A DNA stretch of 64,000 nt. It comes from Shewanella cyperi. GTDB taxonomy: Bacteria > Pseudomonadota > Gammaproteobacteria > Enterobacterales > Shewanellaceae. Every line of letters begins with the position of its first letter. The first letter of the stretch is position 1. Shown piece after piece: positions 1 to 64,000 of this stretch. Under the pieces are notes generated by a model. The model was not told the origin of the DNA and did no database searches. It saw nothing but the letters and a program-made list of their open reading frames with translations. Position numbers and translations under genes: made by a program. Location: assembly GCF_017354985.1 (NCBI RefSeq), contig NZ_CP071501.1, forward strand, positions 3,139,001 through 3,203,000, read 5' to 3'.

Positions 1-2
1 CA

Positions 3-1604
3 TTGAAAGTTCATGAGCAAGAATTTTCATTAGAGGAAAAAGATTATTTCCTCTATCTAACGGCTTACCAACATTCCTTTAGAGGAGAGTTCGAGCAAGC
101 AATTAATCTATACGACAATTTAGCAAATTCAACTAGGGATGAAAATTTGAAGTTGAGAGCTAAATTATCCATGGTTAATATTTACGCAGTTAATCAGGAG
201 TGGGTAAAAGGTCTTGCACAATTAAGGGCGATACTTGAAGTTCTCCCTAATATAGAAGACAAGAAAACTTATGAAAATGCGCTGGCAATTGTTGCTGTAT
301 TTTATAATAATCTCGGCCAATATCAACTAGGAAAAAACTATAGTCAGCAGCTAATGGATTTTACTGATAATCCTCGAAGCCAATGTCTTGCACAGCAATT
401 AAACTTACAGTCAAGAATTAAGCTTGAGATTATTGACGAAAAGTCAGATATTTTTGAAAAAGCAATTACAGCGTGCCGAAGTGCAAATGAAACTGTCATG
501 ACTAGTGCGATAATAGCGTACCAAACAGAACTATATCTTAACAAGCAACCTGACATCGCACAAAAAATAGCAGAAGAACAATTAGCAGAACTAAAGAGGG
601 CTAACTATGCCCCAATGCTCGCCCAATACTATTCTTTACTAAGCAAAATATATTTAAATTTAAAAAAATATTCAATGGCATTTGAATACGCTGAAAAAAC
701 ACTAAAGGAAAACAAACAAGCTCCAAGTAGCGAACCAAATATACGTGCTTATTATGTTTTGTATGAGTATTACAGGGAAAAATCTAATTTATCGTTAGCC
801 TTAGATGTTTATATAAAATATTCTGAAGCAGATAAAGCTTATCTTGATGAAATAAAGACCAAGACCCTGGCGTTTCAGATTGCGGAACACCAGAGCATTG
901 AACAACAAAACAAGATAGCCCTGCTCGATGAGCAGAATAAAGTACTCAAGGTGCAGCAGCAGCTGGATCAGGCCGAGGCCTTTAACAACCGATTGCTGAT
1001 CGCCGCGCTGTTATGTGCCGCCCTGGGGCTCGGCAGTTGGGGCTGGCATTCCTGGCAAAGCCAGAAGCGGCTTAGGCAACTGGCGGAATATGACAGCCTC
1101 ACGGGCCTGTTCAGTCGCGGCCACTTCAGCCAGGTGGCCCAGGCCGCTGTATCCTATGCCCAGGTGCTGGGCGCGCCGGTAAGCTGCATACTGCTGGACG
1201 TGGACAAGTTCAAACGCATCAACGATACCCTGGGCCATGCCACCGGCGACTGGGCGCTGCAAACCGTCGCTAGGGTGTGCCGTGAAACCTGCCGCGAACA
1301 CGAGGTCATAGGCCGCATCGGTGGCGAGGAATTCTGCTTTGTGCTGTCGGAATGCAGCGAGGAGAATGCCGCCCAGCTGGCCGAATCCCTGCGCCGGGCC
1401 CTGACCGAGGTGGACACCAGCAGCAGCGGCCACGACTTCAACCTCAGCGCCAGCTTTGGGGTCAGCAGCTCCAACAGCTCCGGCTATGACCTCGCCGTGC
1501 TGATGCAAAACGCCGACCGCGCCATGTACGACGCCAAACACAGCGGCCGCAATAAGGTGTGTATCTATCAGGACGGTGAACAGGAAGAAGTCCTGCAATC
1601 CTGA
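3..1604 (+). CDS. TPR-repeat diguanylate cyclase, left end cut by the window
   Basis: The first ~300 residues are helical and TPR-like. A membrane segment rich in Leu and Ala lies near residues 328-348, followed by a C-terminal GGDEF domain with GGEEF at residues 440-444, so it should make cyclic di-GMP at the inner membrane with a periplasmic sensor part. Nine residues before GGEEF the inhibitory site reads REHE instead of RxxD, so product inhibition may be weakened. The TTG at position 3 is only the first in-frame start seen; the frame is open to the window edge, so the true N-terminus, probably with a signal peptide, lies outside. Base composition changes sharply: roughly the first 850 bases are AT-rich, while the GGDEF part is GC-rich like the neighbouring genes. 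This suggests a chimeric origin. Confidence 0.85.
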   Translation: MKVHEQEFSLEEKDYFLYLTAYQHSFRGEFEQAINLYDNLANSTRDENLKLRAKLSMVNIYAVNQEWVKGLAQLRAILEVLPNIEDKKTYENALAIVAVFYNNLGQYQLGKNYSQQLMDFTDNPRSQCLAQQLNLQSRIKLEIIDEKSDIFEKAITACRSANETVMTSAIIAYQTELYLNKQPDIAQKIAEEQLAELKRANYAPMLAQYYSLLSKIYLNLKKYSMAFEYAEKTLKENKQAPSSEPNIRAYYVLYEYYREKSNLSLALDVYIKYSEADKAYLDEIKTKTLAFQIAEHQSIEQQNKIALLDEQNKVLKVQQQLDQAEAFNNRLLIAALLCAALGLGSWGWHSWQSQKRLRQLAEYDSLTGLFSRGHFSQVAQAAVSYAQVLGAPVSCILLDVDKFKRINDTLGHATGDWALQTVARVCRETCREHEVIGRIGGEEFCFVLSECSEENAAQLAESLRRALTEVDTSSSGHDFNLSASFGVSSSNSSGYDLAVLMQNADRAMYDAKHSGRNKVCIYQDGEQEEVLQS

Positions 1605-1632
1605 TAGCGTCAGATTGCATTGACGCTTACTC

Positions 1633-1659
1633 AAGGCCACCTCCCCAAGGTGGCCTTTT
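1633..1659 (+). terminator. Rho-independent terminator of the TPR-GGDEF gene
   Basis: A perfect 10-bp stem (AAGGCCACCT / AGGTGGCCTT) with a 5-base loop is followed by TTTT, 29 bases after the stop codon. Confidence 0.85.
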
Positions 1660-1660
1660 C

Positions 1661-1678
1661 ATTGGCGCCGGCGCCAAT
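1661..1678. other. 18-bp perfect palindrome
   Basis: ATTGGCGCCGGCGCCAAT is a perfect palindrome directly behind the terminator. It could be a protein-binding site or an extrusion-prone sequence; no role can be assigned. Confidence 0.5.
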
Positions 1679-1740
1679 AGATACGTTTCTAAGTTCATAT
1701 TGTCAGGTTCACCTAAGCCGGAGTGAAACACCACTACTTT

Positions 1741-1850
1741 GCACTGCCGCACCAGTGACCATCGGCGACAGGACGTCGCCGGTGAGCGCCCAAGGATGGG
1801 TTCACAGCGTGTCACTGGGGTGGCAGTGCGAAAGCCCACCGCAGGTGATG
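1741..1850 (+). repeat. Repeat A, copy 1 (palindromic intergenic element)
   Basis: About 110 bp, bounded by near-perfect inverted arms (CACTGCCGCACCAGTGAC and GTCACTGGGGTGGCAGTG) with an inner stem GGCGAC/GTCGCC. A second copy, about 85-90% identical by eye, lies inverted at 38851-38960. The second copy closes the inner stem with an extra pair (GGCGACA/TGTCGCC). It behaves like a REP or MITE-type non-coding element. No transposase or plausible gene is present. Confidence 0.75.
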
Positions 1851-1888
1851 TAGTACTTCCCGCGTAGGACGTTGCACAAAAGCATAAG

Positions 1889-2143
1889 ATAGCCGCTGTG
1901 CCAGCGGCACAAAGTCGTGGGTCTCCAACCCACACCCGGGCAAGGGGCTTTGCTCATCCAAAGCCCCTTGCAACCCAAAGGATGCCCCGACCGGAGCCGA
2001 CAGCCCCTCGGCCTTATGCTGAAAATTGGCTGGCGCGTCAGACGCTCATCCATGATTCGACTGACGCTGCTTCGGCATCCATGCCTCGCCACGCCATTTT
2101 CAGCAACGTCCTCGGCGGCTCCGAAGGGGGAAACAAGTGCAAC
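1889..2143 (+). repeat. Repeat B, copy 1 (structured 255-bp element)
   Basis: It begins with three simple hairpins: 1892-1908 (GCCGCT/AGCGGC), 1917-1933 (GTGGGT/ACCCAC), and 1941-1970 with perfect 12-bp arms CAAGGGGCTTTG/CAAAGCCCCTTG. A nested stem follows: 2018-2035 pairs with 2087-2104, and inside it GCGTCAG (2035-2041) pairs with CTGACGC (2061-2067). The tail contains CGGCTCCG, which can pair with the earlier CGGAGCCG. Copy 2 (39033-39286, minus) matches closely in the outer parts but differs in the inner sequence while keeping both nested stems. Small reading frames in the element share only their outer residues between copies, so I treat it as non-coding. Confidence 0.8.
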
Positions 2144-2223
2144 ACTCAAACATTGAATGTCACTTTGAGCAGGGGCAAACGTATACCCTAATGCCCTGGG
2201 GACTGGGCTCAACCCTAGCTGCT

Positions 2224-2336
2224 GCCACCAGCCTGGTGGCCTTAATTTTTGGTCTTTGTGGCCAAAGCAGGTAAAGTGTGGCCTTTGGCCCGCGTGCGTG
2301 GGGGACGGGGGAGACTCAAGGATGCCTGTGGCATCC
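2224..2336 (+). promoter_or_regulatory. Hairpin-rich leader before the peptide transporter
   Basis: Three hairpins in 113 bases: GCCACCA/TGGTGGC (2224-2240, followed by CTTAATTTTT and so terminator-like), GGCCAAAG/CTTTGGCC (2260-2267 with 2283-2290), and GGATGCC/GGCATCC (2320-2336). The last ends 21 bases before the transporter start. They could form an attenuating leader, or the first could simply stop transcription coming from repeat B. Confidence 0.4.
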
Positions 2337-2357
2337 CATTCACAATATGGAACGACT

Positions 2358-3911
2358 ATGAATCAATCCAATCATCATTCGGGCAATGACATGACCGAAG
2401 TCAAGCAACTGGGGATGTGGGCCTCCATCGCCAGCCTCAGCTATGTATTCTGGCTGGTGGGCGGTATGGAGCTGGTGGAGCGTATCGCCTACTACGGCGT
2501 CAAGGCCAGTGCCGGTTTGTATGCCAAGGCGCCTGCCTCCCAGGGGGGCCTTGGGATCAGCCTCAGCGACTACGGGGTTATCATCTCGGTCTGGGCCCTG
2601 CTGCAAACCTTTATCCCTGTGTTTTCCGGCGGTATATCCGACCGCATCGGCTACAAGGAAACCATTTTTGCCTCCACTCTGGTGAAGATCAGCGGTTACC
2701 TGTGCATGGCCTGGATGCCCAATTTCTGGGGCTTCCTGATTGGTGCCATGTTACTGGCCACGGGCACAGGCATATTCAAGCCCGGCATTCAGGGCACATT
2801 GGCCCTGTCCACCAACCGCAGCAACAGCTCCATGGCCTGGGGGATTTTCTATCAGGTGGTCAATATCGGCGGCTTCCTCGGCCCCCTGGTGGCGGTGCAC
2901 ATGCGCCAGCTGTCCTGGGACAATGTGTTTTACGCCTGCGCCGCGATTATCTCCCTCAACCTGCTGTTTTTGATGACCTACAAGGAACCCGGCAAGGAGG
3001 AGCGTCTGGAGCGCAAGCGTAAAATCCGCTCCGGTGAACTCAAGCAGGACATGCTGTGGAAGGACGCATGGAACGAGCTGAAAAAGCCTGTGGTCATCTA
3101 CTACATGTTGGTGTTCGCGGCCTTCTGGTTTTTGTACAACTCGCTGTTTGATGTGCTGCCCATTCACATTGCCGAATGGGTCGACACCAGCGTGATAGTC
3201 AACGGCCTGTTCGGCCCCGAAGGCACCAGCAATGGCATACTGCAATTCTGGCTCGGGCTCGACAACGCCGGTACCAAGGTGATGCCCGAAGGCATGCTGA
3301 ACCTGAACGCCGGGATGATCATGACCAGCTGCTTCCTGGTGGCGGCACTGACCGCCAAATACCGCATCACCAGCGCCATGCTGGCCGGCTGCCTGCTGTC
3401 TATCCTGGCCTTTGTGCTGATTGGCGCCTTCCATGCCGCCTGGATGATAGTGCTGGCCATAGCGCTGTTTTCCCTGGGCGAGATGATGATCAGCCCCAAG
3501 AAGAACGAGTTCATGAGCAACATTGCCCCCGAAGGCAAGAAGGCCATGTACCTGGGCTTTGTGATGCTGCCCCAGGGCCTGGGTTGGGGCCTGGAGGGCT
3601 ATTTCGGTCCCAAACTGTACGAGATTTTTGCCTCCAAGGAGCGTTTCTCCCGCCTGATGCTGGCGGAACAGGGCATGGGCAGCGATGAGGTGAGCGCTAT
3701 TCCTCAGGGCGAAGCCTTCCATCGCCTGGTGGAATTTACCGGCCAGACCCCGGAAGTGCTGACCCAGACGCTGTACCAGGCCCACAACATCGGCTTTGCC
3801 TGGTACATAATCGGCGCCATAGGCACGGTGTCTGCCGTGGGGATCTTCATCTACGGCAAGTGGCTGCTGGGAATGCAGCGCAGCCAGCAGGCGCAGCTGC
3901 AACCCGCCTGA
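2358..3911 (+). CDS. POT-family proton-coupled peptide transporter
   Basis: A 517-residue, many-helix inner-membrane protein of the POT/PTR branch of the major facilitator superfamily, which imports di- and tripeptides with protons. The family motif ExxERxxYYG is present (E38, E41, R42, Y45, Y46, G47), and the loop 2-3 signature follows as GGISDRIGYKE. I chose ATG 2358 (protein begins MNQSNHH) over the upstream in-frame ATGs because the residues before it are low-complexity and not membrane-like; ATG 2391 is an alternative. It is transcribed alone, ending at a bidirectional terminator. A second POT transporter lies at 25782-27212. The substrate cannot be read from the sequence. Confidence 0.88.
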   Translation: MNQSNHHSGNDMTEVKQLGMWASIASLSYVFWLVGGMELVERIAYYGVKASAGLYAKAPASQGGLGISLSDYGVIISVWALLQTFIPVFSGGISDRIGYKETIFASTLVKISGYLCMAWMPNFWGFLIGAMLLATGTGIFKPGIQGTLALSTNRSNSSMAWGIFYQVVNIGGFLGPLVAVHMRQLSWDNVFYACAAIISLNLLFLMTYKEPGKEERLERKRKIRSGELKQDMLWKDAWNELKKPVVIYYMLVFAAFWFLYNSLFDVLPIHIAEWVDTSVIVNGLFGPEGTSNGILQFWLGLDNAGTKVMPEGMLNLNAGMIMTSCFLVAALTAKYRITSAMLAGCLLSILAFVLIGAFHAAWMIVLAIALFSLGEMMISPKKNEFMSNIAPEGKKAMYLGFVMLPQGLGWGLEGYFGPKLYEIFASKERFSRLMLAEQGMGSDEVSAIPQGEAFHRLVEFTGQTPEVLTQTLYQAHNIGFAWYIIGAIGTVSAVGIFIYGKWLLGMQRSQQAQLQPA

Positions 3912-3954
3912 AATACTTGATTAAGAGGCCTGCTTGAAATAATCGCTAGAGATG

Positions 3955-3981
3955 AAAAAGGCTGCCAGAGGCAGCCTTTTT
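3955..3981. terminator. Bidirectional terminator between convergent genes
   Basis: A 12-bp perfect stem (AAAAAGGCTGCC / GGCAGCCTTTTT) with a 3-base loop lies between the convergent transporter and lipoprotein genes. It gives a U-tract in both directions. Confidence 0.9.
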
Positions 3982-4001
3982 ATTTTCATTGCAACTGCGT
4001 T

Positions 4002-4640
4002 TCAGGCCTGGGTCTTAAGCCACTTGGCCACGTCATTGCCCAGGGTATTGACCGTGTGTTGCAGCACAGAGCAGGAGCCCTTGAAACCGCCCCAGAAGCC
4101 ACCGGTGGAGTTACGGCTGAACTCCTTGCTATCCACTTCCTTGCCATTGAGCCAATAGTGGGCCGTCACAGTCACGGACTTTTGATGGCCATTAAAGGGC
4201 ACACCGGCATGGCCCTCGCTGAAGACGTTATCTATGGTCAGTTTCACCACAGCACCTTCTTCCGGCAGGCTCTCGACCCGCTTGACCTTGAGTTTCTGAC
4301 CATTGGCATACTTGACCAGGGAATCGCTGAACTGGCGCCCCAGTTGCACACACTCGTTTTCCACCTTTTCATCTATGGTTTTGTCGGGGTTGTAGGGAAT
4401 GTCATTGAGTACATAGATGACGCCCTGCTCGACCTGAACCGGAGCGGCTGGAGCAGCTGGAACAGCCGGGGCTGCCGATGCAGCTGGCGGCTTTGGCACT
4501 GACGGAACACTTTGGCCTGCTTCCGCCTTGGGCGCATTGGTCTCGGCCTGAGTAGTGGTTTTCTGGGTTGAGCCGCAGGCACTGAGCAGCAGGGCCAGCA
4601 TCAGGGGAGCGGGTTTGAGCAAAAATGCAGAAGATTTCAT
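4002..4640 (-). CDS. Lipoprotein of unknown function with Ala/Pro-rich linker
   Basis: 212 residues. A signal sequence ends in the lipobox LSAC, giving lipidation at Cys22. Next comes a low-complexity Ala/Pro/Lys/Thr linker (about residues 26-70) and a folded domain of about 140 residues with two Cys (in ENECVQ and KGSCSV) that may form a disulfide. The Gly/Trp-rich stretch STGGFWGGFKGSC near the C-terminus is conspicuous. The family is not recognised. It is probably an envelope lipoprotein whose linker spans the periplasm. The start is supported by AAAGGA upstream. It stands alone between terminators. Confidence 0.75.
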   Translation of the reverse strand: MKSSAFLLKPAPLMLALLLSACGSTQKTTTQAETNAPKAEAGQSVPSVPKPPAASAAPAVPAAPAAPVQVEQGVIYVLNDIPYNPDKTIDEKVENECVQLGRQFSDSLVKYANGQKLKVKRVESLPEEGAVVKLTIDNVFSEGHAGVPFNGHQKSVTVTAHYWLNGKEVDSKEFSRNSTGGFWGGFKGSCSVLQHTVNTLGNDVAKWLKTQA

Positions 4641-4804
4641 GGCATATCCTTTGAGTAATGCTTTGAATAATAGTCCCTAAAACAGCCAATCTATATAAAA
4701 TTCCAAGAAAAATAAAGCATTGCACTCAGGCAACCGAGAACAAGAAAGCCAGGCCATGCCTGGCCCGGCTTATCACTGTTTAGGCTGTAACTTAACCACC
4801 TGCG

Positions 4805-5236
4805 TTATTTGACCACCAGCACTGGACAATGGGCCTGGTTGGCAACGGCCTCGGCCACATTTTCATGCAGGAAGTGGGCAAAGCCGGTGTAACCGTGGCT
4901 GGCGATGACCACCATGCCCACCTCGCCACTGTTGGCCTCGGCAACGATTTCTTCTATGGCATCCCCCTGACGGATGCGGGTGTCTATCTTGAGTTCGGTG
5001 TGCAGCCCGGCCAGCAAGGCCTTCATCTTGGCCGCAGCGGCCTCTTCCATACTTTTGGCCAGTTCGTCCGGGGTGATGGCCAAAATCATAAAGTTTTCAT
5101 CGCCCATGGGCCTTGGCACCACGTGCAGAATGCGAATGCCTACTTTGTATAGGTTGGCCATCTCCACCGCGTATCGCAGGGCGTGTGAGGCAGTATCGGA
5201 AAAGTCCGTTGGCCAGAGTATGTCTTTGCCACGCAT
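4805..5236 (-). CDS. Universal stress protein (UspA family) with degenerate ATP site
   Basis: 143 residues with the single-Usp-domain layout: an N-terminal DILWPTDFSDTASHAL and a C-terminal CPVLVVK. ATP-binding Usp proteins carry G-2X-G-9X-G(S/T). Here the region reads ASHG-YTGFAHFLH-EN, so the first Gly is Ala and the final GS is EN. That suggests a non-ATP-binding, UspA-type member. It has a strong ribosome site (GGGAGG) and is monocistronic. Stress protection is inferred from the family only. Confidence 0.9.
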   Translation of the reverse strand: MRGKDILWPTDFSDTASHALRYAVEMANLYKVGIRILHVVPRPMGDENFMILAITPDELAKSMEEAAAAKMKALLAGLHTELKIDTRIRQGDAIEEIVAEANSGEVGMVVIASHGYTGFAHFLHENVAEAVANQAHCPVLVVK

Positions 5237-5405
5237 AATTACCTCCCAGGGCTTGTTGGCGTCGCGAATTGAAATTTTGCTCGTATGACGGCGACCTTCA
5301 CTTTGCCACTCGCCGCTTATTCAGAATAACTACGCTACTCTCACACAACCTTGCATAAAAACCGGCCTGGCTGCTGCAAAAATAACCCTGAGACGTCAAC
5401 AAGCC

Positions 5406-5789
5406 CTAGTCCCCCAGCCAGTCAACGCCGTCCTGGTAGTCGACAAAGAACTTCACCTCACCGGCGGTGAACCAGTTACCTATACGTGCCAGCCATTCCT
5501 GCCAGCCGGGCTCGCCCACTATGGCAATTTTTTCAAAGTGACGGCCATGGCGCAGGCCGAGCTTGAGGTCATCCCACAGGGCCCTGGGTTCCCAGCCCTC
5601 CAGCTCGGTGGCATCCATGATCACATACAGGGCCGGATCCTTGACCCCGGCTATGGCGGTCTCCAGCACGGGCACCATCTGCTCATAATCCTCATGGGTT
5701 AACTTACCCACCACCTTCATCACCACAAAGAAGTCGTCATCGCCATGGCGCTCGACCCCTATGCTGATCCCGTGTCTTGTGACTTTCAT
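5406..5789 (-). CDS. SpoIIAA-like (STAS/SEC14-type) small cytoplasmic protein
   Basis: 127 residues, soluble, alternating beta and alpha. It resembles the SpoIIAA-like family: MKVTRHGISIGVERHGDD start, a central YVIMDATELEGWEPRALWDDL, then the acidic end FFVDYQDGVDWLGD. Such proteins are common in marine gammaproteobacteria and are thought to bind ligands or partner proteins; no specific role is known to me. The start is preceded by GAGGGAG. It sits next to the Usp gene on the same strand but 170 bases away, so probably a separate unit. Confidence 0.75.
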   Translation of the reverse strand: MKVTRHGISIGVERHGDDDFFVVMKVVGKLTHEDYEQMVPVLETAIAGVKDPALYVIMDATELEGWEPRALWDDLKLGLRHGRHFEKIAIVGEPGWQEWLARIGNWFTAGEVKFFVDYQDGVDWLGD

Positions 5790-5904
5790 CGCCTATCTCC
5801 CTCTGTGGCCCTCTTTTGAGTGTAGTCGCCGGTGTAGGACCACCCCATGATCCGCTTCACATTTCCCTATGCTGTTGCTTATTTTTCACCCCGGCGCCAT
5901 ACTA

Positions 5905-5924
5905 GACCGACCAATCAGTCGGCT
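5905..5924. promoter_or_regulatory. Candidate TetR-type operator upstream of calB
   Basis: CCGAC-N6-GTCGG lies 45 bases before the calB start inside the sequence GACCGACCAATCAGTCGG, the shape usual for TetR-family operators. The likely binder is the TetR regulator encoded just downstream of calB. Confidence 0.55.
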
Positions 5925-5968
5925 CAATTTAAACAGTGCCGATAACAGGACAAGTCAAGGAAAGCCAG

Positions 5969-7444
5969 ATGCCCAGTGCCCAACCATTACCGACCAGCCC
6001 GCTGCATACCAGCCCCACGCCAGCGGCGACCCCGGCAGTGGCGAAAATCAAAGCCATGGAGTTGCTGTTCAAGGCGCAACGAGAGGCCTTTGATGCCGCA
6101 CCTTACCCCGATTACGAGCAGCGACGTCAGGCGCTGCTGGCACTAAAAAGTGCGCTCAAGCAGCACCAGCAGCAACTGGTGGACGCCCTGAGCCTGGACT
6201 ATGGCCACCGCAGCAGCCATGACTCACAGATTGCCGACATACTGCCCACCTTCAACCTGCTCAATTACAGCCTCGCCAGACTCAAGGGCTGGATGAAGCC
6301 CAGCCGCCGCCACGCCGGCCTGCTGCTGGCACCGGCCAAGGTCAGGGTCCATTACCAGCCCAAGGGGGTGATTGGCATCATAGTGCCCTGGAACTTCCCC
6401 ATCGTACTGTCCCTGGGGCCCCTGGTGACGGCCCTGGCGGCCGGGAACAGGGTGATGCTCAAGCTGTCGGAGTTCACCCCGGCCACCAACAAGGTGCTTA
6501 AAGCGCTGCTGGGCAGTGTTTTTGACGAAGAGCAGGTGTGTGTGGTGGAAGGCGAAGCGGCACAGGCGGCGGCCTTCTCAGCCCTGCCCTTCGATCACCT
6601 GCTGTTTACCGGCTCCACCGCCGTCGGCCGCCACGTGATGAAAGCCGCTGCGGCCAACCTGACCCCTGTGACTTTGGAGCTGGGTGGCAAGTCGCCGGTG
6701 CTGGTGGCCCCGGACATGGACATGACGGCGGCGGTGGAACGGCTGATCTACGGCAAGTGTCTCAACGCCGGACAAATTTGTGTCGCGCCTGACTATGTAC
6801 TGCTGCCCCGGGCCAAGGTGCCGGAATTTGTCGCGGCCTTTCAGAAGAAGTTTGCCGCCCTCTATGGCAAGGTGGCGGATAATGCCGACTACAGCGCCAT
6901 CATCAACGAGCGCCAATGGCAGCGGCTGTTGGATCTGCTGGACGATGCCGAGGCCAAGGGCGCCGAGGTTGTCAGCGCCTCCGGCGAAGGGCCCCTGGAT
7001 GCACAGCGCAAACTGGCCACCCAGTTACTGCTGGGGGTAACCGACGAGATGCTGGTGATGCAGGAAGAGATTTTCGGTCCCCTCTTGCCCCTGCTGCCCT
7101 ATGACAGCCTGGATGAGGCACTGGACTTCATCCGCGCCCGGCCGCGGCCGCTGGCCCTGTACCTGATGAGTTTCGACACCAAGCTTCAGCAGCGGGTGCT
7201 TGAAGAGACCCACTCGGGCGGAGTGTGTATCAACGAAACCGTGCTGCACGTGGCTGCCGACGATGCGCCCTTTGGCGGCATAGGCCCTTCAGGCATGGGT
7301 CACTACCACGGCGAGGAAGGCTTTCGCAGCTTCAGTCATGCCCGCACTGTGCTGCAAAGCGGGCGGCTGCATACCGGCAAACTGGTGCATCCTCCCTATG
7401 GCAAGGCCTTGCAAAGGTTGTTGCTGGGCTGGTTCCAGCGCTGA
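5969..7444 (+). CDS. calB: Coniferyl aldehyde dehydrogenase-like ALDH
   Basis: 491 residues of the NAD(P)-dependent aldehyde dehydrogenase fold. It oxidises aldehydes (family substrate: coniferyl aldehyde to ferulate) in the cytoplasm. The catalytic Cys271 is in NAGQICVAPDY and the general base Glu237 is in TLELGGKSP. The cofactor loop reads FTGSTAVGRHVM, and PWNFPIVLSLGPL is also present. The C-terminal KLVHPPYG and lack of a long tail fit the CalB branch. I chose ATG 5969 (MPSAQPL) because AAGGAAAG precedes it. The TetR gene starts within a few bases of its stop, so the two form an operon. In Shewanella the physiological role is more probably general or lipid-derived aldehyde detoxification than lignin use. 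Confidence 0.85.
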   Translation: MPSAQPLPTSPLHTSPTPAATPAVAKIKAMELLFKAQREAFDAAPYPDYEQRRQALLALKSALKQHQQQLVDALSLDYGHRSSHDSQIADILPTFNLLNYSLARLKGWMKPSRRHAGLLLAPAKVRVHYQPKGVIGIIVPWNFPIVLSLGPLVTALAAGNRVMLKLSEFTPATNKVLKALLGSVFDEEQVCVVEGEAAQAAAFSALPFDHLLFTGSTAVGRHVMKAAAANLTPVTLELGGKSPVLVAPDMDMTAAVERLIYGKCLNAGQICVAPDYVLLPRAKVPEFVAAFQKKFAALYGKVADNADYSAIINERQWQRLLDLLDDAEAKGAEVVSASGEGPLDAQRKLATQLLLGVTDEMLVMQEEIFGPLLPLLPYDSLDEALDFIRARPRPLALYLMSFDTKLQQRVLEETHSGGVCINETVLHVAADDAPFGGIGPSGMGHYHGEEGFRSFSHARTVLQSGRLHTGKLVHPPYGKALQRLLLGWFQR

Positions 7445-7455
7445 GGTGATTGAGT

Positions 7456-8028
7456 ATGGACATTAAAGACAAGCGGCAGCAGATATTGGACTCGGCCCTG
7501 ATGCTGTTCAATGCTCAGGGCTTTCACGGCACTTCCACCGCCAGCATAGCCAAGGCGGCCGGGGTCGCCACCGGCACCCTGTTCCATCATTTCCCGAACA
7601 AGGAAACCCTGCTACAGACCCTGTTCCTGGCGGTGAAACAGGAGTTTGCCGCGGCCATCCAGGCCATGGCCTCCCCCGACGGGCCGCTGGAGCAGCAGGC
7701 GCGGCGCCTGTGGCTGGGAGCCATAGACTGGGCCCTGGAGCACCCGGACAAGCAGCAATTTTTCCAGCAGTTCTCTTTGTCGGTGGAAATTCCGCTGGCA
7801 CTCAGGGAGCAGGCGATGCAGGAGATACTGGGCTTTATCAGCGCCATGATAGCCGAGGGCCAAAGGCTGGGATTGGTGGCCGAACTGCCGCTGGCCTTGA
7901 TGCTGGAAAACTGCCACGGCCAGTATCTGGCCGCGACCCGCTTTTTCCTCGATCATCCCGCGCTTGGCCAGGACCATGGCCACAGGGAGGCCAGCTTCCG
8001 CCTGTTCTGGCGGGCACTGGCGCTGTGA
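7456..8028 (+). CDS. TetR-family transcriptional repressor
   Basis: 190 residues. The N-terminal helix-turn-helix is typical: RQQILDSALMLFNAQGFHGT, then STASIAKAAGVATGTLFHHF and PNKETLLQTLF. The C-terminal ligand domain is all-helical and unassigned. ATG 7456 is preferred over TTG 7450 because GAGGTG, which overlaps the calB stop, is correctly spaced. Genetic linkage and the palindrome at 5905-5924 suggest that it represses the calB operon and responds to an aldehyde or related inducer. Confidence 0.88.
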   Translation: MDIKDKRQQILDSALMLFNAQGFHGTSTASIAKAAGVATGTLFHHFPNKETLLQTLFLAVKQEFAAAIQAMASPDGPLEQQARRLWLGAIDWALEHPDKQQFFQQFSLSVEIPLALREQAMQEILGFISAMIAEGQRLGLVAELPLALMLENCHGQYLAATRFFLDHPALGQDHGHREASFRLFWRALAL

Positions 8029-8041
8029 CGCAGCTGGGCGC

Positions 8042-9382
8042 TCAGGCACCCGCAGACGGCAGGAACAGTCGCACGCTCAGGCCGCCGCCCTCGCGGTTTT
8101 GCAAACTGATGCGCCCATCGTGGGCCTCAATGATTTCCCGGCACAGGGCCAGGCCAAGACCTGTGCCCTGCTGCTTGGTGGAATAGAAGGGCAGCAGCGC
8201 CTGGGACAACACCTCAGGTGACATGCCGGGCCCCCGATCCAACACCTCGATTTCCAGCCCCACCTCGTCGGCCATCCCCTGGCCACCCAGCCTGGCGCGC
8301 CTGGCATGGATGACAATATGCTCGGGGTCCGAACCCGATTCGGCGGCATTTTTCAGCAGATTCAACAGCACCTGCTCCAGTTGCACCTCGTCGGCCCACA
8401 GGGGCAAGTCCGGCAGCTCCCCCTCTATGTTGAATAGGCACTGCAACCTCAGTTCCCGGCACAGCTGGGCGAGATCCACCTGCGCCTTGATGGGCCTGGG
8501 CAGGCGGGCAAAGCGGGCGTAGCCCTCGATAAATTCGCTCAGATGGCGGGTGCGCTTGTCTATGGTGTCAAAGATGATATTGAGCCGTGGCTCGGCCAGT
8601 TGGCCCGCCAACATGCGGCCGGAATTGACCATGGAGGAGATGGGCGCCAGGGAGTTGTTGAGTTCATGGCTGATGACCCGGATCACCTTCTTCCACACCG
8701 CCACTTCCTGACGACTCAGCTCGCGGGTCATTTGCTTAAGCAGCAGCAACTGGTGTTGCTCGCCGTTAAGGTTGAACTGGCCGCGGCTCAGGTGCCAGGT
8801 TTCGGCATCTGAACCCGCTTCACCCAGGCTGAACAGGCCATCGGTGGGCGATTGCAGCATGGCACGGATATCATCCCTTTGCTGTTGCAATAACTCCTGG
8901 AACAGCATGCCATTCAATGGCTTGCCCTGATTGAATTGATGCCGGGCGGCATCGTTGGCATAGATAATATGTCCCGAACCATCGAGCAGCAGCATCAGGT
9001 TGGGGGAATTTTGGATCACCTTGTCGAGCAGCAGTTCGCGCTGGTAGATGTGCTGACGTTCCTTCCGCAGTGCCGCCGAGGCCTGATTGAACAGGGCCGA
9101 CAGGCGCCCCAGCTCACCGCCCCGGCCCACAGGCAGCGACACGCTGAAGTCATTGTCGATAAGATTGAGCAGCCCCAGCTCCATGGCCTTGAGGGCATCC
9201 CCCAGGGGGCTGATAAGCAGCGCGGAAAACCACAGCGACAGCAGCATACCCACCCCCAGGCCAACCCAGTGCCAGCCCTGACCCAGCCAGGTTTCCAGCC
9301 CCAGGATCAGGCCGATACCCAGCAACCAACCACACAGCAGTGACAGGAGCAAGCGCCCTTTCAGGCCCACCGCATTCAACAT
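8042..9382 (-). CDS. Sensor histidine kinase (NtrY-like) of an ABC-transporter control system
   Basis: 446 residues. Two N-terminal membrane segments (about 9-30 and 38-58) leave almost no periplasmic loop, so it probably senses within or at the membrane. A HAMP-like linker, a PAS domain (about 120-215), the dimerisation helix with His239 in VISHELNNSLAPI, the N-box Asn345 in LLKNAAES, and the G-boxes DRGPGM and GTGLGLALCREI follow. The start sits behind GAGGAGGC right after the stop of the activator gene, so the two form a tight operon. The neighbouring efflux operon carries a sigma-54 promoter and is the likely target. Confidence 0.9.
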   Translation of the reverse strand: MLNAVGLKGRLLLSLLCGWLLGIGLILGLETWLGQGWHWVGLGVGMLLSLWFSALLISPLGDALKAMELGLLNLIDNDFSVSLPVGRGGELGRLSALFNQASAALRKERQHIYQRELLLDKVIQNSPNLMLLLDGSGHIIYANDAARHQFNQGKPLNGMLFQELLQQQRDDIRAMLQSPTDGLFSLGEAGSDAETWHLSRGQFNLNGEQHQLLLLKQMTRELSRQEVAVWKKVIRVISHELNNSLAPISSMVNSGRMLAGQLAEPRLNIIFDTIDKRTRHLSEFIEGYARFARLPRPIKAQVDLAQLCRELRLQCLFNIEGELPDLPLWADEVQLEQVLLNLLKNAAESGSDPEHIVIHARRARLGGQGMADEVGLEIEVLDRGPGMSPEVLSQALLPFYSTKQQGTGLGLALCREIIEAHDGRISLQNREGGGLSVRLFLPSAGA

Positions 9383-9391
9383 GGCGCCTCC

Positions 9392-10783
9392 TCAATCCGG
9401 CTTTTTGCCGTCGATACCGAACTTTTCCATGCGCCGGTACAGGGCCTGACGACTGAGTCCAAAGGACTTGGCCACCTTGGCAATGACCCCCTTGTGCCGG
9501 GCCAGTGCTGCTTCAATCTCATCCCTGTCCGGTTCACCGCGCAGCGGCTCCTGGGATTGGGAAGCGCCCCTGGCGATTGGCTGTAGCGCTTCATTGCTGT
9601 TGGCGACTGCCGCCAGACTGCCGAGGCCAAAATCAGCCGCGCTGAGGCTCTCGCCCCGCCCCAGAATGGAGGCGCGTTTGCAGGCATTTTCCAGCTCGCG
9701 CACATTGCCGGGCCAGTCATGGGCCAGCAGGGCCCGGCGGGCATCGTCGCTCAGTTCACGCTTGCCGGTGAAATGGTCCACCAGCGGCAGTATGTCGTCC
9801 TTACGGGCCGCCAGTGGTGGCAGATTCAGCTCCACCACATTGAGGCGATAGAAGAGATCCTCACGAAAGCGCCCATCGATAATGTCCTGGCGCAGATCGG
9901 CGTTGGTGGCGCTGATAACCCGCACCTTGCACTTGCGGGTCTGGTGGCTGCCAAGGCGCTCGAATTCGCCGGTCTGCAACACCCGCAGCAGTTTAACCTG
10001 ACCGGACAGTGGCAGGTTACCTATCTCGTCGAGAAACAGGGTACCGCCGTCAGCGGCCTCGAAGCGGCCAATACGGGCCTTGGTGGCACCGGTGAAGGCA
10101 CCGGCCTCGGCACCGAACAGTTCGGCCTCCATCAGTTCCATGGGCAGGGCGCCAACGTTGACCTTGATAAAGGGTTTGTTTTGCAGCGGGGAATTGGCGT
10201 GCAGTATATCCGCCAGGCGATCCTTGCCGGCACCGTTGGGGCCGGTGATCAGCACGGATACATCGGACTTGGCCAGTTGCAACGCCAGGTCGACACAGCG
10301 CTCCATGGCGGCACTGCCAAACACCAGACCGCAGAGATCCGCTTCCCGGAACACAGACTGACGCTCGGCCTGGTGGCGCTTGAGTTCGCGGTTATCCAGG
10401 GTCAGCTTGTGCAGGGAAATCAGATTGGCAATGCTGGTCAGCAGCTTGTGATCATCCCAGGGCTTGCCGAGATAATCGGCGGCACCGGCCTTCATCAGGG
10501 TGACAGCCATTTCCAGCTCGGTCCAGGCGGTCAGCAGGATAATGGGAATGTCCGGACGTATGGCCCTGAGCGCATGGAACAACTCTCGGCCTTCCTCACC
10601 GCTGGTGGTGTCGCGGGTGAAGTTCATGTCCTGGATCACCAGGGCAAAATCCTGCTCTGTCATGGCCTTGAGGGCCGCCTCGGGGTTGAGGCAGAAGTGG
10701 CTTTTGTAGCCATTCAATTCCAGCATCAGGGCCAAGGCCTGGCACACATCCAGGTTGTCATCGACGATTAGAATCTTATCCAT
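9392..10783 (-). CDS. NtrC-type sigma-54 response regulator
   Basis: 463 residues in three domains. The receiver has the phosphoacceptor Asp52 in VIQDMNF. The AAA+ domain has Walker A GPNGAGKD, the sigma-54 loop GAFTGA and Walker B GGTLFLDEIG. The Fis-type C-terminal helix-turn-helix contains VAKSFGLSRQALYRRMEKFG. ATG 10783 (MDKILIVDDN) is the expected receiver start; an upstream GTG at 10822 would add 13 non-conserved residues. The kinase gene is next in the operon. The efflux operon immediately upstream on the same strand has a -24/-12 promoter with palindromic upstream sites, so this protein most likely activates efflux in response to envelope stress or a toxic compound. Confidence 0.92.
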   Translation of the reverse strand: MDKILIVDDNLDVCQALALMLELNGYKSHFCLNPEAALKAMTEQDFALVIQDMNFTRDTTSGEEGRELFHALRAIRPDIPIILLTAWTELEMAVTLMKAGAADYLGKPWDDHKLLTSIANLISLHKLTLDNRELKRHQAERQSVFREADLCGLVFGSAAMERCVDLALQLAKSDVSVLITGPNGAGKDRLADILHANSPLQNKPFIKVNVGALPMELMEAELFGAEAGAFTGATKARIGRFEAADGGTLFLDEIGNLPLSGQVKLLRVLQTGEFERLGSHQTRKCKVRVISATNADLRQDIIDGRFREDLFYRLNVVELNLPPLAARKDDILPLVDHFTGKRELSDDARRALLAHDWPGNVRELENACKRASILGRGESLSAADFGLGSLAAVANSNEALQPIARGASQSQEPLRGEPDRDEIEAALARHKGVIAKVAKSFGLSRQALYRRMEKFGIDGKKPD

Positions 10784-10834
10784 TTGAATACTTTGTTCTT
10801 TTGCAATAATTCCTTTGCGCACACCTTAACCCAA

Positions 10835-10856
10835 GGGGCCCGCAATTGCGAGCCCC
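10835..10856 (-). terminator. Stem-loop after the ABC efflux operon
   Basis: GGGGC...GCCCC arms enclose GCAATTGC, 22 bases after the last permease gene. There is no U-run, so termination is uncertain. Confidence 0.35.
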
Positions 10857-10877
10857 GGGTCAGGCTGTTTACCTCAC

Positions 10878-12095
10878 TCAGACACTGCGGGTCGCTGTGG
10901 CCGGAGAGATATTGGCGGCCTTGCGGGCCGGCAATATTACCGCCACCGTGGTCACCACAAACAGCAGGGCCACTGTCATGGCGGGGTAGCGCCAGTCCAG
11001 TGCCGGCAGGCTGAAGAAATTCATCAGGCGACGACCCAGTTCAAAGGCCAACAACACGCCCACCAGGGCCCCCGTACCGAGGATCAGGTAGTTCTCGGTC
11101 AGAAACCAGCTCAGTATGGCGCCCTTGCTGGCCCCCAGCGCCCGGCGGGTGCCTATCTGCTTGGTGCGGCGCTCAATATTGAACATCACCATACCGGACA
11201 GGCCCAGAGCGGTGATCACCAGCAGCAGCACAATCATGCAGCCCAGCACAAAGGCCATCATGGCGTGGTTGGCATAATTCTGCTCCCGGTTTTCGGCTAT
11301 GGTGCTGAAGCCGCGGATCACCCGGCGCGGCTCGTCCTTGAGCAAGGCCGCCTTGATGGTCTCCTGCAGCTGGGGAATATCCGCCACCTCGGCTCTGATA
11401 ATGTAGCTGGCATTATTGGAACGGCCGTTGAAATCTATGTTCATGATGACGCTGTTTTCCAGATGCATATCATCAACCCAGGCGCCCTGGAGGCGTTCCA
11501 CCACTCCCACCACGGTAATGGGTTCATCGTCGCCCTGATACACCACCTTGCCAATGGGGGATTCCTCGCCCCAGAAGGCCTTGGCCATTGTCTGGCTGAG
11601 AATCACCTCACGTTGGACACTCTTGTCGTCGAAGGCCCTGAGGATCTGTCCCTTGTGGAAGGTTCGGCCCTCCACCAGCTTGAGCCCAAGGGCATTTACC
11701 AGCTCTTCATCGCTCAGATAAAAGGCAAATATGGGCAACGACTTGGCATTTTCAGGGTCCGGACCATCGACGAAGCGATCGCTCCAGCCCGAACCACTCA
11801 AGGGCACCATATTGGTGGGCGCCGCGGCCTTGATCCCCGGCAGGTTACGCAGAATTTGCAGATCCCGTTCATCCCTGGCGAGAAGATCCATATCCTCACC
11901 AAAGTTAAACACGGAAAATTCAAAGGATTCGGTTTCTGTGATGCCAGAGGGTCTGGCCATCAGCTCCATGCGCTGCTGAATGATAAAGGCGGCATTGGCC
12001 ACTATGGCTATCGACAAGATGATCTGTGCCAGCAACAGCAAAGGAGCGCTGCGGCTTCTGAACATGGCGCTGAGTATGGGTTTTATGGCTGTCAT
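10878..12095 (-). CDS. MacB/FtsX-type ABC transporter permease, second subunit
   Basis: 405 residues with one N-terminal membrane helix, a large periplasmic domain of the MacB_PCD type (about 45-275), and three C-terminal helices with the FtsX signature (IERRTKQIGTRRALGASKGA). It starts behind AAGGAGCG and follows the other permease gene by 9 bases. The two permeases probably form a heterodimer driven by the adjacent ATPase and coupled to the adaptor protein, moving a peptide, lipid or drug from the inner membrane or periplasm outward by mechanotransmission, as in the MacB family. Confidence 0.88.
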   Translation of the reverse strand: MTAIKPILSAMFRSRSAPLLLLAQIILSIAIVANAAFIIQQRMELMARPSGITETESFEFSVFNFGEDMDLLARDERDLQILRNLPGIKAAAPTNMVPLSGSGWSDRFVDGPDPENAKSLPIFAFYLSDEELVNALGLKLVEGRTFHKGQILRAFDDKSVQREVILSQTMAKAFWGEESPIGKVVYQGDDEPITVVGVVERLQGAWVDDMHLENSVIMNIDFNGRSNNASYIIRAEVADIPQLQETIKAALLKDEPRRVIRGFSTIAENREQNYANHAMMAFVLGCMIVLLLVITALGLSGMVMFNIERRTKQIGTRRALGASKGAILSWFLTENYLILGTGALVGVLLAFELGRRLMNFFSLPALDWRYPAMTVALLFVVTTVAVILPARKAANISPATATRSV

Positions 12096-12104
12096 GGCCG
12101 CTCC

Positions 12105-13412
12105 TTATTGGCTCTTGAGGTAAACGCTGGGCTTGGTCTTGCAGATCACCCAGGCAGGATACATGCCGGCCAGCATGGCCGAGACTATGGCTATGGAGGG
12201 GGCAATCACCCAGATGCTGGGGTCAAGATTGGTCATGGCCTCTTCCAGGAAAAACTTTTTGGCCAGGTATTGCAGTGCACTCCAGGCCCACAACAGGCCC
12301 AAGGCACCGCCTATGGCACCTATACAGCCTACTTCCACCAGGTGCTGGGCGAAGATCTGCCGCTTGCTGGCGCCGATCGCCCGGCGTACCCCCACCTCGG
12401 GGGCCCGTTTAAGGAACTTGGTCAGCATCAGGCCAAGAATATTTACCAGACACACCAGCAGGAACAGCAGACTGAGGCCGATGAGGATCTTGTTGTCTTC
12501 CGGCACCACCTCATGAAACTCCAGCAGTTCAGCCACGTTCATGGTTCTGGCCCAGGAGTCACGACTCTTGTCGGTAAAACGCCCCAACTGTTGCTGGCTG
12601 TCCACATAGGCATTCAGGTAATCCTGGAAGGCTTTTCTCTGCTCCGGCGTGTCCACCTCGGCCCAGAATTGCAACCAGGCTTTTTCCGACGCCATCCGGT
12701 CCTGATAGGTGCGCAAGGGTTCAAACTTCCAGCCATTGGTGTTGCCCCATACCTCAAACTCTTCTATCGGGGTCAGGGAGAAAGGCACAAACAGCAACTC
12801 AGCATCCTGCATACTGCCGGTGGTGAGATCATAGTATCTGGGCTTGGGTGACCAATGGTCGGTCACGCCGACGATACGATAGGGCTTGGTGTTCAGATAC
12901 AGGGTCTCACCGACACTGTTACGACCGTCAAACAGCTTGTCGTTCAGCTCCTTGCCAATCACCACCACGTGCTCGGGCACCTCATCCACCGCCTTGTCCC
13001 ACACGTTGCCATAGAGGAAGGGCACAGAGAACATGGCGAAGAAGTCACTGTCGGTTATCCGCACAGACTGCATTTCGGCCTCAATGTCCGGATTGTCCGT
13101 GGTAATGGCCTTACCTGTGCGGAACATGGCGGCCTGGCGCACGGGCACAGTGCCGCGCCTGAGGTTGATCACATCCTGGTAAGTGAGAATGGCACTGTAG
13201 TTGCGCCAGGTATCCTGTCCCTGGGTCCAGAGTTGCACACCCAGCAGCTTATCGCTGCGCTCACCTGAGGGGTTGGTGCTCATCACCTGATGGACGTTGA
13301 GTGTCATTATGGTGATGCCTATGCCGATGGAGATGGCGAACACCATCAGCAACGACATCAGCGGCGTCTTGCGCAGCGAGCGCCAGGCGAGATCCAAATA
13401 ATGCATAAACAT
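12105..13412 (-). CDS. MacB/FtsX-type ABC transporter permease, first subunit
   Basis: 435 residues with the same layout as its neighbour: a first helix near 15-35, a periplasmic domain of about 250 residues, then three helices with FLKRAPEVGVRRAIGASKRQ. ATG 13412 (MFMHYLDLAWRSLRK) follows GAGGAG and lies 11 bases after the ATPase stop codon. An earlier in-frame start would overlap the ATPase gene without a ribosome site. It probably pairs with the 10878-12095 permease. Confidence 0.88.
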   Translation of the reverse strand: MFMHYLDLAWRSLRKTPLMSLLMVFAISIGIGITIMTLNVHQVMSTNPSGERSDKLLGVQLWTQGQDTWRNYSAILTYQDVINLRRGTVPVRQAAMFRTGKAITTDNPDIEAEMQSVRITDSDFFAMFSVPFLYGNVWDKAVDEVPEHVVVIGKELNDKLFDGRNSVGETLYLNTKPYRIVGVTDHWSPKPRYYDLTTGSMQDAELLFVPFSLTPIEEFEVWGNTNGWKFEPLRTYQDRMASEKAWLQFWAEVDTPEQRKAFQDYLNAYVDSQQQLGRFTDKSRDSWARTMNVAELLEFHEVVPEDNKILIGLSLLFLLVCLVNILGLMLTKFLKRAPEVGVRRAIGASKRQIFAQHLVEVGCIGAIGGALGLLWAWSALQYLAKKFFLEEAMTNLDPSIWVIAPSIAIVSAMLAGMYPAWVICKTKPSVYLKSQ

Positions 13413-13422
13413 GACTGACTCC

Positions 13423-14127
13423 TCAGGCATTGGCCACGGCACGGGGGGCGCCCTGGAAGCTGTTGAAGTCGCACACCTGGCCATCCACTATCTGGATGTT
13501 GCGGGCGGCGCGGCGGGCCAGCTCGGGATCGTGGGTCACCATGATGATGGTGGTGCCGGCGCGGTTGATCTCTTCCAGCAGCTCCATCACCTGACGGGCC
13601 ATCAGGCTGTCGAGGTTACCCGTAGGTTCGTCCGCCAGCAGAAAGCGCGGTTCACCGGCCAGGGCGCGGGCAATGGCCACCCTTTGCTGCTGGCCACCGG
13701 ACAGCTGGGAGGGCAGATGCTTTTGCCTTGAGGCCAAGCCCACCTGGGCCAGGGCCTGTTCGACGCGGCGCTTGCGTTCGGCACCGTTGAAACCGCGATA
13801 GCGCAGTGGCAGTTCGACGTTTTCCGCCAGATTCAGATCGGGGATCAGGTTAAAGCCCTGGAAGATAAAACCGATTTTCTGGTTGCGTACCTTGGCGGCG
13901 GCGCTGTCACTGAGCTGGGCCACATTGACGCCATCAAGCAGATACTCGCCGCCGCTGGCATTTTCCAACAAACCGGCAATGTTGAGAAAGGTGGTTTTGC
14001 CTGAGCCTGAGGGACCGGTCACGGCCACAAATTCCCCTTCGGCCACGTTCAGGTTGAAATCGCGCAGCGCATGGGTCTCCACCAGTTCGGTGCGATACAG
14101 CTTGTTGATATTCTTCATTGTTAACAT
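13423..14127 (-). CDS. MacB/LolD-type ABC transporter ATPase
   Basis: 234 residues, a complete nucleotide-binding domain. It has Walker [11 protein letters not shown]-loop FQGFN, signature LSGGQQQR, Walker [13 protein letters not shown] and switch His in VTHDPEL. It hydrolyses ATP on the cytoplasmic side to power the two FtsX-type permeases encoded next. The start follows AAGGGA. It belongs to the operon adaptor - small peptide - ATPase - permease - permease. Confidence 0.93.
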
Positions 14128-14163
14128 GTGATTATTCCCTTATTTGTTAATCGAAATGGGTTC

Positions 14164-14286
14164 TCAGCGCAGCAGCAAGAGTGCCAGGCTGGGGTTACTC
14201 GTCAGCCCCTGGACCAGCAATGCCAGGGACAGTATCAGTGCCGTTGCCATCCAAGGGCCGGCCTTGTCTATTACTTGGGTTGTCAT
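14164..14286 (-). CDS. 40-residue single-helix membrane peptide in the efflux operon
   Basis: A short frame begins at ATG 14286 (MTTQVIDKAGPW), contains one hydrophobic stretch (about residues 13-39, rich in Leu and Ala) and ends in a TGA. It fills the otherwise unexplained gap between the adaptor and the ATPase genes on the same strand. A weak GGGAA ribosome site lies upstream. No family is recognised. It may be a small regulatory subunit of the transporter, like other one-helix transporter peptides. The frame could also be fortuitous. Confidence 0.5.
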   Translation of the reverse strand: MTTQVIDKAGPWMATALILSLALLVQGLTSNPSLALLLLR

Positions 14287-14304
14287 GATTTGGGTTCCCG
14301 ATGC

Positions 14305-15564
14305 TCAGTAGAGGCGGACTCGTTCGGCTTTCTTCAGTTTTTCCGTGCCTGAGATAATCCACTCATCCCCGGCCTGCCCGCCTTCGAGCACCTGAACATA
14401 GGCGACGCTGCGGGCTCCAAGCTTGATGGCTTCACGACTGGCCAGGTCACCGTCTATCCGGTAAGCAAAGGTGCCACCGTCACTGGCCAGACTACCGCGG
14501 CGCACCATAAGCACATCTTCAAGGTTTTCCAGCAGGATACGGGCACTGAGACGTTGGTTTTGTCTGAGTTTGAGCCCCTCGGGATTGTCAAAACGGACCC
14601 GGGTCAAGACTTCACCACGGCTGACCTCGGGGGATATGGATGACAGGGTGCCGCGGGTCTTGACGCCGCCCAGATCCAGCTCCACCTCCATGCCCAGCCC
14701 CAGCTCATCGGCAAAGCTTTCGGACACCGCCAGTTCAGCTTCAAAGGCGGTCAGGTCCACCACGGTAAGAATGGCCTGGCCGCGACTGAGACGGGCCTTT
14801 TGCTCAGTAAGCCAGTTGCCTATGATGCCGTCCACCGGCGCCTTGATTTCCAGGGCCGCCACCTGACGGCGCAGATCATCCACCACCAGTTGCTGGCGCT
14901 TGAGTTCCAGTCCCTTGTTTTTGAGTTCAAAGGCCTGGGTATCCCGCATCAGGGCCACCTCTTCCCTGGCATGGGCAAATCTCAACTGCGCTTTCTTGAA
15001 ATCGTCCTTGGTCTTTTCAAAATCGATGCGGCTGATAAGTGACTGTGCTATCAGCAGATCGCCACGACGGCTCTCACGCTCGGCGGCGTCCAGCTCCACC
15101 TGCGCCGTATCCATGACCTGCTGGGCACTGAGCTGCTCGCGACGGGCATTGAGTGTGGCCCGCTCCACCTCACCTTCCAGTCCGGCCAGACGGGCCTGCT
15201 CCTGGGCCAGGGTGTTGGCCAGCAGTGGACTGTCAATCTGCGCCAGCACCTGGCCCTTGGCGACGCTATCGCCGGGCTTGGCGATAAGGGTCACCATGCC
15301 TTCCGCATTGGCATAGAGCACAGGCGCATTGGCGGCCACTATCTTGCCGCTGGAGATGATGTCGCGCACCAGGGTGCCGCGGGTCAGGGTGGCTGTCACC
15401 AGCTCGCTGCGCTTGACCGACAGCGCCGCCCCATCGTTGCCACTTGCCAAGGCCCAGGAGCCCAACAGCCCTAAAGCCACCAGGCCGCCGCCGAGCCATA
15501 ACCATTTGCTGCGACTTGGGTTGGAAACCACTATCTGGTCCTGTCCGCTGGTATCCCTGATCAT
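14305..15564 (-). CDS. HlyD/RND-type periplasmic adaptor of the ABC efflux operon
   Basis: 419 residues. It has an N-terminal membrane anchor (about 21-40), a first biotinyl-lipoyl half (ANAEGMVTLIAKPGDSVAKG), a long coiled-coil hairpin (about 115-215), a second lipoyl half (LEIKAPVDGIIGNWL), then beta-barrel and membrane-proximal domains. Such adaptors link inner-membrane MacB-type pumps to an outer-membrane channel; no channel gene is seen here, so a TolC elsewhere is presumed. It is the first gene of the operon, starts behind AGGAG and has the sigma-54 promoter 83 bases upstream. Confidence 0.9.
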   Translation of the reverse strand: MIRDTSGQDQIVVSNPSRSKWLWLGGGLVALGLLGSWALASGNDGAALSVKRSELVTATLTRGTLVRDIISSGKIVAANAPVLYANAEGMVTLIAKPGDSVAKGQVLAQIDSPLLANTLAQEQARLAGLEGEVERATLNARREQLSAQQVMDTAQVELDAAERESRRGDLLIAQSLISRIDFEKTKDDFKKAQLRFAHAREEVALMRDTQAFELKNKGLELKRQQLVVDDLRRQVAALEIKAPVDGIIGNWLTEQKARLSRGQAILTVVDLTAFEAELAVSESFADELGLGMEVELDLGGVKTRGTLSSISPEVSRGEVLTRVRFDNPEGLKLRQNQRLSARILLENLEDVLMVRRGSLASDGGTFAYRIDGDLASREAIKLGARSVAYVQVLEGGQAGDEWIISGTEKLKKAERVRLY

Positions 15565-15646
15565 TTGTTTCTCCTGTCAATCTGGTTCCGGGTCTGTCTG
15601 ACCGAGCCTGTCCGGCCCGTCCGCCCTAATCTGGTTGAGCATAAAC

Positions 15647-15664
15647 AATCAAGGATCGTGCCAA
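15647..15664 (-). promoter_or_regulatory. Sigma-54 (-24/-12) promoter of the ABC efflux operon
   Basis: Read on the minus strand, TTGGCACGATCCTTGATT matches the sigma-54 consensus TGGCACG-N4-TTGC(A/T) with GG and the -12 dinucleotide 10 bases apart. The only departure is GA for GC at -12. It faces the adaptor gene, and the neighbouring regulator is a GAFTGA-type sigma-54 activator. Confidence 0.8.
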
Positions 15665-15717
15665 GATATTTTTTTACTTATATACAACACCTTAATCATT
15701 AGCGGGGAAGTTAAAAC

Positions 15718-15783
15718 TGTCCGCGGACACGATGAAAAGTGTCCGATGTCCCATGATGTTCCGTGTCCGTTAAACGGACACGG
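15718..15783 (-). promoter_or_regulatory. Upstream activator sites for the sigma-54 regulator
   Basis: A perfect 12-bp palindrome TGTCCGCGGACA lies at 15718-15729. A half-site GTGTCCG follows near 15740-15746. At 15761-15783 there is a perfect inverted repeat with arms CCGTGTCCGT / ACGGACACGG and a 3-base spacer. They lie about 55-135 bases upstream of the -24 element, the usual distance for NtrC-type enhancer sites. Confidence 0.75.
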
Positions 15784-15895
15784 ACAGCAGCTTGTACGGC
15801 AGGATTGTTCAAGCAATGGCAGGGGGGATAAAGGTGGCGTTTTAAAAAACAAACAACTTGCGTGGCGGTAAAACACCTGACCGAGATTACTCAAC

Positions 15896-15925
15896 AAAAA
15901 AGAGAGGCCTAAGCCTCTCTTTTTA
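15896..15925 (-). terminator. Rho-independent terminator of the secreted protein gene
   Basis: The stem AGAGAGGC/GCCTCTCT is extended by A/T pairs and gives a U-run when read on the minus strand. It starts 17 bases after the stop codon. Confidence 0.85.
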
Positions 15926-15941
15926 TCAAACCAGGTTCGGC

Positions 15942-16325
15942 TTAGTAGCCCGTCTCATAACTCATGTTGGCGGTATTGGTTTGCTCCCAGGTACCGTCCT
16001 TGTACAGGATAGTTGCGCTGGCCTTATTGATGGAATAGGCACGAACTGTCACTCCGCAGGATACGCCACCAGAACACTTGGCGTTGCCACTCCAGATAAC
16101 GGAGGAAATAGGCTTGGTGACGTTCTCAATGGAGTAAGTGCCTGAGGTGCTGCTACCGAAACTGTAATCAAAGCCAATACAGTGAGCGGTACCGTTGCCA
16201 TCCACATAACCGCCTGATTTCACGTTCAGATTGCAAACCATATCGGCCGCAAACGCGGATTGACCGAAACCCAAAGCGGCCATTACCCCAATAGCCTTCA
16301 GCATGTTACTCATAGTCTTGTTCAT
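15942..16325 (-). CDS. Small secreted protein of unknown function
   Basis: 127 residues with a clear signal peptide cleaved after QSAFA (about residue 26). The mature ~100 residues hold four Cys (in MVCNL, HCIGF, KCSGG and SCGVT), likely as two disulfides, and are rich in Ser, Gly and Thr. It has the look of a beta-rich periplasmic or extracellular protein. The start follows AAGGGATT. It is monocistronic with its own terminator. I do not recognise the family. Confidence 0.75.
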   Translation of the reverse strand: MNKTMSNMLKAIGVMAALGFGQSAFAADMVCNLNVKSGGYVDGNGTAHCIGFDYSFGSSTSGTYSIENVTKPISSVIWSGNAKCSGGVSCGVTVRAYSINKASATILYKDGTWEQTNTANMSYETGY

Positions 16326-16501
16326 TTTAATCCCTTGTTTATCTTGCCTTATTAGTTAACTTCAGCGCTCATTCCTGAGCACAAACCAAGCTAAATCAAG
16401 GTCAATCAACGAACAACGGCCCTTTTTTCTCATTCTTATGCAACTTGGGAACTATTCTCCGGCAGTCGCCCGGTAAAAAGGCTTTAAAACGGACTAAAGT
16501 A

Positions 16502-16885
16502 CTACAATGCCTGAGCCAATATGGTGAAACTGGCAATAATCCCAACAAACCAAAGGCTTGAACGCAGTTTATCCTTGTCATACAGATAGGCAAGCTGGTA
16601 GCCCAGCCGCGCCACTATATGCACCACAGCGGCCCCTTCGGCAATGCCGTTGGCACTGTCGGTTGCCAGCACGGCCAGTACCGCCAGGCCGAATATCAGC
16701 AGGGACTCAAAGGCATTCTGATGGGCAGCCAGGGCCCGGGCCCCGAAGCCTTCGAGCCTGGCCTGCTGACTGCGGGGATGATGATTGTCGTAGCCGCCCA
16801 ATTTGGCCATGGCCAGGGCCACCGGCGCCTTGGCAAGATAGGGCAGCAGCATGGCGAGTAACAGGCAAGCGAGCAGTGTGGTCAT
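16502..16885 (-). CDS. MAPEG-family membrane protein
   Basis: 127 residues with four membrane segments. The family pattern is seen as RSQQARLEGFGARALAAHQN followed by AFESLLIFG. MAPEG proteins include membrane glutathione transferases; bacterial short members are mostly uncharacterised. ATG 16885 (MTTLLACLL) is chosen because GGGAGG lies 4 bases upstream; an earlier in-frame ATG adds ten polar residues before the first helix. Confidence 0.85.
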   Translation of the reverse strand: MTTLLACLLLAMLLPYLAKAPVALAMAKLGGYDNHHPRSQQARLEGFGARALAAHQNAFESLLIFGLAVLAVLATDSANGIAEGAAVVHIVARLGYQLAYLYDKDKLRSSLWFVGIIASFTILAQAL

Positions 16886-16986
16886 TTTTCCTCCCGAGTC
16901 GTCCAACATGGACAATGATTCATTTGCGTTAGCCCATTTAGCCAGCTAAAAACAAAGGCTTCAAGGGAATGTATCGGGAGTTGTTA

Positions 16987-17682
16987 ATGCACGCCATCTT
17001 CGTTCATGGCCTTGGGCGCACGCCCCTGTCTGCCCTGCCCCTGCTGCTGCCCCTGAGGAAAGCGGGAATTTCCTGCCATGTGCTGGGCTATCTGGCGGCA
17101 GCCGAAGATACGGACCGGGTGGCGGCCCGGTTAAAACGCAAGATAGACAAACTCGACCAGGCGCCCTATGTCCTTATCGGTCACTCCCTCGGTGGGGTGA
17201 TTATCCGTAAGCTGCTGACAGGCACCCAAGCACCCAGGTGTTTGCCCTTATGGGTATTTCTGCTCGGTTCTCCCACAGGAGTCTCAAGGCTCGCCCACAA
17301 GCTGCAACATCATCCGCTGTTCCGGCTGTTTGCCGGTGACGCCGGGCAACTGCTAGGCAATGCACAGCGCATGGCCGCCATAGGCGCCCCCAATCTACTG
17401 CTTGGCATTCCCTGTACCGCCATCATAGGCACCCGTGGCATAGGCGGCCGCATACCGCCCTTCTATGGGGAAAGCAATGACGGCATAGTGGCCAAAAGCG
17501 AAGTGACGGCCCCCTGGTTGCTTGAGGACCGCCTGGGGGAATGCATCGAACTGCCCCTGCCCCATACCCTGCTGCCCTCCAGCCGCAGGGTGGCCAAAGT
17601 GATTATTGAACGTTTAAGCGCCATGATATCGACAGACAGAGACCGAAGCACAGCTCATACTCAGGACTGTGAATCACAATAG
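16987..17682 (+). CDS. Alpha/beta-hydrolase (lipase/PGAP1-like)
   Basis: 231 residues, no signal peptide. The oxyanion region is FVHGLGRTPLSAL, the nucleophile elbow GHSLGG carries the Ser, the acid is probably the Asp in ESNDGIV, and the catalytic His lies in LPHTLLP. It resembles small cytoplasmic esterases or lipases common in gammaproteobacteria. The start follows CGGGAG. The dioxygenase gene begins 11 bases after its stop, so the two are probably co-transcribed. The substrate is unknown. Confidence 0.83.
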   Translation: MHAIFVHGLGRTPLSALPLLLPLRKAGISCHVLGYLAAAEDTDRVAARLKRKIDKLDQAPYVLIGHSLGGVIIRKLLTGTQAPRCLPLWVFLLGSPTGVSRLAHKLQHHPLFRLFAGDAGQLLGNAQRMAAIGAPNLLLGIPCTAIIGTRGIGGRIPPFYGESNDGIVAKSEVTAPWLLEDRLGECIELPLPHTLLPSSRRVAKVIIERLSAMISTDRDRSTAHTQDCESQ

Positions 17683-17693
17683 AGGTATTCAGC

Positions 17694-18497
17694 TTGAACC
17701 AGAACGCACCCGCAATCTTTATTCCCCATGGCGGTGGCCCGCTGCCACTGCTAGATGAACCCGGTCACAGGGAGCTTATCGGCTTTCTTAAGGCACTGCC
17801 GCAGAGCTTTCCTGCCCCTGACGCCATAGTCATCATCAGCGCCCACTGGGAAGAAGAAGTGGCCACAATTACCTCGGCCGAGGCCCCGGAGCTCATTTAC
17901 GACTACTCTGGTTTTCCACCTGAAAGTTACCGGATCCGCTACCCAGCCCCGGGGCATCCGGCCCTGGCAGCTCGCCTGAAGACGCTGTTGGAACGGGCAG
18001 GCATTGACGCCAGACTGGATGCGAAACGCGGCTTCGACCATGGCATGTTCGTACCCCTGAAACTCATGTATCCCGAGGCCCAGATCCCCTGCGTGCAGTT
18101 ATCTCTGGTCAAGGGCTTGTCACCGTCGCAGCACATAGCCATAGGAAAGGCCATTGCCGAGCTGCGTACTGATAACGTGCTTATCCTGGGTTCGGGTTTT
18201 TCCTTCCACAACCTGAGGGCCTTTGGCCGTGGCAGCGAGCCTGACAGGGATAACCTCGCCTTCGAGGCCTGGCTTATCGACATCTGTACCAATGCGGCGA
18301 CGGATGCCAGCCACAAGGCCAGGGCCCTGACAAACTGGCAGAGCGCCCCCGGTGCCCGCCATTGTCATCCAAGGGAAGAGCACCTGCTGCCGCTGCACGT
18401 CTGTTTTGGTGCCGGTATGGACAGTGAAAGTGGCACGGCCCAACTCATCTTTGATGACACAGTCCTTGGCAAGAAGACCGCCGCGCTGCGCTGGTAA
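17694..18497 (+). CDS. Extradiol ring-cleavage dioxygenase (4,5-DOPA dioxygenase/YgiD family)
   Basis: 267 residues of the LigB-superfamily class III dioxygenases, which split catechol-type rings using a bound metal. Metal-ligand candidates are the His residues in IPHGGGP, SAHWE, DHGMFVP and HPREEHLLPLH. The length is that of the YgiD type. Start codon TTG at 17694, placed behind GAGGT; no nearby ATG gives a full N-terminal beta strand. It sits in an operon with the hydrolase gene. The true substrate is uncertain. Confidence 0.87.
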   Translation: MNQNAPAIFIPHGGGPLPLLDEPGHRELIGFLKALPQSFPAPDAIVIISAHWEEEVATITSAEAPELIYDYSGFPPESYRIRYPAPGHPALAARLKTLLERAGIDARLDAKRGFDHGMFVPLKLMYPEAQIPCVQLSLVKGLSPSQHIAIGKAIAELRTDNVLILGSGFSFHNLRAFGRGSEPDRDNLAFEAWLIDICTNAATDASHKARALTNWQSAPGARHCHPREEHLLPLHVCFGAGMDSESGTAQLIFDDTVLGKKTAALRW

Positions 18498-18564
18498 GTG
18501 ATTCGACCGCAACCCATTGCCATTCGGTCATGATGCGGCACGTCAAAATGACACAGCTTCACCT

Positions 18565-18588
18565 GGGCGGAAGGCACTGTTTCCGCCC
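18565..18588 (+). terminator. Stem-loop after the dioxygenase gene
   Basis: GGGCGGAA/TTCCGCCC with an 8-base loop, 68 bases beyond the stop codon. There is no U-tract, so its role as terminator is doubtful. Confidence 0.35.
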
Positions 18589-18757
18589 GGGACTAAGGCT
18601 CTCCCCAGACCTTTCTTGTATAAGCAATTGAATATCTGTATTTTCCCTTTGCATTTTCAACAGCAGCAAGCACGGATATCTCTGCCGGCCGGCTAATACC
18701 AAAGATACGGCCAGCCTGAACACAGCTGCGCACACGGATGAGTTACAGGAGTAGCAG

Positions 18758-19564
18758 ATGAAATTTCGCTGGTTATCTTTGCTGTTGGTTTTCCCCCTCA
18801 GCGCCTTGGCGACTCCCGCCATGGTGAAAATCAAGGGCTACGAGGTGGAATATGAAATCTCGGGTCAGGGAGAGCACACCATCTTTCTGGAAGCCGGCGG
18901 CTCCGCCGGGATGTCGGATTGGGATCCCGTTTACCAGCAATTAACCCAACATGCCAAGGTCATTCGCTACTCCCGCATTGGCAACGGCAATTCGACCAAG
19001 CTGCGCAAGAACTACAGCAGCGAAGAGTATGCCGAAGAGGCCATGCTGCTGTTGGACAACCTGAAGATTAAAGAACCCGTGGTCTACATGGCCCATTCCT
19101 ACGGCGCCTATATCGCCCGCACCTTTGCCGCAACTTATCCACAAAAAGTCGCGGCCCTGATGCTGGTGGAGCCGGCATCCGAGCATGATGTCGACATCAT
19201 GGGCGAAATAGACCTGGCCAAGGCGCAAAAGGAAATTGCCCAGGTACAAATGGACGATTTGCAAAATGGTATGTCGAACCAGTATCTGGATTTCTGGGCC
19301 AAACGCCCCCTGCCCGACTATCCACAAATCCCGGATATCCCGGTGACAGTGATAGCCTCCATCAAGAAATATGACAATCCACCGGTGCTGTTTTTCAGCG
19401 ATGCCGGTAGGGAAAAATGGGGCAAGCTCCACAGCGACTGGGCCAAAGCCTTCCCCCAGGGCAAAGCCGTGCTGACCGACAAAAGCTACCACTACACCCA
19501 ATTCGAAGAACCCGAGCTGGTGGTGGCCGAAGCCGCAGAATTGCTAAGTCGGATCAAACACTAA
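18758..19564 (+). CDS. Exported alpha/beta-hydrolase
   Basis: 268 residues. The signal peptide (MKFRWLSLLLVFPLSALA) suggests a periplasmic location. The fold markers are LEAGGSAG near the oxyanion hole, the nucleophile Ser in MAHSYGAY, and the probable catalytic His in DKSYHYTQ. It is most like proline-iminopeptidase or haloperoxidase-type hydrolases, with no clear substrate. AGGAG precedes the start. Monocistronic. Confidence 0.82.
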   Translation: MKFRWLSLLLVFPLSALATPAMVKIKGYEVEYEISGQGEHTIFLEAGGSAGMSDWDPVYQQLTQHAKVIRYSRIGNGNSTKLRKNYSSEEYAEEAMLLLDNLKIKEPVVYMAHSYGAYIARTFAATYPQKVAALMLVEPASEHDVDIMGEIDLAKAQKEIAQVQMDDLQNGMSNQYLDFWAKRPLPDYPQIPDIPVTVIASIKKYDNPPVLFFSDAGREKWGKLHSDWAKAFPQGKAVLTDKSYHYTQFEEPELVVAEAAELLSRIKH

Positions 19565-19751
19565 GTAACAGGCTTTTTGTCCAGGAAATGTTGAAAACAA
19601 TTTGGTAGTGCAAGCAAGCCTGTAACCCAGGTATTCAGCTGCACTTCAACTGACATCCTGGCCCGCAATCCGATCCGGGCCAGGACAAAGCCGCTGAGCA
19701 TTGATGAAATGAAAGCAAGTGAAGCAATTCCAACTCACATTTAGCTGCACA

Positions 19752-19857
19752 GTGAATGGTGGCAGTGCGAAGCCGTCAAGTTGAGCCGGCCCCTGAGCAT
19801 ACATCAGTATGTGATGGGGTGGCGAGACGCAGACAATGAAGCAATTCCGCCATTCAC
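19752..19857. repeat. Palindromic element C next to btuF
   Basis: Outer arms GTGAATGG (19752-19759) and CCATTCAC (19850-19857) enclose an inner two-step hairpin, CCCC/GGGG around CATAC-ATCA-GTATG (19790-19819). The element runs into the btuF stop codon. It shares the 14-mer GGTGGCAGTGCGAA with repeat A. It could act as a transcription terminator or be a REP-type element. No gene is seen in 19565-19853. Confidence 0.5.
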
Positions 19858-20732
19858 AAAGCAGATGAGCGGGCCTGGTCGAGGGTGGTGCAAACCTGGG
19901 CAATTCCCTCAATTGTCCTCGGCCCCGCCCTGTGCAACAGATCCGCATTAAGCTGATAAATCCTGTCCCTGGCCACCGCCGGCACTTCGGGCCAGCGGCT
20001 CCAGTCCAGCAACTGCACATTGCCCGCATCCCCGGTTTGAATAATGACCTCGGGCGCCGTTTGCAGCACGGCCTCCAGGCTGACCTGGGGATACTCACCC
20101 TTGGCATTGGCGAACACATTGTCGGCGCCGCAGACTTCCAGAATTTGCGCCACCCAGCTGCCACTGGCCACTGTCATCAGGGGTTCGGACCAAAGCTGAT
20201 AGAAGACCTTCACCTTGGCCTTGTCTTTGTTGTCCAGGCGCAAATGCTCCAGACGGTCGCGATACTGGACCGCCTGGGCCGTGGCCCTGGCTTCCAACCC
20301 CGTGAGTCTGCCCAATGCCTCCAGCTCATCGGCAACGTCTGCCAAGGCCTTGGGTTCGCTGGCAAACAGCGGCAGACCAAGTTCTTCCAGGCGGGCAATA
20401 TCCTCGGCACGGTTGCCACCGGACCAGGTCACTATCAGATCCGGCTTAAGCTCCAGTACCCGCTCCAGCTGGATACCGTAATAACCGCCAATTCTGGGGA
20501 TTTGCTTGGCCGCCTCCGGATAGTCGGCGTAGTCCGTGGTGGCCACTATCCTGTCGCCGGCACCTATGGCAAACAGCAATTCCACCGCGTGTGGCGACAG
20601 GGCAATGATCCGCTGCGCACCATTGGCCGGCTCCTTTGTTTTGCTGTCGATAGCAAGGTCGAGCGCGATGGCCCTTCCCGTCAGCAGGTAAAGGCTCAAG
20701 CCCAAAGCGGCGCAAATAGACAGTAATTTCAA
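19854..20732 (-). CDS. btuF: Vitamin B12 ABC transporter periplasmic binding protein
   Basis: 292 residues. A signal peptide (about 1-23) is followed by the two-lobed helical-backbone fold of cobalamin and siderophore binders. Landmarks are [51 protein letters not shown], and [25 protein letters not shown]. It captures cobalamin and hands it to BtuCD, encoded 11 kb away behind the riboswitch. Start codon TTG at 20732 behind AAGGACA. No cobalamin riboswitch is seen upstream, in contrast to btuCD. It is divergent from pyrC. Confidence 0.9.
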
Positions 20733-20932
20733 GACAATGTCCTTATCGGATTATGGGGCCGCAAAGTCTCCCCCTTGGCAATAGCGCCGAGCATAGCCCA
20801 ATGCCACGGCCGGGCAAAGCCCAACAGTGTCAGCCCTGTATGGCAAAACGGCGACAAACAGCGTCCCCGGGCCCCTTTACAGCAAGGGCCGGGACACATA
20901 AGATCCCCCAAACCCTGCAACGGAACCCCATA

Positions 20933-21961
20933 ATGACCACTATTACTCTTACCCGTCCCGATGATTGGCATATTCACCTGCGCGATGGCGACGCCCTTGC
21001 CGATACGGTCCGCGACGCCGGTCGCTATATGGGCCGCGCCATAGTCATGCCCAACCTGGTACCGCCTGTGACCAATACCGAGCAGGCCCTGGGTTATTAC
21101 CAACGCATCAAGTCCCACAGCACCACGGCCTTTGAACCGCTGATGGTGTTGTATCTGACGGACAAGACCAGCGCCGAGGAAATCCGCGCCGCCAAGGCCA
21201 CGGGAAAAATCGTTGCCGCCAAGCTCTACCCCGCCGGCGCCACCACCAACTCGGATTCCGGCGTGACCGATGTGAAGAACATCTATGGCGCGCTGCAGGC
21301 CATGCAGGAAGAAGGCATGTTGCTGCTGGTTCATGGTGAAGTGACGGATTCCGCCATCGACATTTTCGATCGGGAACGCATCTTTATCGAGAATATCCTC
21401 AGCAAGGTCGTGGCCGACTTCCCCGAGCTCAAGATTGTGCTGGAACACATCACCACCAAGGATGCGGTGGACTTTGTGATGGCCGCATCGGACAAGGTGG
21501 CCGCCACCATCACGGCCCATCACCTGCTGTACAACCGCAACCACATGCTGGCCGGCGGCATACGCCCGCATTTTTATTGCCTGCCGATCCTCAAGCGCAA
21601 TACCCACCAGCAGGCGCTGATCCAGGCCGCCACCAGTGGCAACCCCAAGTTCTTCCTCGGCACGGACTCAGCGCCACACGCCAAGGACAAGAAGGAAGCC
21701 GCCTGTGGCTGCGCCGGTTCCTACACGGCCCACGCCGCCATTGAACTCTATGCCGAGTCCTTCGAGGCCGCCGGCGCTTTGGACAAGCTGGAAGCCTTTG
21801 CCAGCTTCCACGGTCCTGACTTCTACGGCTTGCCACGCAACGGCGATAAGATCACCCTGGTGAAGCGCAGCTGGCAGGTGCCCGAGTCCTATCCACTGGG
21901 CGGCGCCGGTGTGGTGCCCATCCGTGCCGGTGAGCAGATCCACTGGCAATTGCAGGACTGA
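20933..21961 (+). CDS. pyrC: Dihydroorotase
   Basis: 342 residues, the E. coli-type class II enzyme of pyrimidine synthesis, which interconverts carbamoyl aspartate and dihydroorotate. Binuclear zinc ligands are visible: His13 and His15 in HIHLRDGD, the carbamylated Lys97 in KLYPAG, His134 in LLVHGEV, His172 in LEHITT, and Asp245 in [10 protein letters not shown] 20933 is fixed by the conserved start [19 protein letters not shown]; upstream in-frame codons are not conserved. It ends at a strong terminator. Confidence 0.97.
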
Positions 21962-21983
21962 CAGCAGCAGTAGCCGCCAAAAT

Positions 21984-22011
21984 AAAACGCCGCCCCTTGG
22001 GCGGCGTTTTT
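21984..22011. terminator. Bidirectional terminator between pyrC and a convergent GGDEF gene
   Basis: A 12-bp stem AAAACGCCGCCC / GGGCGGCGTTTT with a 3-base loop, followed by T. Confidence 0.92.
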
Positions 22012-22054
22012 GTTGGCCGGATTATTCCCGCCCTTTCAATCTGTATGCGGACAG

Positions 22055-23749
22055 TCAGGGAATAGTGGTGCCCGAGAAGGCCAGCACGCAATTACGGCCC
22101 GCCGCCTTGGCCTGGTACAGGGCCGCATCCGCCGCATCAAACAGCCCATAACCGCTGGCAAAGCTGCCTTCACCCAGGGTCGCGTGACCTATGCTGACGC
22201 TGAGATCGAAGCGCCCGGCGGTTTCTTCCGCCACCCGGGCGCGGATGCGCTCGGCCAGCACGGCCGCATCGCCTGAGCCGGTTTCCGGCAGGATCAGCGC
22301 AAACTCCTCACCACCATAACGACAGGCGAGGCCCGGCTTGCGAATCGCCGATGCCAGCACCCTGGCCACTGCCCGCAGCGCCTTGTCGCCCTGGGTATGA
22401 CCGCGGCTGTCATTGAATGCCTTGAACTTGTCTATGTCCAGCACCAGCAGCGACAAAGGCTGGGAGCGGCGCTGGGCCTTCTGGAATTCCAGTGGTAACT
22501 GTTCATCAAAGAAACGCCGGTTATAGAGCCCGGTCAGCACGTCTATATGGTTGCGGCGCTTGATATCGCCCATACGGCTGCCAAGGGCCAGACTCAGCAG
22601 TACCATTTCCACCAGAGAACCTATCTGGAACGCGTTCTGGGTAAATTCATTGTGGGGCAAGAGGCCAAAACTCTTGAGCATATAGGTAAAGGCCCCGAGC
22701 AAGAGTGCCGAGAACGCCACCAGAAAATAGCGCGCCGGACGCGAACCACGCATCAGGGCCATCACGCCCATGACAAACAGCTGCACACACAAAAGCGTGG
22801 TCAGCAGCGACAAAGGCACTATCACCAGGTGATAGCTGAGTACCGGACTCAGCAACAGGGCAATCACAGCCACCCACTCCATGATGGCGGTGAGGCGATC
22901 GGCCCGTGGCAGCAACTGGGCCGAACCCAGGATCTCCCGGGTAAAACGCAGGGCGCCAAACAGTGACAATGCCAGCAACAACAGCAAACTCTTGTTGGCC
23001 AACCAGCTGTTATCGGGCCACAGAAACTGGAAGCTCAGCCCATTGTGCACCGACATGTAGAGGCCATAGCTGAACACATAGAGCACGTAAAAGATAAAGG
23101 CCCGCTCACGCACAGTCATAAAGAGGATCAGGTTATAGACCAGCAGCACCGCAAAGCCGCCGTAGTAAATGCCCATAAACAGGTATTCATGGCCCACCTG
23201 GCTGACCAGGCCCTCGGCGGAAAGTGCCTCCAGACCGATATTCAGCGAGCCCTGGGTCTGGAACCGCAGGAATAGGGTTTTAGTCTCACCCGGGGCCAGG
23301 GTCAGTGGAAACACAAAGGTGCGGTTATCCAGCGGCCGACTGTGGAAGGGGCGTCTGTCGCCGGTGGAGGTCACCAGCCATCCTTGCTCTTGGGGTTGCC
23401 ACAGGTCAAGAAAATCAATCAGCGGATAGTCCTGGCGCAGATACCAGTCCTGCTGCTTGCGACCGGAATTATGCAGGGTTAACTGCACCCACCAGGCCGA
23501 CTTGCTGAAACCGAAGTTGGGCGAGCGATTCCCCAGGGGGGAAAATTGTCCTTCGGCGGCGAGGCGTTGTACCTGCTCAAAGCTCAACTCACCCTGGGGG
23601 TCTTCCAGCAGGCTCAGATAGGGATCCAGGCTCAGACGTTCGGCAGCCAGTTCTGCCACCAAAGCTTGCCCCTGTATTTCTGCGTTGGCGTTACCGGCAA
23701 ACACCAGCCATAGAGGGAATAATATACAACTGAAAAATATGGATTTCAT
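22055..23749 (-). CDS. 7TMR-DISM diguanylate cyclase
   Basis: 564 residues. It has a signal peptide (cleaved after NANA), a periplasmic 7TMR-DISM extracellular domain (about 35-190), seven membrane helices (about 195-390), and a cytoplasmic GGDEF domain with the intact motif CRYGGEEFALILP. The upstream inhibitory site has RKPG where RxxD is expected, so allosteric product inhibition is probably lost. Its likely job is to synthesise cyclic di-GMP in response to an extracellular ligand, possibly a carbohydrate as proposed for this sensor class. Monocistronic. The same architecture occurs at 60401-62128. Confidence 0.92.
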   Translation of the reverse strand: MKSIFFSCILFPLWLVFAGNANAEIQGQALVAELAAERLSLDPYLSLLEDPQGELSFEQVQRLAAEGQFSPLGNRSPNFGFSKSAWWVQLTLHNSGRKQQDWYLRQDYPLIDFLDLWQPQEQGWLVTSTGDRRPFHSRPLDNRTFVFPLTLAPGETKTLFLRFQTQGSLNIGLEALSAEGLVSQVGHEYLFMGIYYGGFAVLLVYNLILFMTVRERAFIFYVLYVFSYGLYMSVHNGLSFQFLWPDNSWLANKSLLLLLALSLFGALRFTREILGSAQLLPRADRLTAIMEWVAVIALLLSPVLSYHLVIVPLSLLTTLLCVQLFVMGVMALMRGSRPARYFLVAFSALLLGAFTYMLKSFGLLPHNEFTQNAFQIGSLVEMVLLSLALGSRMGDIKRRNHIDVLTGLYNRRFFDEQLPLEFQKAQRRSQPLSLLVLDIDKFKAFNDSRGHTQGDKALRAVARVLASAIRKPGLACRYGGEEFALILPETGSGDAAVLAERIRARVAEETAGRFDLSVSIGHATLGEGSFASGYGLFDAADAALYQAKAAGRNCVLAFSGTTIP

Positions 23750-23940
23750 GGCTAGAGAGCAGCTCTAATTATTATTAAGGATCCCGGATCCGCTGATGCT
23801 GTCCCTGGCTTTCTGTTTACTGTAGCGGCCCTTGGCCAGTTTTACCACACTAAAGCCCGTATCCATAGGTTGTTAGCTGTGCGATTGAGCAGCAGAGTCA
23901 GGACCAGCCCCTTGGCTGCGCCGCAACCAACGCACCACAA

Positions 23941-24002
23941 ATATCCGAGCAAATTACTCAAGTATGATCGAGATCAAATATTTGAGCATTTTACTCAGGT
24001 AT
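23941..24002 (+). promoter_or_regulatory. Two tandem 25-bp Rrf2/IscR-like operators
   Basis: Site 1 (23941-23965) and site 2 (23978-24002) share the dyad ATAnnYGAGCAnnTTACTCAnGTAT (ATATCCGAGCAA... and ATATTTGAGCAT...), with a 12-base gap. Length and layout match the type 1 sites of Rrf2-family iron-sulfur regulators such as IscR. They lie 35-97 bases before the small Cys-rich gene and probably overlap its promoter. Confidence 0.6.
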
Positions 24003-24037
24003 TATCCGCTCAGTTATCCAAACCCGAGGAAGCAGAA

Positions 24038-24154
24038 ATGAGTTGTTGCGGAGCATGTGGCGGACAAAATCAAGACGCCAAACCCGAAACCAAGCAAGAA
24101 CAGGGCGAGCAGCAAGTGCAAACCCATAACCCGGCCGAATCCGAACAGGAGTAA
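24038..24154 (+). CDS. 38-residue Cys-rich protein
   Basis: It begins MSCCGACGGQNQD and continues as a charged, Gln/Glu-rich tail without further Cys. The CCGAC cluster could bind a metal or an iron-sulfur cluster. ATG 24038 is set by GAGGA seven bases upstream; a longer in-frame reading from 23870 would run through the tandem operators and is rejected. It has its own terminator. Function unknown; the operators suggest control by iron-sulfur, iron or nitrosative status. Confidence 0.65.
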   Translation: MSCCGACGGQNQDAKPETKQEQGEQQVQTHNPAESEQE

Positions 24155-24232
24155 GGCCAACCCCGTGCTTGTAACCACGGGATTGTAAATCGTCGTAGTT
24201 CACGACGCTCTCACTAAACCACTGCCTTTTAC

Positions 24233-24267
24233 AGCCGCAGGCCTTATTGCCCGCGGCTCTTTTTTTA
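24233..24267 (+). terminator. Terminator of the Cys-rich protein gene
   Basis: Stem AGCCGC/GCGGCT with an inner GGC/GCC pairing is followed by CTCTTTTTTT. Confidence 0.8.
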
Positions 24268-24704
24268 TTTTTTCCTGAATATTCGACGTTGTAAAAACAG
24301 ACACTTAAATAACGTATTTCAACCGGTAAAAATAACCATCAAACCCATGCAACTAAAGTTGCAAAAATAATTTACATTCCTATTGCATTTGAATATTGCC
24401 ATTAGCTACATTGGGGCGGTTTGTTCAAATAACCCGCAATTATTAAAACAATATACGGTAATTATTGAAACCCTGTTTGGTTAACCACAGGCAAGGCTGA
24501 AATAGCCCTGAACATACAGACATGGGCTGACTAAAAATAACAACACCTTGATTTAAATTGATTTACCAAGAGCAACAACAATTCAGGCCCAAGCAGCCAT
24601 TAATACAGAGCCAAGATGTCATGACAGAAAGTGAATTGGCCAGAATCCATGGCCCTTGGCAATAACACTGATGTAATAACACTGATGCAATAAAGGATTA
24701 GGCA
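24268..24704. other. AT-rich gene-free interval before a lipoprotein gene
   Basis: About 437 bases without a plausible gene. Only a small dyad TGCAACT-AA-AGTTGCA (24348-24363) was noted. It presumably holds the promoter of the lipoprotein gene at 24705; no clear consensus was found. Confidence 0.5.
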
Positions 24705-25568
24705 ATGAAATTGAAAACAAATCTATTAATGGCCACATTAATTGGCAGCTTGCTCGGTGGCTGTGCCACGGTGCAATACCAAATGCCACCACCTGTGGAG
24801 TCCAATGTCACCTCAATTAAATTGGCTCATTCCGAGCTGTTGTCTCAAACCGCAGGCACCCTGATGCACCTCAACGATGCCCAGGACATTTTGTACCAGC
24901 AAAACTTCGGTGGTGGTGGCATGACAGTGGGACTGCTATTTGGCCCCCTCGGCGTTGCAGCCAATGCCGCCGCCATCAGTTCGGCAACGGAAGAAGATGT
25001 GAAACTGCTCAAAGGCAAGCTGGACTTTGATCCCAAAACGCTCTTTACCCAGGCGGTACAAGGGCAGGGACAAACCCTGACTGACACTGATCCCCAGGCC
25101 CTGTCCCTGAGCCCTTACATCTATGTCACCAAGACGGATGAAGAACAGCTGCTGATAGGCACAGCCCTGATAGTGGAAACCCATCCGGGCCAAAAGAGCA
25201 ACTGGGTTGGCAAGTATATGTACCAAACAGGGCTTAAAATGGCCAAGGCCGACATGGCCGACGGCATTTCCGAAGCCGAGCACGCCAGCTTGCAGCAAGC
25301 CCTGACCCAGGGCTTTGATGAACTGGTGCAACTCTTCCTTGCTGAACGCCAAGGCGGCATAAAAACAGAGCAGGCCATCACCTTTATCTCTGACTTTGTC
25401 AGCCCCAGGTTCAAATTTGAAATGGTCGGCGATCAACTGGCGGCCGACGCAGACAGGGTGAATATCCGTACCGTGGGGGCCATTTATTCCCTGCCCAAAG
25501 ACGCCGTAGAATTGAAGGCCAAGGCTGAACCCAAGAAAAAGGTCGACAGCAAAAAGACCAAGGCCTGA
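24705..25568 (+). CDS. Lipoprotein of unknown function
   Basis: 287 residues. The signal ends in the lipobox LLGGC (Cys20). A Gly-rich stretch FGGGGMTVGLLFGPLGVAA lies near residues 69-87 and could insert in a membrane. The remaining ~180 residues look mixed alpha/beta, and the C-terminus is a Lys-rich tail (KKKVDSKKTKA). Start behind AAGGATT. It is monocistronic, with a long AT-rich upstream region and its own terminator. I do not recognise the family. Confidence 0.72.
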   Translation: MKLKTNLLMATLIGSLLGGCATVQYQMPPPVESNVTSIKLAHSELLSQTAGTLMHLNDAQDILYQQNFGGGGMTVGLLFGPLGVAANAAAISSATEEDVKLLKGKLDFDPKTLFTQAVQGQGQTLTDTDPQALSLSPYIYVTKTDEEQLLIGTALIVETHPGQKSNWVGKYMYQTGLKMAKADMADGISEAEHASLQQALTQGFDELVQLFLAERQGGIKTEQAITFISDFVSPRFKFEMVGDQLAADADRVNIRTVGAIYSLPKDAVELKAKAEPKKKVDSKKTKA

Positions 25569-25586
25569 TATGGCCACAAGTAAATG

Positions 25587-25608
25587 AAAGGGGCGCAAGC
25601 CCCTTTTT
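25587..25608 (+). terminator. Terminator of the lipoprotein gene
   Basis: AAAGGGGC / GCCCCTTT with a GCAA tetraloop, then TT. Confidence 0.88.
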
Positions 25609-25781
25609 CTTTGGCCCCGACGCTGGTCTGCCCAGCCTGCATTTCCTTTGCCCAACGCTTTTTGTTAGTCTGCCATCCAGACATTGGCATGCCGATGAAC
25701 AAAGATCCCAAAAAAACAGTCATGACTTATCCGCCTTCTTGGGGGAGAAGCGCGAATACCATGGCGATGACAGGAGCAACA

Positions 25782-27212
25782 ATGAGCACTCTCTCCAATA
25801 CGACAGACAAGGCCCCCAAGGGTTTTTCCCGGGCATTCTGGATTGCCAACACGGTCGAACTGCTGGAACGCGCCGCCTACTACGGTGTGTTCGTGGTGAT
25901 CACCCTGTATCTGTCGCGCATCCTCGGCTTTGATGACATAGAAGCCGCCTGGCTGGCGGGCAGCTTTTCCGCCGGTCTGTATTTTCTGCCGACCTTTTCG
26001 GGCGCCCTGGCCGACAAGATAGGTTTTCGCAGCGCCCTGCTGCTGGCCTTTGGCCTGCTGACCATAGGCTACGCCGGCCTGGCCATATTCCCGGCGCTGT
26101 TGGAAAGCCACGGCCTGGTGGAGTATGGCCGCGAAGTGGTATTCAAGGGCTTGGATACGGCGGATATCCGCTGGGCCATTATCCCTATCATGGTGGTCAT
26201 CATGATTGGCGGCTCCTTTATCAAGGCGGTGATCACCGGCACTGTGGCCTGCGAAACCAGTGAATCCAACCGCGCCAAGGGCTTCTCCATCTTTTACATG
26301 ATGGTCAACATAGGCTCCTTCTCAGGTAAAACCGTGGTGAAACCGCTGCGGGAATCCATGGGCGATCTGGGTCTGGTGAACCTCAACTACTTTGCCGCCG
26401 CCATGACGGCTATCGCCTTTTTCTGTATTTACCTGTTCTACAAAAATGCCGAGCGCCGTCAGGACAGCAAGTCCGTGGCCGAGATCTGGCAGGCACTGGT
26501 CAAGGTGGTGACCAATGCCCGCCTGTTCATCCTGATCCTGATCATCACAGGTTTCTGGATGGTGCAACACCAGCTCTATGCCACCATGCCCAAATATGTG
26601 CTGCGTATGGCCGGTGAAGGCGCCTCTCCTTCCTGGTACGCCAACGTGAATCCACTGGTGGTGGTACTGACAGTGGGCCTGGTGACCTCGATGATGAAGC
26701 ACCGCAGCTCGCTGTTTTCCATGACTGTCGGTATGTTCATCATGCCGGTGTCGGCGCTGTTGATGGCATCGGGCAATATGCTCGATGGCAATAATATCGA
26801 CCTGGGCTTTGTGCAGATGCACCCGGTGGCTGTGATGATGATCCTCGGCATTGTGTTCCAGGGTCTGGCGGAGTCCTTTATTTCACCGCGCTTCCTGGAG
26901 TTCTTCTCGCTGCAGGCGCCCAAGGGTGAGGAAGGCCTGTACCTTGGCTTCTCGCACCTGCATTCCTTCATCAGCTCCCTGGTGGGTTTTGGCCTGTCCG
27001 GCTACCTGCTGAGCGCCTACTGCCCGGATCCGAAGAAATTCGCCACCGCGGCCGAGTGGCAGGCGGCGTCCGCCAATGCCCACTACATCTGGTACGTATT
27101 CGCCGCCATCGCCCTGCTGTCAGCCATCTCCCTGGTGATCTATGGCAAGGTGATAGCCCGCCTGGATGCCCGTAAAGAGGCCGAAGCCGAAGGCACCCTC
27201 GCCGTGGGTTAA
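25782..27212 (+). CDS. POT-family proton-coupled peptide transporter, second copy
   Basis: 476 residues, about 12-14 membrane helices. ExxERxxYYG is intact (E26, E29, R30, Y33, Y34, G35) and the loop signature reads FSGALADKIGFR. Start ATG 25782 (MSTLSNTTDK) follows CAGGAG; upstream in-frame ATGs lack ribosome sites. It differs widely from the transporter at 2358 and has its own promoter and terminator, so the two probably have different substrates or regulation. Confidence 0.87.
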   Translation: MSTLSNTTDKAPKGFSRAFWIANTVELLERAAYYGVFVVITLYLSRILGFDDIEAAWLAGSFSAGLYFLPTFSGALADKIGFRSALLLAFGLLTIGYAGLAIFPALLESHGLVEYGREVVFKGLDTADIRWAIIPIMVVIMIGGSFIKAVITGTVACETSESNRAKGFSIFYMMVNIGSFSGKTVVKPLRESMGDLGLVNLNYFAAAMTAIAFFCIYLFYKNAERRQDSKSVAEIWQALVKVVTNARLFILILIITGFWMVQHQLYATMPKYVLRMAGEGASPSWYANVNPLVVVLTVGLVTSMMKHRSSLFSMTVGMFIMPVSALLMASGNMLDGNNIDLGFVQMHPVAVMMILGIVFQGLAESFISPRFLEFFSLQAPKGEEGLYLGFSHLHSFISSLVGFGLSGYLLSAYCPDPKKFATAAEWQAASANAHYIWYVFAAIALLSAISLVIYGKVIARLDARKEAEAEGTLAVG

Positions 27213-27226
27213 GTTTTAAGTTGAGA

Positions 27227-27254
27227 ATAAAAAAGGAGCCCTGGGCTCCTTTTT
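27227..27254 (+). terminator. Terminator of the second POT transporter
   Basis: GGAGCC/GGCTCC stem with flanking A- and T-runs (AAAAAA before, TTTTTT after), 15 bases after the stop. Confidence 0.9.
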
Positions 27255-27287
27255 TATTGCGATTGTAGGCTGCCGTTACGGGCAGCG

Positions 27288-27899
27288 TCAGAAATCAAAG
27301 CCCGGCTGCGCCTTGACCCCGGCCTCAAAGGCGTGTTTAACGCACTCCAGCTCGGTGACGGTATCGGCCAGCTCAATCAGTTGCCGATGGCAATTTCGGC
27401 CTGTGATGATCACGTGTTGATGCAAAGGACGCTGCCGCAAAGCGCTCAGTACCCGCTCCAGCTCCAGGTAGTGATAGCTGACCATGTAGGTCAGTTCGTC
27501 GAGCAACACAAGGTCGATGGAGGGATCGGCAAGCCAACGCTCGGCTGCTTCCCAGGCCTTGAGCGCCGCAGCTGTGTCGGCCTCCCTGTCCTGGGTTTCC
27601 CAGGTAAAACCTGTGGCCATCACCTCAAAGGGGACACCGTTGGCCTCCAGCAGTTTACGCTCACCGCAGTCCCAGTTGCCCTTGATAAACTGCACCACGG
27701 CGGCTTGCTTGCCATGGCCGACGGCCCGGGCCACTGTGCCAAAACCTGCTGTGCTCTTGCCCTTGCCATTGCCGGTCAGCACCATAAGCACACCGCGCTC
27801 CTCGGTGGCGGCCGCCACTTTGGCATCCACCGCCTCCTTGACCTTCTGCTGCCTTTCCCTGTGGCGCTGTTGTTGGCGCTGCTCAGTGTTAATAGTCAT
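27288..27899 (-). CDS. cobO: Cob(I)yrinic acid a,c-diamide adenosyltransferase
   Basis: 203 residues of the CobA/CobO/BtuR family. It transfers the 5'-deoxyadenosyl group from ATP to the cobalt of corrinoids. The P-loop TGNGKGKST (43-50) is intact and followed by AGFGTVARAVGHGKQ; the nucleotide-binding DLVLLDELTYMVSY and the C-terminal TELECVKHAFEAGVKAQPGFDF are family landmarks. It is the last gene of the riboswitch-led operon. Confidence 0.95.
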   Translation of the reverse strand: MTINTEQRQQQRHRERQQKVKEAVDAKVAAATEERGVLMVLTGNGKGKSTAGFGTVARAVGHGKQAAVVQFIKGNWDCGERKLLEANGVPFEVMATGFTWETQDREADTAAALKAWEAAERWLADPSIDLVLLDELTYMVSYHYLELERVLSALRQRPLHQHVIITGRNCHRQLIELADTVTELECVKHAFEAGVKAQPGFDF

Positions 27900-27932
27900 G
27901 CTTGTCTCTGTTTGCTTATGTTCAACTTGTCT

Positions 27933-29483
27933 TCAATTTAGTGCCAAGGGCAGCAAGGTCGCCAGGCGCTGCAGATCCAGATGCTGCTCGCACACATCCG
28001 CCAGGCGCTCCAGCTCGGCCTCGCGGCGGGCGGCAAGATCCACCGCCTTTCCCTGCTCGCAGAGCCCGGCCCAGGCCAGCAATAAATCACAGGCCTCTGG
28101 ACTGTCGAACAGGCCATGGAGATAGGTGCCAAAGATAGCGCCATCCTGGCTCAGGCAGCCGCCATCCGGTGAGGGCGTTCCGTCGCTGTCACAAAGGGAT
28201 AAGGGCCGCGGGCCCTGGGTCAACAGCTGGCTCTGGCCACAGTGAATCTCGTAGCCCTGAATGGCCGCAATTTGTCCAGAAAGTCGCAGTTCACCGCTGA
28301 CGTTAAGCAGGGTCTTGTCGCGTTTAAATTCAGTGATAAGCGGCAACAAGCCCAGCCCCTCACAGGCGCCAGCGTCGTGCTCGACTCCGAGGGGGTCATC
28401 CAGCTCCAGCCCCAGCATCTGGTAGCCACCACAAATGCCGATAAGCTTGCCGCCGTACCTCAGATGCCTGGCTATGGCTTTATCCATGCCGCGACTGCGC
28501 AGCAGCTCCAGATCGGCGCGCACATTCTTGCTGCCGGGCAAGATCAGCAGGTCAAAACCCCGCAAGTCTTCCACTTCCAGCTTGTTGATGGCCAGGAATT
28601 GGCATTCCAGCGCCGGGTGCTGCAACAGGGGATCGAAATCCGTATGGTTGCTTATTCTGGGATAGACCAGGATGCCGACTCTCAGGCCAACCCTTGCCTC
28701 TGGCTGGCACTCGTTTGGATTTAAGTTTTGGGGCAGCGCGTCCTCGGCATCCAGTTGCAGATCTTCGATATAGGGCAGCACCCCCAGCACGGGTTTGCCG
28801 GTGTGCTGCTCCAGCCAGTCAATCCCGGGGGCAAGCAGCGACAGGTCGCCGCGAAAACGGTTGATCACCAGTCCTTTGACCCGTTCACGTTCCGAGTCTG
28901 ACAAGAGCGCCAGGGTGCCCACCAGATGGGCAAAAACGCCACCTCTGTCGATATCGGCAATCAGTATCACCGGGCAGTCCACTGCCTCGGCAAACCCCAT
29001 GTTGGCTATGTCGTTGGCCCGCAGATTGATTTCCGCCGGACTGCCGGCCCCTTCCACCACCAACGCAGCATATTCCCCTTGCAGTCGGGAGAAGGAGTCC
29101 AGCACAGCTTCCATGGCCAGTCCCTTGTAATGGGCAGCGGCCGGGCCGAAAAAGGCGGCGGCTTCCAGCTCGGTCAGGGCCTTGCCCTGCACTATCACCT
29201 GGGCACGGCTGTTGCTGCTGGGTTTGAGCAGTATTGGATTGAAATCCGTGTGTGGCGCCAGGCCAGAGGCCATGGCCTGCAGTGCCTGGGCACGGCCTAT
29301 CTCGCCGCCATCGACGGTCACAGCGCTGTTAAGGGCCATGTTTTGAGGTTTAAAGGGCGCCACCTTCACGCCACGGCGCCAGAGCAGGCGGCAAAGGCCC
29401 GCCACCAGGGTGCTCTTGCCGGCATCGGAGGTGGTGCCCTGCACCATCAGCACGTGGCAGTTTGGATTGATGTTGAAGCTCAT
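27933..29483 (-). CDS. cobQ: Cobyric acid synthase (glutamine-hydrolysing)
   Basis: 516 residues. The N-terminal amidoligase domain has the P-loop-like [12 protein letters not shown], and the C-terminal class I glutaminase domain has the nucleophile Cys in [11 protein letters not shown] and catalytic His near [10 protein letters not shown]. It amidates four carboxylates of adenosylcobyrinic acid diamide. ATG 29483 overlaps the cobU stop as ATGA, with GGGAGAAG upstream; a longer reading into cobU lacks homology. Without a full corrin pathway here it probably serves corrinoid salvage. Confidence 0.95.
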
Positions 29484-29995
29484 AGGGCTTCTCCCTTGAG
29501 CGGCAGCGGCAAACCTGCCACCACCAGAACCACCTTGTCCGCCACAGCCGCTATGGCCTGATTCAGCCAACCGGCTCTGTCGACGAAATCCCGGCTCAGC
29601 TGTCCCAAAGGCACTATGCCCGAACCCACCTCGTTGCTTATCAGCAGCAGCTCGCCATCGAAGCGCTTGAGCGCGGCCACCAATTCGCGGCACTCAAGCT
29701 CCGCATCGCGGCCCTCATCCAGCAACACATTGGTGAGCCACAACGTCAGGCAGTCCAGCAGCACAGGAGTGCCACGGCCCGAGAGCTTATCCAGGGCGGC
29801 GACGACATTCAAAGGTTCTTCCAACAACTGCCACTGCCCGCCGGCCCTGTCGAGCTTGTGACGGGCAATGCGCTCGGCCATTTCCGCATCGCCGGCGGTG
29901 GCGGTCGCCAAATACACGGCGGCGCGACCGGCGAGCAACTGCTCGGCATAGCGGCTCTTGCCGCTGCGGGCCCCGCCGAGGATAAGACCTATCAC
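29480..29995 (-). CDS. cobU: Adenosylcobinamide kinase / guanylyltransferase
   Basis: 171 residues. The P-loop GGARSGKS lies at residues 7-14, and the His that carries GMP is His46 in ARHKLDR, the same number as in the Salmonella enzyme. It phosphorylates adenosylcobinamide and activates it with GMP. The start is GTG 29995, overlapping the cobS stop as GTGA, with GGAG upstream. Coupled translation with cobS and cobQ on both sides. Confidence 0.95.
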
Positions 29996-30774
29996 GTCTG
30001 GCTCCAGAGCCACAGCAACATGATGTAGACCCACAGCTCCAGCGCCTGCTGGGCGGCGCCCAGGGTATCCCCCGTGTAGCCGCCTATCTGACGCTTGAAC
30101 AGGTACACACTCAGCATGCGCCCCAGCCAGAGTCCCAGCCCCAGCACCAGGGTGGCGCCGACGCCGGTTAGCAGCAGACTGAGCACAAAGCCACAGAGCA
30201 GCAGCACCAGGAGTTCATCCCAGTGCATGTTTTCCGCCAGGGGCTTGGACTTGCTGTCCTCCCCCAGGCGCACATAGGGCTGGCTGATAATGATACTGGC
30301 GGCCATCACCCGGCTGAGGGTATGGCCCAAGACCAGGGCCGAGGCGGCGCTGGCGGGGGAATAGAGCGCCAGTTCCGCCAGCAGCTGGAACTTCAGCAGC
30401 AGCGCCAGCACCAAAGCCATGGCGCCGTAACTGCCGATGCGGCTGTCCTTCATAATTTGCAGCTTTTCTTCGGCGCTCCAGCCGCCACCGAAACCATCGG
30501 CGGTGTCCGCCAGACCATCTTCGTGGAAGCCGCCGGTCAGCAGCACAGAGGTCAACATGGCCAATATCACCGCCACCGAGGCAGGCAGCAGCCATTGCAC
30601 CAGGTAGAACACCGCCGCCGACACCAGGCCCACCAGGGTGCCCACCAAGCCGAAATAGCGACTGGCACGGTTAAGCCGCTCCGGGCTCATCTCCAGCCGC
30701 AGCGGCACCGGAATGCGGGTAAAGAAACTCACGGCAATAAGGAACAACTCCAGCTCTTGCTTGAATCCGCCCAT
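29992..30774 (-). CDS. cobS: Cobalamin (5'-phosphate) synthase
   Basis: 260 residues, polytopic membrane protein with six or more helices. The metal-binding signature GGFHEDGLADTADGFGGG is intact. It joins adenosylcobinamide-GDP to alpha-ribazole (phosphate), closing the nucleotide loop. ATG 30774 (MGGFKQELELF) matches the family start; a GGAG lies rather far upstream (13 bases), so translation may depend on coupling to cobT. Confidence 0.94.
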   Translation of the reverse strand: MGGFKQELELFLIAVSFFTRIPVPLRLEMSPERLNRASRYFGLVGTLVGLVSAAVFYLVQWLLPASVAVILAMLTSVLLTGGFHEDGLADTADGFGGGWSAEEKLQIMKDSRIGSYGAMALVLALLLKFQLLAELALYSPASAASALVLGHTLSRVMAASIIISQPYVRLGEDSKSKPLAENMHWDELLVLLLCGFVLSLLLTGVGATLVLGLGLWLGRMLSVYLFKRQIGGYTGDTLGAAQQALELWVYIMLLWLWSQT

Positions 30775-30790
30775 GATAGATAACGCGCTC

Positions 30791-31843
30791 CTAAACCACC
30801 TTGTTGACACCGGCCTCGGCAAAGCTGGCCATATCGTTATAGAAATTCACCGCCGCCTGCACCAGAGGCAGCGCCAACGCGGCCCCTGAGCCTTCCCCCA
30901 GGCGCATGCCAAGATCCAGCAGCGGCTCGGCCTTGAGATGTTGCAGCATCCGTTGATGGCCACGCTCCGCCGACGCATGGGCAAACACCAGGTAATCGCG
31001 ACAGGCGGGCATCAGATCCACGGCGCACAGGGCCGCGGCGGTGGCAATAAAGCCGTCGATCAGCACCAGCATGCGCAGCTCGGCCGCCGCCAGGATGGCG
31101 CCTGTCATCTGCACTATCTCAAAGCCGCCAAGGCAGGCCAGTTTATTATAGGTATCGGTCAGCTCATCGTGATGCTGTACCAAAGCCTGCTCCACCAGCA
31201 TGGTTTTGCGCTTGAGGGTGGCGGCATCTATGCCGGTGCCGCGGCCGACACAATCACCGGCCTCCAACCCCAGCATGGCGGCCATCAAGGCCGCGGCGCT
31301 GCTGCTGTTGCCTATGCCCATGTCCCCCAGCCCCAGCAGGTTGCAACCCAGGCTGTGGTGATGAACCACCCGCCCCTTGGCCAGCTCAAAGCCCTGATGC
31401 ACGGCGCCCAGGGTCATGGCCGCCTGCCGATGTATGGGATTGGTGCCCGCCCCCAGACGGCAGTTGACTATCTCCTTGCCGCCGTCACCGGGCTTCAGTC
31501 CCTCCAGGGGCTGCAAAATACCGCAATCAATCAGCTCCAGCTCCCAACCCAGCTGGCGGCAAAAGACATTGATGGCGGCGCCGCCACGGGCAAAGTTCAG
31601 CAGCATCTGCGCCGTCACTTCGCTCGGGGCAATGGACACCCCGGAGGCGGCAATACCGTGATCGCCGGCAAACACCAGCATGGTGGGCCGGGTTATCTCC
31701 AGTGTCTCCTTGCCCTGCACCCTGGCAATGGTCAGCGCCAGGGACTCCAGCCGCCCCAGGGCCCCAAGGGGCTTGGTCTTGTCATCGATACGTTGCTGGA
31801 TCTGCTGGTCAAATTGGTCGCTGACCGCCTCGATAGTAAACAT
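30791..31843 (-). CDS. cobT: Nicotinate-nucleotide-dimethylbenzimidazole phosphoribosyltransferase
   Basis: 350 residues. It makes alpha-ribazole phosphate from nicotinate mononucleotide and dimethylbenzimidazole. Landmarks are [52 protein letters not shown] and the catalytic Glu in [14 protein letters not shown] 31843 follows AGGA; the open frame above it is the end of btuC read in another frame. No dimethylbenzimidazole synthase gene is seen here. Confidence 0.96.
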
Positions 31844-31865
31844 CTTGCATCCTGTCCGAATTGAA

Positions 31866-32936
31866 TTAACCCTGCCTGCGCCGTGAAAGCAGCAACAGGA
31901 AGAAACCGCTGCCGATGACAGCCGTGATGATGCCCACCGGCAGCTCCTGCATCGGCAGCAGGCAGCGAGCCAGCACATCGACCCACACCATAAACAGGCC
32001 CCCAACCAAGGCAGTGAGCAGCAATAGGGTGCGGCCGGGAAACAACTGCCGCACCAGATGCGGCACCATCAAGCCAACAAAGCCTATGCCGCCGCAACTG
32101 GCCACCAGGGTGGCCGTCATCAGCGAGCAGGCCAGCAAACTGCCAAGCCGCAGCCGGGCCACATCCACCCCCAGGGCGTGGGCCGTCTCATCCCCCGCCG
32201 CCAACGCCTGCACCCTCCGCCGCCCGGCGAACAGCGCCAGGCCAAACAAGGAGAACACCAGCAGCGGCTGCCACAACATGGTCCAATTGGCGCGGGCGAA
32301 GCTGCCCAGGGTCCAGAACAGCACGGAAGCTGTGGCCTCGGGGGTGGAGAAATACAGCAGCAAACTGCCCATGGCGCCAAATAAAAACGAGGTGGCCACC
32401 CCGGCGAGCAACATACGCTCCACCTGGCTTTGCAGCCCAATGCCACACAGGGCCAGCACCAGAGCCACCGACAGGGTGGCGCCGACAAAGGCCCCCAGGG
32501 GCAAGGTCAGCCACAGCAGGGAGCTGCCAAAGAGGGCACTGCTAACGGTCAGGGCGACAATGGCGCCGAGGGACGCGCCGGAACTGATGCCGAACAGAAA
32601 TGGGTCCGCCAGCGGATTGCGGGTCACGGTTTGCAGCACCCAGCCGGAGAGGGCCAAACCGGCACCGCAGATAAAGGCCAGCATTACCCGCGGCAGCCTC
32701 AGCTCCAGCAAAATCCGCTGGTTCACAAAGGGCACATCCTGGGGCGGCGGCAGCCCCAGCAGCTTGTGCCAGTAGACACTCGCCACCTGCAACCAGTCTA
32801 TGTTGGCGGCGCCAAAGGCGCTGGCGGCGAGTGGCGTTGCCACGGCCAGCAGCAACAGCGCCAGCAGCAGATAATCTTCCCGCCCCAGCGGTCGGGTCAG
32901 CCATTTGGCCAGGCGCAGCCTGAGGAAACCTTGCAT
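31866..32936 (-). CDS. btuC: Vitamin B12 ABC transporter permease
   Basis: 356 residues, FecCD-type permease with about ten helices. Family marks are [40 protein letters not shown], and [15 protein letters not shown], which forms the coupling region to the ATPase. It starts directly against the btuD stop. It imports cobalamin delivered by BtuF. The linkage to cobTSUQO and the riboswitch favour cobalamin over siderophores. Confidence 0.92.
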
Positions 32937-33731
32937 TTAGTTGCGCCTCCCCTTGTCGCGGTAACCGTAAAAATACTGCAGCTGCGGCTTGCCGTGCTGG
33001 GGATGGGGTGAGACGCTGCAACAGACGCCGAACACGGCGGCAAGACGGGCCTCGGTCAGCACCTCGTCCGGTGTACCCCAGGCAACGGTACGGCCCCGCT
33101 CCAGCAGCAACAGGCTGTCACACAGGGCGCTGGCAAGGTTGAGATCGTGGATGGAGCAGATGACGCTGATCCCAAGGGAGCGCACCAACTCCAAAATCTG
33201 GATCTGATAGCGCACATCCAAATGGTTGGTGGGTTCATCGAGCAGCAGCAGCCCAGGCCGCTGCACTATGGCGCGGGCAATGAGCGCCCGCTGCTTCTCG
33301 CCGCCGGACAGCTGCTCAAAGGGAGTGTCGGCCTTGTCACTGAGTCCCACCTGAGCCAACGCCGCGTCCACCCGCTCGCCGTCGGCGGCCCTGTCCTGCT
33401 CGAACCAACCCTTGTGTGGAATGAGCCCCATGGCCACCTGGGCCCGGGTACTGAGATCGAAAAAGTGCGGCGTGTCCTGCTGCACCACGGCCACGCTGCG
33501 GGCAAAGTCGCGCCTTGAGACCTGGCTGATGTCTTGCCCCTCAAGACAGATGAGCCCCGAGTCGGGCCTGAGATAGCGGTAGAGACAGCGCAGCAGGCTG
33601 GATTTGCCGGCGCCATTGGGGCCGATAAGGCCCAGCATCTGCCCGGACGCCAGTTCAAAACTGACATCATCGAGCACCCGATTGCCCTTGGGGTGCCAAC
33701 AGAGGCCGTCGACCTTGAGCGCAGGCGTCAT
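32937..33731 (-). CDS. btuD: Vitamin B12 ABC transporter ATPase
   Basis: 264 residues. Walker A GPNGAGKSS, Q-loop VVQQDTP, signature LSGGEKQR, Walker B LLLLDEPTNHLD and switch His in SIHDLN are all intact. ATG 33731 (MTPALKVDG) follows GAGAGG; a TTG seven codons upstream is less likely. It is the first gene behind the cobalamin riboswitch and the head of btuDC-cobTSUQO. Confidence 0.92.
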   Translation of the reverse strand: MTPALKVDGLCWHPKGNRVLDDVSFELASGQMLGLIGPNGAGKSSLLRCLYRYLRPDSGLICLEGQDISQVSRRDFARSVAVVQQDTPHFFDLSTRAQVAMGLIPHKGWFEQDRAADGERVDAALAQVGLSDKADTPFEQLSGGEKQRALIARAIVQRPGLLLLDEPTNHLDVRYQIQILELVRSLGISVICSIHDLNLASALCDSLLLLERGRTVAWGTPDEVLTEARLAAVFGVCCSVSPHPQHGKPQLQYFYGYRDKGRRN

Positions 33732-33849
33732 CGCTCGCCTCTCAAAAGGCAAGGAAAACAGAGTCTTGACCCACGAGGGCCGAAAAAGGGTAGCATTTAC
33801 TCAGGCTCCACCGGGTAACCCGCCCGGGTTTAAGACCAAAAAACACAAT

Positions 33850-33964
33850 CCACAGGCAGGTATCCTGACTCGAAGGCATGGCCTTCACACAGTTGCGGGC
33901 ACAGTCCGGGCTTATCCCGGTTCCCTGTTCGGCCGGGTTGACCTAAGTCCCCGGCACCTGCAGA
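33850..33964 (-). promoter_or_regulatory. Cobalamin riboswitch controlling btuDC-cobTSUQO
   Basis: On the minus strand the element opens with CAGGTGCCGGGGAC, contains AACAGGGAACCGGG and the conserved core GCCCGCAACTGTG, and closes with AGTCAGGATACCTGCCTG. The first and last segments can pair as P1. Between its end and btuD lie 118 bases with a GC-rich stem near CCGGGCGGGTTACCCGG, which may be part of the expression platform. Adenosylcobalamin would be expected to shut the operon off. Confidence 0.92.
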
Positions 33965-34050
33965 TCGACAGCCACAGCTGTTTCGCGAGCTGATCATTAT
34001 CCGACTTTTGTTGACACTGGCAAGGCGCGCCTGTGGCTGTTTAGAAAAAA

Positions 34051-34719
34051 TCACAATCCCGACGGCCAGTTAACCGACGGCAACCAGTTTTCAAGCTCGC
34101 CCTTACCGCTTTGGCTGTCATGGCTGATGCCTCCGCTGTTATAGGCAGCGCTTTGAGGATAAAAGTCCAACTGCACCAGCGCCGCCGGCGGCAACAGCAA
34201 GCGCCGGTAAAAGCTGGCCTCGGGCCCCAGGCCCAGGGCGCGGCGCAGCAAATGGGTGATCACCCCGCCGTGGCAGACGATAAGGGCAGTCCCGGGGCGG
34301 CGTGCCAGCAAGGTTCCCAGCGCCCCGTCGAGGCGCGCTTCAAACGCCTTCAAGGGTTCGCCCCCGGGCGGAGTGTGGGTCCAGGGATCCTGCCACCAGT
34401 CCCCCATGGCCTGCTGTTGCCACAGCTCGGCCAGGGGCTGACCGTCCCAGGCACCAAAGCCCAGCTCCCGCCAGGCACAGTCCAGGGTCAAGGTGCGGCT
34501 GCGCTCGGCCGCATGCGTCTTCGCAAATTCACGGCAGCGGCGCAGGGGCGAGCTGATAACCTCGGCTACCTCTGGCACTTTTGCCGCCGCGGTGCGCATT
34601 TGCTGCCAACCCTTGGCAGTGAGGGCCACGTCGCTATGGCCGCGCAATATGGCGCCGCCCTCGCATTCGCCGTGGCGCAATAAATACAAGGTCTGTTTCT
34701 CGGCTATTGGCTCTGACAT
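34051..34719 (-). CDS. cobC: Histidine phosphatase, probable alpha-ribazole-5'-phosphate phosphatase
   Basis: 222 residues of the phosphoglycerate-mutase-like histidine phosphatases. The phosphorylated His16 is in LLRHGECEGG, with SSPLRRCREFA, a Glu-containing WRELGFGAWDG, and the second His in VCHGGVITHLLRRALGL. CobC removes the 5' phosphate of alpha-ribazole phosphate. ATG 34719 is chosen from the family start; upstream codons are in the promoter zone. It lies just outside the riboswitch operon and divergent from metH, so the cobalamin role is inferred from sequence and position together. Confidence 0.82.
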   Translation of the reverse strand: MSEPIAEKQTLYLLRHGECEGGAILRGHSDVALTAKGWQQMRTAAAKVPEVAEVISSPLRRCREFAKTHAAERSRTLTLDCAWRELGFGAWDGQPLAELWQQQAMGDWWQDPWTHTPPGGEPLKAFEARLDGALGTLLARRPGTALIVCHGGVITHLLRRALGLGPEASFYRRLLLPPAALVQLDFYPQSAAYNSGGISHDSQSGKGELENWLPSVNWPSGL

Positions 34720-34796
34720 GGCATTCCTTTTATTTTCCACCGGAGAGGACAGCGGGTTTGTGCCTGCCCAGGTGGGCCAATCTGGCATAGACTTGG

Positions 34797-34839
34797 GCTT
34801 AGATCGATTTGAGCTTAAATCGATTTGAGCTTAGTTTGA
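34797..34839. repeat. 16-bp tandem repeat between cobC and metH
   Basis: GCTTAGATCGATTTGA, then GCTTAAATCGATTTGA, then a partial GCTTAGTTTGA. The repeat lies upstream of cobC in the divergent promoter region and could set operator phasing or vary in copy number. Confidence 0.6.
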
Positions 34840-34908
34840 CTTAAAGCGCGGCGACGCCGGCTAATGCCTGCAGCGCCCTTGCCCTTGGGCGTCGGTTTCG
34901 CATATTAT

Positions 34909-34932
34909 GGACGTCTATACGTTTATATGTCC
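34909..34932 (+). promoter_or_regulatory. MetJ operator (three tandem met boxes)
   Basis: Three adjacent 8-mers GGACGTCT, ATACGTTT and ATATGTCC resemble the met box AGACGTCT with 7, 6 and 5 matches. They lie 64 bases before the chosen metH start, as expected for repression by MetJ with S-adenosylmethionine. Confidence 0.7.
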
Positions 34933-34995
34933 AAAATTTCAGCCGCGTTTTTTGCGAACGTTTGCGAACGGCGGCCCAGTATACAGGTATCAGTT

Positions 34996-37900
34996 ATGGC
35001 GACTTCCGCAACACCCGGCCACTTGGAGCTTCAACTCAGGGCACTGCTCAAGGAGCGCATTTTGCTGCTCGATGGCGCCATGGGTACCATGATCCAGGGC
35101 CACTCACTGGAGGAAGCCGACTACCGGGGTGAGCGTTTCAAAGACTGGCCCAGCGACGTCAAGGGCAACAATGATCTGCTGGTGCTGACCCAGCCCGGGA
35201 TCATCAGGCAGATCCACCGCGACTACCTGCTGGCCGGCGCCGACATCATAGAAACCAACACCTTCAACGCCACCACTATCGCCATGGCCGACTATGGCAT
35301 GGAAAGTCTGGCCGCCGAAATCAACCGGGTCGGAGCCCGCATCGCCCGCGAGGTGGCCGATGAAGTGGCCACCCAAACCGGCAGCCCGCGTTTTGTGGCC
35401 GGGGTGCTTGGCCCCACCAACCGCACGTGTTCCATCAGCCCGGATGTGAACGATCCCGGTTACCGCAACATTCACTTTGATGACTTGGTAGTGGCCTACC
35501 GCGAGTCCACCACAGCCCTGTTGGAGGGCGGCGCCGACATCATACTGGTGGAAACCATTTTCGATACCCTGAACGCCAAGGCGGCACTGTTTGCCATCGA
35601 GTCTGTGTTTGACGATTTGGGTCAGCGCTGGCCCGTGATGATTTCGGGCACCATCACAGATGCCTCGGGTCGCACCCTGACCGGCCAAACCACGGAAGCC
35701 TTTTACAATTCGCTGCGCCATATCAAGCCCATCAGCATAGGCCTGAACTGCGCCCTGGGCCCCAAGGAGCTGCGGCCCTATGTGCAGGAGCTGGCCCGCA
35801 TCAGCGAAACCTTTGTCTCGGCCCACCCCAATGCCGGTCTGCCAAACGAGTTCGGCGGTTACGATGAAACCCCGGCAGAAATGGCCGACATCATCGGCCA
35901 GTGGGCCAAAGACGGCATGCTTAACATAGTGGGCGGCTGCTGCGGCACCACCCCGGAGCATATCCGGGTGATCCGCGAGGCCGTAATCAAGCACGCCCCC
36001 CGCCCCCTGCCGGAGCTGCCGGTGGCCTGCCGTCTGGCGGGCCTGGAGCCCCTGACCATAGATGCCGGCTCCCTGTTTGTGAACGTGGGCGAGCGCACCA
36101 ACGTCACAGGCTCGGCTAAATTCCTCAAGCTTATCAAGGAAGGCAAATTCGAAACCGCCCTCGATGTGGCCCGGGAGCAGGTGGAAAACGGCGCCCAGAT
36201 CATCGACATCAACATGGATGAGGGCATGCTCGACGGCGTCGAGATCATGCAGAAATTCCTCAACCTTATCGCCTCAGAGCCCGACATCAGCCGGGTGCCG
36301 GTGATGATCGACTCCTCCAAGTGGGAGGTGATCGAGGCCGGCCTCAAGTGTGTTCAGGGCAAGTGCATAGTCAACTCCATCTCCCTCAAGGAGGGGGAAG
36401 AAAAGTTTATCGAGCAGGCCACTTTGGTGAAGCGCTACGGCGCCGCCGCCATCATCATGGCCTTCGATGAGCAGGGCCAGGCCGATACCCGCGCCCGCAA
36501 GACGGAAATCTGCAGCCGCGCCTACCGCATCCTGGTGGACCGGGTGGGCTTTGCCCCGGAAGATATCATCTTCGACCCCAACATTTTCGCCATTGCCACC
36601 GGCATCGAGGAGCACGACAACTACGCGGTGGACTTCATCGGCGCCATTGAGGACATCAAGGCCAGGCTGCCACACGCGATGATTTCCGGCGGCGTGTCCA
36701 ACGTGTCCTTCTCGTTCCGCGGCAACAACCCGGTGCGCGAGGCCATTCACGCGGTGTTCCTGTACCACGCCATCAAGGCCGGCATGGACATGGGCATAGT
36801 GAACGCCGGTCAGCTGGCGATTTACGACGATATTGACCCCGAGCTGCGTGAGCGGGTGGAGGCCGTGGTGCTGAACCTGCCCTGCAAGGTGCCGGGCTCC
36901 AGCAATACCGAGCAGCTGCTGGAAATCGCCGACCGCTTTCGCGGTGACGGTGGCGGCGCCCAGAAGAAGGAAGATCTCGAGTGGCGCAGCTGGCCGGTGA
37001 ACAAGCGCCTGGAGCACGCCCTGGTGAAGGGCATTACCGAATTTATCGACACCGACACCGAAGAGGCGCGATTGCAGGCCAGTCGTCCCCTGGATGTGAT
37101 CGAAGGGCCGCTGATGGACGGCATGAACGTGGTCGGCGATCTGTTTGGTGCCGGCAAGATGTTCCTGCCCCAGGTGGTCAAGTCCGCCCGGGTGATGAAA
37201 AAGGCCGTCGCCTACCTCAACCCCTTTATCGAGGCGGAAAAAGTCGAGGGCCAGAGCAATGGCAAGGTGCTGATGGTGACGGTCAAAGGCGATGTGCACG
37301 ACATTGGCAAGAACATAGTCGGCGTGGTGCTGGCCTGTAACGGCTACGAGGTGATTGACCTCGGGGTCATGGTGCCGGTGGAAAAAATCATCGAGGTGGC
37401 CAAGCGCGAGCGGGTCGACATTATCGGCATGTCGGGCCTTATCACCCCCAGCCTGGATGAGATGGTGCACAACGTCAAAGCCTTCGAGCGCGAGGGCCTG
37501 AGCCTGCCCGCCATCATCGGCGGTGCCACCTGCTCCAGGATCCACACCGCGGTCAAGATTGCGCCCCACTACCCCCATGGCGCCATCTATATTGCCGATG
37601 CCTCCAGGGCCGTGCCCATGGTGTCCAAGCTCATCAACCCCGAGACCCGCGCCGCCACCATAGCCGCCGAATACGCCGACTATGACAATATGCGCCAGAA
37701 GCGTCTGTCCCAGGCCAAGCGCAAGGAAATCGTTTCCCTGGAAGCCGCGCGGGACAACCGCTGCCAGCAGGATTGGGCCGCCAATCCGCCGGTTAAACCC
37801 AATAAGCTCGGCATTCAGGTGTTTGACGACTACCCGCTGGAGGATCTGGTCGATCGCATCGACTGGACCCCCTTCTTCCGCGCCTGGGAACTGCACGGTC

Positions 37901-38712
37901 ACTTCCCGCGCATTCTCGATGACGAAGTAGTGGGCGTCGAAGCACGCAAGCTGTTCGCCGATGCCAAGGCCATGCTGGCGACCATAATCCGCGACAAGTG
38001 GCTGACGGCCAAGGGGGTCATAGGCCTGTTCCCGGCCAACACGGTCAACTTCGACGATATCGAAATCTACAGCGACGAGTCCCGAACCGAAGTGCTGCAA
38101 ACCACCCACCACCTGCGGATGCAGCTGGAGCGGGTCGGCAACCACAACTTCTGCCTGTCAGACTTTGTTGCCCCCAAGGACAGCGGCGTCGCCGACTACA
38201 TGGGTGGCTTTGCGGTCTGCGCCGGCCACGGTATAGATGAGCACCTGGCGCGCTTCGAAGCCAACCACGACGACTACAACGCCATCATGCTCAAGGTGCT
38301 GGCGGACCGGCTGGCGGAAGCCTTCGCCGAACGCATGCACGAGCGGGTACGCAAGGAATTCTGGGGCTATGCCGCCGATGAGAACCTCGACAACGAGGCG
38401 CTGATCAAGGAAAAGTACAAGGGCATACGCCCCGCCCCCGGCTACCCCGCCTGCCCCGATCACACAGAAAAAGGCCTGCTGTGGGAGCTGCTCAAACCCG
38501 ATGAGTGTATAGATCTGAAGATCACCGAAAGCTACGCCATGTACCCCACAGCGGCGGTATCGGGCTGGTACTTTGCCAACCCCCAGTCCCGCTACTTCGG
38601 CGTGACCAATATTGGCAAGGATCAGGTGGAAGACTACGCCCGCCGCAAGGGCATGACGGTTGCCGAAACCGAGAAGTGGCTGGCCCCGGTGTTGGATTAC
38701 GATCCGGAGTAA
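34996..38712 (+). CDS. metH: Cobalamin-dependent methionine synthase
   Basis: 1238 residues, full length for MetH. Order: homocysteine-binding domain (about 10-330, zinc ligands in LNCALG and [10 protein letters not shown]), pterin-binding domain (about 355-615, [12 protein letters not shown] and [11 protein letters not shown]), cobalamin cap and B12 domain (about 650-900, with the cobalt-binding DVHDIGKN), and the C-terminal reactivation domain (to the end, with SAM-binding [12 protein letters not shown]). It transfers a methyl group from methyltetrahydrofolate to homocysteine. ATG 34996 (MATSATPGH) gives the usual length; earlier in-frame ATGs lie inside the MetJ operator. The neighbouring B12 uptake and salvage genes supply its cofactor. 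Confidence 0.97.
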
Positions 38713-38740
38713 TCGTCAGTACTCTTCGGAAGCAAAAAAC

Positions 38741-38768
38741 AAAAGCCGCATTGAGCGGCTTTGGTTTT
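38741..38768 (+). terminator. metH terminator
   Basis: AAAGCCGC/GCGGCTTT with an ATTGA loop, followed by GGTTTTTT. Confidence 0.88.
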
Positions 38769-38850
38769 TTGGGCTGGCGCCCAAGGCCTTACTGTAAAGC
38801 CCGCTGTTGCCAATTAGAGGAAGACCGGCTGCCAACTCTTCGATAACCAA

Positions 38851-38960
38851 TCACCTGCGGTGCGCTTTAGCACTGCCACCCCAGTGACACGCCGTGAATA
38901 CATCCTTGTAGGCTCAGCGGCGACATCTCTGTCGCCAATGGTCACTGGTGCGGCAGTGCT
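38851..38960 (-). repeat. Repeat A, copy 2
   Basis: The minus strand reads CACTGCCGCACCAGTGAC ... GTCACTGGGGTGGCAGTG, as in copy 1 at 1741-1850, with the inner stem GGCGACA/TGTCGCC. Here it follows B on the minus strand, whereas copy 1 precedes B. A and B are therefore separate elements that tend to sit side by side. Confidence 0.75.
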
Positions 38961-39032
38961 AGTCTATTGGTGTTTCTCTCCAGCAATTGCACAACTGTTC
39001 TAAATTTCAAAGAAATATCGCTATGCCGGACT

Positions 39033-39286
39033 GTTGCACTGATTCCCCCTTCGGAGCCGCCGAGGGTGTTGGGCAAGAAACGACAACAACCGAGGTAGGA
39101 TGCCGAGGTAGCGACAGTCGAGCAGGACGCGAGTCTGTCGCGTTGGCCGTTTCGCCCATAAACCCGAGGGGTTTTCGGCTCCGGCTGGGGGCATCCTTTG
39201 GGTTGCAAGGGGCTTTGGATGAGCAAAGCCCCTTGCCCGGGTGTGGGTTGGAGACCCACGACTTTCTGCCGCTGGCACAGCGGCTA
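39033..39286 (-). repeat. Repeat B, copy 2, bordering the cassette array
   Basis: 254 bp, inverted relative to copy 1. The 12-bp-arm hairpin CAAGGGGCTTTG/CAAAGCCCCTTG is unchanged (39206-39235). The inner part is re-sequenced but paired: GCGACAG with CTGTCGC (39135-39141 and 39111-39117 on the minus strand), where copy 1 has GCGTCAG/CTGACGC, and an outer GGGC..GAAACG / CGTTTC..GCCC stem (39142-39157 with 39071-39087) in place of the copy 1 stem GCTGAAAAT/ATTTTCAGC. Its terminal hairpin GCCGCTGGCACAGCGGC lies 117 bases before the first cassette. Confidence 0.8.
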
Positions 39287-39400
39287 TCCATTAACGCATA
39301 TAGCTCAAACAGTTAAGGTCAACTGTTCGAGCTATACAAAATCTGTAAGGTCGGATAGCTTGTAAGGTAACTGACCTTACAAGCTCGCAATAATAAAATG
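39287..39400 (+). other. Two-hairpin site at the left edge of the cassette array
   Basis: Hairpin 1 spans 39301-39334 (TAGCTC-A-AACAGTT / AACTGTT-C-GAGCTA, loop AAGGTC). Hairpin 2 spans 39357-39385 (perfect 12-bp arms AGCTTGTAAGGT / ACCTTACAAGCT). The segment is framed by TTAAC (39290-39294) and GTTA (39400-39403) and contains TAAGGT three times. It may be a degenerate attC or an attI-like site; I cannot decide. The first cassette would start at 39401. Confidence 0.45.
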
Positions 39401-39423
39401 TTATAACTCATCAGAGGTAAATC

Positions 39424-40101
39424 GTGAGTAAAAACTTGAAACAATGGAAGAATACGCTCAATTCAGAGCAGATAGCTCATGGGATGAACGTAGCTACAGC
39501 GAATGCCGTTAGACTGTTAAAAGATGCTGAGCTTTTGTTTCAGGCTGGTAGTTTTCCAACCGCGTGCTCAATTGCAATTTTAGCAATCGAAGAAGCTGGT
39601 AAAATTTCAATTCTTAGGGAGTTATCTGTAGCTCGTGATGGTGAAGACGTTAAAGAATCATGGAGATCTTATCGTTCACATACACATAAAAATGTAATGT
39701 GGATGTTTCCCTCATTAGTCCAGAGTGGCAAAAATACACTGGATAGTCTAACTGACCAGCTTGAAAGAGGTTCGGAAGCTACCGTCATGTTAGATGATTT
39801 AAAACAAATTGGGTTTTATACAGATTGCCTCGGAAATAGAAATTGGTCTGTGCCCAATGAGGTTATCGATGAAAGTGCAGCTACAGATATACTAAAAATA
39901 GCTCGGATTTTATGCAGAGATCGTACTTACTCAAAGAAAGAAGTAGATCTATGGGTAAAACATATGAAACCTGTTAAGGGTTGTGCTAGTAACATTGAAA
40001 AGCAAGCTCTTAATGATTGGTTTATTGAAATGCAGGTACAAGGTTTGATTGAAGAACATTCCACAAAGTTCTCTGATTTCATTGGTGCACATGAGTTATA
40101 A
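39424..40101 (+). CDS. AbiV-like abortive-infection (HEPN) protein, cassette gene 1
   Basis: 225 residues. The N-terminal half carries the AbiV-family pattern: NAVRLLKDAELLFQAGSF, then ACSIAILAIEEAGKISILR, and a downstream basic His-rich SYRSHTHKNV. These helical HEPN proteins are linked to phage abortive infection; lactococcal AbiV blocks phage protein synthesis by binding a phage protein. The start is GTG 39424 behind AGAGGT. AT-rich compared with the chromosome around it. The stop codon lies inside the attC, as is common in cassettes. Anti-phage function here is inferred from family and context. Confidence 0.78.
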   Translation: MSKNLKQWKNTLNSEQIAHGMNVATANAVRLLKDAELLFQAGSFPTACSIAILAIEEAGKISILRELSVARDGEDVKESWRSYRSHTHKNVMWMFPSLVQSGKNTLDSLTDQLERGSEATVMLDDLKQIGFYTDCLGNRNWSVPNEVIDESAATDILKIARILCRDRTYSKKEVDLWVKHMKPVKGCASNIEKQALNDWFIEMQVQGLIEEHSTKFSDFIGAHEL

Positions 40102-40222
40102 CAAAGCGTTTAAGACAAATTCGCAAAGCTCGGCATTTTGAGCTCAGGTCGATTTTTGTGTTTACGGCACAATGGATTAGGTTAGGTGGCAGGCGTCGCT
40201 CACTACTTAAGCGGCGTTAGGT
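40096..40222 (+). other. attC recombination site 1 (VCR-like length)
   Basis: It opens TTATAACAAAGCGTTTAAG and closes CTTAAGCGGCGTTAGGT. These ends are complementary (AAC/GTT, GCG, TTTAAG/CTTAAG) with unpaired bases, as in attC folded single strands. A central imperfect palindrome lies between. The expected cut is G40216/T40217. Total about 126 bp, similar to Vibrio-type sites. Confidence 0.82.
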
Positions 40223-40235
40223 TCTAGGAGAAACA

Positions 40236-40763
40236 ATGGCCGCAACTGATAGAAAAGTAAGAAGTGCTCTTCGCGCGCACTGGTTCATTCCTGCAGCGAT
40301 AGCTGTTGCCACCGCGGACATCTCGGCTGTATCACTGGACAATTGGTCAAATCCGGCACTACTTGAGGTGTGCCTAATCCTCGACTTAAGTGTTGTTATG
40401 CCGGCGCTGTATCTCTGGTGCTATCGCACTAGAGGAAAGGCCGCCATGCTGCGTGCTTTGAGCTTGTCCTGCCTTGGCATGTGGGTGTCGGGGCACGTTG
40501 TACCAAGCGAGTATCATCACATTTTGAGCTCTGTCGGCTTTGTTCGCTACATTGGACTTGCTGTACTCCTCGCAATTGAACTCAAGCTCGCGCTTGTGAT
40601 CTATCGTTCCGTCTTTAGCAAGGATCAAGACGATGCTCCAGCGGCATTGACTGCGGCGAAGGATGCGGGCATGCCGGACTGGGCAGCTCGGCTCATAGCG
40701 TGGGAGGCGTCTTTGTGGCGCAAGGCTTGGGATGTTGCTCGGCGCATTGTCGGTCGCAGCTAG
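40236..40763 (+). CDS. Small polytopic membrane protein, cassette gene 2
   Basis: 175 residues with four predicted membrane segments (about 15-35, 42-64, 71-88, 100-122) and a charged cytoplasmic tail (SKDQDDAPAAL onward) ending in an amphipathic Trp/Arg-rich stretch. No known family is recognised. ATG follows TAGGAG, 19 bases after the upstream attC cut, which is the typical compact cassette leader. Composition is richer in GC than cassettes 1 and 3. Confidence 0.7.
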   Translation: MAATDRKVRSALRAHWFIPAAIAVATADISAVSLDNWSNPALLEVCLILDLSVVMPALYLWCYRTRGKAAMLRALSLSCLGMWVSGHVVPSEYHHILSSVGFVRYIGLAVLLAIELKLALVIYRSVFSKDQDDAPAALTAAKDAGMPDWAARLIAWEASLWRKAWDVARRIVGRS

Positions 40764-40764
40764 C

Positions 40765-40824
40765 ACCCAACAAATCATTCAAGCCGATGCCACTTCGGGG
40801 CTTGGCTAAATTCAGGCGTTATAA
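40765..40824 (+). other. attC recombination site 2 (60 bp, class 1-like)
   Basis: ACCCAAC (40765-40771) matches RYYYAAC exactly. ATTCAAGCCGATG and the loop CACTTCGGGG follow, then CTTGGCTAAATTCAGGCGTTA. The halves pair across the loop (AAGCC/GGCTT). It closely resembles the classic 59-base elements of mobile integron cassettes. The expected cut is G40818/T40819. Confidence 0.87.
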
Positions 40825-40835
40825 GGCTAAGTAAC

Positions 40836-41108
40836 ATGCCAACAAAACAACTATTAGAACAGCTTTATCAGTCACTAACGAATGACTGTGAAATAGAAAA
40901 TCTTAAAGCAAAGGCAGAGAATCAAGAAGCTTATCACATTGACATCAATGGAACTCGTGTACACGTTTATCCTAGCTTCTTTATGAATGGGACATTAAGA
41001 GTCGAATTATCAACCCGAGTAAAATTTCTGTACTTATTTAATAAAGTAATCACCGGTAGTTTTGAAGTAGACCCTGTCGGTAATTTTCAATTTTACCCAA
41101 TTAGATAG
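40836..41108 (+). CDS. 90-residue soluble protein of unknown function, cassette gene 3
   Basis: An acidic helical N-terminus (MPTKQLLEQLYQSLTNDCE) is followed by a beta-rich body (HIDINGTRVHVYPSFF, LRVELSTRVKFLYLF). No family is recognised. It starts 17 bases after the attC 2 cut. AT-rich. After its stop there is a hairpin AATTGGC/GCCAATT (41114-41142), and no clear attC, so the cassette end may have decayed. No gene is seen in 41109-41338. Confidence 0.65.
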   Translation: MPTKQLLEQLYQSLTNDCEIENLKAKAENQEAYHIDINGTRVHVYPSFFMNGTLRVELSTRVKFLYLFNKVITGSFEVDPVGNFQFYPIR

Positions 41109-41304
41109 GGTTTAATTGGCGAATTATGCTCAACAGCCAATTGCTCAAGTTTACTCTACCGGCCCAAGCTGGCTCCGTAGGACTGGCGCATGATATCAGC
41201 CCTTTAGCAAAACGTTCATTGAACTTTGAAGATTGAATAAAAGGGGGAAAGTAGACACTGCGGCCTACCTTCAGGTGCCAATTAGGCGCCCCCGTCAGCA
41301 AGCT

Positions 41305-41341
41305 CATGACTTGCCGCCGCTGGCAAAGCGGCTACTCATTA
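41305..41341 (-). repeat. Terminal fragment of repeat B at the right edge of the array
   Basis: CATGACTTGCCGCCGCTGG and the following AAAGCGGCTACTCATTA match the end of B copy 2 (39257-39292) in the same orientation, including the GCCGCT/AGCGGC hairpin, with a few differences. It touches the stop codon of the GTPase gene. The array is thus flanked by direct copies of the B end. Confidence 0.6.
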
Positions 41342-42745
41342 CCGTTGCAACATCTTGATCAACCGATCAAGATCCGCCCCTCGGGCTCTGATGGTGAGCC
41401 GAATCCCCGACTCATGGTACTCCTCCTCGACGACCTGCATCTTGCCGTGGATCTCGCCCATAATGGCGCTGGCCGCATAGGGGATATCGAAGCAGGCGCT
41501 GAGCATCTGGGCGGCGATGGCGGCCACTATGGCCTGATGCACCCGGGCGACATCGGCGGGATCCAGGGCCGAGATCTGCATGGCTTGTGGAAATTCATGT
41601 GCCAACTCCTGGCGCTCGGCGTCGGTCAGGCAATCCACCTTGTTGAGCAGTAACAGACTGTCTTTGCTGCCCAGCTTGAGCTGAGCCAATACCTGCTGCA
41701 CCACGTGCAATTGCAAGCGGAAGTCTCTGTCACTGGCGTCCACCACGTACAGCAACACACTGGCATCCTTGGCCTCCTCCAATGTGGAGTGGAAGGCGGG
41801 CACCAGATCGTATGGCAGTTTATTGATAAAGCCGACGGTATCGGACACCAAAATCCTGGGCTGGGTCTGGGGTGACAGGGCCCGCACCGTGGTATCCAGG
41901 GTGGCGAACAGCTTGTTTTCCACCAGTACATCTGAGCCGGTCAGGGCCCGCATCAGGGACGACTTGCCGGCGTTGGTGTAACCCACCAGGGCGGCGCAGG
42001 GGGTCTCCAGGCGCGAGCTGCGCTGCTCCAGCATGACCTCCTGAACCTTTTTCAGATCGCGTCTGAGCTCGGCCTGCTTGTCGCGAATTTTGCGCCGTTC
42101 CAGCTCCACCGCACTCTCGCCCACATCCCGGCCGCCACGGCGCTGACGATCGCCGCCGTGTTCGCGGCGCACCCTGGGGCTGAGGTAATTCAGCCGCGCC
42201 AGTTCCACCTGCAGGCGGGCGGTTTTGCTGCTGGCATGGCGGCTGAAGATCTCGATTATGATGCCGGTGCGATCGAACACCTGCACCCCCAGCACATCTT
42301 CGACATTGCGCAGCTGCATCGGGCTGAGATCGCAATCGAACACCACCACGTTGGCCTGCTGACTGTGTTTCGCACTGTTTGACGAACCATGCGCCTTGCT
42401 GAGGAATTCCTCCAGCCCCTGCTCGTCGATATTGGCCAGCGAGTCCTCAGTGTCCTCATCCAGTTCCCCCGTCATGCGCGCCAACTCTTCCAACTTGCCG
42501 GCCCCCAGCACAGACAGGCGTTTGGTGGAATTCTGCCTCTGGGTTTGGGTGGAATAAACGGAAAATCCCAAAGTGCCGACCAGCCGCGCCAACTCCGCCA
42601 GGGAGCTGTTCACCTCTTCGGTGGTCACCTGGGGCGTGCGGATGGAGATTAGCAGCGCCCGACTGCGGCCGGAAACCGACTCTGACGAGCGCTGACTGTC
42701 CAGCGATGATGCTGCTGACGGGGAAGATAATTTGGATGATGACAT
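41339..42745 (-). CDS. HflX-type ribosome-associated GTPase
   Basis: 468 residues. An N-terminal HflX domain (VTTEEVNSSLAELARLVGTLG, and SPMQLRNVEDVLGVQVFDRTGIIIEIF in parts) and a coiled-coil linker (RRKIRDKQAELRRDLKKVQE) precede the G domain with G1 GYTNAGKSS, G3 DTVGF and G4 NKVD. A Ser-rich N-terminal extension (about 1-30) is unlike the classical hfq-linked HflX, so this may be a second, paralogous HflX. ATG 42745 is preferred; the longer open frame upstream has no homology. HflX proteins split or rescue stalled ribosomes. Confidence 0.85.
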   Translation of the reverse strand: MSSSKLSSPSAASSLDSQRSSESVSGRSRALLISIRTPQVTTEEVNSSLAELARLVGTLGFSVYSTQTQRQNSTKRLSVLGAGKLEELARMTGELDEDTEDSLANIDEQGLEEFLSKAHGSSNSAKHSQQANVVVFDCDLSPMQLRNVEDVLGVQVFDRTGIIIEIFSRHASSKTARLQVELARLNYLSPRVRREHGGDRQRRGGRDVGESAVELERRKIRDKQAELRRDLKKVQEVMLEQRSSRLETPCAALVGYTNAGKSSLMRALTGSDVLVENKLFATLDTTVRALSPQTQPRILVSDTVGFINKLPYDLVPAFHSTLEEAKDASVLLYVVDASDRDFRLQLHVVQQVLAQLKLGSKDSLLLLNKVDCLTDAERQELAHEFPQAMQISALDPADVARVHQAIVAAIAAQMLSACFDIPYAASAIMGEIHGKMQVVEEEYHESGIRLTIRARGADLDRLIKMLQR

Positions 42746-43014
42746 GGTGAGACTCACAGAGGCGGGCAGCGCCGGATACGTGCGGCAATTGCCGCATTTA
42801 TACGCAATAATTGCCCGGCAAACCAGCTTCCACCAAGGGTTTGGCAATATATTTTTTACCCCCTTGACGGCCGCCATTTTCGGCCTCCAGAGCCCTTGTC
42901 TGCGCCGGTACAAGGGATAAACGGACTAGGCAGCATCCCACTGCCCCAACCGGGCGAAACCGTGGTATAACCCTGACATGGTCCCCAAAGCGGATACCAC
43001 CTCAGGAACAACAG

Positions 43015-43878
43015 ATGAAACATGGACTTATCCTGGCAACACTGTGGCTCAGTGCCTGTGCCTTCCAGCCTGCGGCCACCGACAGCCCACCCTACGGCCA
43101 CAACGCTGCGGCCGCCAGTCGCCATAACGTCAATGGGACCTCCTTGTACGTTGAAACCTATGGTGAAGGCGAGCCCCTGCTGTTGCTTCACGGTAATGGT
43201 GACAGTCTCGCCGGCATGAAGCACCAGATAGCCCACTTTGCCAAACGTTATCGGGTGATCGCCGTGGACAGTCGCGGCCATGGCCAGACACCGCTGGCCA
43301 CCGGGGCCTTAACCTATGAACTCATCGCCAGCGATATTGCCGCCCTGCTGAAACAGCTCGGGCTTGGCCCGGTCAAGCTGATCGGTTGGAGTGATGGCGG
43401 CATTGTCGGCTTGTGGCTGGCATTAACCGAGCCCGATGCCGTGAGCCAAATGGCTATCATGGGCGTCAACATAGCCCCGGACGGCGCCTATGATTGGGAT
43501 CTGGACTCACTTAAGGCCTACCGTGAGCAAATCGAGCACCAACTGGCACTGGGTGACCGCCGCCAAGACTGGCCGCTGTTGCTGCAAAGGGTCAAATTAA
43601 TGGATGAGCAAACTCCCATCAGCCACGCGCAGTTGCAAAACATCAGCGCCCCCACACTGGTCATGGCCGGCGATGAAGACGTGATCCGCCCCGAACACAC
43701 TCTCGCTATTTACCGGCATCTCCCGCGGGCGCAGCTGGCGATTTTCCCCGGTGCCACCCACATGCTGCCAAGCGAGGCGCCGGACATCTTCAATGCCGCG
43801 GTGGAGCGTTTTTTCAGCGAGCCCTTTCGGCGCCCGACCACCAGACAAGTGTTTCAGGGCGAGGCACAGGAGCACTAA
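43015..43878 (+). CDS. Alpha/beta-hydrolase lipoprotein
   Basis: 287 residues with a short signal ending in the lipobox LSAC (Cys15), so probably membrane-anchored. The hydrolase fold shows LLLHGNGDSLAGM, the nucleophile Ser in GWSDGG, a probable acid in MAGDEDVI and catalytic His in PGATHMLPSE. It resembles cofactor-free haloperoxidase or esterase types. AGGA precedes the start. Substrate unknown. Confidence 0.82.
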   Translation: MKHGLILATLWLSACAFQPAATDSPPYGHNAAAASRHNVNGTSLYVETYGEGEPLLLLHGNGDSLAGMKHQIAHFAKRYRVIAVDSRGHGQTPLATGALTYELIASDIAALLKQLGLGPVKLIGWSDGGIVGLWLALTEPDAVSQMAIMGVNIAPDGAYDWDLDSLKAYREQIEHQLALGDRRQDWPLLLQRVKLMDEQTPISHAQLQNISAPTLVMAGDEDVIRPEHTLAIYRHLPRAQLAIFPGATHMLPSEAPDIFNAAVERFFSEPFRRPTTRQVFQGEAQEH

Positions 43879-44039
43879 GGCATTGCTCTTTGCTGCATCA
43901 GGCCCGGCAACAGGAACAGGTGTCATGCCAACAGCCATCACCAAACCCGCTCTCAGCTGCCGCAATTGAGCTCTGGTTAAGCGGCGCCAGTCTGCTAAAA
44001 TCGGCGTTCTTTGAATTTTGCAGCAGCAAGGACATTCCC

Positions 44040-44297
44040 ATGAACCCGATTATTGCCCTGTTGAAAGAGCACAACATCAGCGATGCGCAGATTAACGCCC
44101 TGTTCCAGAGCCTGACCGAAAATCCCCTGATGGCCATGGGCACCCTGGGCCAGCTGGGCATTGCGCCCGAAAAGTTACAGGGCTTGATGATGATGGTGAT
44201 GCAAAACCCCACCCTGATAAAGGATGCGGTGACCGAACTGGGACTGGATTTCGCCAAGGTGCAAGCGGCCAAGGACAAGCTGGATCAGGGCGCCTGA
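44040..44297 (+). CDS. DUF2999-family small protein
   Basis: 85 residues, all-helical: MNPIIALLKEHNISDAQINA, then LTENPLMAMGTLGQLGI and DAVTELGLDFAKVQAAK. It matches the DUF2999 proteins of Shewanella and Vibrio, whose function is unknown. AAGGA precedes ATG 44040. Monocistronic. Confidence 0.8.
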   Translation: MNPIIALLKEHNISDAQINALFQSLTENPLMAMGTLGQLGIAPEKLQGLMMMVMQNPTLIKDAVTELGLDFAKVQAAKDKLDQGA

Positions 44298-44361
44298 GTC
44301 AGAGCCCTAGAACGGGCAGCGGGGCTGGGAGTCTCACCCAGCCCCGAGGCCAAAAGTCAGC

Positions 44362-44775
44362 TTAATCCCGCTGACTTTCCACGTGTTTTTTGAAATTTTG
44401 CAGGATACACAGCCAGCCTTGCCTTTGTTGCTCGGCGCTGTTTTGGTCTTCCGCCTGAAAGGTTTCCACCAGCCTGGTGCCGCCATCGCAGGCCTGGAAT
44501 TGCACCTTTACCATTCTGCCATCGGCTATGGTGAAGCTGATTTCTTCCCTGGGGGAAATAGCGACAAACTCCCCCTCAAAGTCAAACCCGAATGAGCCGT
44601 CTTTGGCTTCCATGCGATAGCTGAACTTGCCGCCCACCGCCAATTGCAGCTCGGCCCTGGGACAACACCAATCGTCGTTGGCAAAGTTCCAGTGGATGAT
44701 GTCTTCCGGGTTAACCCAAGCGCGCCAAACGTGCTCCAGCGGCGCGGCTATCCATTGCTCTATGCTGATATCCAT
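44362..44775 (-). CDS. SRPBCC/AHSA1-domain protein
   Basis: 137 residues of the Bet v 1-like fold. Marks are IEQWIAAPLEHVWRAWVNPEDIIHWNFA in part, VGGKFSYRMEAKDGSFGFDFEG, and the C-terminal GWLCILQNFKKHVE helix. Bacterial AHSA1-like proteins often bind small ligands; the role is unknown. ATG 44775 follows GGGAGAG. Confidence 0.83.
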   Translation of the reverse strand: MDISIEQWIAAPLEHVWRAWVNPEDIIHWNFANDDWCCPRAELQLAVGGKFSYRMEAKDGSFGFDFEGEFVAISPREEISFTIADGRMVKVQFQACDGGTRLVETFQAEDQNSAEQQRQGWLCILQNFKKHVESQRD

Positions 44776-44826
44776 ATGCTCTCCCTCTTGTCCGTTCAAT
44801 AGTGATTATCCCAGGGAAAAGCCGAC

Positions 44827-46089
44827 TCAGGCCGACTTTTCCCGGGGGCTGAGCTGTTGGCCGAAGTCCGGCCGTGGCAGCCGGTCCAGGATGCCATACA
44901 AATAGATCACCAGCACAGACAAGGCTGCGCCGGTCATAAACAACCAGAAACCGCCGAAATGATCCAGGATGATGCCGCCGCCCAGAGGGGCGAAGGCAAA
45001 GCCAAATTCATAGAAGGAAGCGGCACCGAAATAGGCGCCCCGCAGGTGGTCCGGCGCCAGGCGGTCTATGTGCACGTTCATGGTGGGAAAGAGTATGGTT
45101 TCGGCCACGCTCATCACCACCACAGCGCCAATCCAGCCCCAAAACAGGGCGATGGGATTCAGGGCCAGCCAAATTTGCGACACTATCAGCAGCAACAGAC
45201 CAAACTGAATGCGTCGGGTCAGGCTGTACCCGGCCATCAGTCGCAGCAACATAAACTGGCTGGAGATGATCACCAGGGCATTGGTAAAGATCATGGCCGA
45301 GATCAGCGCCAGCAAATCCGGCGCCTGGGCCCGGGTCAGGTATTGGATAAGGGAACTGTCCATCTGGGCATAGATAAACATGCACAGTATGTTGGCCAGG
45401 ATCAGGCACTGTAACAGTCTGTCCTGCATCAGGATGGACATTATCTGCTGGCGGCTGACCTTGGGTTTCCCGGCACCTGACTCCGGCGCTTCGACCTGCC
45501 TTTGCCTCTGCTGTCCAAAGCCCCAATGCAGCAGTACCAGCAGCACGGCGAAGGCGGCGGCCGTGATATAGAAGCTCGACTGTTCACCGGTAAGGCCAAA
45601 CCAGACTCCGGCCATGGGCCCCACGGCACAGCCCACGTTGACAATGAAATACATTGATTGCATCGCCAGCTCACGGGTTTTGGGGTCGCTGATAATGTCA
45701 CCTATGGTGGCTGAACTCAGCGGTCGCCACAACGAGGTGGCAATGGAGCACAGGGTCATGACCACCACATAGCCACTGACCGAGTTCACCTCCGCCAGCA
45801 GCGAGAAGGAAAAGATATACAGGACTCCCGTGAGGTACATAAGCTTGCGGCGACCTATCCGGTCCGACAGCGAGCTGCCGACAAAACTGGTGAACACGGA
45901 AATGACCGCAGCGCTGGAGAGCACCAGGCCGACCTCGGTGGCACTCAAGGCGAACTTTTGATAGAGGATCACCGCCAGAAACGGCCACACCATGAAATAG
46001 CTGCCGCGGGTGATAAAGGCCCCAAACAGCAGCACCCACATCAGGCGGGGAAATTGTTTAAAGCGTGCGAGGGATACGTCACTGTGCAC
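44827..46089 (-). CDS. MFS transporter (drug-efflux type)
   Basis: 420 residues, 12 membrane segments. The loop 2-3 motif reads GSSLSDRIGRRKLMYL, and the first helices resemble MdtH-like exporters (ITRGSYFMVWPFLAVILY). The start is GTG 46089 behind AAGGAAAAG. Substrate unknown. Divergent from the GntR regulator gene, which might control it, although that regulator has its own operon partner. Confidence 0.8.
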   Translation of the reverse strand: MHSDVSLARFKQFPRLMWVLLFGAFITRGSYFMVWPFLAVILYQKFALSATEVGLVLSSAAVISVFTSFVGSSLSDRIGRRKLMYLTGVLYIFSFSLLAEVNSVSGYVVVMTLCSIATSLWRPLSSATIGDIISDPKTRELAMQSMYFIVNVGCAVGPMAGVWFGLTGEQSSFYITAAAFAVLLVLLHWGFGQQRQRQVEAPESGAGKPKVSRQQIMSILMQDRLLQCLILANILCMFIYAQMDSSLIQYLTRAQAPDLLALISAMIFTNALVIISSQFMLLRLMAGYSLTRRIQFGLLLLIVSQIWLALNPIALFWGWIGAVVVMSVAETILFPTMNVHIDRLAPDHLRGAYFGAASFYEFGFAFAPLGGGIILDHFGGFWLFMTGAALSVLVIYLYGILDRLPRPDFGQQLSPREKSA

Positions 46090-46355
46090 GACTTTTCCTT
46101 ATCAGGTCACACTAATTGAGTTATAGCGAATATGTAACACTGCTTGATTGACATCAAGACCTGGCAGCAAAAACTGTCCTGATCCCAGAAAATAACACCC
46201 ATGCCAACCAACCGGTGACTCAAGTATTCGGCGGCATGTGCGCTCCTTCCATTCGCAGCTATCCAGTCTGGCGACTTCCAACTTACACCGGACGCCATCC
46301 GTCCATACAAGGGGTCAAGCTCAAATTCATTGATGAAACTTGCAAAACACAAAAA

Positions 46356-46385
46356 CCACTTGTACCATCACCACAAGTGGTACAA
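46356..46385. promoter_or_regulatory. Operator palindrome in front of the GntR-type regulator
   Basis: Nested inverted repeats: TTGTACCA (46360-46367) with TGGTACAA (46378-46385), and CCACTTG with CAAGTGG within the same stretch. It ends 15 bases before the regulator start, suitable for autorepression. The remaining divergent interval 46090-46355 shows no gene. Confidence 0.55.
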
Positions 46386-46400
46386 CATGAGAATGGATTT

Positions 46401-46772
46401 ATGCATGTCACTATCAATGTGGATGATCCTGAGCCGCTGTTTACTCAGCTGATCAGGCAGTTGAAACAGGCGATTCTGGACGGCCACCTGGCACCGGGAG
46501 CTCAATTGCCTTCGATTCGCCAGTTAGCCAACGACCTGGAATTAAACAGCAAAACGGTTGCCAAGGCGTACCGGCTGCTTGAGCGCGACGGAGTGATCCA
46601 AAGCAAGGGCTACCGGGGAACCTTTGTCCACCCGGAGGCGAGAAGCAATTGCCAGACCGATTTGAATCAGTGGGTAAATGCACAAATCGCCGAGCTGATA
46701 GCCACCTTGAAAGAGGCCGGGGTAACGGACTCCGAAATTCGCATTGCCTTCAGCAATGCCATGAATAACTAG
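46401..46772 (+). CDS. GntR-family regulator, YtrA type
   Basis: 123 residues. A winged helix-turn-helix (PLFTQLIRQLKQAILDGHL, then LPSIRQLANDLELNSKTVAKAYRLLERDGVI) is followed by a short helical tail, the hallmark of the YtrA subfamily that controls transporters. ATG 46401 matches the family start. The membrane protein gene follows after 18 bases and is its probable target. Confidence 0.85.
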   Translation: MHVTINVDDPEPLFTQLIRQLKQAILDGHLAPGAQLPSIRQLANDLELNSKTVAKAYRLLERDGVIQSKGYRGTFVHPEARSNCQTDLNQWVNAQIAELIATLKEAGVTDSEIRIAFSNAMNN

Positions 46773-46790
46773 GTAATTGAGGGATTAATT

Positions 46791-47672
46791 ATGTCAGAAG
46801 CCATACTGTTCTACCCCGTATTTCTTAGTCAGATACTGTTGATTTCGCTTTATTTTCCACGAAAAATAGTCGCCAGGTGCCACTATATATTCAATCACTT
46901 TCCAGCTTCCAGTCACCCAAAGCTCTATCCGGCAGGTCAAGAAAGAGCACAAAAAGGAGTAAAGAGATTTTGGCAGCTTAACCTGCTGAATCTGCTGATA
47001 GGTGCCCTGGTGCTGGTATTCTTCGGCCCCTTGGGGCCAGACACCTTCGGCACCCCAGATTTCGGCAAATTCATGCCCCTACTTTATGGCATGCTGCAAT
47101 TTGTTCCCATTGCACTCATGGAGTTGTCCGGTCTGCAACAATTCAAGCTGATGCGCCAATTGCATCGCTCCACCAGCAGGAAAGCGGAACTACAACCCCG
47201 ACGCCTGTTTGATTTTATTTCCCCCACAGCCGTCACAGTGGCCGTACTGATGTTTTTCGCTTGTCTGTTCTATGATGCCTTTATGCCGGATTTCCGCTTT
47301 CAACTGGATGTGGACACCTTTGCCAGAAGTATCAGCCTGATCCTGTGCAATCTATTGTTTATCTTTATTATTCATCGAAATTTACGCGGCAGGAAAGTTA
47401 ACCCCCTGCAAGCATCTGAGGACAGATACAGGCAAATCCAGGTCGGTATCAAGTCTCTGATCTATACCAGCATTGCAGTAAGCACCTTCGTGATGATCAA
47501 TATCAGCACCAACAGTTTTGCACTCGATCGATATGAGATTCTGTTCAATAGCCTCTACTGGCAAGCCATCGCCCTCTTGGGTATGGGGATCATGCTCAAC
47601 GAGCTGCAAGTGAAGGACATTGATTTCAATGTTTACAAGGCCGGCAAGGGCGAAAGCCCCGCAGCTAACTAA
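46791..47672 (+). CDS. Polytopic membrane protein co-transcribed with the GntR regulator
   Basis: 293 residues with six or seven membrane segments, beginning near residues 5-22, 64-84, 90-110 and 145-165, and ending near 225-275. No ATP-binding or transport motif is seen and the family is not recognised. YtrA-type regulators commonly sit next to ABC transporter genes, but no ATPase follows here. GAGGG precedes the start. Confidence 0.68.
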   Translation: MSEAILFYPVFLSQILLISLYFPRKIVARCHYIFNHFPASSHPKLYPAGQERAQKGVKRFWQLNLLNLLIGALVLVFFGPLGPDTFGTPDFGKFMPLLYGMLQFVPIALMELSGLQQFKLMRQLHRSTSRKAELQPRRLFDFISPTAVTVAVLMFFACLFYDAFMPDFRFQLDVDTFARSISLILCNLLFIFIIHRNLRGRKVNPLQASEDRYRQIQVGIKSLIYTSIAVSTFVMINISTNSFALDRYEILFNSLYWQAIALLGMGIMLNELQVKDIDFNVYKAGKGESPAAN

Positions 47673-47732
47673 CTTGGCTGTCAGCCAAGGTCAATTGGCA
47701 GCGGGGCCTGTTGATTGGATGACATAACGGCG

Positions 47733-48140
47733 CTAATTGGGCTGCGGCATTTTGGGCAACTCGTCCTGCACCAAAAACCAGTCCACATGGCTGTCGTAGA
47801 AGGCGTGGGCCTGGGGCTCCCTGTCCAGGGGACCGGTGAAATTGGCCCGGGTGATATGCAGTTCCCCTGGCCAGCGACTGGAGCGGAAAAACAGACTGCT
47901 GCCACAGCGGCGGCAAAAGCCACGGCTGGCGGGGGCAGACGAGGCGAACCAGCAAAGCTGCCCCTCGGGATCCTCAATACTGACCTGACTTTCCTCGACA
48001 CCCACCCAGGTCACAAAGGCGGCGCCATGGGCACGTTGGCACAGGCTGCAATGGCAATGGGCCACCCATTTTGAGGGAAACGCCATCTCAAAGCGGACCG
48101 CACCGCACAAACATTTTCCCTGTGTATCCTTAGCCGTCAT
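47733..48140 (-). CDS. GFA-family zinc protein (CENP-V/formaldehyde-activating type), copy 1
   Basis: 135 residues. Zinc-binding Cys pairs are CLCG near the N-terminus, HCHCSLCQ and CRRCG, in the Gfa/CENP-V beta-fold. Some members condense formaldehyde with glutathione; most are uncharacterised. ATG 48140 follows GGGGGAG. A second GFA protein lies at 49652-50047. Confidence 0.85.
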   Translation of the reverse strand: MTAKDTQGKCLCGAVRFEMAFPSKWVAHCHCSLCQRAHGAAFVTWVGVEESQVSIEDPEGQLCWFASSAPASRGFCRRCGSSLFFRSSRWPGELHITRANFTGPLDREPQAHAFYDSHVDWFLVQDELPKMPQPN

Positions 48141-48341
48141 ATTCACTCCCCCGGATTACGCCTTAGCCCCATGTCTCTGACACCCTGGGCATGGGCTCTG
48201 GCTTGGGCTTTGGCCTCAAACTAGCTGATCCCGCAGCGCTTGCCAAGCCCGCCAGAAGGACAAGAGACTGGACTTGTGCGAGCCTTTCTGCGACTGTGGC
48301 CAGGCGAATCCATCATTATCCCTGAATAAAAGGAATGCCCA

Positions 48342-48734
48342 ATGCACAAGCTGGAAGGTGTGTTTCAAATAACCGGTTGGGACGAAGCGCCCTATGCCGA
48401 AAGTCCCAATGGCGCCAAGCAAACCCTGGCCAAAATCACCCAGCAATACCAGGGTGACATCAGCGGCAGCAGCGAAATTACTTACCTGATGTCCTATCAG
48501 GCCGATGGGACGGCGGTGTTTGTTGGTATGGAAAAGATCACCGCTGAGATCCGGGGCAAACGCGGCAGCCTGATCCTGCAACACCAGGGTAAATTTGAAG
48601 CCGGTGTTGCCAGCAGCGACTTCAGCATAGTGGCCAATTCAGGCACAGAGGCCCTGGCCGACCTGTCGGGTAAGGGCCACTTCAGATCGACCGAAAACGG
48701 TCAGGCCAACTACTTCCTGGACCAGGCCGACTGA
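48342..48734 (+). CDS. DUF3224-family protein
   Basis: 130 residues, beta-rich, cytoplasmic. The start GVFQITGWDEAPY and the FSIVANSGTEALADLSGKG near the C-terminus are typical of DUF3224, a barrel-like family (allene oxide cyclase-like) without known function. AAGGA precedes the ATG. Confidence 0.8.
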   Translation: MHKLEGVFQITGWDEAPYAESPNGAKQTLAKITQQYQGDISGSSEITYLMSYQADGTAVFVGMEKITAEIRGKRGSLILQHQGKFEAGVASSDFSIVANSGTEALADLSGKGHFRSTENGQANYFLDQAD

Positions 48735-48740
48735 CAAAGG

Positions 48741-49412
48741 CTATTGCCCAAACAGCTGCCTGACCTCCTGCTGCTGTTCCTGGCGCATCTGATGCTGCAA
48801 CTGTTGCATTTTTTGCGCCTGTGCCGCAGTGGGCTCATTGTCTCCTATGGCCTGGATCAGGGCGTCGAGCTCGCGTTCCGAGTCGGTCATCTGTAGCTGA
48901 TCCAAGGCCTCTTCGGCCTGAAGCAGTTCGTCGCGCAGCCCATCCAGTTGCGCCTGCATGACATCGAGCTTATTTTCCTCTGCCTCGCTCAGGTGATCAT
49001 TGTCCATCAGCTCATTGAGCTGGGACTCCAGCGTTGCCACCTGCCGCTGCAATGCCTCCACCCTGTCGGCGGCGATATCTTCGGGATCGTCCGGAAGACA
49101 GTCATGCAGCTGCTCGGGAGTCAGCCCAGTCCCCTCGGACATACCCTCAATGAGGCAGCGCTCCACGGCATTTTCTTCACGTTCATCCCATACCTGGCAC
49201 CGGCGTAACACCTTGGAGTACAAGCTTTCCATCTTGGCCGCCGAACTGCCGCTGCATCGGGCCAGGCGATCGAAATCGCCTTTGTCACGCATTTGGGTCA
49301 CAGCAAAGCGCAGTATCTGCTGTTGTTGTTCTTCGGTCATGTGCGGTAACTCACCCATGGCCCAGCCCAGGGGGGACAATGACAACAAGACAGCAATACA
49401 CAGTGGTTTCAT
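48741..49412 (-). CDS. Exported coiled-coil protein of unknown function
   Basis: 223 residues. A signal peptide (MKPLCIAVLLSLSPLGWAMG) is followed by a helical segment with three or four Cys (RCSGSS, RRCQVW, RCLIEG, HDCLPD) and then a long Glu/Gln/Leu-rich coiled coil (about residues 115-220). ATG 49412 follows CCAAGG. Likely periplasmic. It is convergent with the DUF3224 gene. Family not recognised. Confidence 0.72.
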   Translation of the reverse strand: MKPLCIAVLLSLSPLGWAMGELPHMTEEQQQQILRFAVTQMRDKGDFDRLARCSGSSAAKMESLYSKVLRRCQVWDEREENAVERCLIEGMSEGTGLTPEQLHDCLPDDPEDIAADRVEALQRQVATLESQLNELMDNDHLSEAEENKLDVMQAQLDGLRDELLQAEEALDQLQMTDSERELDALIQAIGDNEPTAAQAQKMQQLQHQMRQEQQQEVRQLFGQ

Positions 49413-49651
49413 CCTTGGTTCCTCAATTCCGTTTAGCCCATGAAAACGTCTCTTTATCAGGGCAATAGAACATAAATGACAGTCGCCGATGCGCACATCA
49501 GACATAAGTATTCATTTGTTTTGGTTCAAGAAGCGGGCCTGACTCAGCATGGTGCTTCGCTGGACAAACGCAGCCCAAGCTGCAAGAGTAGCCTGGCACT
49601 ATGACATCTGTGCTATCGCCGATACCAGCACCAGTACCGCAAGGAGTGACC

Positions 49652-50047
49652 ATGAAATACCGAGGCAGCTGCCATTGTCAGGCGGTGCAATTTGAAGTGG
49701 AGTGCCCCGATACTGTCGAGGTGGAAGACTGCAACTGCTCCATTTGCAGCAAGGCGGGATTTTTACACCTTATCGTGCCGCTGAGCCAATTTACCCTGCT
49801 GAGAGGTGCCGACAAACTCACCACATATAGCTTCAACAGCCATGTGGCCAAGCACACTTTTTGTCGCATCTGCGGTATCAAGCCCTTCTACACCCCGAGA
49901 TCCAATCCCGACGGCATAGACATCAACCTGCGCTGCCTTGATGAAAAACCGGCCAATATCCGCATAGTCAAATTCGATGGCCAGAACTGGGAGCAACACG
50001 CCCATGCTCTTGCCCATAAGAGCCAGGCCTCACAAAAGCCGGATTAG
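49652..50047 (+). CDS. GFA-family zinc protein, copy 2
   Basis: 131 residues. Zinc ligands are in GSCHCQAV, CNCSICSK and CRICGIK. The start follows AAGGAG. It is shorter in the C-terminal lobe than copy 1 and belongs to a different branch. Function unknown. Confidence 0.86.
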   Translation: MKYRGSCHCQAVQFEVECPDTVEVEDCNCSICSKAGFLHLIVPLSQFTLLRGADKLTTYSFNSHVAKHTFCRICGIKPFYTPRSNPDGIDINLRCLDEKPANIRIVKFDGQNWEQHAHALAHKSQASQKPD

Positions 50048-50123
50048 CCAAACACAGCAGTAGAGACTGCTTCTTTCCTTTCCCTCAGATGCCGGGCTGA
50101 CATAAGTCGACCCGGCGCTCACA

Positions 50124-50876
50124 TCAGGTCAGTTTGGCGGCGTAGTGCACCAGGCCGTCCCGCATCAATTCGGCCGTCCCGGATGCAAAGCGATCGTAAA
50201 AGTGGCGGAAGCGCTCATCGGCCACATACATTTCCCCCAACATGGGCAAACGAGCAGCAGGGCAATCGCCATGGGCGCACAGCCAGGCATGCTGACGCGC
50301 CATCAGGGCCTGCACTGCATCGCTGTCGGCAGCCTGTCCCACCAGGGTGGCCAGTTCTTTGGAAATGGCCTCCCCTTCGGCATCCAGGGCAGCCTTGCCC
50401 TCGCTATCCATGGCCTCACGGCCGGCGCCACCACGATTTACCGCGTCTTGGCCCCACTTGTCTATGGCTTCATCCTTCAGGGCGGCTTCACTGAAATCGG
50501 CAAAGAGTTTGCCCGGTGTTGTGGTCATATCTGACTCCTTTCTTTGTTCCAATTGAACTATGGCCAGGTCCAACATACGCCGCAGTCGTTGAAAGTGGGC
50601 TATGTGCTGGCCAAGTTGGCTGTACTGTTCCTTCAGACTGGTGAGCAAGTCATGTTGTGGATCCGTCATTATGTCGCGAATACGGGCCAGCTTAAGCCCC
50701 AGCTCCCGATACATGAGGATCTGCTGCAAGCGCAACAGATCCCGCTCACCATAGAGCCGATAACCACCCAGCGTGCGACCGCTTGGGGGTAACAGACCGA
50801 TCTCATCATAGTGATGCAGGGTTCTGACACTGACACCGGCCAGGCGGGCCAGCTCGCTGACATTGTATTGAGCCAC
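50124..50876 (-). CDS. MerR-family regulator with TipAS drug-sensing domain
   Basis: 250 residues. The N-terminal MerR winged helix (YNVSELARLAGVSVRTLHHY, then DEIGLLPPSGRTLGGYRLY) is followed by a coiled-coil dimerisation helix and a C-terminal TipAS domain (LFADFSEAALKDEAIDKWG in part, and FRHFYDRFASGTAELMRDG). TipAS domains bind thiopeptides and other drugs. Start codon GTG 50876, behind AAGGAGAG. A perfect palindrome lies upstream at 50988. Likely autoregulated. Confidence 0.87.
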   Translation of the reverse strand: MAQYNVSELARLAGVSVRTLHHYDEIGLLPPSGRTLGGYRLYGERDLLRLQQILMYRELGLKLARIRDIMTDPQHDLLTSLKEQYSQLGQHIAHFQRLRRMLDLAIVQLEQRKESDMTTTPGKLFADFSEAALKDEAIDKWGQDAVNRGGAGREAMDSEGKAALDAEGEAISKELATLVGQAADSDAVQALMARQHAWLCAHGDCPAARLPMLGEMYVADERFRHFYDRFASGTAELMRDGLVHYAAKLT

Positions 50877-50987
50877 AATGCTCTCCTTTGCTGCCCGGAG
50901 CGACTTGCGCCCGGTTTGAAGGTCCAGATACCCGCCATGGACATGCTTTTTTCGGCACGATCTTGGGGGCACAGAAAGCAGTCTGCA

Positions 50988-51006
50988 GTCTCACGTTACG
51001 TGAGAC
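50988..51006. promoter_or_regulatory. Perfect palindromic operator upstream of the MerR/TipA gene
   Basis: GTCTCACGTTACGTGAGAC has 9-bp arms around a single central base. It resembles the CTCACGT-ACGTGAG sites bound by TipA/SkgA-type MerR proteins. It lies 112 bases from the regulator start and the same distance from the divergent DUF3157 gene. Confidence 0.6.
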
Positions 51007-51114
51007 GCAAGCAGGAATATCACTTTTTTTAGCCGGTCATAACAAGCGGCAACGGCATTGCCAGATATCACGGCTACAGTTATTGTTTAGCCTGTTATTT
51101 TATTTGTTAAATCG

Positions 51115-51798
51115 ATGAATTTGCCAATGAAAACCATGACTACACTGAAAGGCCGTTTGTTACTTCCCCTGACAGCCGCCCTGCTCTGCCTGCCTTTAAC
51201 CGCCCTTGCAGCATCCAAGGTTGCCGAAGTCACCCTGGACAACGGCGCCCGGGTGATACTGAAAGACGATTTCAGCTGGGAATACCTGATAATTGAAACG
51301 CCGGACGCCTCAGCACAGGCCGCTGAAGCGGGCGCCACAGAGCTGGTTCCCGAGGCAAGCGCCCCCTTGGCTGCTGCGGCCCCAGCAGCACCGGCAGTAC
51401 CGGCGGCACCCGTTGCCAAGGCGGCGCCGGTGCAACTTAACAGTACCGCCATGACCATGCCGGAATTGCTCGGCAAGGCGGGCAAGGACGGCATCAGCGT
51501 CAGTTTTGCCGAGGCCCAATGGCAGGGTGATCGCCTGGGGTTGGTGTTCGATATCAGCAGCGAACATAATGAAGAACTGGTGGAAGTGCTGGTGCAGGCC
51601 AGCTTTTTTGACGATCAGGGACAAAAGATCAAACAAGAAGAATTGCAGGTGTGGCGCGCCATCAAGCGGTTACCCGACACCTACCTGCGCAAGGGGCAGC
51701 ACAGACGCTCGGACATCATCTGGGTCGAAGGACTGGATAAATCCCGCTGGCAGAAGCAACTGCTGCAACTGAAAATCACCGAACTCAGCACCTGGTAA
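51115..51798 (+). CDS. DUF3157-family exported protein
   Basis: 227 residues. The signal peptide ends near LTALA (about residue 32). The mature start VAEVTLDNGARVILKDDFSWEYL is typical of DUF3157; then comes an Ala/Pro-rich linker (about 65-105) and a beta-rich C-terminal domain (VSFAEAQWQGDRLGLVFDI). Probably periplasmic; function unknown. ATG 51115 or 51127 (MKTMTTLKG) could be the start. Confidence 0.78.
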   Translation: MNLPMKTMTTLKGRLLLPLTAALLCLPLTALAASKVAEVTLDNGARVILKDDFSWEYLIIETPDASAQAAEAGATELVPEASAPLAAAAPAAPAVPAAPVAKAAPVQLNSTAMTMPELLGKAGKDGISVSFAEAQWQGDRLGLVFDISSEHNEELVEVLVQASFFDDQGQKIKQEELQVWRAIKRLPDTYLRKGQHRRSDIIWVEGLDKSRWQKQLLQLKITELSTW

Positions 51799-51801
51799 AT
51801 C

Positions 51802-51832
51802 AAACAGGGCCCTTCTTGGGCCCTGTTTTTTC
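51802..51832. terminator. Bidirectional terminator between DUF3157 gene and mtgA
   Basis: AAACAGGGCCC / GGGCCCTGTTT with a TTCTT loop, then TTT. Confidence 0.92.
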
Positions 51833-51849
51833 TTCGTTGGTGCATCGGC

Positions 51850-52557
51850 TCAATCGAGCCTTCTTAAGGTTTGAGTGCCCAACTGACGCATCTGCATCTC
51901 AATCCAATCGGCCCGCTGCTGCATATAATCGCTGGGCGGCCGAATGCGATATTGCCAGGGATTCGGCAATACCGCCGCCAGCAGCGCCGCCTCATGGGAC
52001 GACAGGGCCCCGGCGGACTTATGGAAATAATGCTGCGCCGCGGCCTCGGCACCGTAGATGCCGGGACCGAACTCCACTATGTTGAGATACAGCTCCAGGA
52101 TCCGCTGCTTGCCCAGCAGGAGTTCCATCCACAGGCTGAACCAGGCCTCCAGGCCTTTGCGCAGCAGATTGCGGGACGGCCATAAAAACAGGTTTTTGGC
52201 CGTTTGCTGGGTCAGGGTGCTGGCGCCCTTCACCTTGCGACCTTGCTTATTGGTCGATAATGCCTTCTCAATGGCCTGCCAATCCAGCCCCAGGTGGTCA
52301 GGGAATCGTTGATCTTCAGAGGCAATGACCGCCAGCTGCAACCGACTGGAGATGGCGGCAAGATCCCGCCATTGGTGCGATACCCGGGTAATGGGCGCAG
52401 GGGGAAACCAGTGCCTCTGCAGGCGCCAACTCCAGCTGGGCGGGTCAATAAATTTCAGTGCCAAAAGCGGCAGCAGGGTCAGCAGCATCCCGGCTATGAC
52501 CGCCCGCCAAAACCAACGCCTGATAGTTCTGAAACCGCCCTGGAAATTGCTTGCCAC
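51850..52557 (-). CDS. mtgA: Monofunctional peptidoglycan glycosyltransferase
   Basis: 235 residues. One N-terminal membrane anchor (about 17-38) precedes a GT51 domain that polymerises lipid II in the periplasm. The catalytic Glu is in VIASEDQRFPDHLG; KGASTLTQQTAKNLFLW and ELYLNIVEFGPGIYGAEAAA are the further family motifs. Lacks a transpeptidase domain, as expected. Stands alone. Confidence 0.95.
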   Translation of the reverse strand: MASNFQGGFRTIRRWFWRAVIAGMLLTLLPLLALKFIDPPSWSWRLQRHWFPPAPITRVSHQWRDLAAISSRLQLAVIASEDQRFPDHLGLDWQAIEKALSTNKQGRKVKGASTLTQQTAKNLFLWPSRNLLRKGLEAWFSLWMELLLGKQRILELYLNIVEFGPGIYGAEAAAQHYFHKSAGALSSHEAALLAAVLPNPWQYRIRPPSDYMQQRADWIEMQMRQLGTQTLRRLD

Positions 52558-52651
52558 TTTATCAACCTACTTTTGACCGACGCTTATCCCGAACGGGAAA
52601 TAATGCCGTCACATAATAGCCAGTCCGGGGTGTTAAGGCGATGGGCTACGG

Positions 52652-53083
52652 TCAAGCGGCGGGCAAATGTTGCTTAAGCCATTGCTGCAATGCCTGTTTG
52701 GGCATGGCGCCCGCCTGGCTTGCCAGCAGCTTACCCTGTTGGAACAGCATGAGGGTGGGGATTGAGCGTATGCCAAACCTGGCGGCCAGCGCCTGCTGCG
52801 ACTCGGTGTTGAGCTTGCCGAGCCGTAATCCAGGCTCCATTTCCGCAGCGCATTGCTCAAAGATGGGGGCGAATTGGCGACAGGGGCCACACCAGGGGGC
52901 CCAGAAATCCACCAGCAGCGGCAGTTCCGAGCGGTTGGCATGGGCGGCAAAATTGGCCTCGGTTAGCTCCAGGGGCCGCCCCAGGAACAGCGACTGTTTA
53001 CAGCCTCCGCACTTGGGGCCCTGGGTCAGGCGCTCGTCGGGTACCCGGTTCAGGGCAGAGCAATGGGGGCAGGCTATCAGCAT
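52652..53083 (-). CDS. trxC: Thioredoxin 2
   Basis: 143 residues. An N-terminal zinc finger (Cys5, Cys8, Cys25, Cys28) precedes a thioredoxin domain with active site WCGPC (Cys65, Cys68) and the cis-Pro in IRSIPTLMLF. It reduces protein disulfides in the cytoplasm and is often induced by oxidative stress through OxyR. ATG 53083 follows AGGAG; the longer frame above has no similarity. Confidence 0.95.
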   Translation of the reverse strand: MLIACPHCSALNRVPDERLTQGPKCGGCKQSLFLGRPLELTEANFAAHANRSELPLLVDFWAPWCGPCRQFAPIFEQCAAEMEPGLRLGKLNTESQQALAARFGIRSIPTLMLFQQGKLLASQAGAMPKQALQQWLKQHLPAA

Positions 53084-53207
53084 AAGGGCTCCTGATAAGG
53101 CGAGGACAGGGTTATGACATTGATATGGGGCCACAGCGGCCAAACTCAAGCCAGCAGCCTGGCCGCCAAAGCACTCATACGGACAACAACTCTGAATTGC
53201 CAGCGAC

Positions 53208-54170
53208 TCAGGCCTTAAGTCTTTTCTTCAAGGCCTTGAGCTCCCGTTTAAGCTCTCCATCTTCACGCTTCTCGGCCTGCGCTTTGGCCAACCAGTCCCT
53301 GGCACCGGCTTTATCTCCGAGTTGCTCCGCCAGTTGGGCACGTCTGAGCTGCACCCAGCCCTGGTATCGCTCCGGGATTTGCTGCAACAATGGCGCCAAT
53401 GCCTGTATGGCCTGCTCAGTGTTCAGCTTGCCTTTCACCGCGTGCTTGGCAAGCTGGTAACGCAAGTCCGTGTGCTGTTCGGGATCCTGTTGCGGCCAGG
53501 TCAGGGCCTCGCTCAGTATGGCCAGGGCGCGTCCGTGATCTTCTTCATGGAAGTGCGCCTCCAGCAGTGCCAGTTGGATATCCTGGGGAAACGCCCGCTT
53601 GGCCTCAGCCATCTGGCGTTCAAAGCCGGCTTTGTCTTCCTCTACCTGCAGGTATTGCAACATGGCCAGCTGGCCCTCATGGGCTGAGCGTGCTTGTATC
53701 TGCTTGGCCAGCGCCAGGGCCTTATCCCTGTCGCCGCCCACCATCCCAGGAGCATGCAGATAGAAGCCAAACAGGGATTGCATGACCTCCAGATCTTCCG
53801 GTGCCAGCGCGTGAGCCTGTTCGTAGGCTGCCAGCCCCTTGCCCGCCAACCCGGGGGCGGAAAAGATCGAAGCCCTCTGGGCCAATATGATATAAATGTT
53901 CCCGGCAAGAAACTGGGCCTTGGCCTCCCCGGCATGCTTCAGCAGAAAAGGGGCAAGCTCCTCCTCGGCATCATCCTCCCGTTCCAATTGCACCAAGGCC
54001 TTAAGGCGGTAACCATATAACTCTGCACCGGCATTGCTCTCAATGGCCAGCAGCGAAGGGTAATCCTTGGCCTGCCACAACTGCTCCGCCTCAGAGAGAT
54101 CCAGCGCTGACGCGGATAAGGGCCAGCACAGTGCCAAGATCAGGGGCGATAACGCAAACGGTATTTTCAT
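53208..54170 (-). CDS. Exported TPR-repeat protein
   Basis: 320 residues. A signal peptide (MKIPFALSPLILALCWPLSASA) precedes eight or so TPR-like helical pairs and a basic coiled C-terminus (KREDGELKRELKALKKRLKA). Likely a periplasmic scaffold. The conserved segment APGMVGGDRDKALALAKQIQ marks it as similar to other gammaproteobacterial TPR proteins. ATG 54170 follows AAGGAG. No function known. Confidence 0.75.
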   Translation of the reverse strand: MKIPFALSPLILALCWPLSASALDLSEAEQLWQAKDYPSLLAIESNAGAELYGYRLKALVQLEREDDAEEELAPFLLKHAGEAKAQFLAGNIYIILAQRASIFSAPGLAGKGLAAYEQAHALAPEDLEVMQSLFGFYLHAPGMVGGDRDKALALAKQIQARSAHEGQLAMLQYLQVEEDKAGFERQMAEAKRAFPQDIQLALLEAHFHEEDHGRALAILSEALTWPQQDPEQHTDLRYQLAKHAVKGKLNTEQAIQALAPLLQQIPERYQGWVQLRRAQLAEQLGDKAGARDWLAKAQAEKREDGELKRELKALKKRLKA

Positions 54171-54343
54171 TCCAACTCCTTGGAAATTAGTAAGTTTGTT
54201 TTCGACCCAGCCAGGAGTAGAAAGTTCCAGCCTAATGGCGTTTGTCTTGGCTGACAGTTTTGGCCGGATACAAATTTGAGCAGACATAAACCGCCATTTC
54301 GACTAGGCTTGCAGCTAATACTTTAGTACCGCTTCAGGCCTCT

Positions 54344-55207
54344 ATGTCTCTGTCCTTTCATGCCCCGGTCGCCGGCATTGTTCGCATCACAGCATTGTGC
54401 ACCTTGCTGGCAAGTGGCACGGCAATGGCCGAGCATGCCTATCCATTGCAGGCAAGACTGATTGCCGACTATACCCTCCAAAATGAGGAAGAATCGGACA
54501 CCCTGGCAATACATATATTGGCGGCGCTGGAGCGTTTGAGTCAGGGCAAGTTGCAGTTTGAAAACCAGTTTGCCCCCCAAAGTCGTGCCTGGCTTGAACT
54601 GACCAAAACCGACAACAGCTGCATGTTCAACCAGATAAAAAACGCCGAGCGGGAGCAAAAAGGCATTTACAGTCGCTACCCCATGATACTGTACCCGCCA
54701 TTACGTCTGGTGCAGGCGAAAACCAATGATGCCGAAATGCAGCCTGTGGATCTGGAGCATTTTGAACCCCAGGGTCATATTGGCATCATCAGGGGGCGCT
54801 CCTATGGGGTTTATCTGGACCGCATTATCCAAACCCATCCGGAATGGTTTTACGTGCGCAGCAGCATGGATGCCACCGACAGGCAGGTGCAAATGCTGGT
54901 CGCTGGTCATTTGCAGGCACTGCTGGAATACAGCCGCACGGTCACAGGTTACCTGAACCGGATGCACAGTGGTTTTGAATACACAGCCGCACCCATAAAG
55001 TACGTCGATCAAAGCATGAAGGGCTATATAGTTTGCAGTAAAACCGCCCGGGGGCAGGCGATCATAGACGAGATTGACAAGGTATTTGAGCTGCCACAAA
55101 TGCAGGCGGCACAACTCAGGTTCCATCTGGAATACTTTGGCGATGCCGAGGCCAGACTGCTGGCGCCGGAGCTGAAGGCCCTGTATCGGCAAGCCGCCAG
55201 CCACTGA
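54344..55207 (+). CDS. Periplasmic solute-binding-like protein
   Basis: 287 residues. A signal peptide (cleaved near GTAMA) precedes a fold like the amino-acid-type extracellular binding proteins. SCMFNQIKNAEREQKGIYS and GHIGIIRGRSYGVYLD are the typical lobe-1 and hinge segments. It stands alone without permease genes. Such orphans may be sensors or diverged binders. The start has a weak ribosome site. Confidence 0.65.
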   Translation: MSLSFHAPVAGIVRITALCTLLASGTAMAEHAYPLQARLIADYTLQNEEESDTLAIHILAALERLSQGKLQFENQFAPQSRAWLELTKTDNSCMFNQIKNAEREQKGIYSRYPMILYPPLRLVQAKTNDAEMQPVDLEHFEPQGHIGIIRGRSYGVYLDRIIQTHPEWFYVRSSMDATDRQVQMLVAGHLQALLEYSRTVTGYLNRMHSGFEYTAAPIKYVDQSMKGYIVCSKTARGQAIIDEIDKVFELPQMQAAQLRFHLEYFGDAEARLLAPELKALYRQAASH

Positions 55208-55215
55208 CGGCAAGA

Positions 55216-56094
55216 CTAGTCTTTTGAGGGAAGAATCAAAATCCGGCTGAGATCATCATTCCACAAGCGAATGATCTTTCTGGTTTTATCCTTATTCCAA
55301 AAGCATTTTCCGAACAGGATAATGCCCGCCCCTTCCAGCTCTGCCCTGTCGCTGATGCCAAAACGCTTGAGCAGTGCAGCACTGAATTTGTCTATGGGGA
55401 TCCCCAGGTCACGACAATCGGCGGGATTCAGCCAGGCCATGGCCTTGTCGGCATGGGACAAGGTGCCCCAATACATCTTGGGGCTGCCACGTTCGTTGGG
55501 CTCGGCGTCGGCAAAGTTGACGAACAGGTTTTTGGCCCGCCAGCGGTATTTCTCATCCGTGTAGACCCACAGATCCGAGCAGGCCAATTCACTGCCCCGC
55601 AGCAGACTTTTGAGGATCTTGCCAAGCCCCAGTGCTGCCACCTTGGGTGCGGCAGCATCGGCAAGCTTTGGGCTGACGTCTTCAACACCCCTGGCACCGC
55701 CTTTGGGTTTGGCTTCGGCTTCCCGCTTAGCAGCGCCCTGGCCCTCATTCTGTTGGCTGTCCCTGCGTACGGGCTCGGTAACCGGGGCCGAGAAATCCAG
55801 CCGCAGGGCGTCGCTTTCATCCAGGGCCTGGGCCAGTTCGCGCAGCGCCTGCTCGGCTTCGGTGCGACTGGTCGAAGGCCGGAACTCAGGGCAGTCATCG
55901 GCGTGGTACAGGGAGCCGAAACAAGCCTGCTTGCCATCACTGGACGCCCGCCGAAAATAGGCCTTGGCGCCGCAACCGGGGCAAAACAGCGACTGGCGCA
56001 AACTTTCCTGCTCTGCCTCCGTCAGAGCCAGGAAACCAAACACACTGTAGGTAACAGCCGGCCCGTTCTCGGGCTGGCAACGGGCATCCAGCAT
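55216..56094 (-). CDS. Protein with N-terminal Cys-rich zinc-ribbon-like domain
   Basis: 292 residues. CPGCGAKAYFRRASSDGKQAC followed by a Cys in DDCPEF resembles a zinc ribbon. A charged, Lys/Glu/Ala-rich linker (about 110-150) leads to a C-terminal domain with several Trp (DLWVYTDEKYRWRAKNLFV, FWNKDKTRKIIRLWNDDL). Possibly a nucleic-acid-binding protein. Family not recognised. No catalytic motif seen. Confidence 0.65.
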   Translation of the reverse strand: MLDARCQPENGPAVTYSVFGFLALTEAEQESLRQSLFCPGCGAKAYFRRASSDGKQACFGSLYHADDCPEFRPSTSRTEAEQALRELAQALDESDALRLDFSAPVTEPVRRDSQQNEGQGAAKREAEAKPKGGARGVEDVSPKLADAAAPKVAALGLGKILKSLLRGSELACSDLWVYTDEKYRWRAKNLFVNFADAEPNERGSPKMYWGTLSHADKAMAWLNPADCRDLGIPIDKFSAALLKRFGISDRAELEGAGIILFGKCFWNKDKTRKIIRLWNDDLSRILILPSKD

Positions 56095-56360
56095 GAATAA
56101 GCTCCTGTGAAATCAGTTAGATCAATACTGCCCCAGGCTTGCTGGCATGACAAGTGAAGCAAGGTATGGCCTTCGCCAATACAGCCTTAATCAGGATTTA
56201 CCAAGTCCGCACAAAGGACTTTTGTTTGAAATAGGTACCGCATTTTGTGACCAAGTCTTAAAAAATCTTTTATATCTGGGTTTTATCAATTTCTACATTG
56301 AGCTTTGGCTATACTTAGCAGCAATTCAGAACCGCATTACAGACGTAGGGAGATCTGATA

Positions 56361-56855
56361 ATGAAACTGTCTTTAGGGCTGCTGGCGCTGGCGCTGACAA
56401 TCACGAATGCCCAGGGTGCCGCCTTTCTTAAAATTGGCGATATCAAGGGAGAAAGCACTGCCCCATCCCATCAGGATGAGATTGATTTGCTTGCCTGGTC
56501 CTGGGGCGCCAACGGCAATTTACAGACCAAGTGCATTGAAGAGTTGCACATCATCAAGTACACCGACAGCGCTACTGTGGATCTCTTGCTGGGACAGATG
56601 ACGGATACCGTCTTTCCCGAGGCCAAGTTGAGCATGAATCGTCAGGGTGACAAACGCGACTATTTCGAACTCAGGTTAAAAAACGTCACCGTCAGTGATT
56701 ACAGCTCAGGGGTCAATGGCGAGCAGAACCGGCTGACGGAAAGTTTGAACCTGAATTTTTCAGAAATTACCGTCAGTTACCGTCGACAAATGTCCGATGG
56801 CAACCTGGGCGAGCCGGAAGAAACCACCCTGTTCCCCAGCAAAAAGTGCGAGTAA
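56361..56855 (+). CDS. Secreted Hcp-like (type VI tube family) protein
   Basis: 164 residues. A Sec signal peptide (about 1-19, ending NAQGA) is followed by the T6SS Hcp-family pattern: FLKIGDIKGESTAPSHQDEI, DLLAWSWGAN, then ELHIIKYTDSATVDLL, KRDYFELRLKNVTVSDYSSG and LNFSEITVSYR. Genuine Hcp tube subunits have no signal peptide and lie in T6SS clusters. None of those genes is here, so this is probably a solitary periplasmic member of the fold. AGGGAG precedes the start. Upstream 56095-56360 holds no gene. Confidence 0.75.
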   Translation: MKLSLGLLALALTITNAQGAAFLKIGDIKGESTAPSHQDEIDLLAWSWGANGNLQTKCIEELHIIKYTDSATVDLLLGQMTDTVFPEAKLSMNRQGDKRDYFELRLKNVTVSDYSSGVNGEQNRLTESLNLNFSEITVSYRRQMSDGNLGEPEETTLFPSKKCE

Positions 56856-56966
56856 GCCAGCACACTGACTGTGCAGGAAAATTTTTACAAATCCCAGACT
56901 TTCCGGGGCTAGCCAAGGCCGCCTAAAGCGTGAACAATGGAGCTCCTGCAAACAAAGGAGCCCTTC

Positions 56967-57650
56967 ATGCCCATCCTCTACATTGCCAACAAAAATTACT
57001 CTTCCTGGTCATTGCGCCCCTGGTTGCTGTTGACCGAACTCGGCATTCCCTTTGAGGAACGGCTGGTGCCCTTTGGCGACGACAACCGTGCCAGTTTCGG
57101 CCAATTCTCCCCCACCGCCAAGGTGCCTTGCCTGGATGATGAAGGGCTGCTGGTATGGGACTCGTTGGCAATTGTGGAATACCTCAATGAGCAATATGCC
57201 GGTGTCTGGCCCGAGAACCCAAAGGCCCGGGCCTGGGCCCGCTGCGCCAGCGCCGAGATGCACTCGGGCTTTGGTCAAATCCGTAACCTGTGCAGCATGA
57301 ACTGCGGCCTGCGGGTTAAATTGCACCACTGGAGCCCCGAGCTCTCAGCCGAATGGCAGCGCATCGATGCCCTGTGGCGTCAGGGATTGCGGGATTTTGG
57401 CGGCCCTTTCCTGGCCGGTGAGCATTTCAGCGCCGTGGATGCGTTTTTTGCGCCACTGGCCTTCAGGGCCCAAAGCTACCAGCCCAGCCTGTCCATGGAA
57501 GCCAATGCCTGGGTACAGCGGATGCTGGCCCTGCCCGGTATGCAGGCCTGGTACAAGGCGGCCCTGGCAGAGCCCTGGCGCGATGCCGACCACGAAGCGG
57601 AAGCGGCGGCAGCCGGCGTGCTGTTGCAGGACATGCGTGCCCCGGTTTAA
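56967..57650 (+). CDS. Glutathione S-transferase family protein
   Basis: 227 residues. The N-terminal thioredoxin-like domain has YSSWSLRPWLLLTELGI with candidate catalytic Ser, the cis-Pro in AKVPCLDDEG and the glutathione-binding WDSLAIVEYLNE. The C-terminal domain is helical. It may conjugate or reduce electrophiles with glutathione. ATG 56967 follows AAAGGAG. Confidence 0.88.
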   Translation: MPILYIANKNYSSWSLRPWLLLTELGIPFEERLVPFGDDNRASFGQFSPTAKVPCLDDEGLLVWDSLAIVEYLNEQYAGVWPENPKARAWARCASAEMHSGFGQIRNLCSMNCGLRVKLHHWSPELSAEWQRIDALWRQGLRDFGGPFLAGEHFSAVDAFFAPLAFRAQSYQPSLSMEANAWVQRMLALPGMQAWYKAALAEPWRDADHEAEAAAAGVLLQDMRAPV

Positions 57651-57700
57651 TCCGGTTTAAGTGAGCTGAATAAGCGGTCTACATAAATAGGCAGAAATAG

Positions 57701-57727
57701 AAAAGGCGGCCCTGTGGCCGCCTTTTT
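57701..57727. terminator. Bidirectional terminator between GST gene and rlmI
   Basis: AAAAGGCGGCC / GGCCGCCTTTT with a CTGT loop, then T. Confidence 0.9.
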
Positions 57728-57746
57728 CTTGCTCGCAAGCAGATGA

Positions 57747-57802
57747 TGGTTACCAGCTCCTGGTTACCAACCCCTGGTTACCAAACCCTGGCCACCAGCC
57801 CC
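57747..57802. repeat. 14-bp tandem repeat over the rlmI stop codon
   Basis: Four 14-bp units: TGGTTACCAGCTCC, TGGTTACCAACCCC, TGGTTACCAAACCC and TGGCCACCAGCCCC. The last one and a half encode the final residues of RlmI, and the others repeat the stop-codon region downstream. Looks like replication slippage. Confidence 0.75.
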
Positions 57803-58968
57803 TTGAGGTAGAAACCTTCGGGGAAGGCGCCGCCTATGGGATGGTCCGCCGCTTGGGACAGACGCTCGGTGAACTGAATATCGCGTTTGGCATCCAGGGC
57901 CGCGTCGGCCACGATTTTCTGGAACAAGTCAGCCGGCATCAGACCGGAGCAGGAGAAGGTCAGCAGCACACCGCCGGGATTGAGCAGCTGCATGGCAATC
58001 ATATTGATGTCCTTGTAGCCGCGGCAGGCGCCATTGAGCTGGGCCTTGTTGTCGGCAAACTTGGGCGGGTCCAGCACTATCACATCGAAGGTGCGGCCCT
58101 CGTCCCGGTATTGGCGCAGTAGCTTGAACACGTCGGCCTCATGGTAGTTCACCATGCTGTCGTCGAGACCATTGATGGCCATATTGTGCTTGGCCGTTTC
58201 CAGTGCCAGGGTCGACACGTCGACGTTTTCAATGCTGGCGGCACCGGCCTTGGCTGCGTAAAGGCCAAAAGTGCCGGTGTAGCAGAAACAGTTGAGCACC
58301 GACTTGCCCTTGACGAAGCGGGCCGCCATGGCGCGGTTGTCGCGCTGGTCCAGATAGAAGCCCGTCTTGTGGCCCTTGGTGACATCCACCGAAATCTTGA
58401 TGCCGTTCTCTTCAATGATGACAGGCATGGGCGGCAGCTCACCGTGCAGCAGCCCAGTGGTCAGCGGCAGGCCTTCCTTCTTGCGGGAATCCACATCGGA
58501 GCGCTCATAGATAGCGCAGTCCGGATATTGCTCGGCGAGCACAGACACCAGGGTATCGCGCCAGAAATCGGCACCGGCGGACAGCAACTGGCACACCAAC
58601 ACATTGGCGTATCTGTCAATGGTGATCCCCGGCAGGCCATCGGACTCGGCGGCAATCAGGCGATAACCTGTCAGGCCCTGCTCGGCGATGAGCTCATCCC
58701 GGCCCAGTTGGGCACGGCGGATTCGGCGAACAAAGAAGTCCCTGTCTATCTCTTCTTCACGGTTGAAGCTCCAGATCCGCACCTGGATCTGCGACTCCGG
58801 CGACCAGGCGCCGCGGCCAAGCCATTTGCCGTCATGGGCCACCACATCCACAGTCTCACCCAAGCCGGGCTGGCCCTTGATGTTGTGGATCCCGCTGGCA
58901 AATACCCAGGGATGGTGACGTTCGAGGGACTTTTCCCGTCCCGGTTTAAGTTTGATGCGGATAGCCAT
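57778..58968 (-). CDS. rlmI: 23S rRNA (cytosine-1962-C5)-methyltransferase
   Basis: 396 residues. An N-terminal PUA domain (about 1-80) precedes an EEHEE domain and a Rossmann methyltransferase. [20 protein letters not shown] is the SAM-binding motif, [13 protein letters not shown] holds the PP catalytic site, and the Cys in TFSCSGLM is the probable catalytic nucleophile. It uses SAM to methylate C1962 of 23S rRNA. The C-terminal residues ARVW lie in the 14-bp repeat. Confidence 0.95.
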
Positions 58969-59093
58969 GGCCTTGCCCTTAAAAAACTGACTGCGGCCCG
59001 TGTCGCAACGGGCAGCAAAAAAGTGGGGTCCAAACAGGATGGCGCATTTTACCCGCTTTGACCGCCCATGGGGCGTGTGGGGCCATTTATTTT

Positions 59094-60230
59094 TTAGCGT
59101 TTTTCCCTGGGGCTTAAGGTCACACAGACGGCGGCATGATCCGAGCTTTGGCTGTCACGCTCATACAAGGGAGCGCGCAGATGCTCATCGAACAGCTCAA
59201 AATTCACCACATCCGCCAGGGCCGAGCTTAAGCTGCCGTCAAATTCCGCCGACAGCAGAATATGATCCAGCACGCTGCCCCTGGGGCCCAGGTAATGGGT
59301 TGGCCGCACTTGCCAGTCGGTGCCGGGACTTTGCTGCCTGAGCCAGTGCAGGAACAGCGCGGCACCGTCATGGAGCGCAAAGGCAGCAGCGCCGGCCTCA
59401 AAATCGGCCTCACTCAACGAGGTCAATTCGGCCCTGTCCCTGGGATGAACGTCGGCGGCGCAGGTGTTGAGCCCGGCAAACTCGGGGCGGGTCAGCTCGC
59501 CATTGAAGTCCCCCAGGATAACAAAGGGATTACCGCGTTCCAGGCGACGGCTCTGCACATTGTGGTACAGCAGCATGGCCTCGGCGCCGCGGCGCAGGGT
59601 AGAGGAAAAACGCCCCAGGGCGCTGTGGGTCAGCAACCGGGCTATGTGTGCATTGGCGCCGTTTTTTTCGGGCAAGGCATTGTCGGTTACGGCATTGTCT
59701 GTCATGGCAGGCAGCTCGGCCAACTCAAACCCGGGCCTTTGGGATTTGAGGTGCACCACGTAGACATCCAGTTTGCCAAGGTCCGGCAGCCGCACAGTCC
59801 CCCGCAGCACAGTGCGGCTGAAGCGAAAATCGGCGGCCAGTCCCAGCAGCGGCAACAATTTGGGTTCAGGTTGCAGCGCCGCCAACTCCACTATGGGATG
59901 GCGACTTGCCAGGGCCACCACAGGACTGTGGAGCACATGCTCATCTCCGGCTGGCGTGTCCACCAGCGCAAAGTGCGGATAGTTGAGTTCCCCCAGCAAG
60001 CGCTCCAGGGCCTGGGGGCTGAACACCTCTTGCAGTCCCAGCACATCGGCCTGCAAAGAGGATAAGCAGTGGCGCAGCCAGGCACACTTCTTTTGCCATT
60101 GCTCCTGGCTGTAGATACGATCGAATTCATAGGCCGCCAGGGGCGGCTCGATAAAGTTGAATAAGTTGAGGCTGGCCAACTTTATTTGGGCCTTTTGCCC
60201 CCTTGCCGCTTCATGCCCTTCGGGCGCCAT
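59094..60230 (-). CDS. Endonuclease/exonuclease/phosphatase (EEP) family protein
   Basis: 378 residues. Metal-dependent hydrolase motifs appear in order: [18 protein letters not shown] (metal-binding Glu), [16 protein letters not shown] (Asp/Asn pair), and SSDHAAV (catalytic His). No signal peptide. The substrate may be a nucleic acid or a phosphodiester lipid. ATG 60230 is assumed; a GTG two codons upstream is equally possible. Confidence 0.85.
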
Positions 60231-60400
60231 GGTCACAACCCATTCGGCTCAGTACTTGCTGGCAAGATAACAAAGATTGGCATACCGCGACAGCCAATCC
60301 CCGGACTCAGGCTTACCCCGCAAGAATATTTACCCACAAAGCGATAGGGCTGCCATACTTAATCCACTGAATTCCATGGCACAACCCATATAACCAAACA

Positions 60401-62128
60401 ATGATGCGCAGCCTCTTTCTATTATTTTGCCTATTGTGGCCCCTCTGTGCCCTCGCCAACAGAGCGCCGGACAGCCAGGTTGCGCCGACCAAATACCTGG
60501 ATATCAACAACCCGCAAGCCATCATGGCCGAGCATCTGTGGCTGCTTCGCGAAGAACAGCAACGGCTGACGCCCGAGCAAGTGCTGGCCTACTATCGCAG
60601 CGGCTTAATGCAAACGGTCGGCAAGGGTGTGCCGGCCTTTGGCATAGGTTCCAGCCCGGTGTGGCTCCTGCTGCCGCTGATAAATCCGGGAACCAGGGAC
60701 AGCACCCGCGTGCTGCAACTGGGGGTTCCCTGGACCGATGAAATTCGGCTGTGGCAATTGGGGCCGGACCAGGACCGGGAATTTGTTTTTGGGGATAACT
60801 TTTCCGGCACTCCCTACAGGGACCGTTTACCAACCCTGACGCTCACCCTGGCACCGGGCGAGACCCTGTTGATGCTGCGGGCCGAGTCCAAGGATCCTTT
60901 GGTATTGCCCCTGACCCTGCAGCCCCCTGAGGCCCAGCGGCAAAGCAACAGTTTCTATCAGTACAGTTATGGCTTTTTTTATGGCGCCATCTGCATCCTG
61001 ATGGGCTACAACCTGATGCTGTACGTGGGCATGCGCAGCCGCAGTTACTTACTTTATTCGCTGTTCTTACTGAGTTTTCTGTTTACCAATCTCAGCTATA
61101 CCGGCCATGGCATGCTCTGGCTTTGGCCCTCCGGTCCCCATTGGCAGCAATGGCTCAATCCGTTGCTGATGACCCTCTTTTGCACCATGGGCCTGCTGTT
61201 TGCGCTGCGCTTTTTGCAGATAGGCAAACTCAGGCCCCAGTTACGGCTTATCGTCCTGGGTCTGCTGGGGGTGATTTGGCTGATGCAATTGTTGGCACTG
61301 GCCTTTGACAGCCGCAGCCTGTCGCTGATCCTGGCCTTCGATCTGGTGCTGTTTTTCTCCTTCCTGATGCCCCTGCTCGGTGCCATTTCTCTGGCCTCGG
61401 GCAACTACACCGCAAGGCTGTTTTTACTGGCGTCCCTGTCCTCCATGGTGGGCTGCGCCATTACCGGGCTGGCGGTGCGTGGCATTATCCCCTTCAACCA
61501 GTTCACCTTCCGCATAGCCGAAATCGGAGTCTTGATAGACATGATATTGCTGGCACTGGCGCTGGCGGAAAAATTCCGTATTGCTGAGCGCCAGCGCCTG
61601 GCGGCGGAGCAGCAGGCCAGAATTGACCCGCTGACCGGACTCATTAATCGCCGCGCCTTTGATGAGCAGATCCGCCCCTGGGTCGCCCAGGGTCACAAGT
61701 GCCATCTGGGACCTGCGCTGCTGATGCTGGACATAGACAGATTCAAAACCATCAACGACACCCTGGGGCATGCCCTCGGTGACAAGGTGCTGACCGATAT
61801 TGCCACCTGCATCAAGCAGTCACTTCGCAGTCAGGACATCTGCGGGCGCTGGGGTGGCGAGGAGTTTGTGATCCTCCTGCCCGAAACCGGACTCCATGCC
61901 GCCGAAACCATAGCAGAGCGGATCCGCACCAATATTGCCGCGCTGAATATCGGCGGCGAAAGCGCCGATCTCAGTGTCAGTGCCAGCGTGGGGCTGTGCG
62001 TCGATACCGGCTGCCGCACCCCGGTGGAAAGCCTTATCCGCCATGCCGACCAACTTATGTACCTGGCCAAACAGGATGGCGGAAACCGGGTCTACTGCGA
62101 TCACAAAGACATGGCGGTAACGGCATAA
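60401..62128 (+). CDS. 7TMR-DISM diguanylate cyclase with intact inhibitory site
   Basis: 575 residues. It has a signal peptide, a periplasmic 7TMR-DISM extracellular domain (about 30-180), seven helices (about 190-390) and a GGDEF domain (motif GRWGGEEFVILLP). Nine residues before GGEEF there is RSQD, a proper RxxD inhibitory site, unlike the GGDEF proteins at 3 and 22055. It should therefore be feedback-inhibited by cyclic di-GMP. Monocistronic. Confidence 0.92.
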   Translation: MMRSLFLLFCLLWPLCALANRAPDSQVAPTKYLDINNPQAIMAEHLWLLREEQQRLTPEQVLAYYRSGLMQTVGKGVPAFGIGSSPVWLLLPLINPGTRDSTRVLQLGVPWTDEIRLWQLGPDQDREFVFGDNFSGTPYRDRLPTLTLTLAPGETLLMLRAESKDPLVLPLTLQPPEAQRQSNSFYQYSYGFFYGAICILMGYNLMLYVGMRSRSYLLYSLFLLSFLFTNLSYTGHGMLWLWPSGPHWQQWLNPLLMTLFCTMGLLFALRFLQIGKLRPQLRLIVLGLLGVIWLMQLLALAFDSRSLSLILAFDLVLFFSFLMPLLGAISLASGNYTARLFLLASLSSMVGCAITGLAVRGIIPFNQFTFRIAEIGVLIDMILLALALAEKFRIAERQRLAAEQQARIDPLTGLINRRAFDEQIRPWVAQGHKCHLGPALLMLDIDRFKTINDTLGHALGDKVLTDIATCIKQSLRSQDICGRWGGEEFVILLPETGLHAAETIAERIRTNIAALNIGGESADLSVSASVGLCVDTGCRTPVESLIRHADQLMYLAKQDGGNRVYCDHKDMAVTA

Positions 62129-62201
62129 TCCCCATTCAATCGCCGCTGGTCGCTGCTACGGCAGAGATAGACCCCTACCCCCCTACACTCCCCCGGTAAT
62201 G

Positions 62202-62564
62202 TCAGCCCTGTTGTTCAACGAGCAGGGTGCCGCGATACATTTGCATCTGACAATGAAAGGCGTACTCCCCCGGAGCCAGCGCCGGTAACTGAACCGTTCT
62301 GGCCTTGTTCAGCGGCAAGGTCTCACTGAGCTGCAAAGCGGGGAACAGCAGGGTTTCAGCACAGGGAGAGGGATCCTTGCGCATAAAGGTCAGCCGCAGC
62401 GGCGTTTGGGCCGCGACTTTAATCCGTGCCGGCGAGTAGGTGCCGTTTTCCACCAGGATCACCAACTCCTCCGAGGCCAGGGAGTCTGTCCCGGGGTGAT
62501 AGAGCCAGAACCACCAGACTATCAGGGCTATCAGCAGCAGACCGCCAAGATTTACCATCCACAT
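62202..62564 (-). CDS. Membrane-anchored cupredoxin-like protein
   Basis: 120 residues. One N-terminal membrane anchor (about 4-22) precedes a cupredoxin-type beta-sandwich. Possible copper ligands are Cys68 (SPCAET), His104 and Cys105 (YAFHCQMQMY), Met107 and Met109. It starts behind GAGAGGAAAAG, 13 bases after the copA stop, so they form an operon. It probably binds Cu on the periplasmic face and accepts it from or delivers it to CopA. Other metal specificity is possible. Confidence 0.8.
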   Translation of the reverse strand: MWMVNLGGLLLIALIVWWFWLYHPGTDSLASEELVILVENGTYSPARIKVAAQTPLRLTFMRKDPSPCAETLLFPALQLSETLPLNKARTVQLPALAPGEYAFHCQMQMYRGTLLVEQQG

Positions 62565-62577
62565 AATGCTTTTCCTC

Positions 62578-64000
62578 TCAGTGGCGCTGGGCCTTGAACA
62601 GCCGCAAGCGGTTGGCGTTGCTGACCACGGTCAGGGACGAGAAGGCCATGGCCGCACCGGCGATGACGGGGCTCAGCAGCAGGCCGAAAACCGGGTACAG
62701 AATGCCGGCGGCTAAAGGCACCCCGGCGGCGTTGTAAATAAAGGCGCCAAACAGGTTTTGCTTGATGTTCCTGAGGGTGGCCTTGCTGACAGCGATGGCA
62801 TCGGCCAGGCCGTGCAGCGAGCCGCGCATCAGGGTGATGTCGGCGCTTTCAATGGCAACATCCGTGCCCGTGCCAATGGCAAACCCCACATCGGCCATCG
62901 CCAGAGCGGGGGCATCATTGATGCCATCCCCTGTCATGCCGACGATTTCCCCCGCCATTTGCAACTCCTGCACCTTGCGGGATTTATCCTGGGGCAGCAC
63001 CTCGGCAAAGTATTCGCTGATACCAACCTTGGCCGCCACGGCCCGGGCTGTGGCGCGATTGTCACCCGTGATCATCACCACGCGGATCCCGTCCTTTTGC
63101 AACCGCCTGATGGCGTCAACCGAATCGGGCTTGATGGGATCGGCCACGGCTATGATGGCCGCCAACTGCCCATCCACAGCCAAATACATGGGGGTCTTGG
63201 CTTCATCGGCCAGGGCCTGCACTGTCTCAAGCTGCTTATCCGGATTGATGCCCCGTTCGCGCATCAGCTTTTCATTGCCCAGCAGCAGCTTGTGTTTCTC
63301 GACCTCCCCCTCTACCCCATGGCCGGCAAGGGCGTTGAATTGGCTCAGTTTGCCCGGAGTGATCCCCTGCTCCCTGGCCGACGCCACCATGGCCAGTGCC
63401 AGCGGGTGCTCAGAGCCGCTCTCCAAACTGGCGGCCAGCCTCAACACGTGCTGGCGCTCAAATGAGCCCAGGGGCAGGACATCGGTGATCTTGGGTGATC
63501 CCAGGGTGATGGTGCCTGTCTTGTCCAGGATCATGGCACTGATCCTGGATGCCGTCTGCAACGCAGCGCCGTTACGGATAAGGACCCCGGCCTCGGCCGC
63601 CTTGCCAACGCCGACCATCACCGACATGGGGGTCGCCAGCCCCAGGGCGCAGGGGCAGGCAATGATAAGCACTGTGGTGGCCGACACCATGGCGAAGGCG
63701 ACCGATGGCTCAGGGCCCACATTGAGCCAAACCAGGGCGCTCAGCACCGCAATGATCATGATGGCGGGGACAAAATAAGCCGAGATCACGTCGGCCAGGC
63801 GGCCTATGGGAGGCTTGGAGTTTTGCGCGCGCCTGACCATTTCAATGATCTGTGCCAACGCTGTGTCTTTGCCGACCCGGGTGGCGCGAAACAACAGGGT
63901 GCCGGTCTTATTGAGCGTACCGGCCACCACTTCGTCGCCGATGCCTTTTTCCACCGGCATGGGTTCGCCGGTCAGCATGGATTCATCCATGGCACTGTGG
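62578..64000 (-). CDS. copA: Copper-translocating P-type ATPase, N-terminus beyond the window
   Basis: About 474 residues seen, still open at the right edge. Present are the actuator end [15 protein letters not shown], the metal site [11 protein letters not shown] in helix 6, the phosphorylated Asp in DKTGTI, the SEHPLA motif, [11 protein letters not shown], and the final helix pair with Asn and Met/Ser residues ([16 protein letters not shown], then [23 protein letters not shown]). It exports Cu(I) to the periplasm. The N-terminal metal-binding domains are not in the window. Confidence 0.95.

Follow-up and report, generated by a model that had tools for sequence, protein, structure and literature searches.

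An attI-like platform with three gene cassettes and no integrase gene in a Shewanella chromosome, one of many probably filled in part by an integrase acting in trans

The three same-strand open reading frames (225, 175, and 90 aa) between metH and an HflX-like GTPase gene in a Shewanella chromosome appear to be the genes of an integron cassette array with its own attI core and no integron integrase gene (intI) beside it. Further attI platforms without intI occur on the same chromosome and in other Shewanella species. We consider it likely that these platforms were filled, at least in part, in trans by an integrase encoded elsewhere, and that the genome described here later lost its intI, which left the arrays frozen. 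The window, by which we mean the whole stretch of 64,000 nucleotides that was analyzed, covers positions 3139001–3203000 of the 4,136,363 bp chromosome. The comparison set was 129 genomes of the genus Shewanella, with the genome of the window, called the home genome below, included. From the home genome, 31 regions besides the window were fetched, picked by a dispersed repeat, attC matches, or the motif TGCGGTAGCYATG. G and L numbers are our labels for genomes and loci. The features of the locus are collected in Table 1.

Table 1. Features of the cassette array and its surroundings, in window coordinates.
Feature	Position	Strand	Basis or remark
Cobalamin riboswitch	33838–33976	minus	Rfam, 71 bits
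metH	34864–38712		named by eye
Dispersed repeat, ~440 bp	38849–39288	+	adjoins the platform on the left; the genome has many copies, partial or tandem
attI-proximal region	39289–39400	+	inverted repeats 39299–39336 and 39357–39385; 85% copy elsewhere in the genome
Promoter-like match overlapping attI, candidate cassette promoter	39371–39399	+	
attI core	39386–39403	+	crossover G^TT between 39400 and 39401
Cassette 1	39401–40216	+	bounded at G^TT
AbiV-like HEPN gene, 225 aa	39424–40101	+	PF18728, E 3.7e-43; PADLOC AbiV, E 1.4e-12
attC of cassette 1 (site 1)	40096–40222	+	R1, E 7.9e-16 over 64 kb
Cassette 2	40217–40818	+	bounded at G^TT
175-aa ORF	40236–40763	+	membrane-like by eye
attC of cassette 2 (site 2), short type	40765–40824	+	BLAST to sites in intI-array regions
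Cassette 3	40819–41214	+	bounded at G^TT
90-aa ORF	40836–41108	+	third cassette's gene
attC of cassette 3 (site 3)	41128–41220	+	R1, E 9.5e-6
Dispersed-repeat fragment	41305–41344	+	right of the array; 83% identity to 39257–39296
HflX-like GTPase gene	41339–42913	minus	named by eye

A covariance model, R1, was built from an alignment of 22 attC sites, all of them outside the window, in intI-array regions fetched from other genomes. R1 is not fully independent, because 18 of the 22 training sites had been found by similarity to the window sites; the other four came by pattern, kept from a regular-expression attC finder that gave chiefly chance matches in the intI arrays. The R''/R' and L''/L' helices of the training set covary, with 91.9% of cells paired vs 72.5% in shuffles and a covariation score of 0.427 for the 22-site set vs at most 0.126 for slid structures. 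On 20 intI-array regions, R1 gave 104 matches, training sites included, and 103 of these lie in array orientation.

In the window, R1 at E up to 10 matched sites 1 and 3 and no others. The original prediction, made from the sequence alone, had described two attC sites, at the positions of sites 1 and 2, separating three compact single-gene units, and had proposed a covariance search that would count against it if both sites failed to match. The search recovered site 1 at high significance, together with site 3, so the array is real, but the third attC had been missed; with it in place, the 90-aa gene becomes the third cassette. Site 3 has E 0.6 with a more general model, R2, vs the far lower value with R1 (Table 1), and is 75–81% identical to attC sites in intI-array regions. 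Site 2, at 6.6 bits (E 1.7 in a 2.5-kb search), falls below the covariance-model threshold, but its identity to sites in the intI-array regions L043 and L044 is 85% (54 nt) and 81% (62 nt), and its R'' is ACCCAAC; it is a putative attC through similarity only. When positions 39300–41250 were compared with the 129 genomes by BLAST, 56 of the genomes had a match, and among the matches listed most fall at about 40094–40222, 40760–40822, and 41137–41216. Single-strand folding of sites 1–3 is no better than that of shuffles (z = −0.81, 0.16, and 0.54), and the outer boxes, as arranged in the array, pair at 4/7, 3/7, and 4/7 positions.

Cassette boundaries were set at the G^TT crossovers. The starts of cassettes 1, 2, and 3 are complementary to the R'' of their own attC at 7/7, 6/7, and 3/7 positions, respectively, and the low figure for cassette 3 suggests that one of its ends has probably been exchanged or changed. 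The GC contents of 39.1, 54.2, and 37.9%, vs 57.1% for the window, agree with the original prediction, in which composition differs between the cassettes. The 225-aa protein of cassette 1 scores 147.8 bits with the HEPN_AbiV profile (curated cut-off 27.1) and has an Rx4H motif at residues 81–86; its family points to a possible role in phage defence. For the 175-aa ORF, neither Pfam (E up to 1) nor PADLOC gave a match, and the 90-aa ORF has no significant family match in either. Elsewhere in the home genome, a cassette gene at L089 4954–6021 matches BnzA (PADLOC, partial, E 6.4e-21) and one at L075 4243–4563 matches the CdiI immunity family (E 4e-16). Roles in defence or competition may thus extend beyond a single cassette of this genome.

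The core at the left edge of the array reads CGCAATAATAAAATG^TTA. It is the window's sole match, at up to three mismatches, to the intI-linked core pattern, with 0.07 expected, for a pattern written from the core common to the window and the intI-linked sites. The core CGCAnTAATAAAATG^TT is found again beside intI in other Shewanella genomes, and other members of the genus have CGCACTAATAAAATG^TT or CGCACTATACARMTG^TT in the stretch from intI to the first cassette. The shorter AATAAAATG^TT, contained in the window core, is the published attI2 core (PMC12901181). The 112 bp upstream of the crossover resemble intI-linked attI at the core only. They recur twice in the home genome. One is an 85% copy at 872216–872327, with an altered G^TT and then a DUF6678 gene; the other is a partial copy at 679697–679747, followed by genes with two attC matches (R2, E 0.085 and 0.0022). 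A related copy of this upstream type is present in each of two other species, with attC downstream. The window type is rare, with three copies in the home genome, one of them degenerate at G^TT. Promoter-like matches in the attI region number 2 vs 3.7 in shuffles and are not above chance. To call the array 'orphan', as the original prediction did, is misleading, since it seems to be headed by an attI of its own.

Is there an integrase anywhere in the home genome? Three matches to the phage integrase family exceed the cut-off, and we read them as XerC-like, XerD-like, and P4-type. No home-genome match to the integron integrase reaches the model cut-off, vs 77 of the 129 genus genomes in which it is reached. 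Six IntI proteins detected no intI remnant in 28 fetched home regions or in the window, nor did IntI proteins in three further home regions; the remaining chromosome was searched with family profiles only. Thus, the original prediction of no integrase in the window holds, and the genome-wide check for intI that it proposed ended in the same way. Its reading of the array as a CALIN or a remnant without integrase was right as far as it went, but it missed the attI core and the platforms described next.

At least 16 attI-like cores are present in the 31 fetched home regions and the window, none with intI beside it. By type, five are GCGCATGCGCACTATACAGCTG^TT, two are close variants of it, five are of a third type, three are window-like (one degenerate), and one is a variant seen by eye. 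A same-strand attC lies downstream at 12 of the 16 (E up to 0.1, 590-kb search). The matches are weak at two platforms, 872216 (18.7 bits) and the 1346652 locus (17.7 bits, with an E of 0.038 that comes from a search of only 19.5 kb), and no attC was found downstream of the platforms at 1955030 and 1179830. A genome-wide R2 search, in which 150 of 719 first-look candidates were scored, gave at least 18 candidates with an E of 10 or less; for 16 of these, E was below 0.05. Platforms of types other than the window's resemble intI–attI regions over 60 to several hundred bp. The five third-type platforms are 0.88–1.0 identical before G^TT, and 0/10 pairs are alike after it. Those of the first type, also five, resemble one another over the last 20–30 nt before G^TT only, in an ungapped comparison, and 1/10 pairs are alike downstream. 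In five home arrays, an element that looks by eye like an IS110-type element lies shortly past attC or the next cassette (L085 6721–7848; similar in L084, L090, L092, and L099), much like the attC-targeting IS1111 group.

The main core type, with up to two mismatches, occurs in 62 of the 129 genomes. G005 has 11 copies, G078 nine, G017 eight, and the home genome and G042 seven each. At the model cut-off, intI is found once each in G005 and G078 and not in G017 or G042; intI could be missing from the G017 assembly, a draft in about 50 contigs. We sampled 20 regions holding 21 platforms from G005, G017, and G078. IntI had no match in any of these 20 regions, and attC lies downstream at 18 of the 21 platforms. 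The break at G^TT was compared in 10-nt bins for 13 of the 18 G005 and G017 regions, where the core allowed direct alignment. Identity is 0.88–0.98 across the 60 nt before G^TT, falls to 0.53 in the first bin after it (which includes the common TTA), and is 0.24–0.31 in later bins; 1 of 78 pairs is alike across the 700 nt past G^TT.

The strongest sign that cassettes come and go without a local integrase is, from sequence comparison, the turnover at three loci. At the first, G008, G048, and G128 have about 3.5 kb of upstream sequence in common at 92–94%, with pntAB-like genes recognized by eye, and, after an interruption, an attI region (73–94%) whose similarity stops 3 nt beyond the crossover. 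Across their cassettes, the only alignment found that reaches 80 nt is one between attC sites, and similarity resumes within the last attC and runs into an MFS-like gene. At a second site, in G046 and G048, the flanks are alike on both sides and the cassettes differ; at a third, in G005 and G017, the pattern is seen on the left flank only. IntI had no match at any of the three loci. Homologous recombination between strains, or independent loss of intI after capture, could also account for these loci.

The second of these alternatives can be put for all the platforms: was each once a complete integron that captured its cassettes in cis and then lost its intI locally and independently? A hairpin followed by TGCGGTAGCYATG sits 41–94 nt past the 3' end of intI at eight distinct loci (one each in G005, G018, G046, G048, G049, and G128, and two in G008; the hairpin of G005 is partly visible). 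Other intI loci that were tested, several with little sequence on that side, gave no match to the exact pattern. Many platforms have the same motif on one side, a short distance upstream of attI: this is so at 12 of the 18 cores examined in G005, G017, and G078 and at the 13 home cores of non-window type, in two of which it is changed. This is what would be expected if an intervening intI had been deleted. The home genome has 16 exact copies of the motif vs one for the reversed control; three copies beyond the first regions mark a further platform, a leader without attI, and a coding-like sequence, the last probably by chance.

Two home platforms also sit where relatives hold intI. Near 1346652 (L242), the flank gene is 88–89% like that at intI loci of G008, G128, G048, and G049, and at this locus the intI match is split in G128, G048, and G049. 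At 2196044, similarity to the G046 intI locus extends over 3.7 kb of the left flank (83%), and similarity to the second G008 intI locus over 3.8 kb of the right flank (80%). Thus, intI has been lost at both places, and the cassettes there could have been captured in cis. Split intI matches were seen in four relatives (L206, L207, L210, and L211), and integrase decay seems common in this clade. In L242, the flank gene and the motif are separated by a transposase-like gene (IS1595-like by eye, 3989–4966). As a general account, local loss is nonetheless unlikely. It requires many parallel losses, and three species are without intI at one common site despite their differing cassettes; moreover, the motif is absent from the three home cores of window type, the window platform among them.

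The leader itself may be an RNA or DNA signal. Its hairpin arms change together, by eye, as GAAG/CTTC, GAAC/GTTT, and ACGA/TCGT, and conserved copies were noted at L083 4980–5105 and 14 more places in the home genome, in L216–L218, and in L222–L238. Rfam had no match in eight home regions with leader copies, and a permissive Rfam scan of one such region gave three matches at chance level only. Scanning one leader for promoters gave no match. A small-peptide gene was considered and rejected, as the start codon is not conserved.

A second alternative, that the array is an ordinary CALIN whose cassettes an integrase had put into secondary sites other than attI (attG), with no attI platform at all, we regard as improbable. 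The array does have the two or more attC sites and lack of a nearby intI that mark a CALIN, and CALINs are published as present in most Shewanella strains, with 115 single orphan cassettes in 41 genomes (PMC9229058). The core is also short and follows sequence unlike an intI–attI region. Set against a complete integron, the window has no intI adjacent to attI, but it does have a putative attI with G^TT and three cassettes ending in attC, the second through similarity only. Against the CALIN account, the same core stands beside intI in other genomes, a second copy of the window's upstream type in the home genome and related copies in two other species are followed by attC, and other platforms have 60 to several hundred bp in common with intI–attI regions. 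That the platforms are pieces of one large ancestral chromosomal integron, split by rearrangement and each decaying, is very improbable: the split intI of four relatives, its absence from the home genome, and the repeats beside many pieces fit such a break-up, but it predicts attC clusters without attI, and what is seen is several attI regions that are nearly the same in sequence but lead into unrelated cassettes, and platforms that stay put while their cassettes change.

The repeats in question are copies of the sequence that adjoins the platform on its left. A 19-nt segment of it has 44 matches in the genome at up to two mismatches, vs one for the reversed control, and copies precede many home platforms. 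The repeat also occurs at window positions 1717–2168 and about 40 other places in the genome, is often tandem with a period near 460–480 bp and long inverted arms, and lies mostly on the minus strand below 2.2 Mb and on the plus strand above. Related copies are found in G005, G017, and other genomes. We rejected the idea that it is a transposon carrying the array: it is found genome-wide, also away from cassettes, so its link to the array is one of association only.

At the locus itself, the gap between metH and the hflX-like gene is 2.6 kb in the window vs 5.4, 10.6, 13.5, and 24.4 kb in four relatives. The hflX-like gene is present in eight of the 129 genomes, the home genome counted; of the other seven, four have it no more than 25 kb from metH, and in three it is on a separate contig or distant from metH. 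A clean empty site was therefore not obtained. The original prediction had suggested comparing relatives for the same three genes in conserved order; in the four relatives that keep both flanking genes within 25 kb, no attC was matched between them, and by these comparisons the window platform is specific to the home lineage among the relatives compared. The Rfam search of the 64-kb window at gathering thresholds matched the cobalamin riboswitch alone.

We return to the reading that we prefer, of platforms filled at least partly in trans. In the window, the unit would consist of an attI core, with its G^TT at 39400/39401, and three cassettes, each with an attC, and no intI. An integron integrase would have inserted the cassettes singly at attI. 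With insertion one at a time, the AbiV-like cassette beside attI would be the latest arrival and the one best placed for expression. Cassettes of CALINs can be mobilized in trans by a functional IntI (PMC12444791, PMC9668308), and the relatives suggest that a single chromosomal integrase may serve many dispersed attI platforms in this way. The intI gene would then have been lost from the home genome, also at the two places where relatives carry it, and the arrays would now be fixed unless an intI is acquired.

More tentatively, and with somewhat less than even confidence, we suggest that some Shewanella run a distributed integron: one integrase with up to ten or so attI platforms without intI, which would multiply as non-autonomous units, are in many cases bounded by the hairpin and TGCGGTAGCYATG, and are associated with the dispersed repeats. 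The home genome would then be an end state, with the platforms filled and the integrase gone.

An integron is usually pictured as a single intI with a single attI and a single array. If one integrase serves many attI platforms in trans, each offers a favoured first position, so a cell could have about ten first cassettes and not one. Sharing of this kind, if true, could explain part of the CALINs and single cassettes found in genomes, as well as conserved positions with changing contents, and loss of intI would fix a cassette set, here one with a candidate phage-defence gene. We found no report of multi-copy attI platforms without intI in the titles and abstract openings listed by our searches of the open-access literature.

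How does the array compare with known systems? The protein of cassette 1 is matched by both the Pfam and PADLOC models of the abortive infection protein AbiV (HEPN), and its gene differs in being carried as an integron cassette, with an activity predicted from its sequence. G008, which we take to be Shewanella amazonensis with the chromosomal integron SamIntIA, has attI and attC types in common with the home genome and the same flank gene at one locus; intI is present there, whereas the home genome is without it. The CALINs and SALINs of Shewanella (PMC9229058) are like the window array in having attC cassettes with no intI near, in being scattered, and in occurring also in genomes without intI, but the window differs by the attI core before its cassettes and by its multi-copy attI platform; section 14 of that article describes orphan cassettes and does not mention attI beside them. 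In Xanthomonas, CALINs lie at conserved loci away from intI (PMC12444791), as here; attI is unreported at those loci in the part of that article consulted, whereas an attI core precedes the window cassettes. Finally, class 2 integrons and their delta-attI cassettes (PMC12901181) have the AATAAAATG^TT core that is also in the window, but there a truncated attI replaces attC in mobile integrons, whereas here the platforms head chromosomal arrays.
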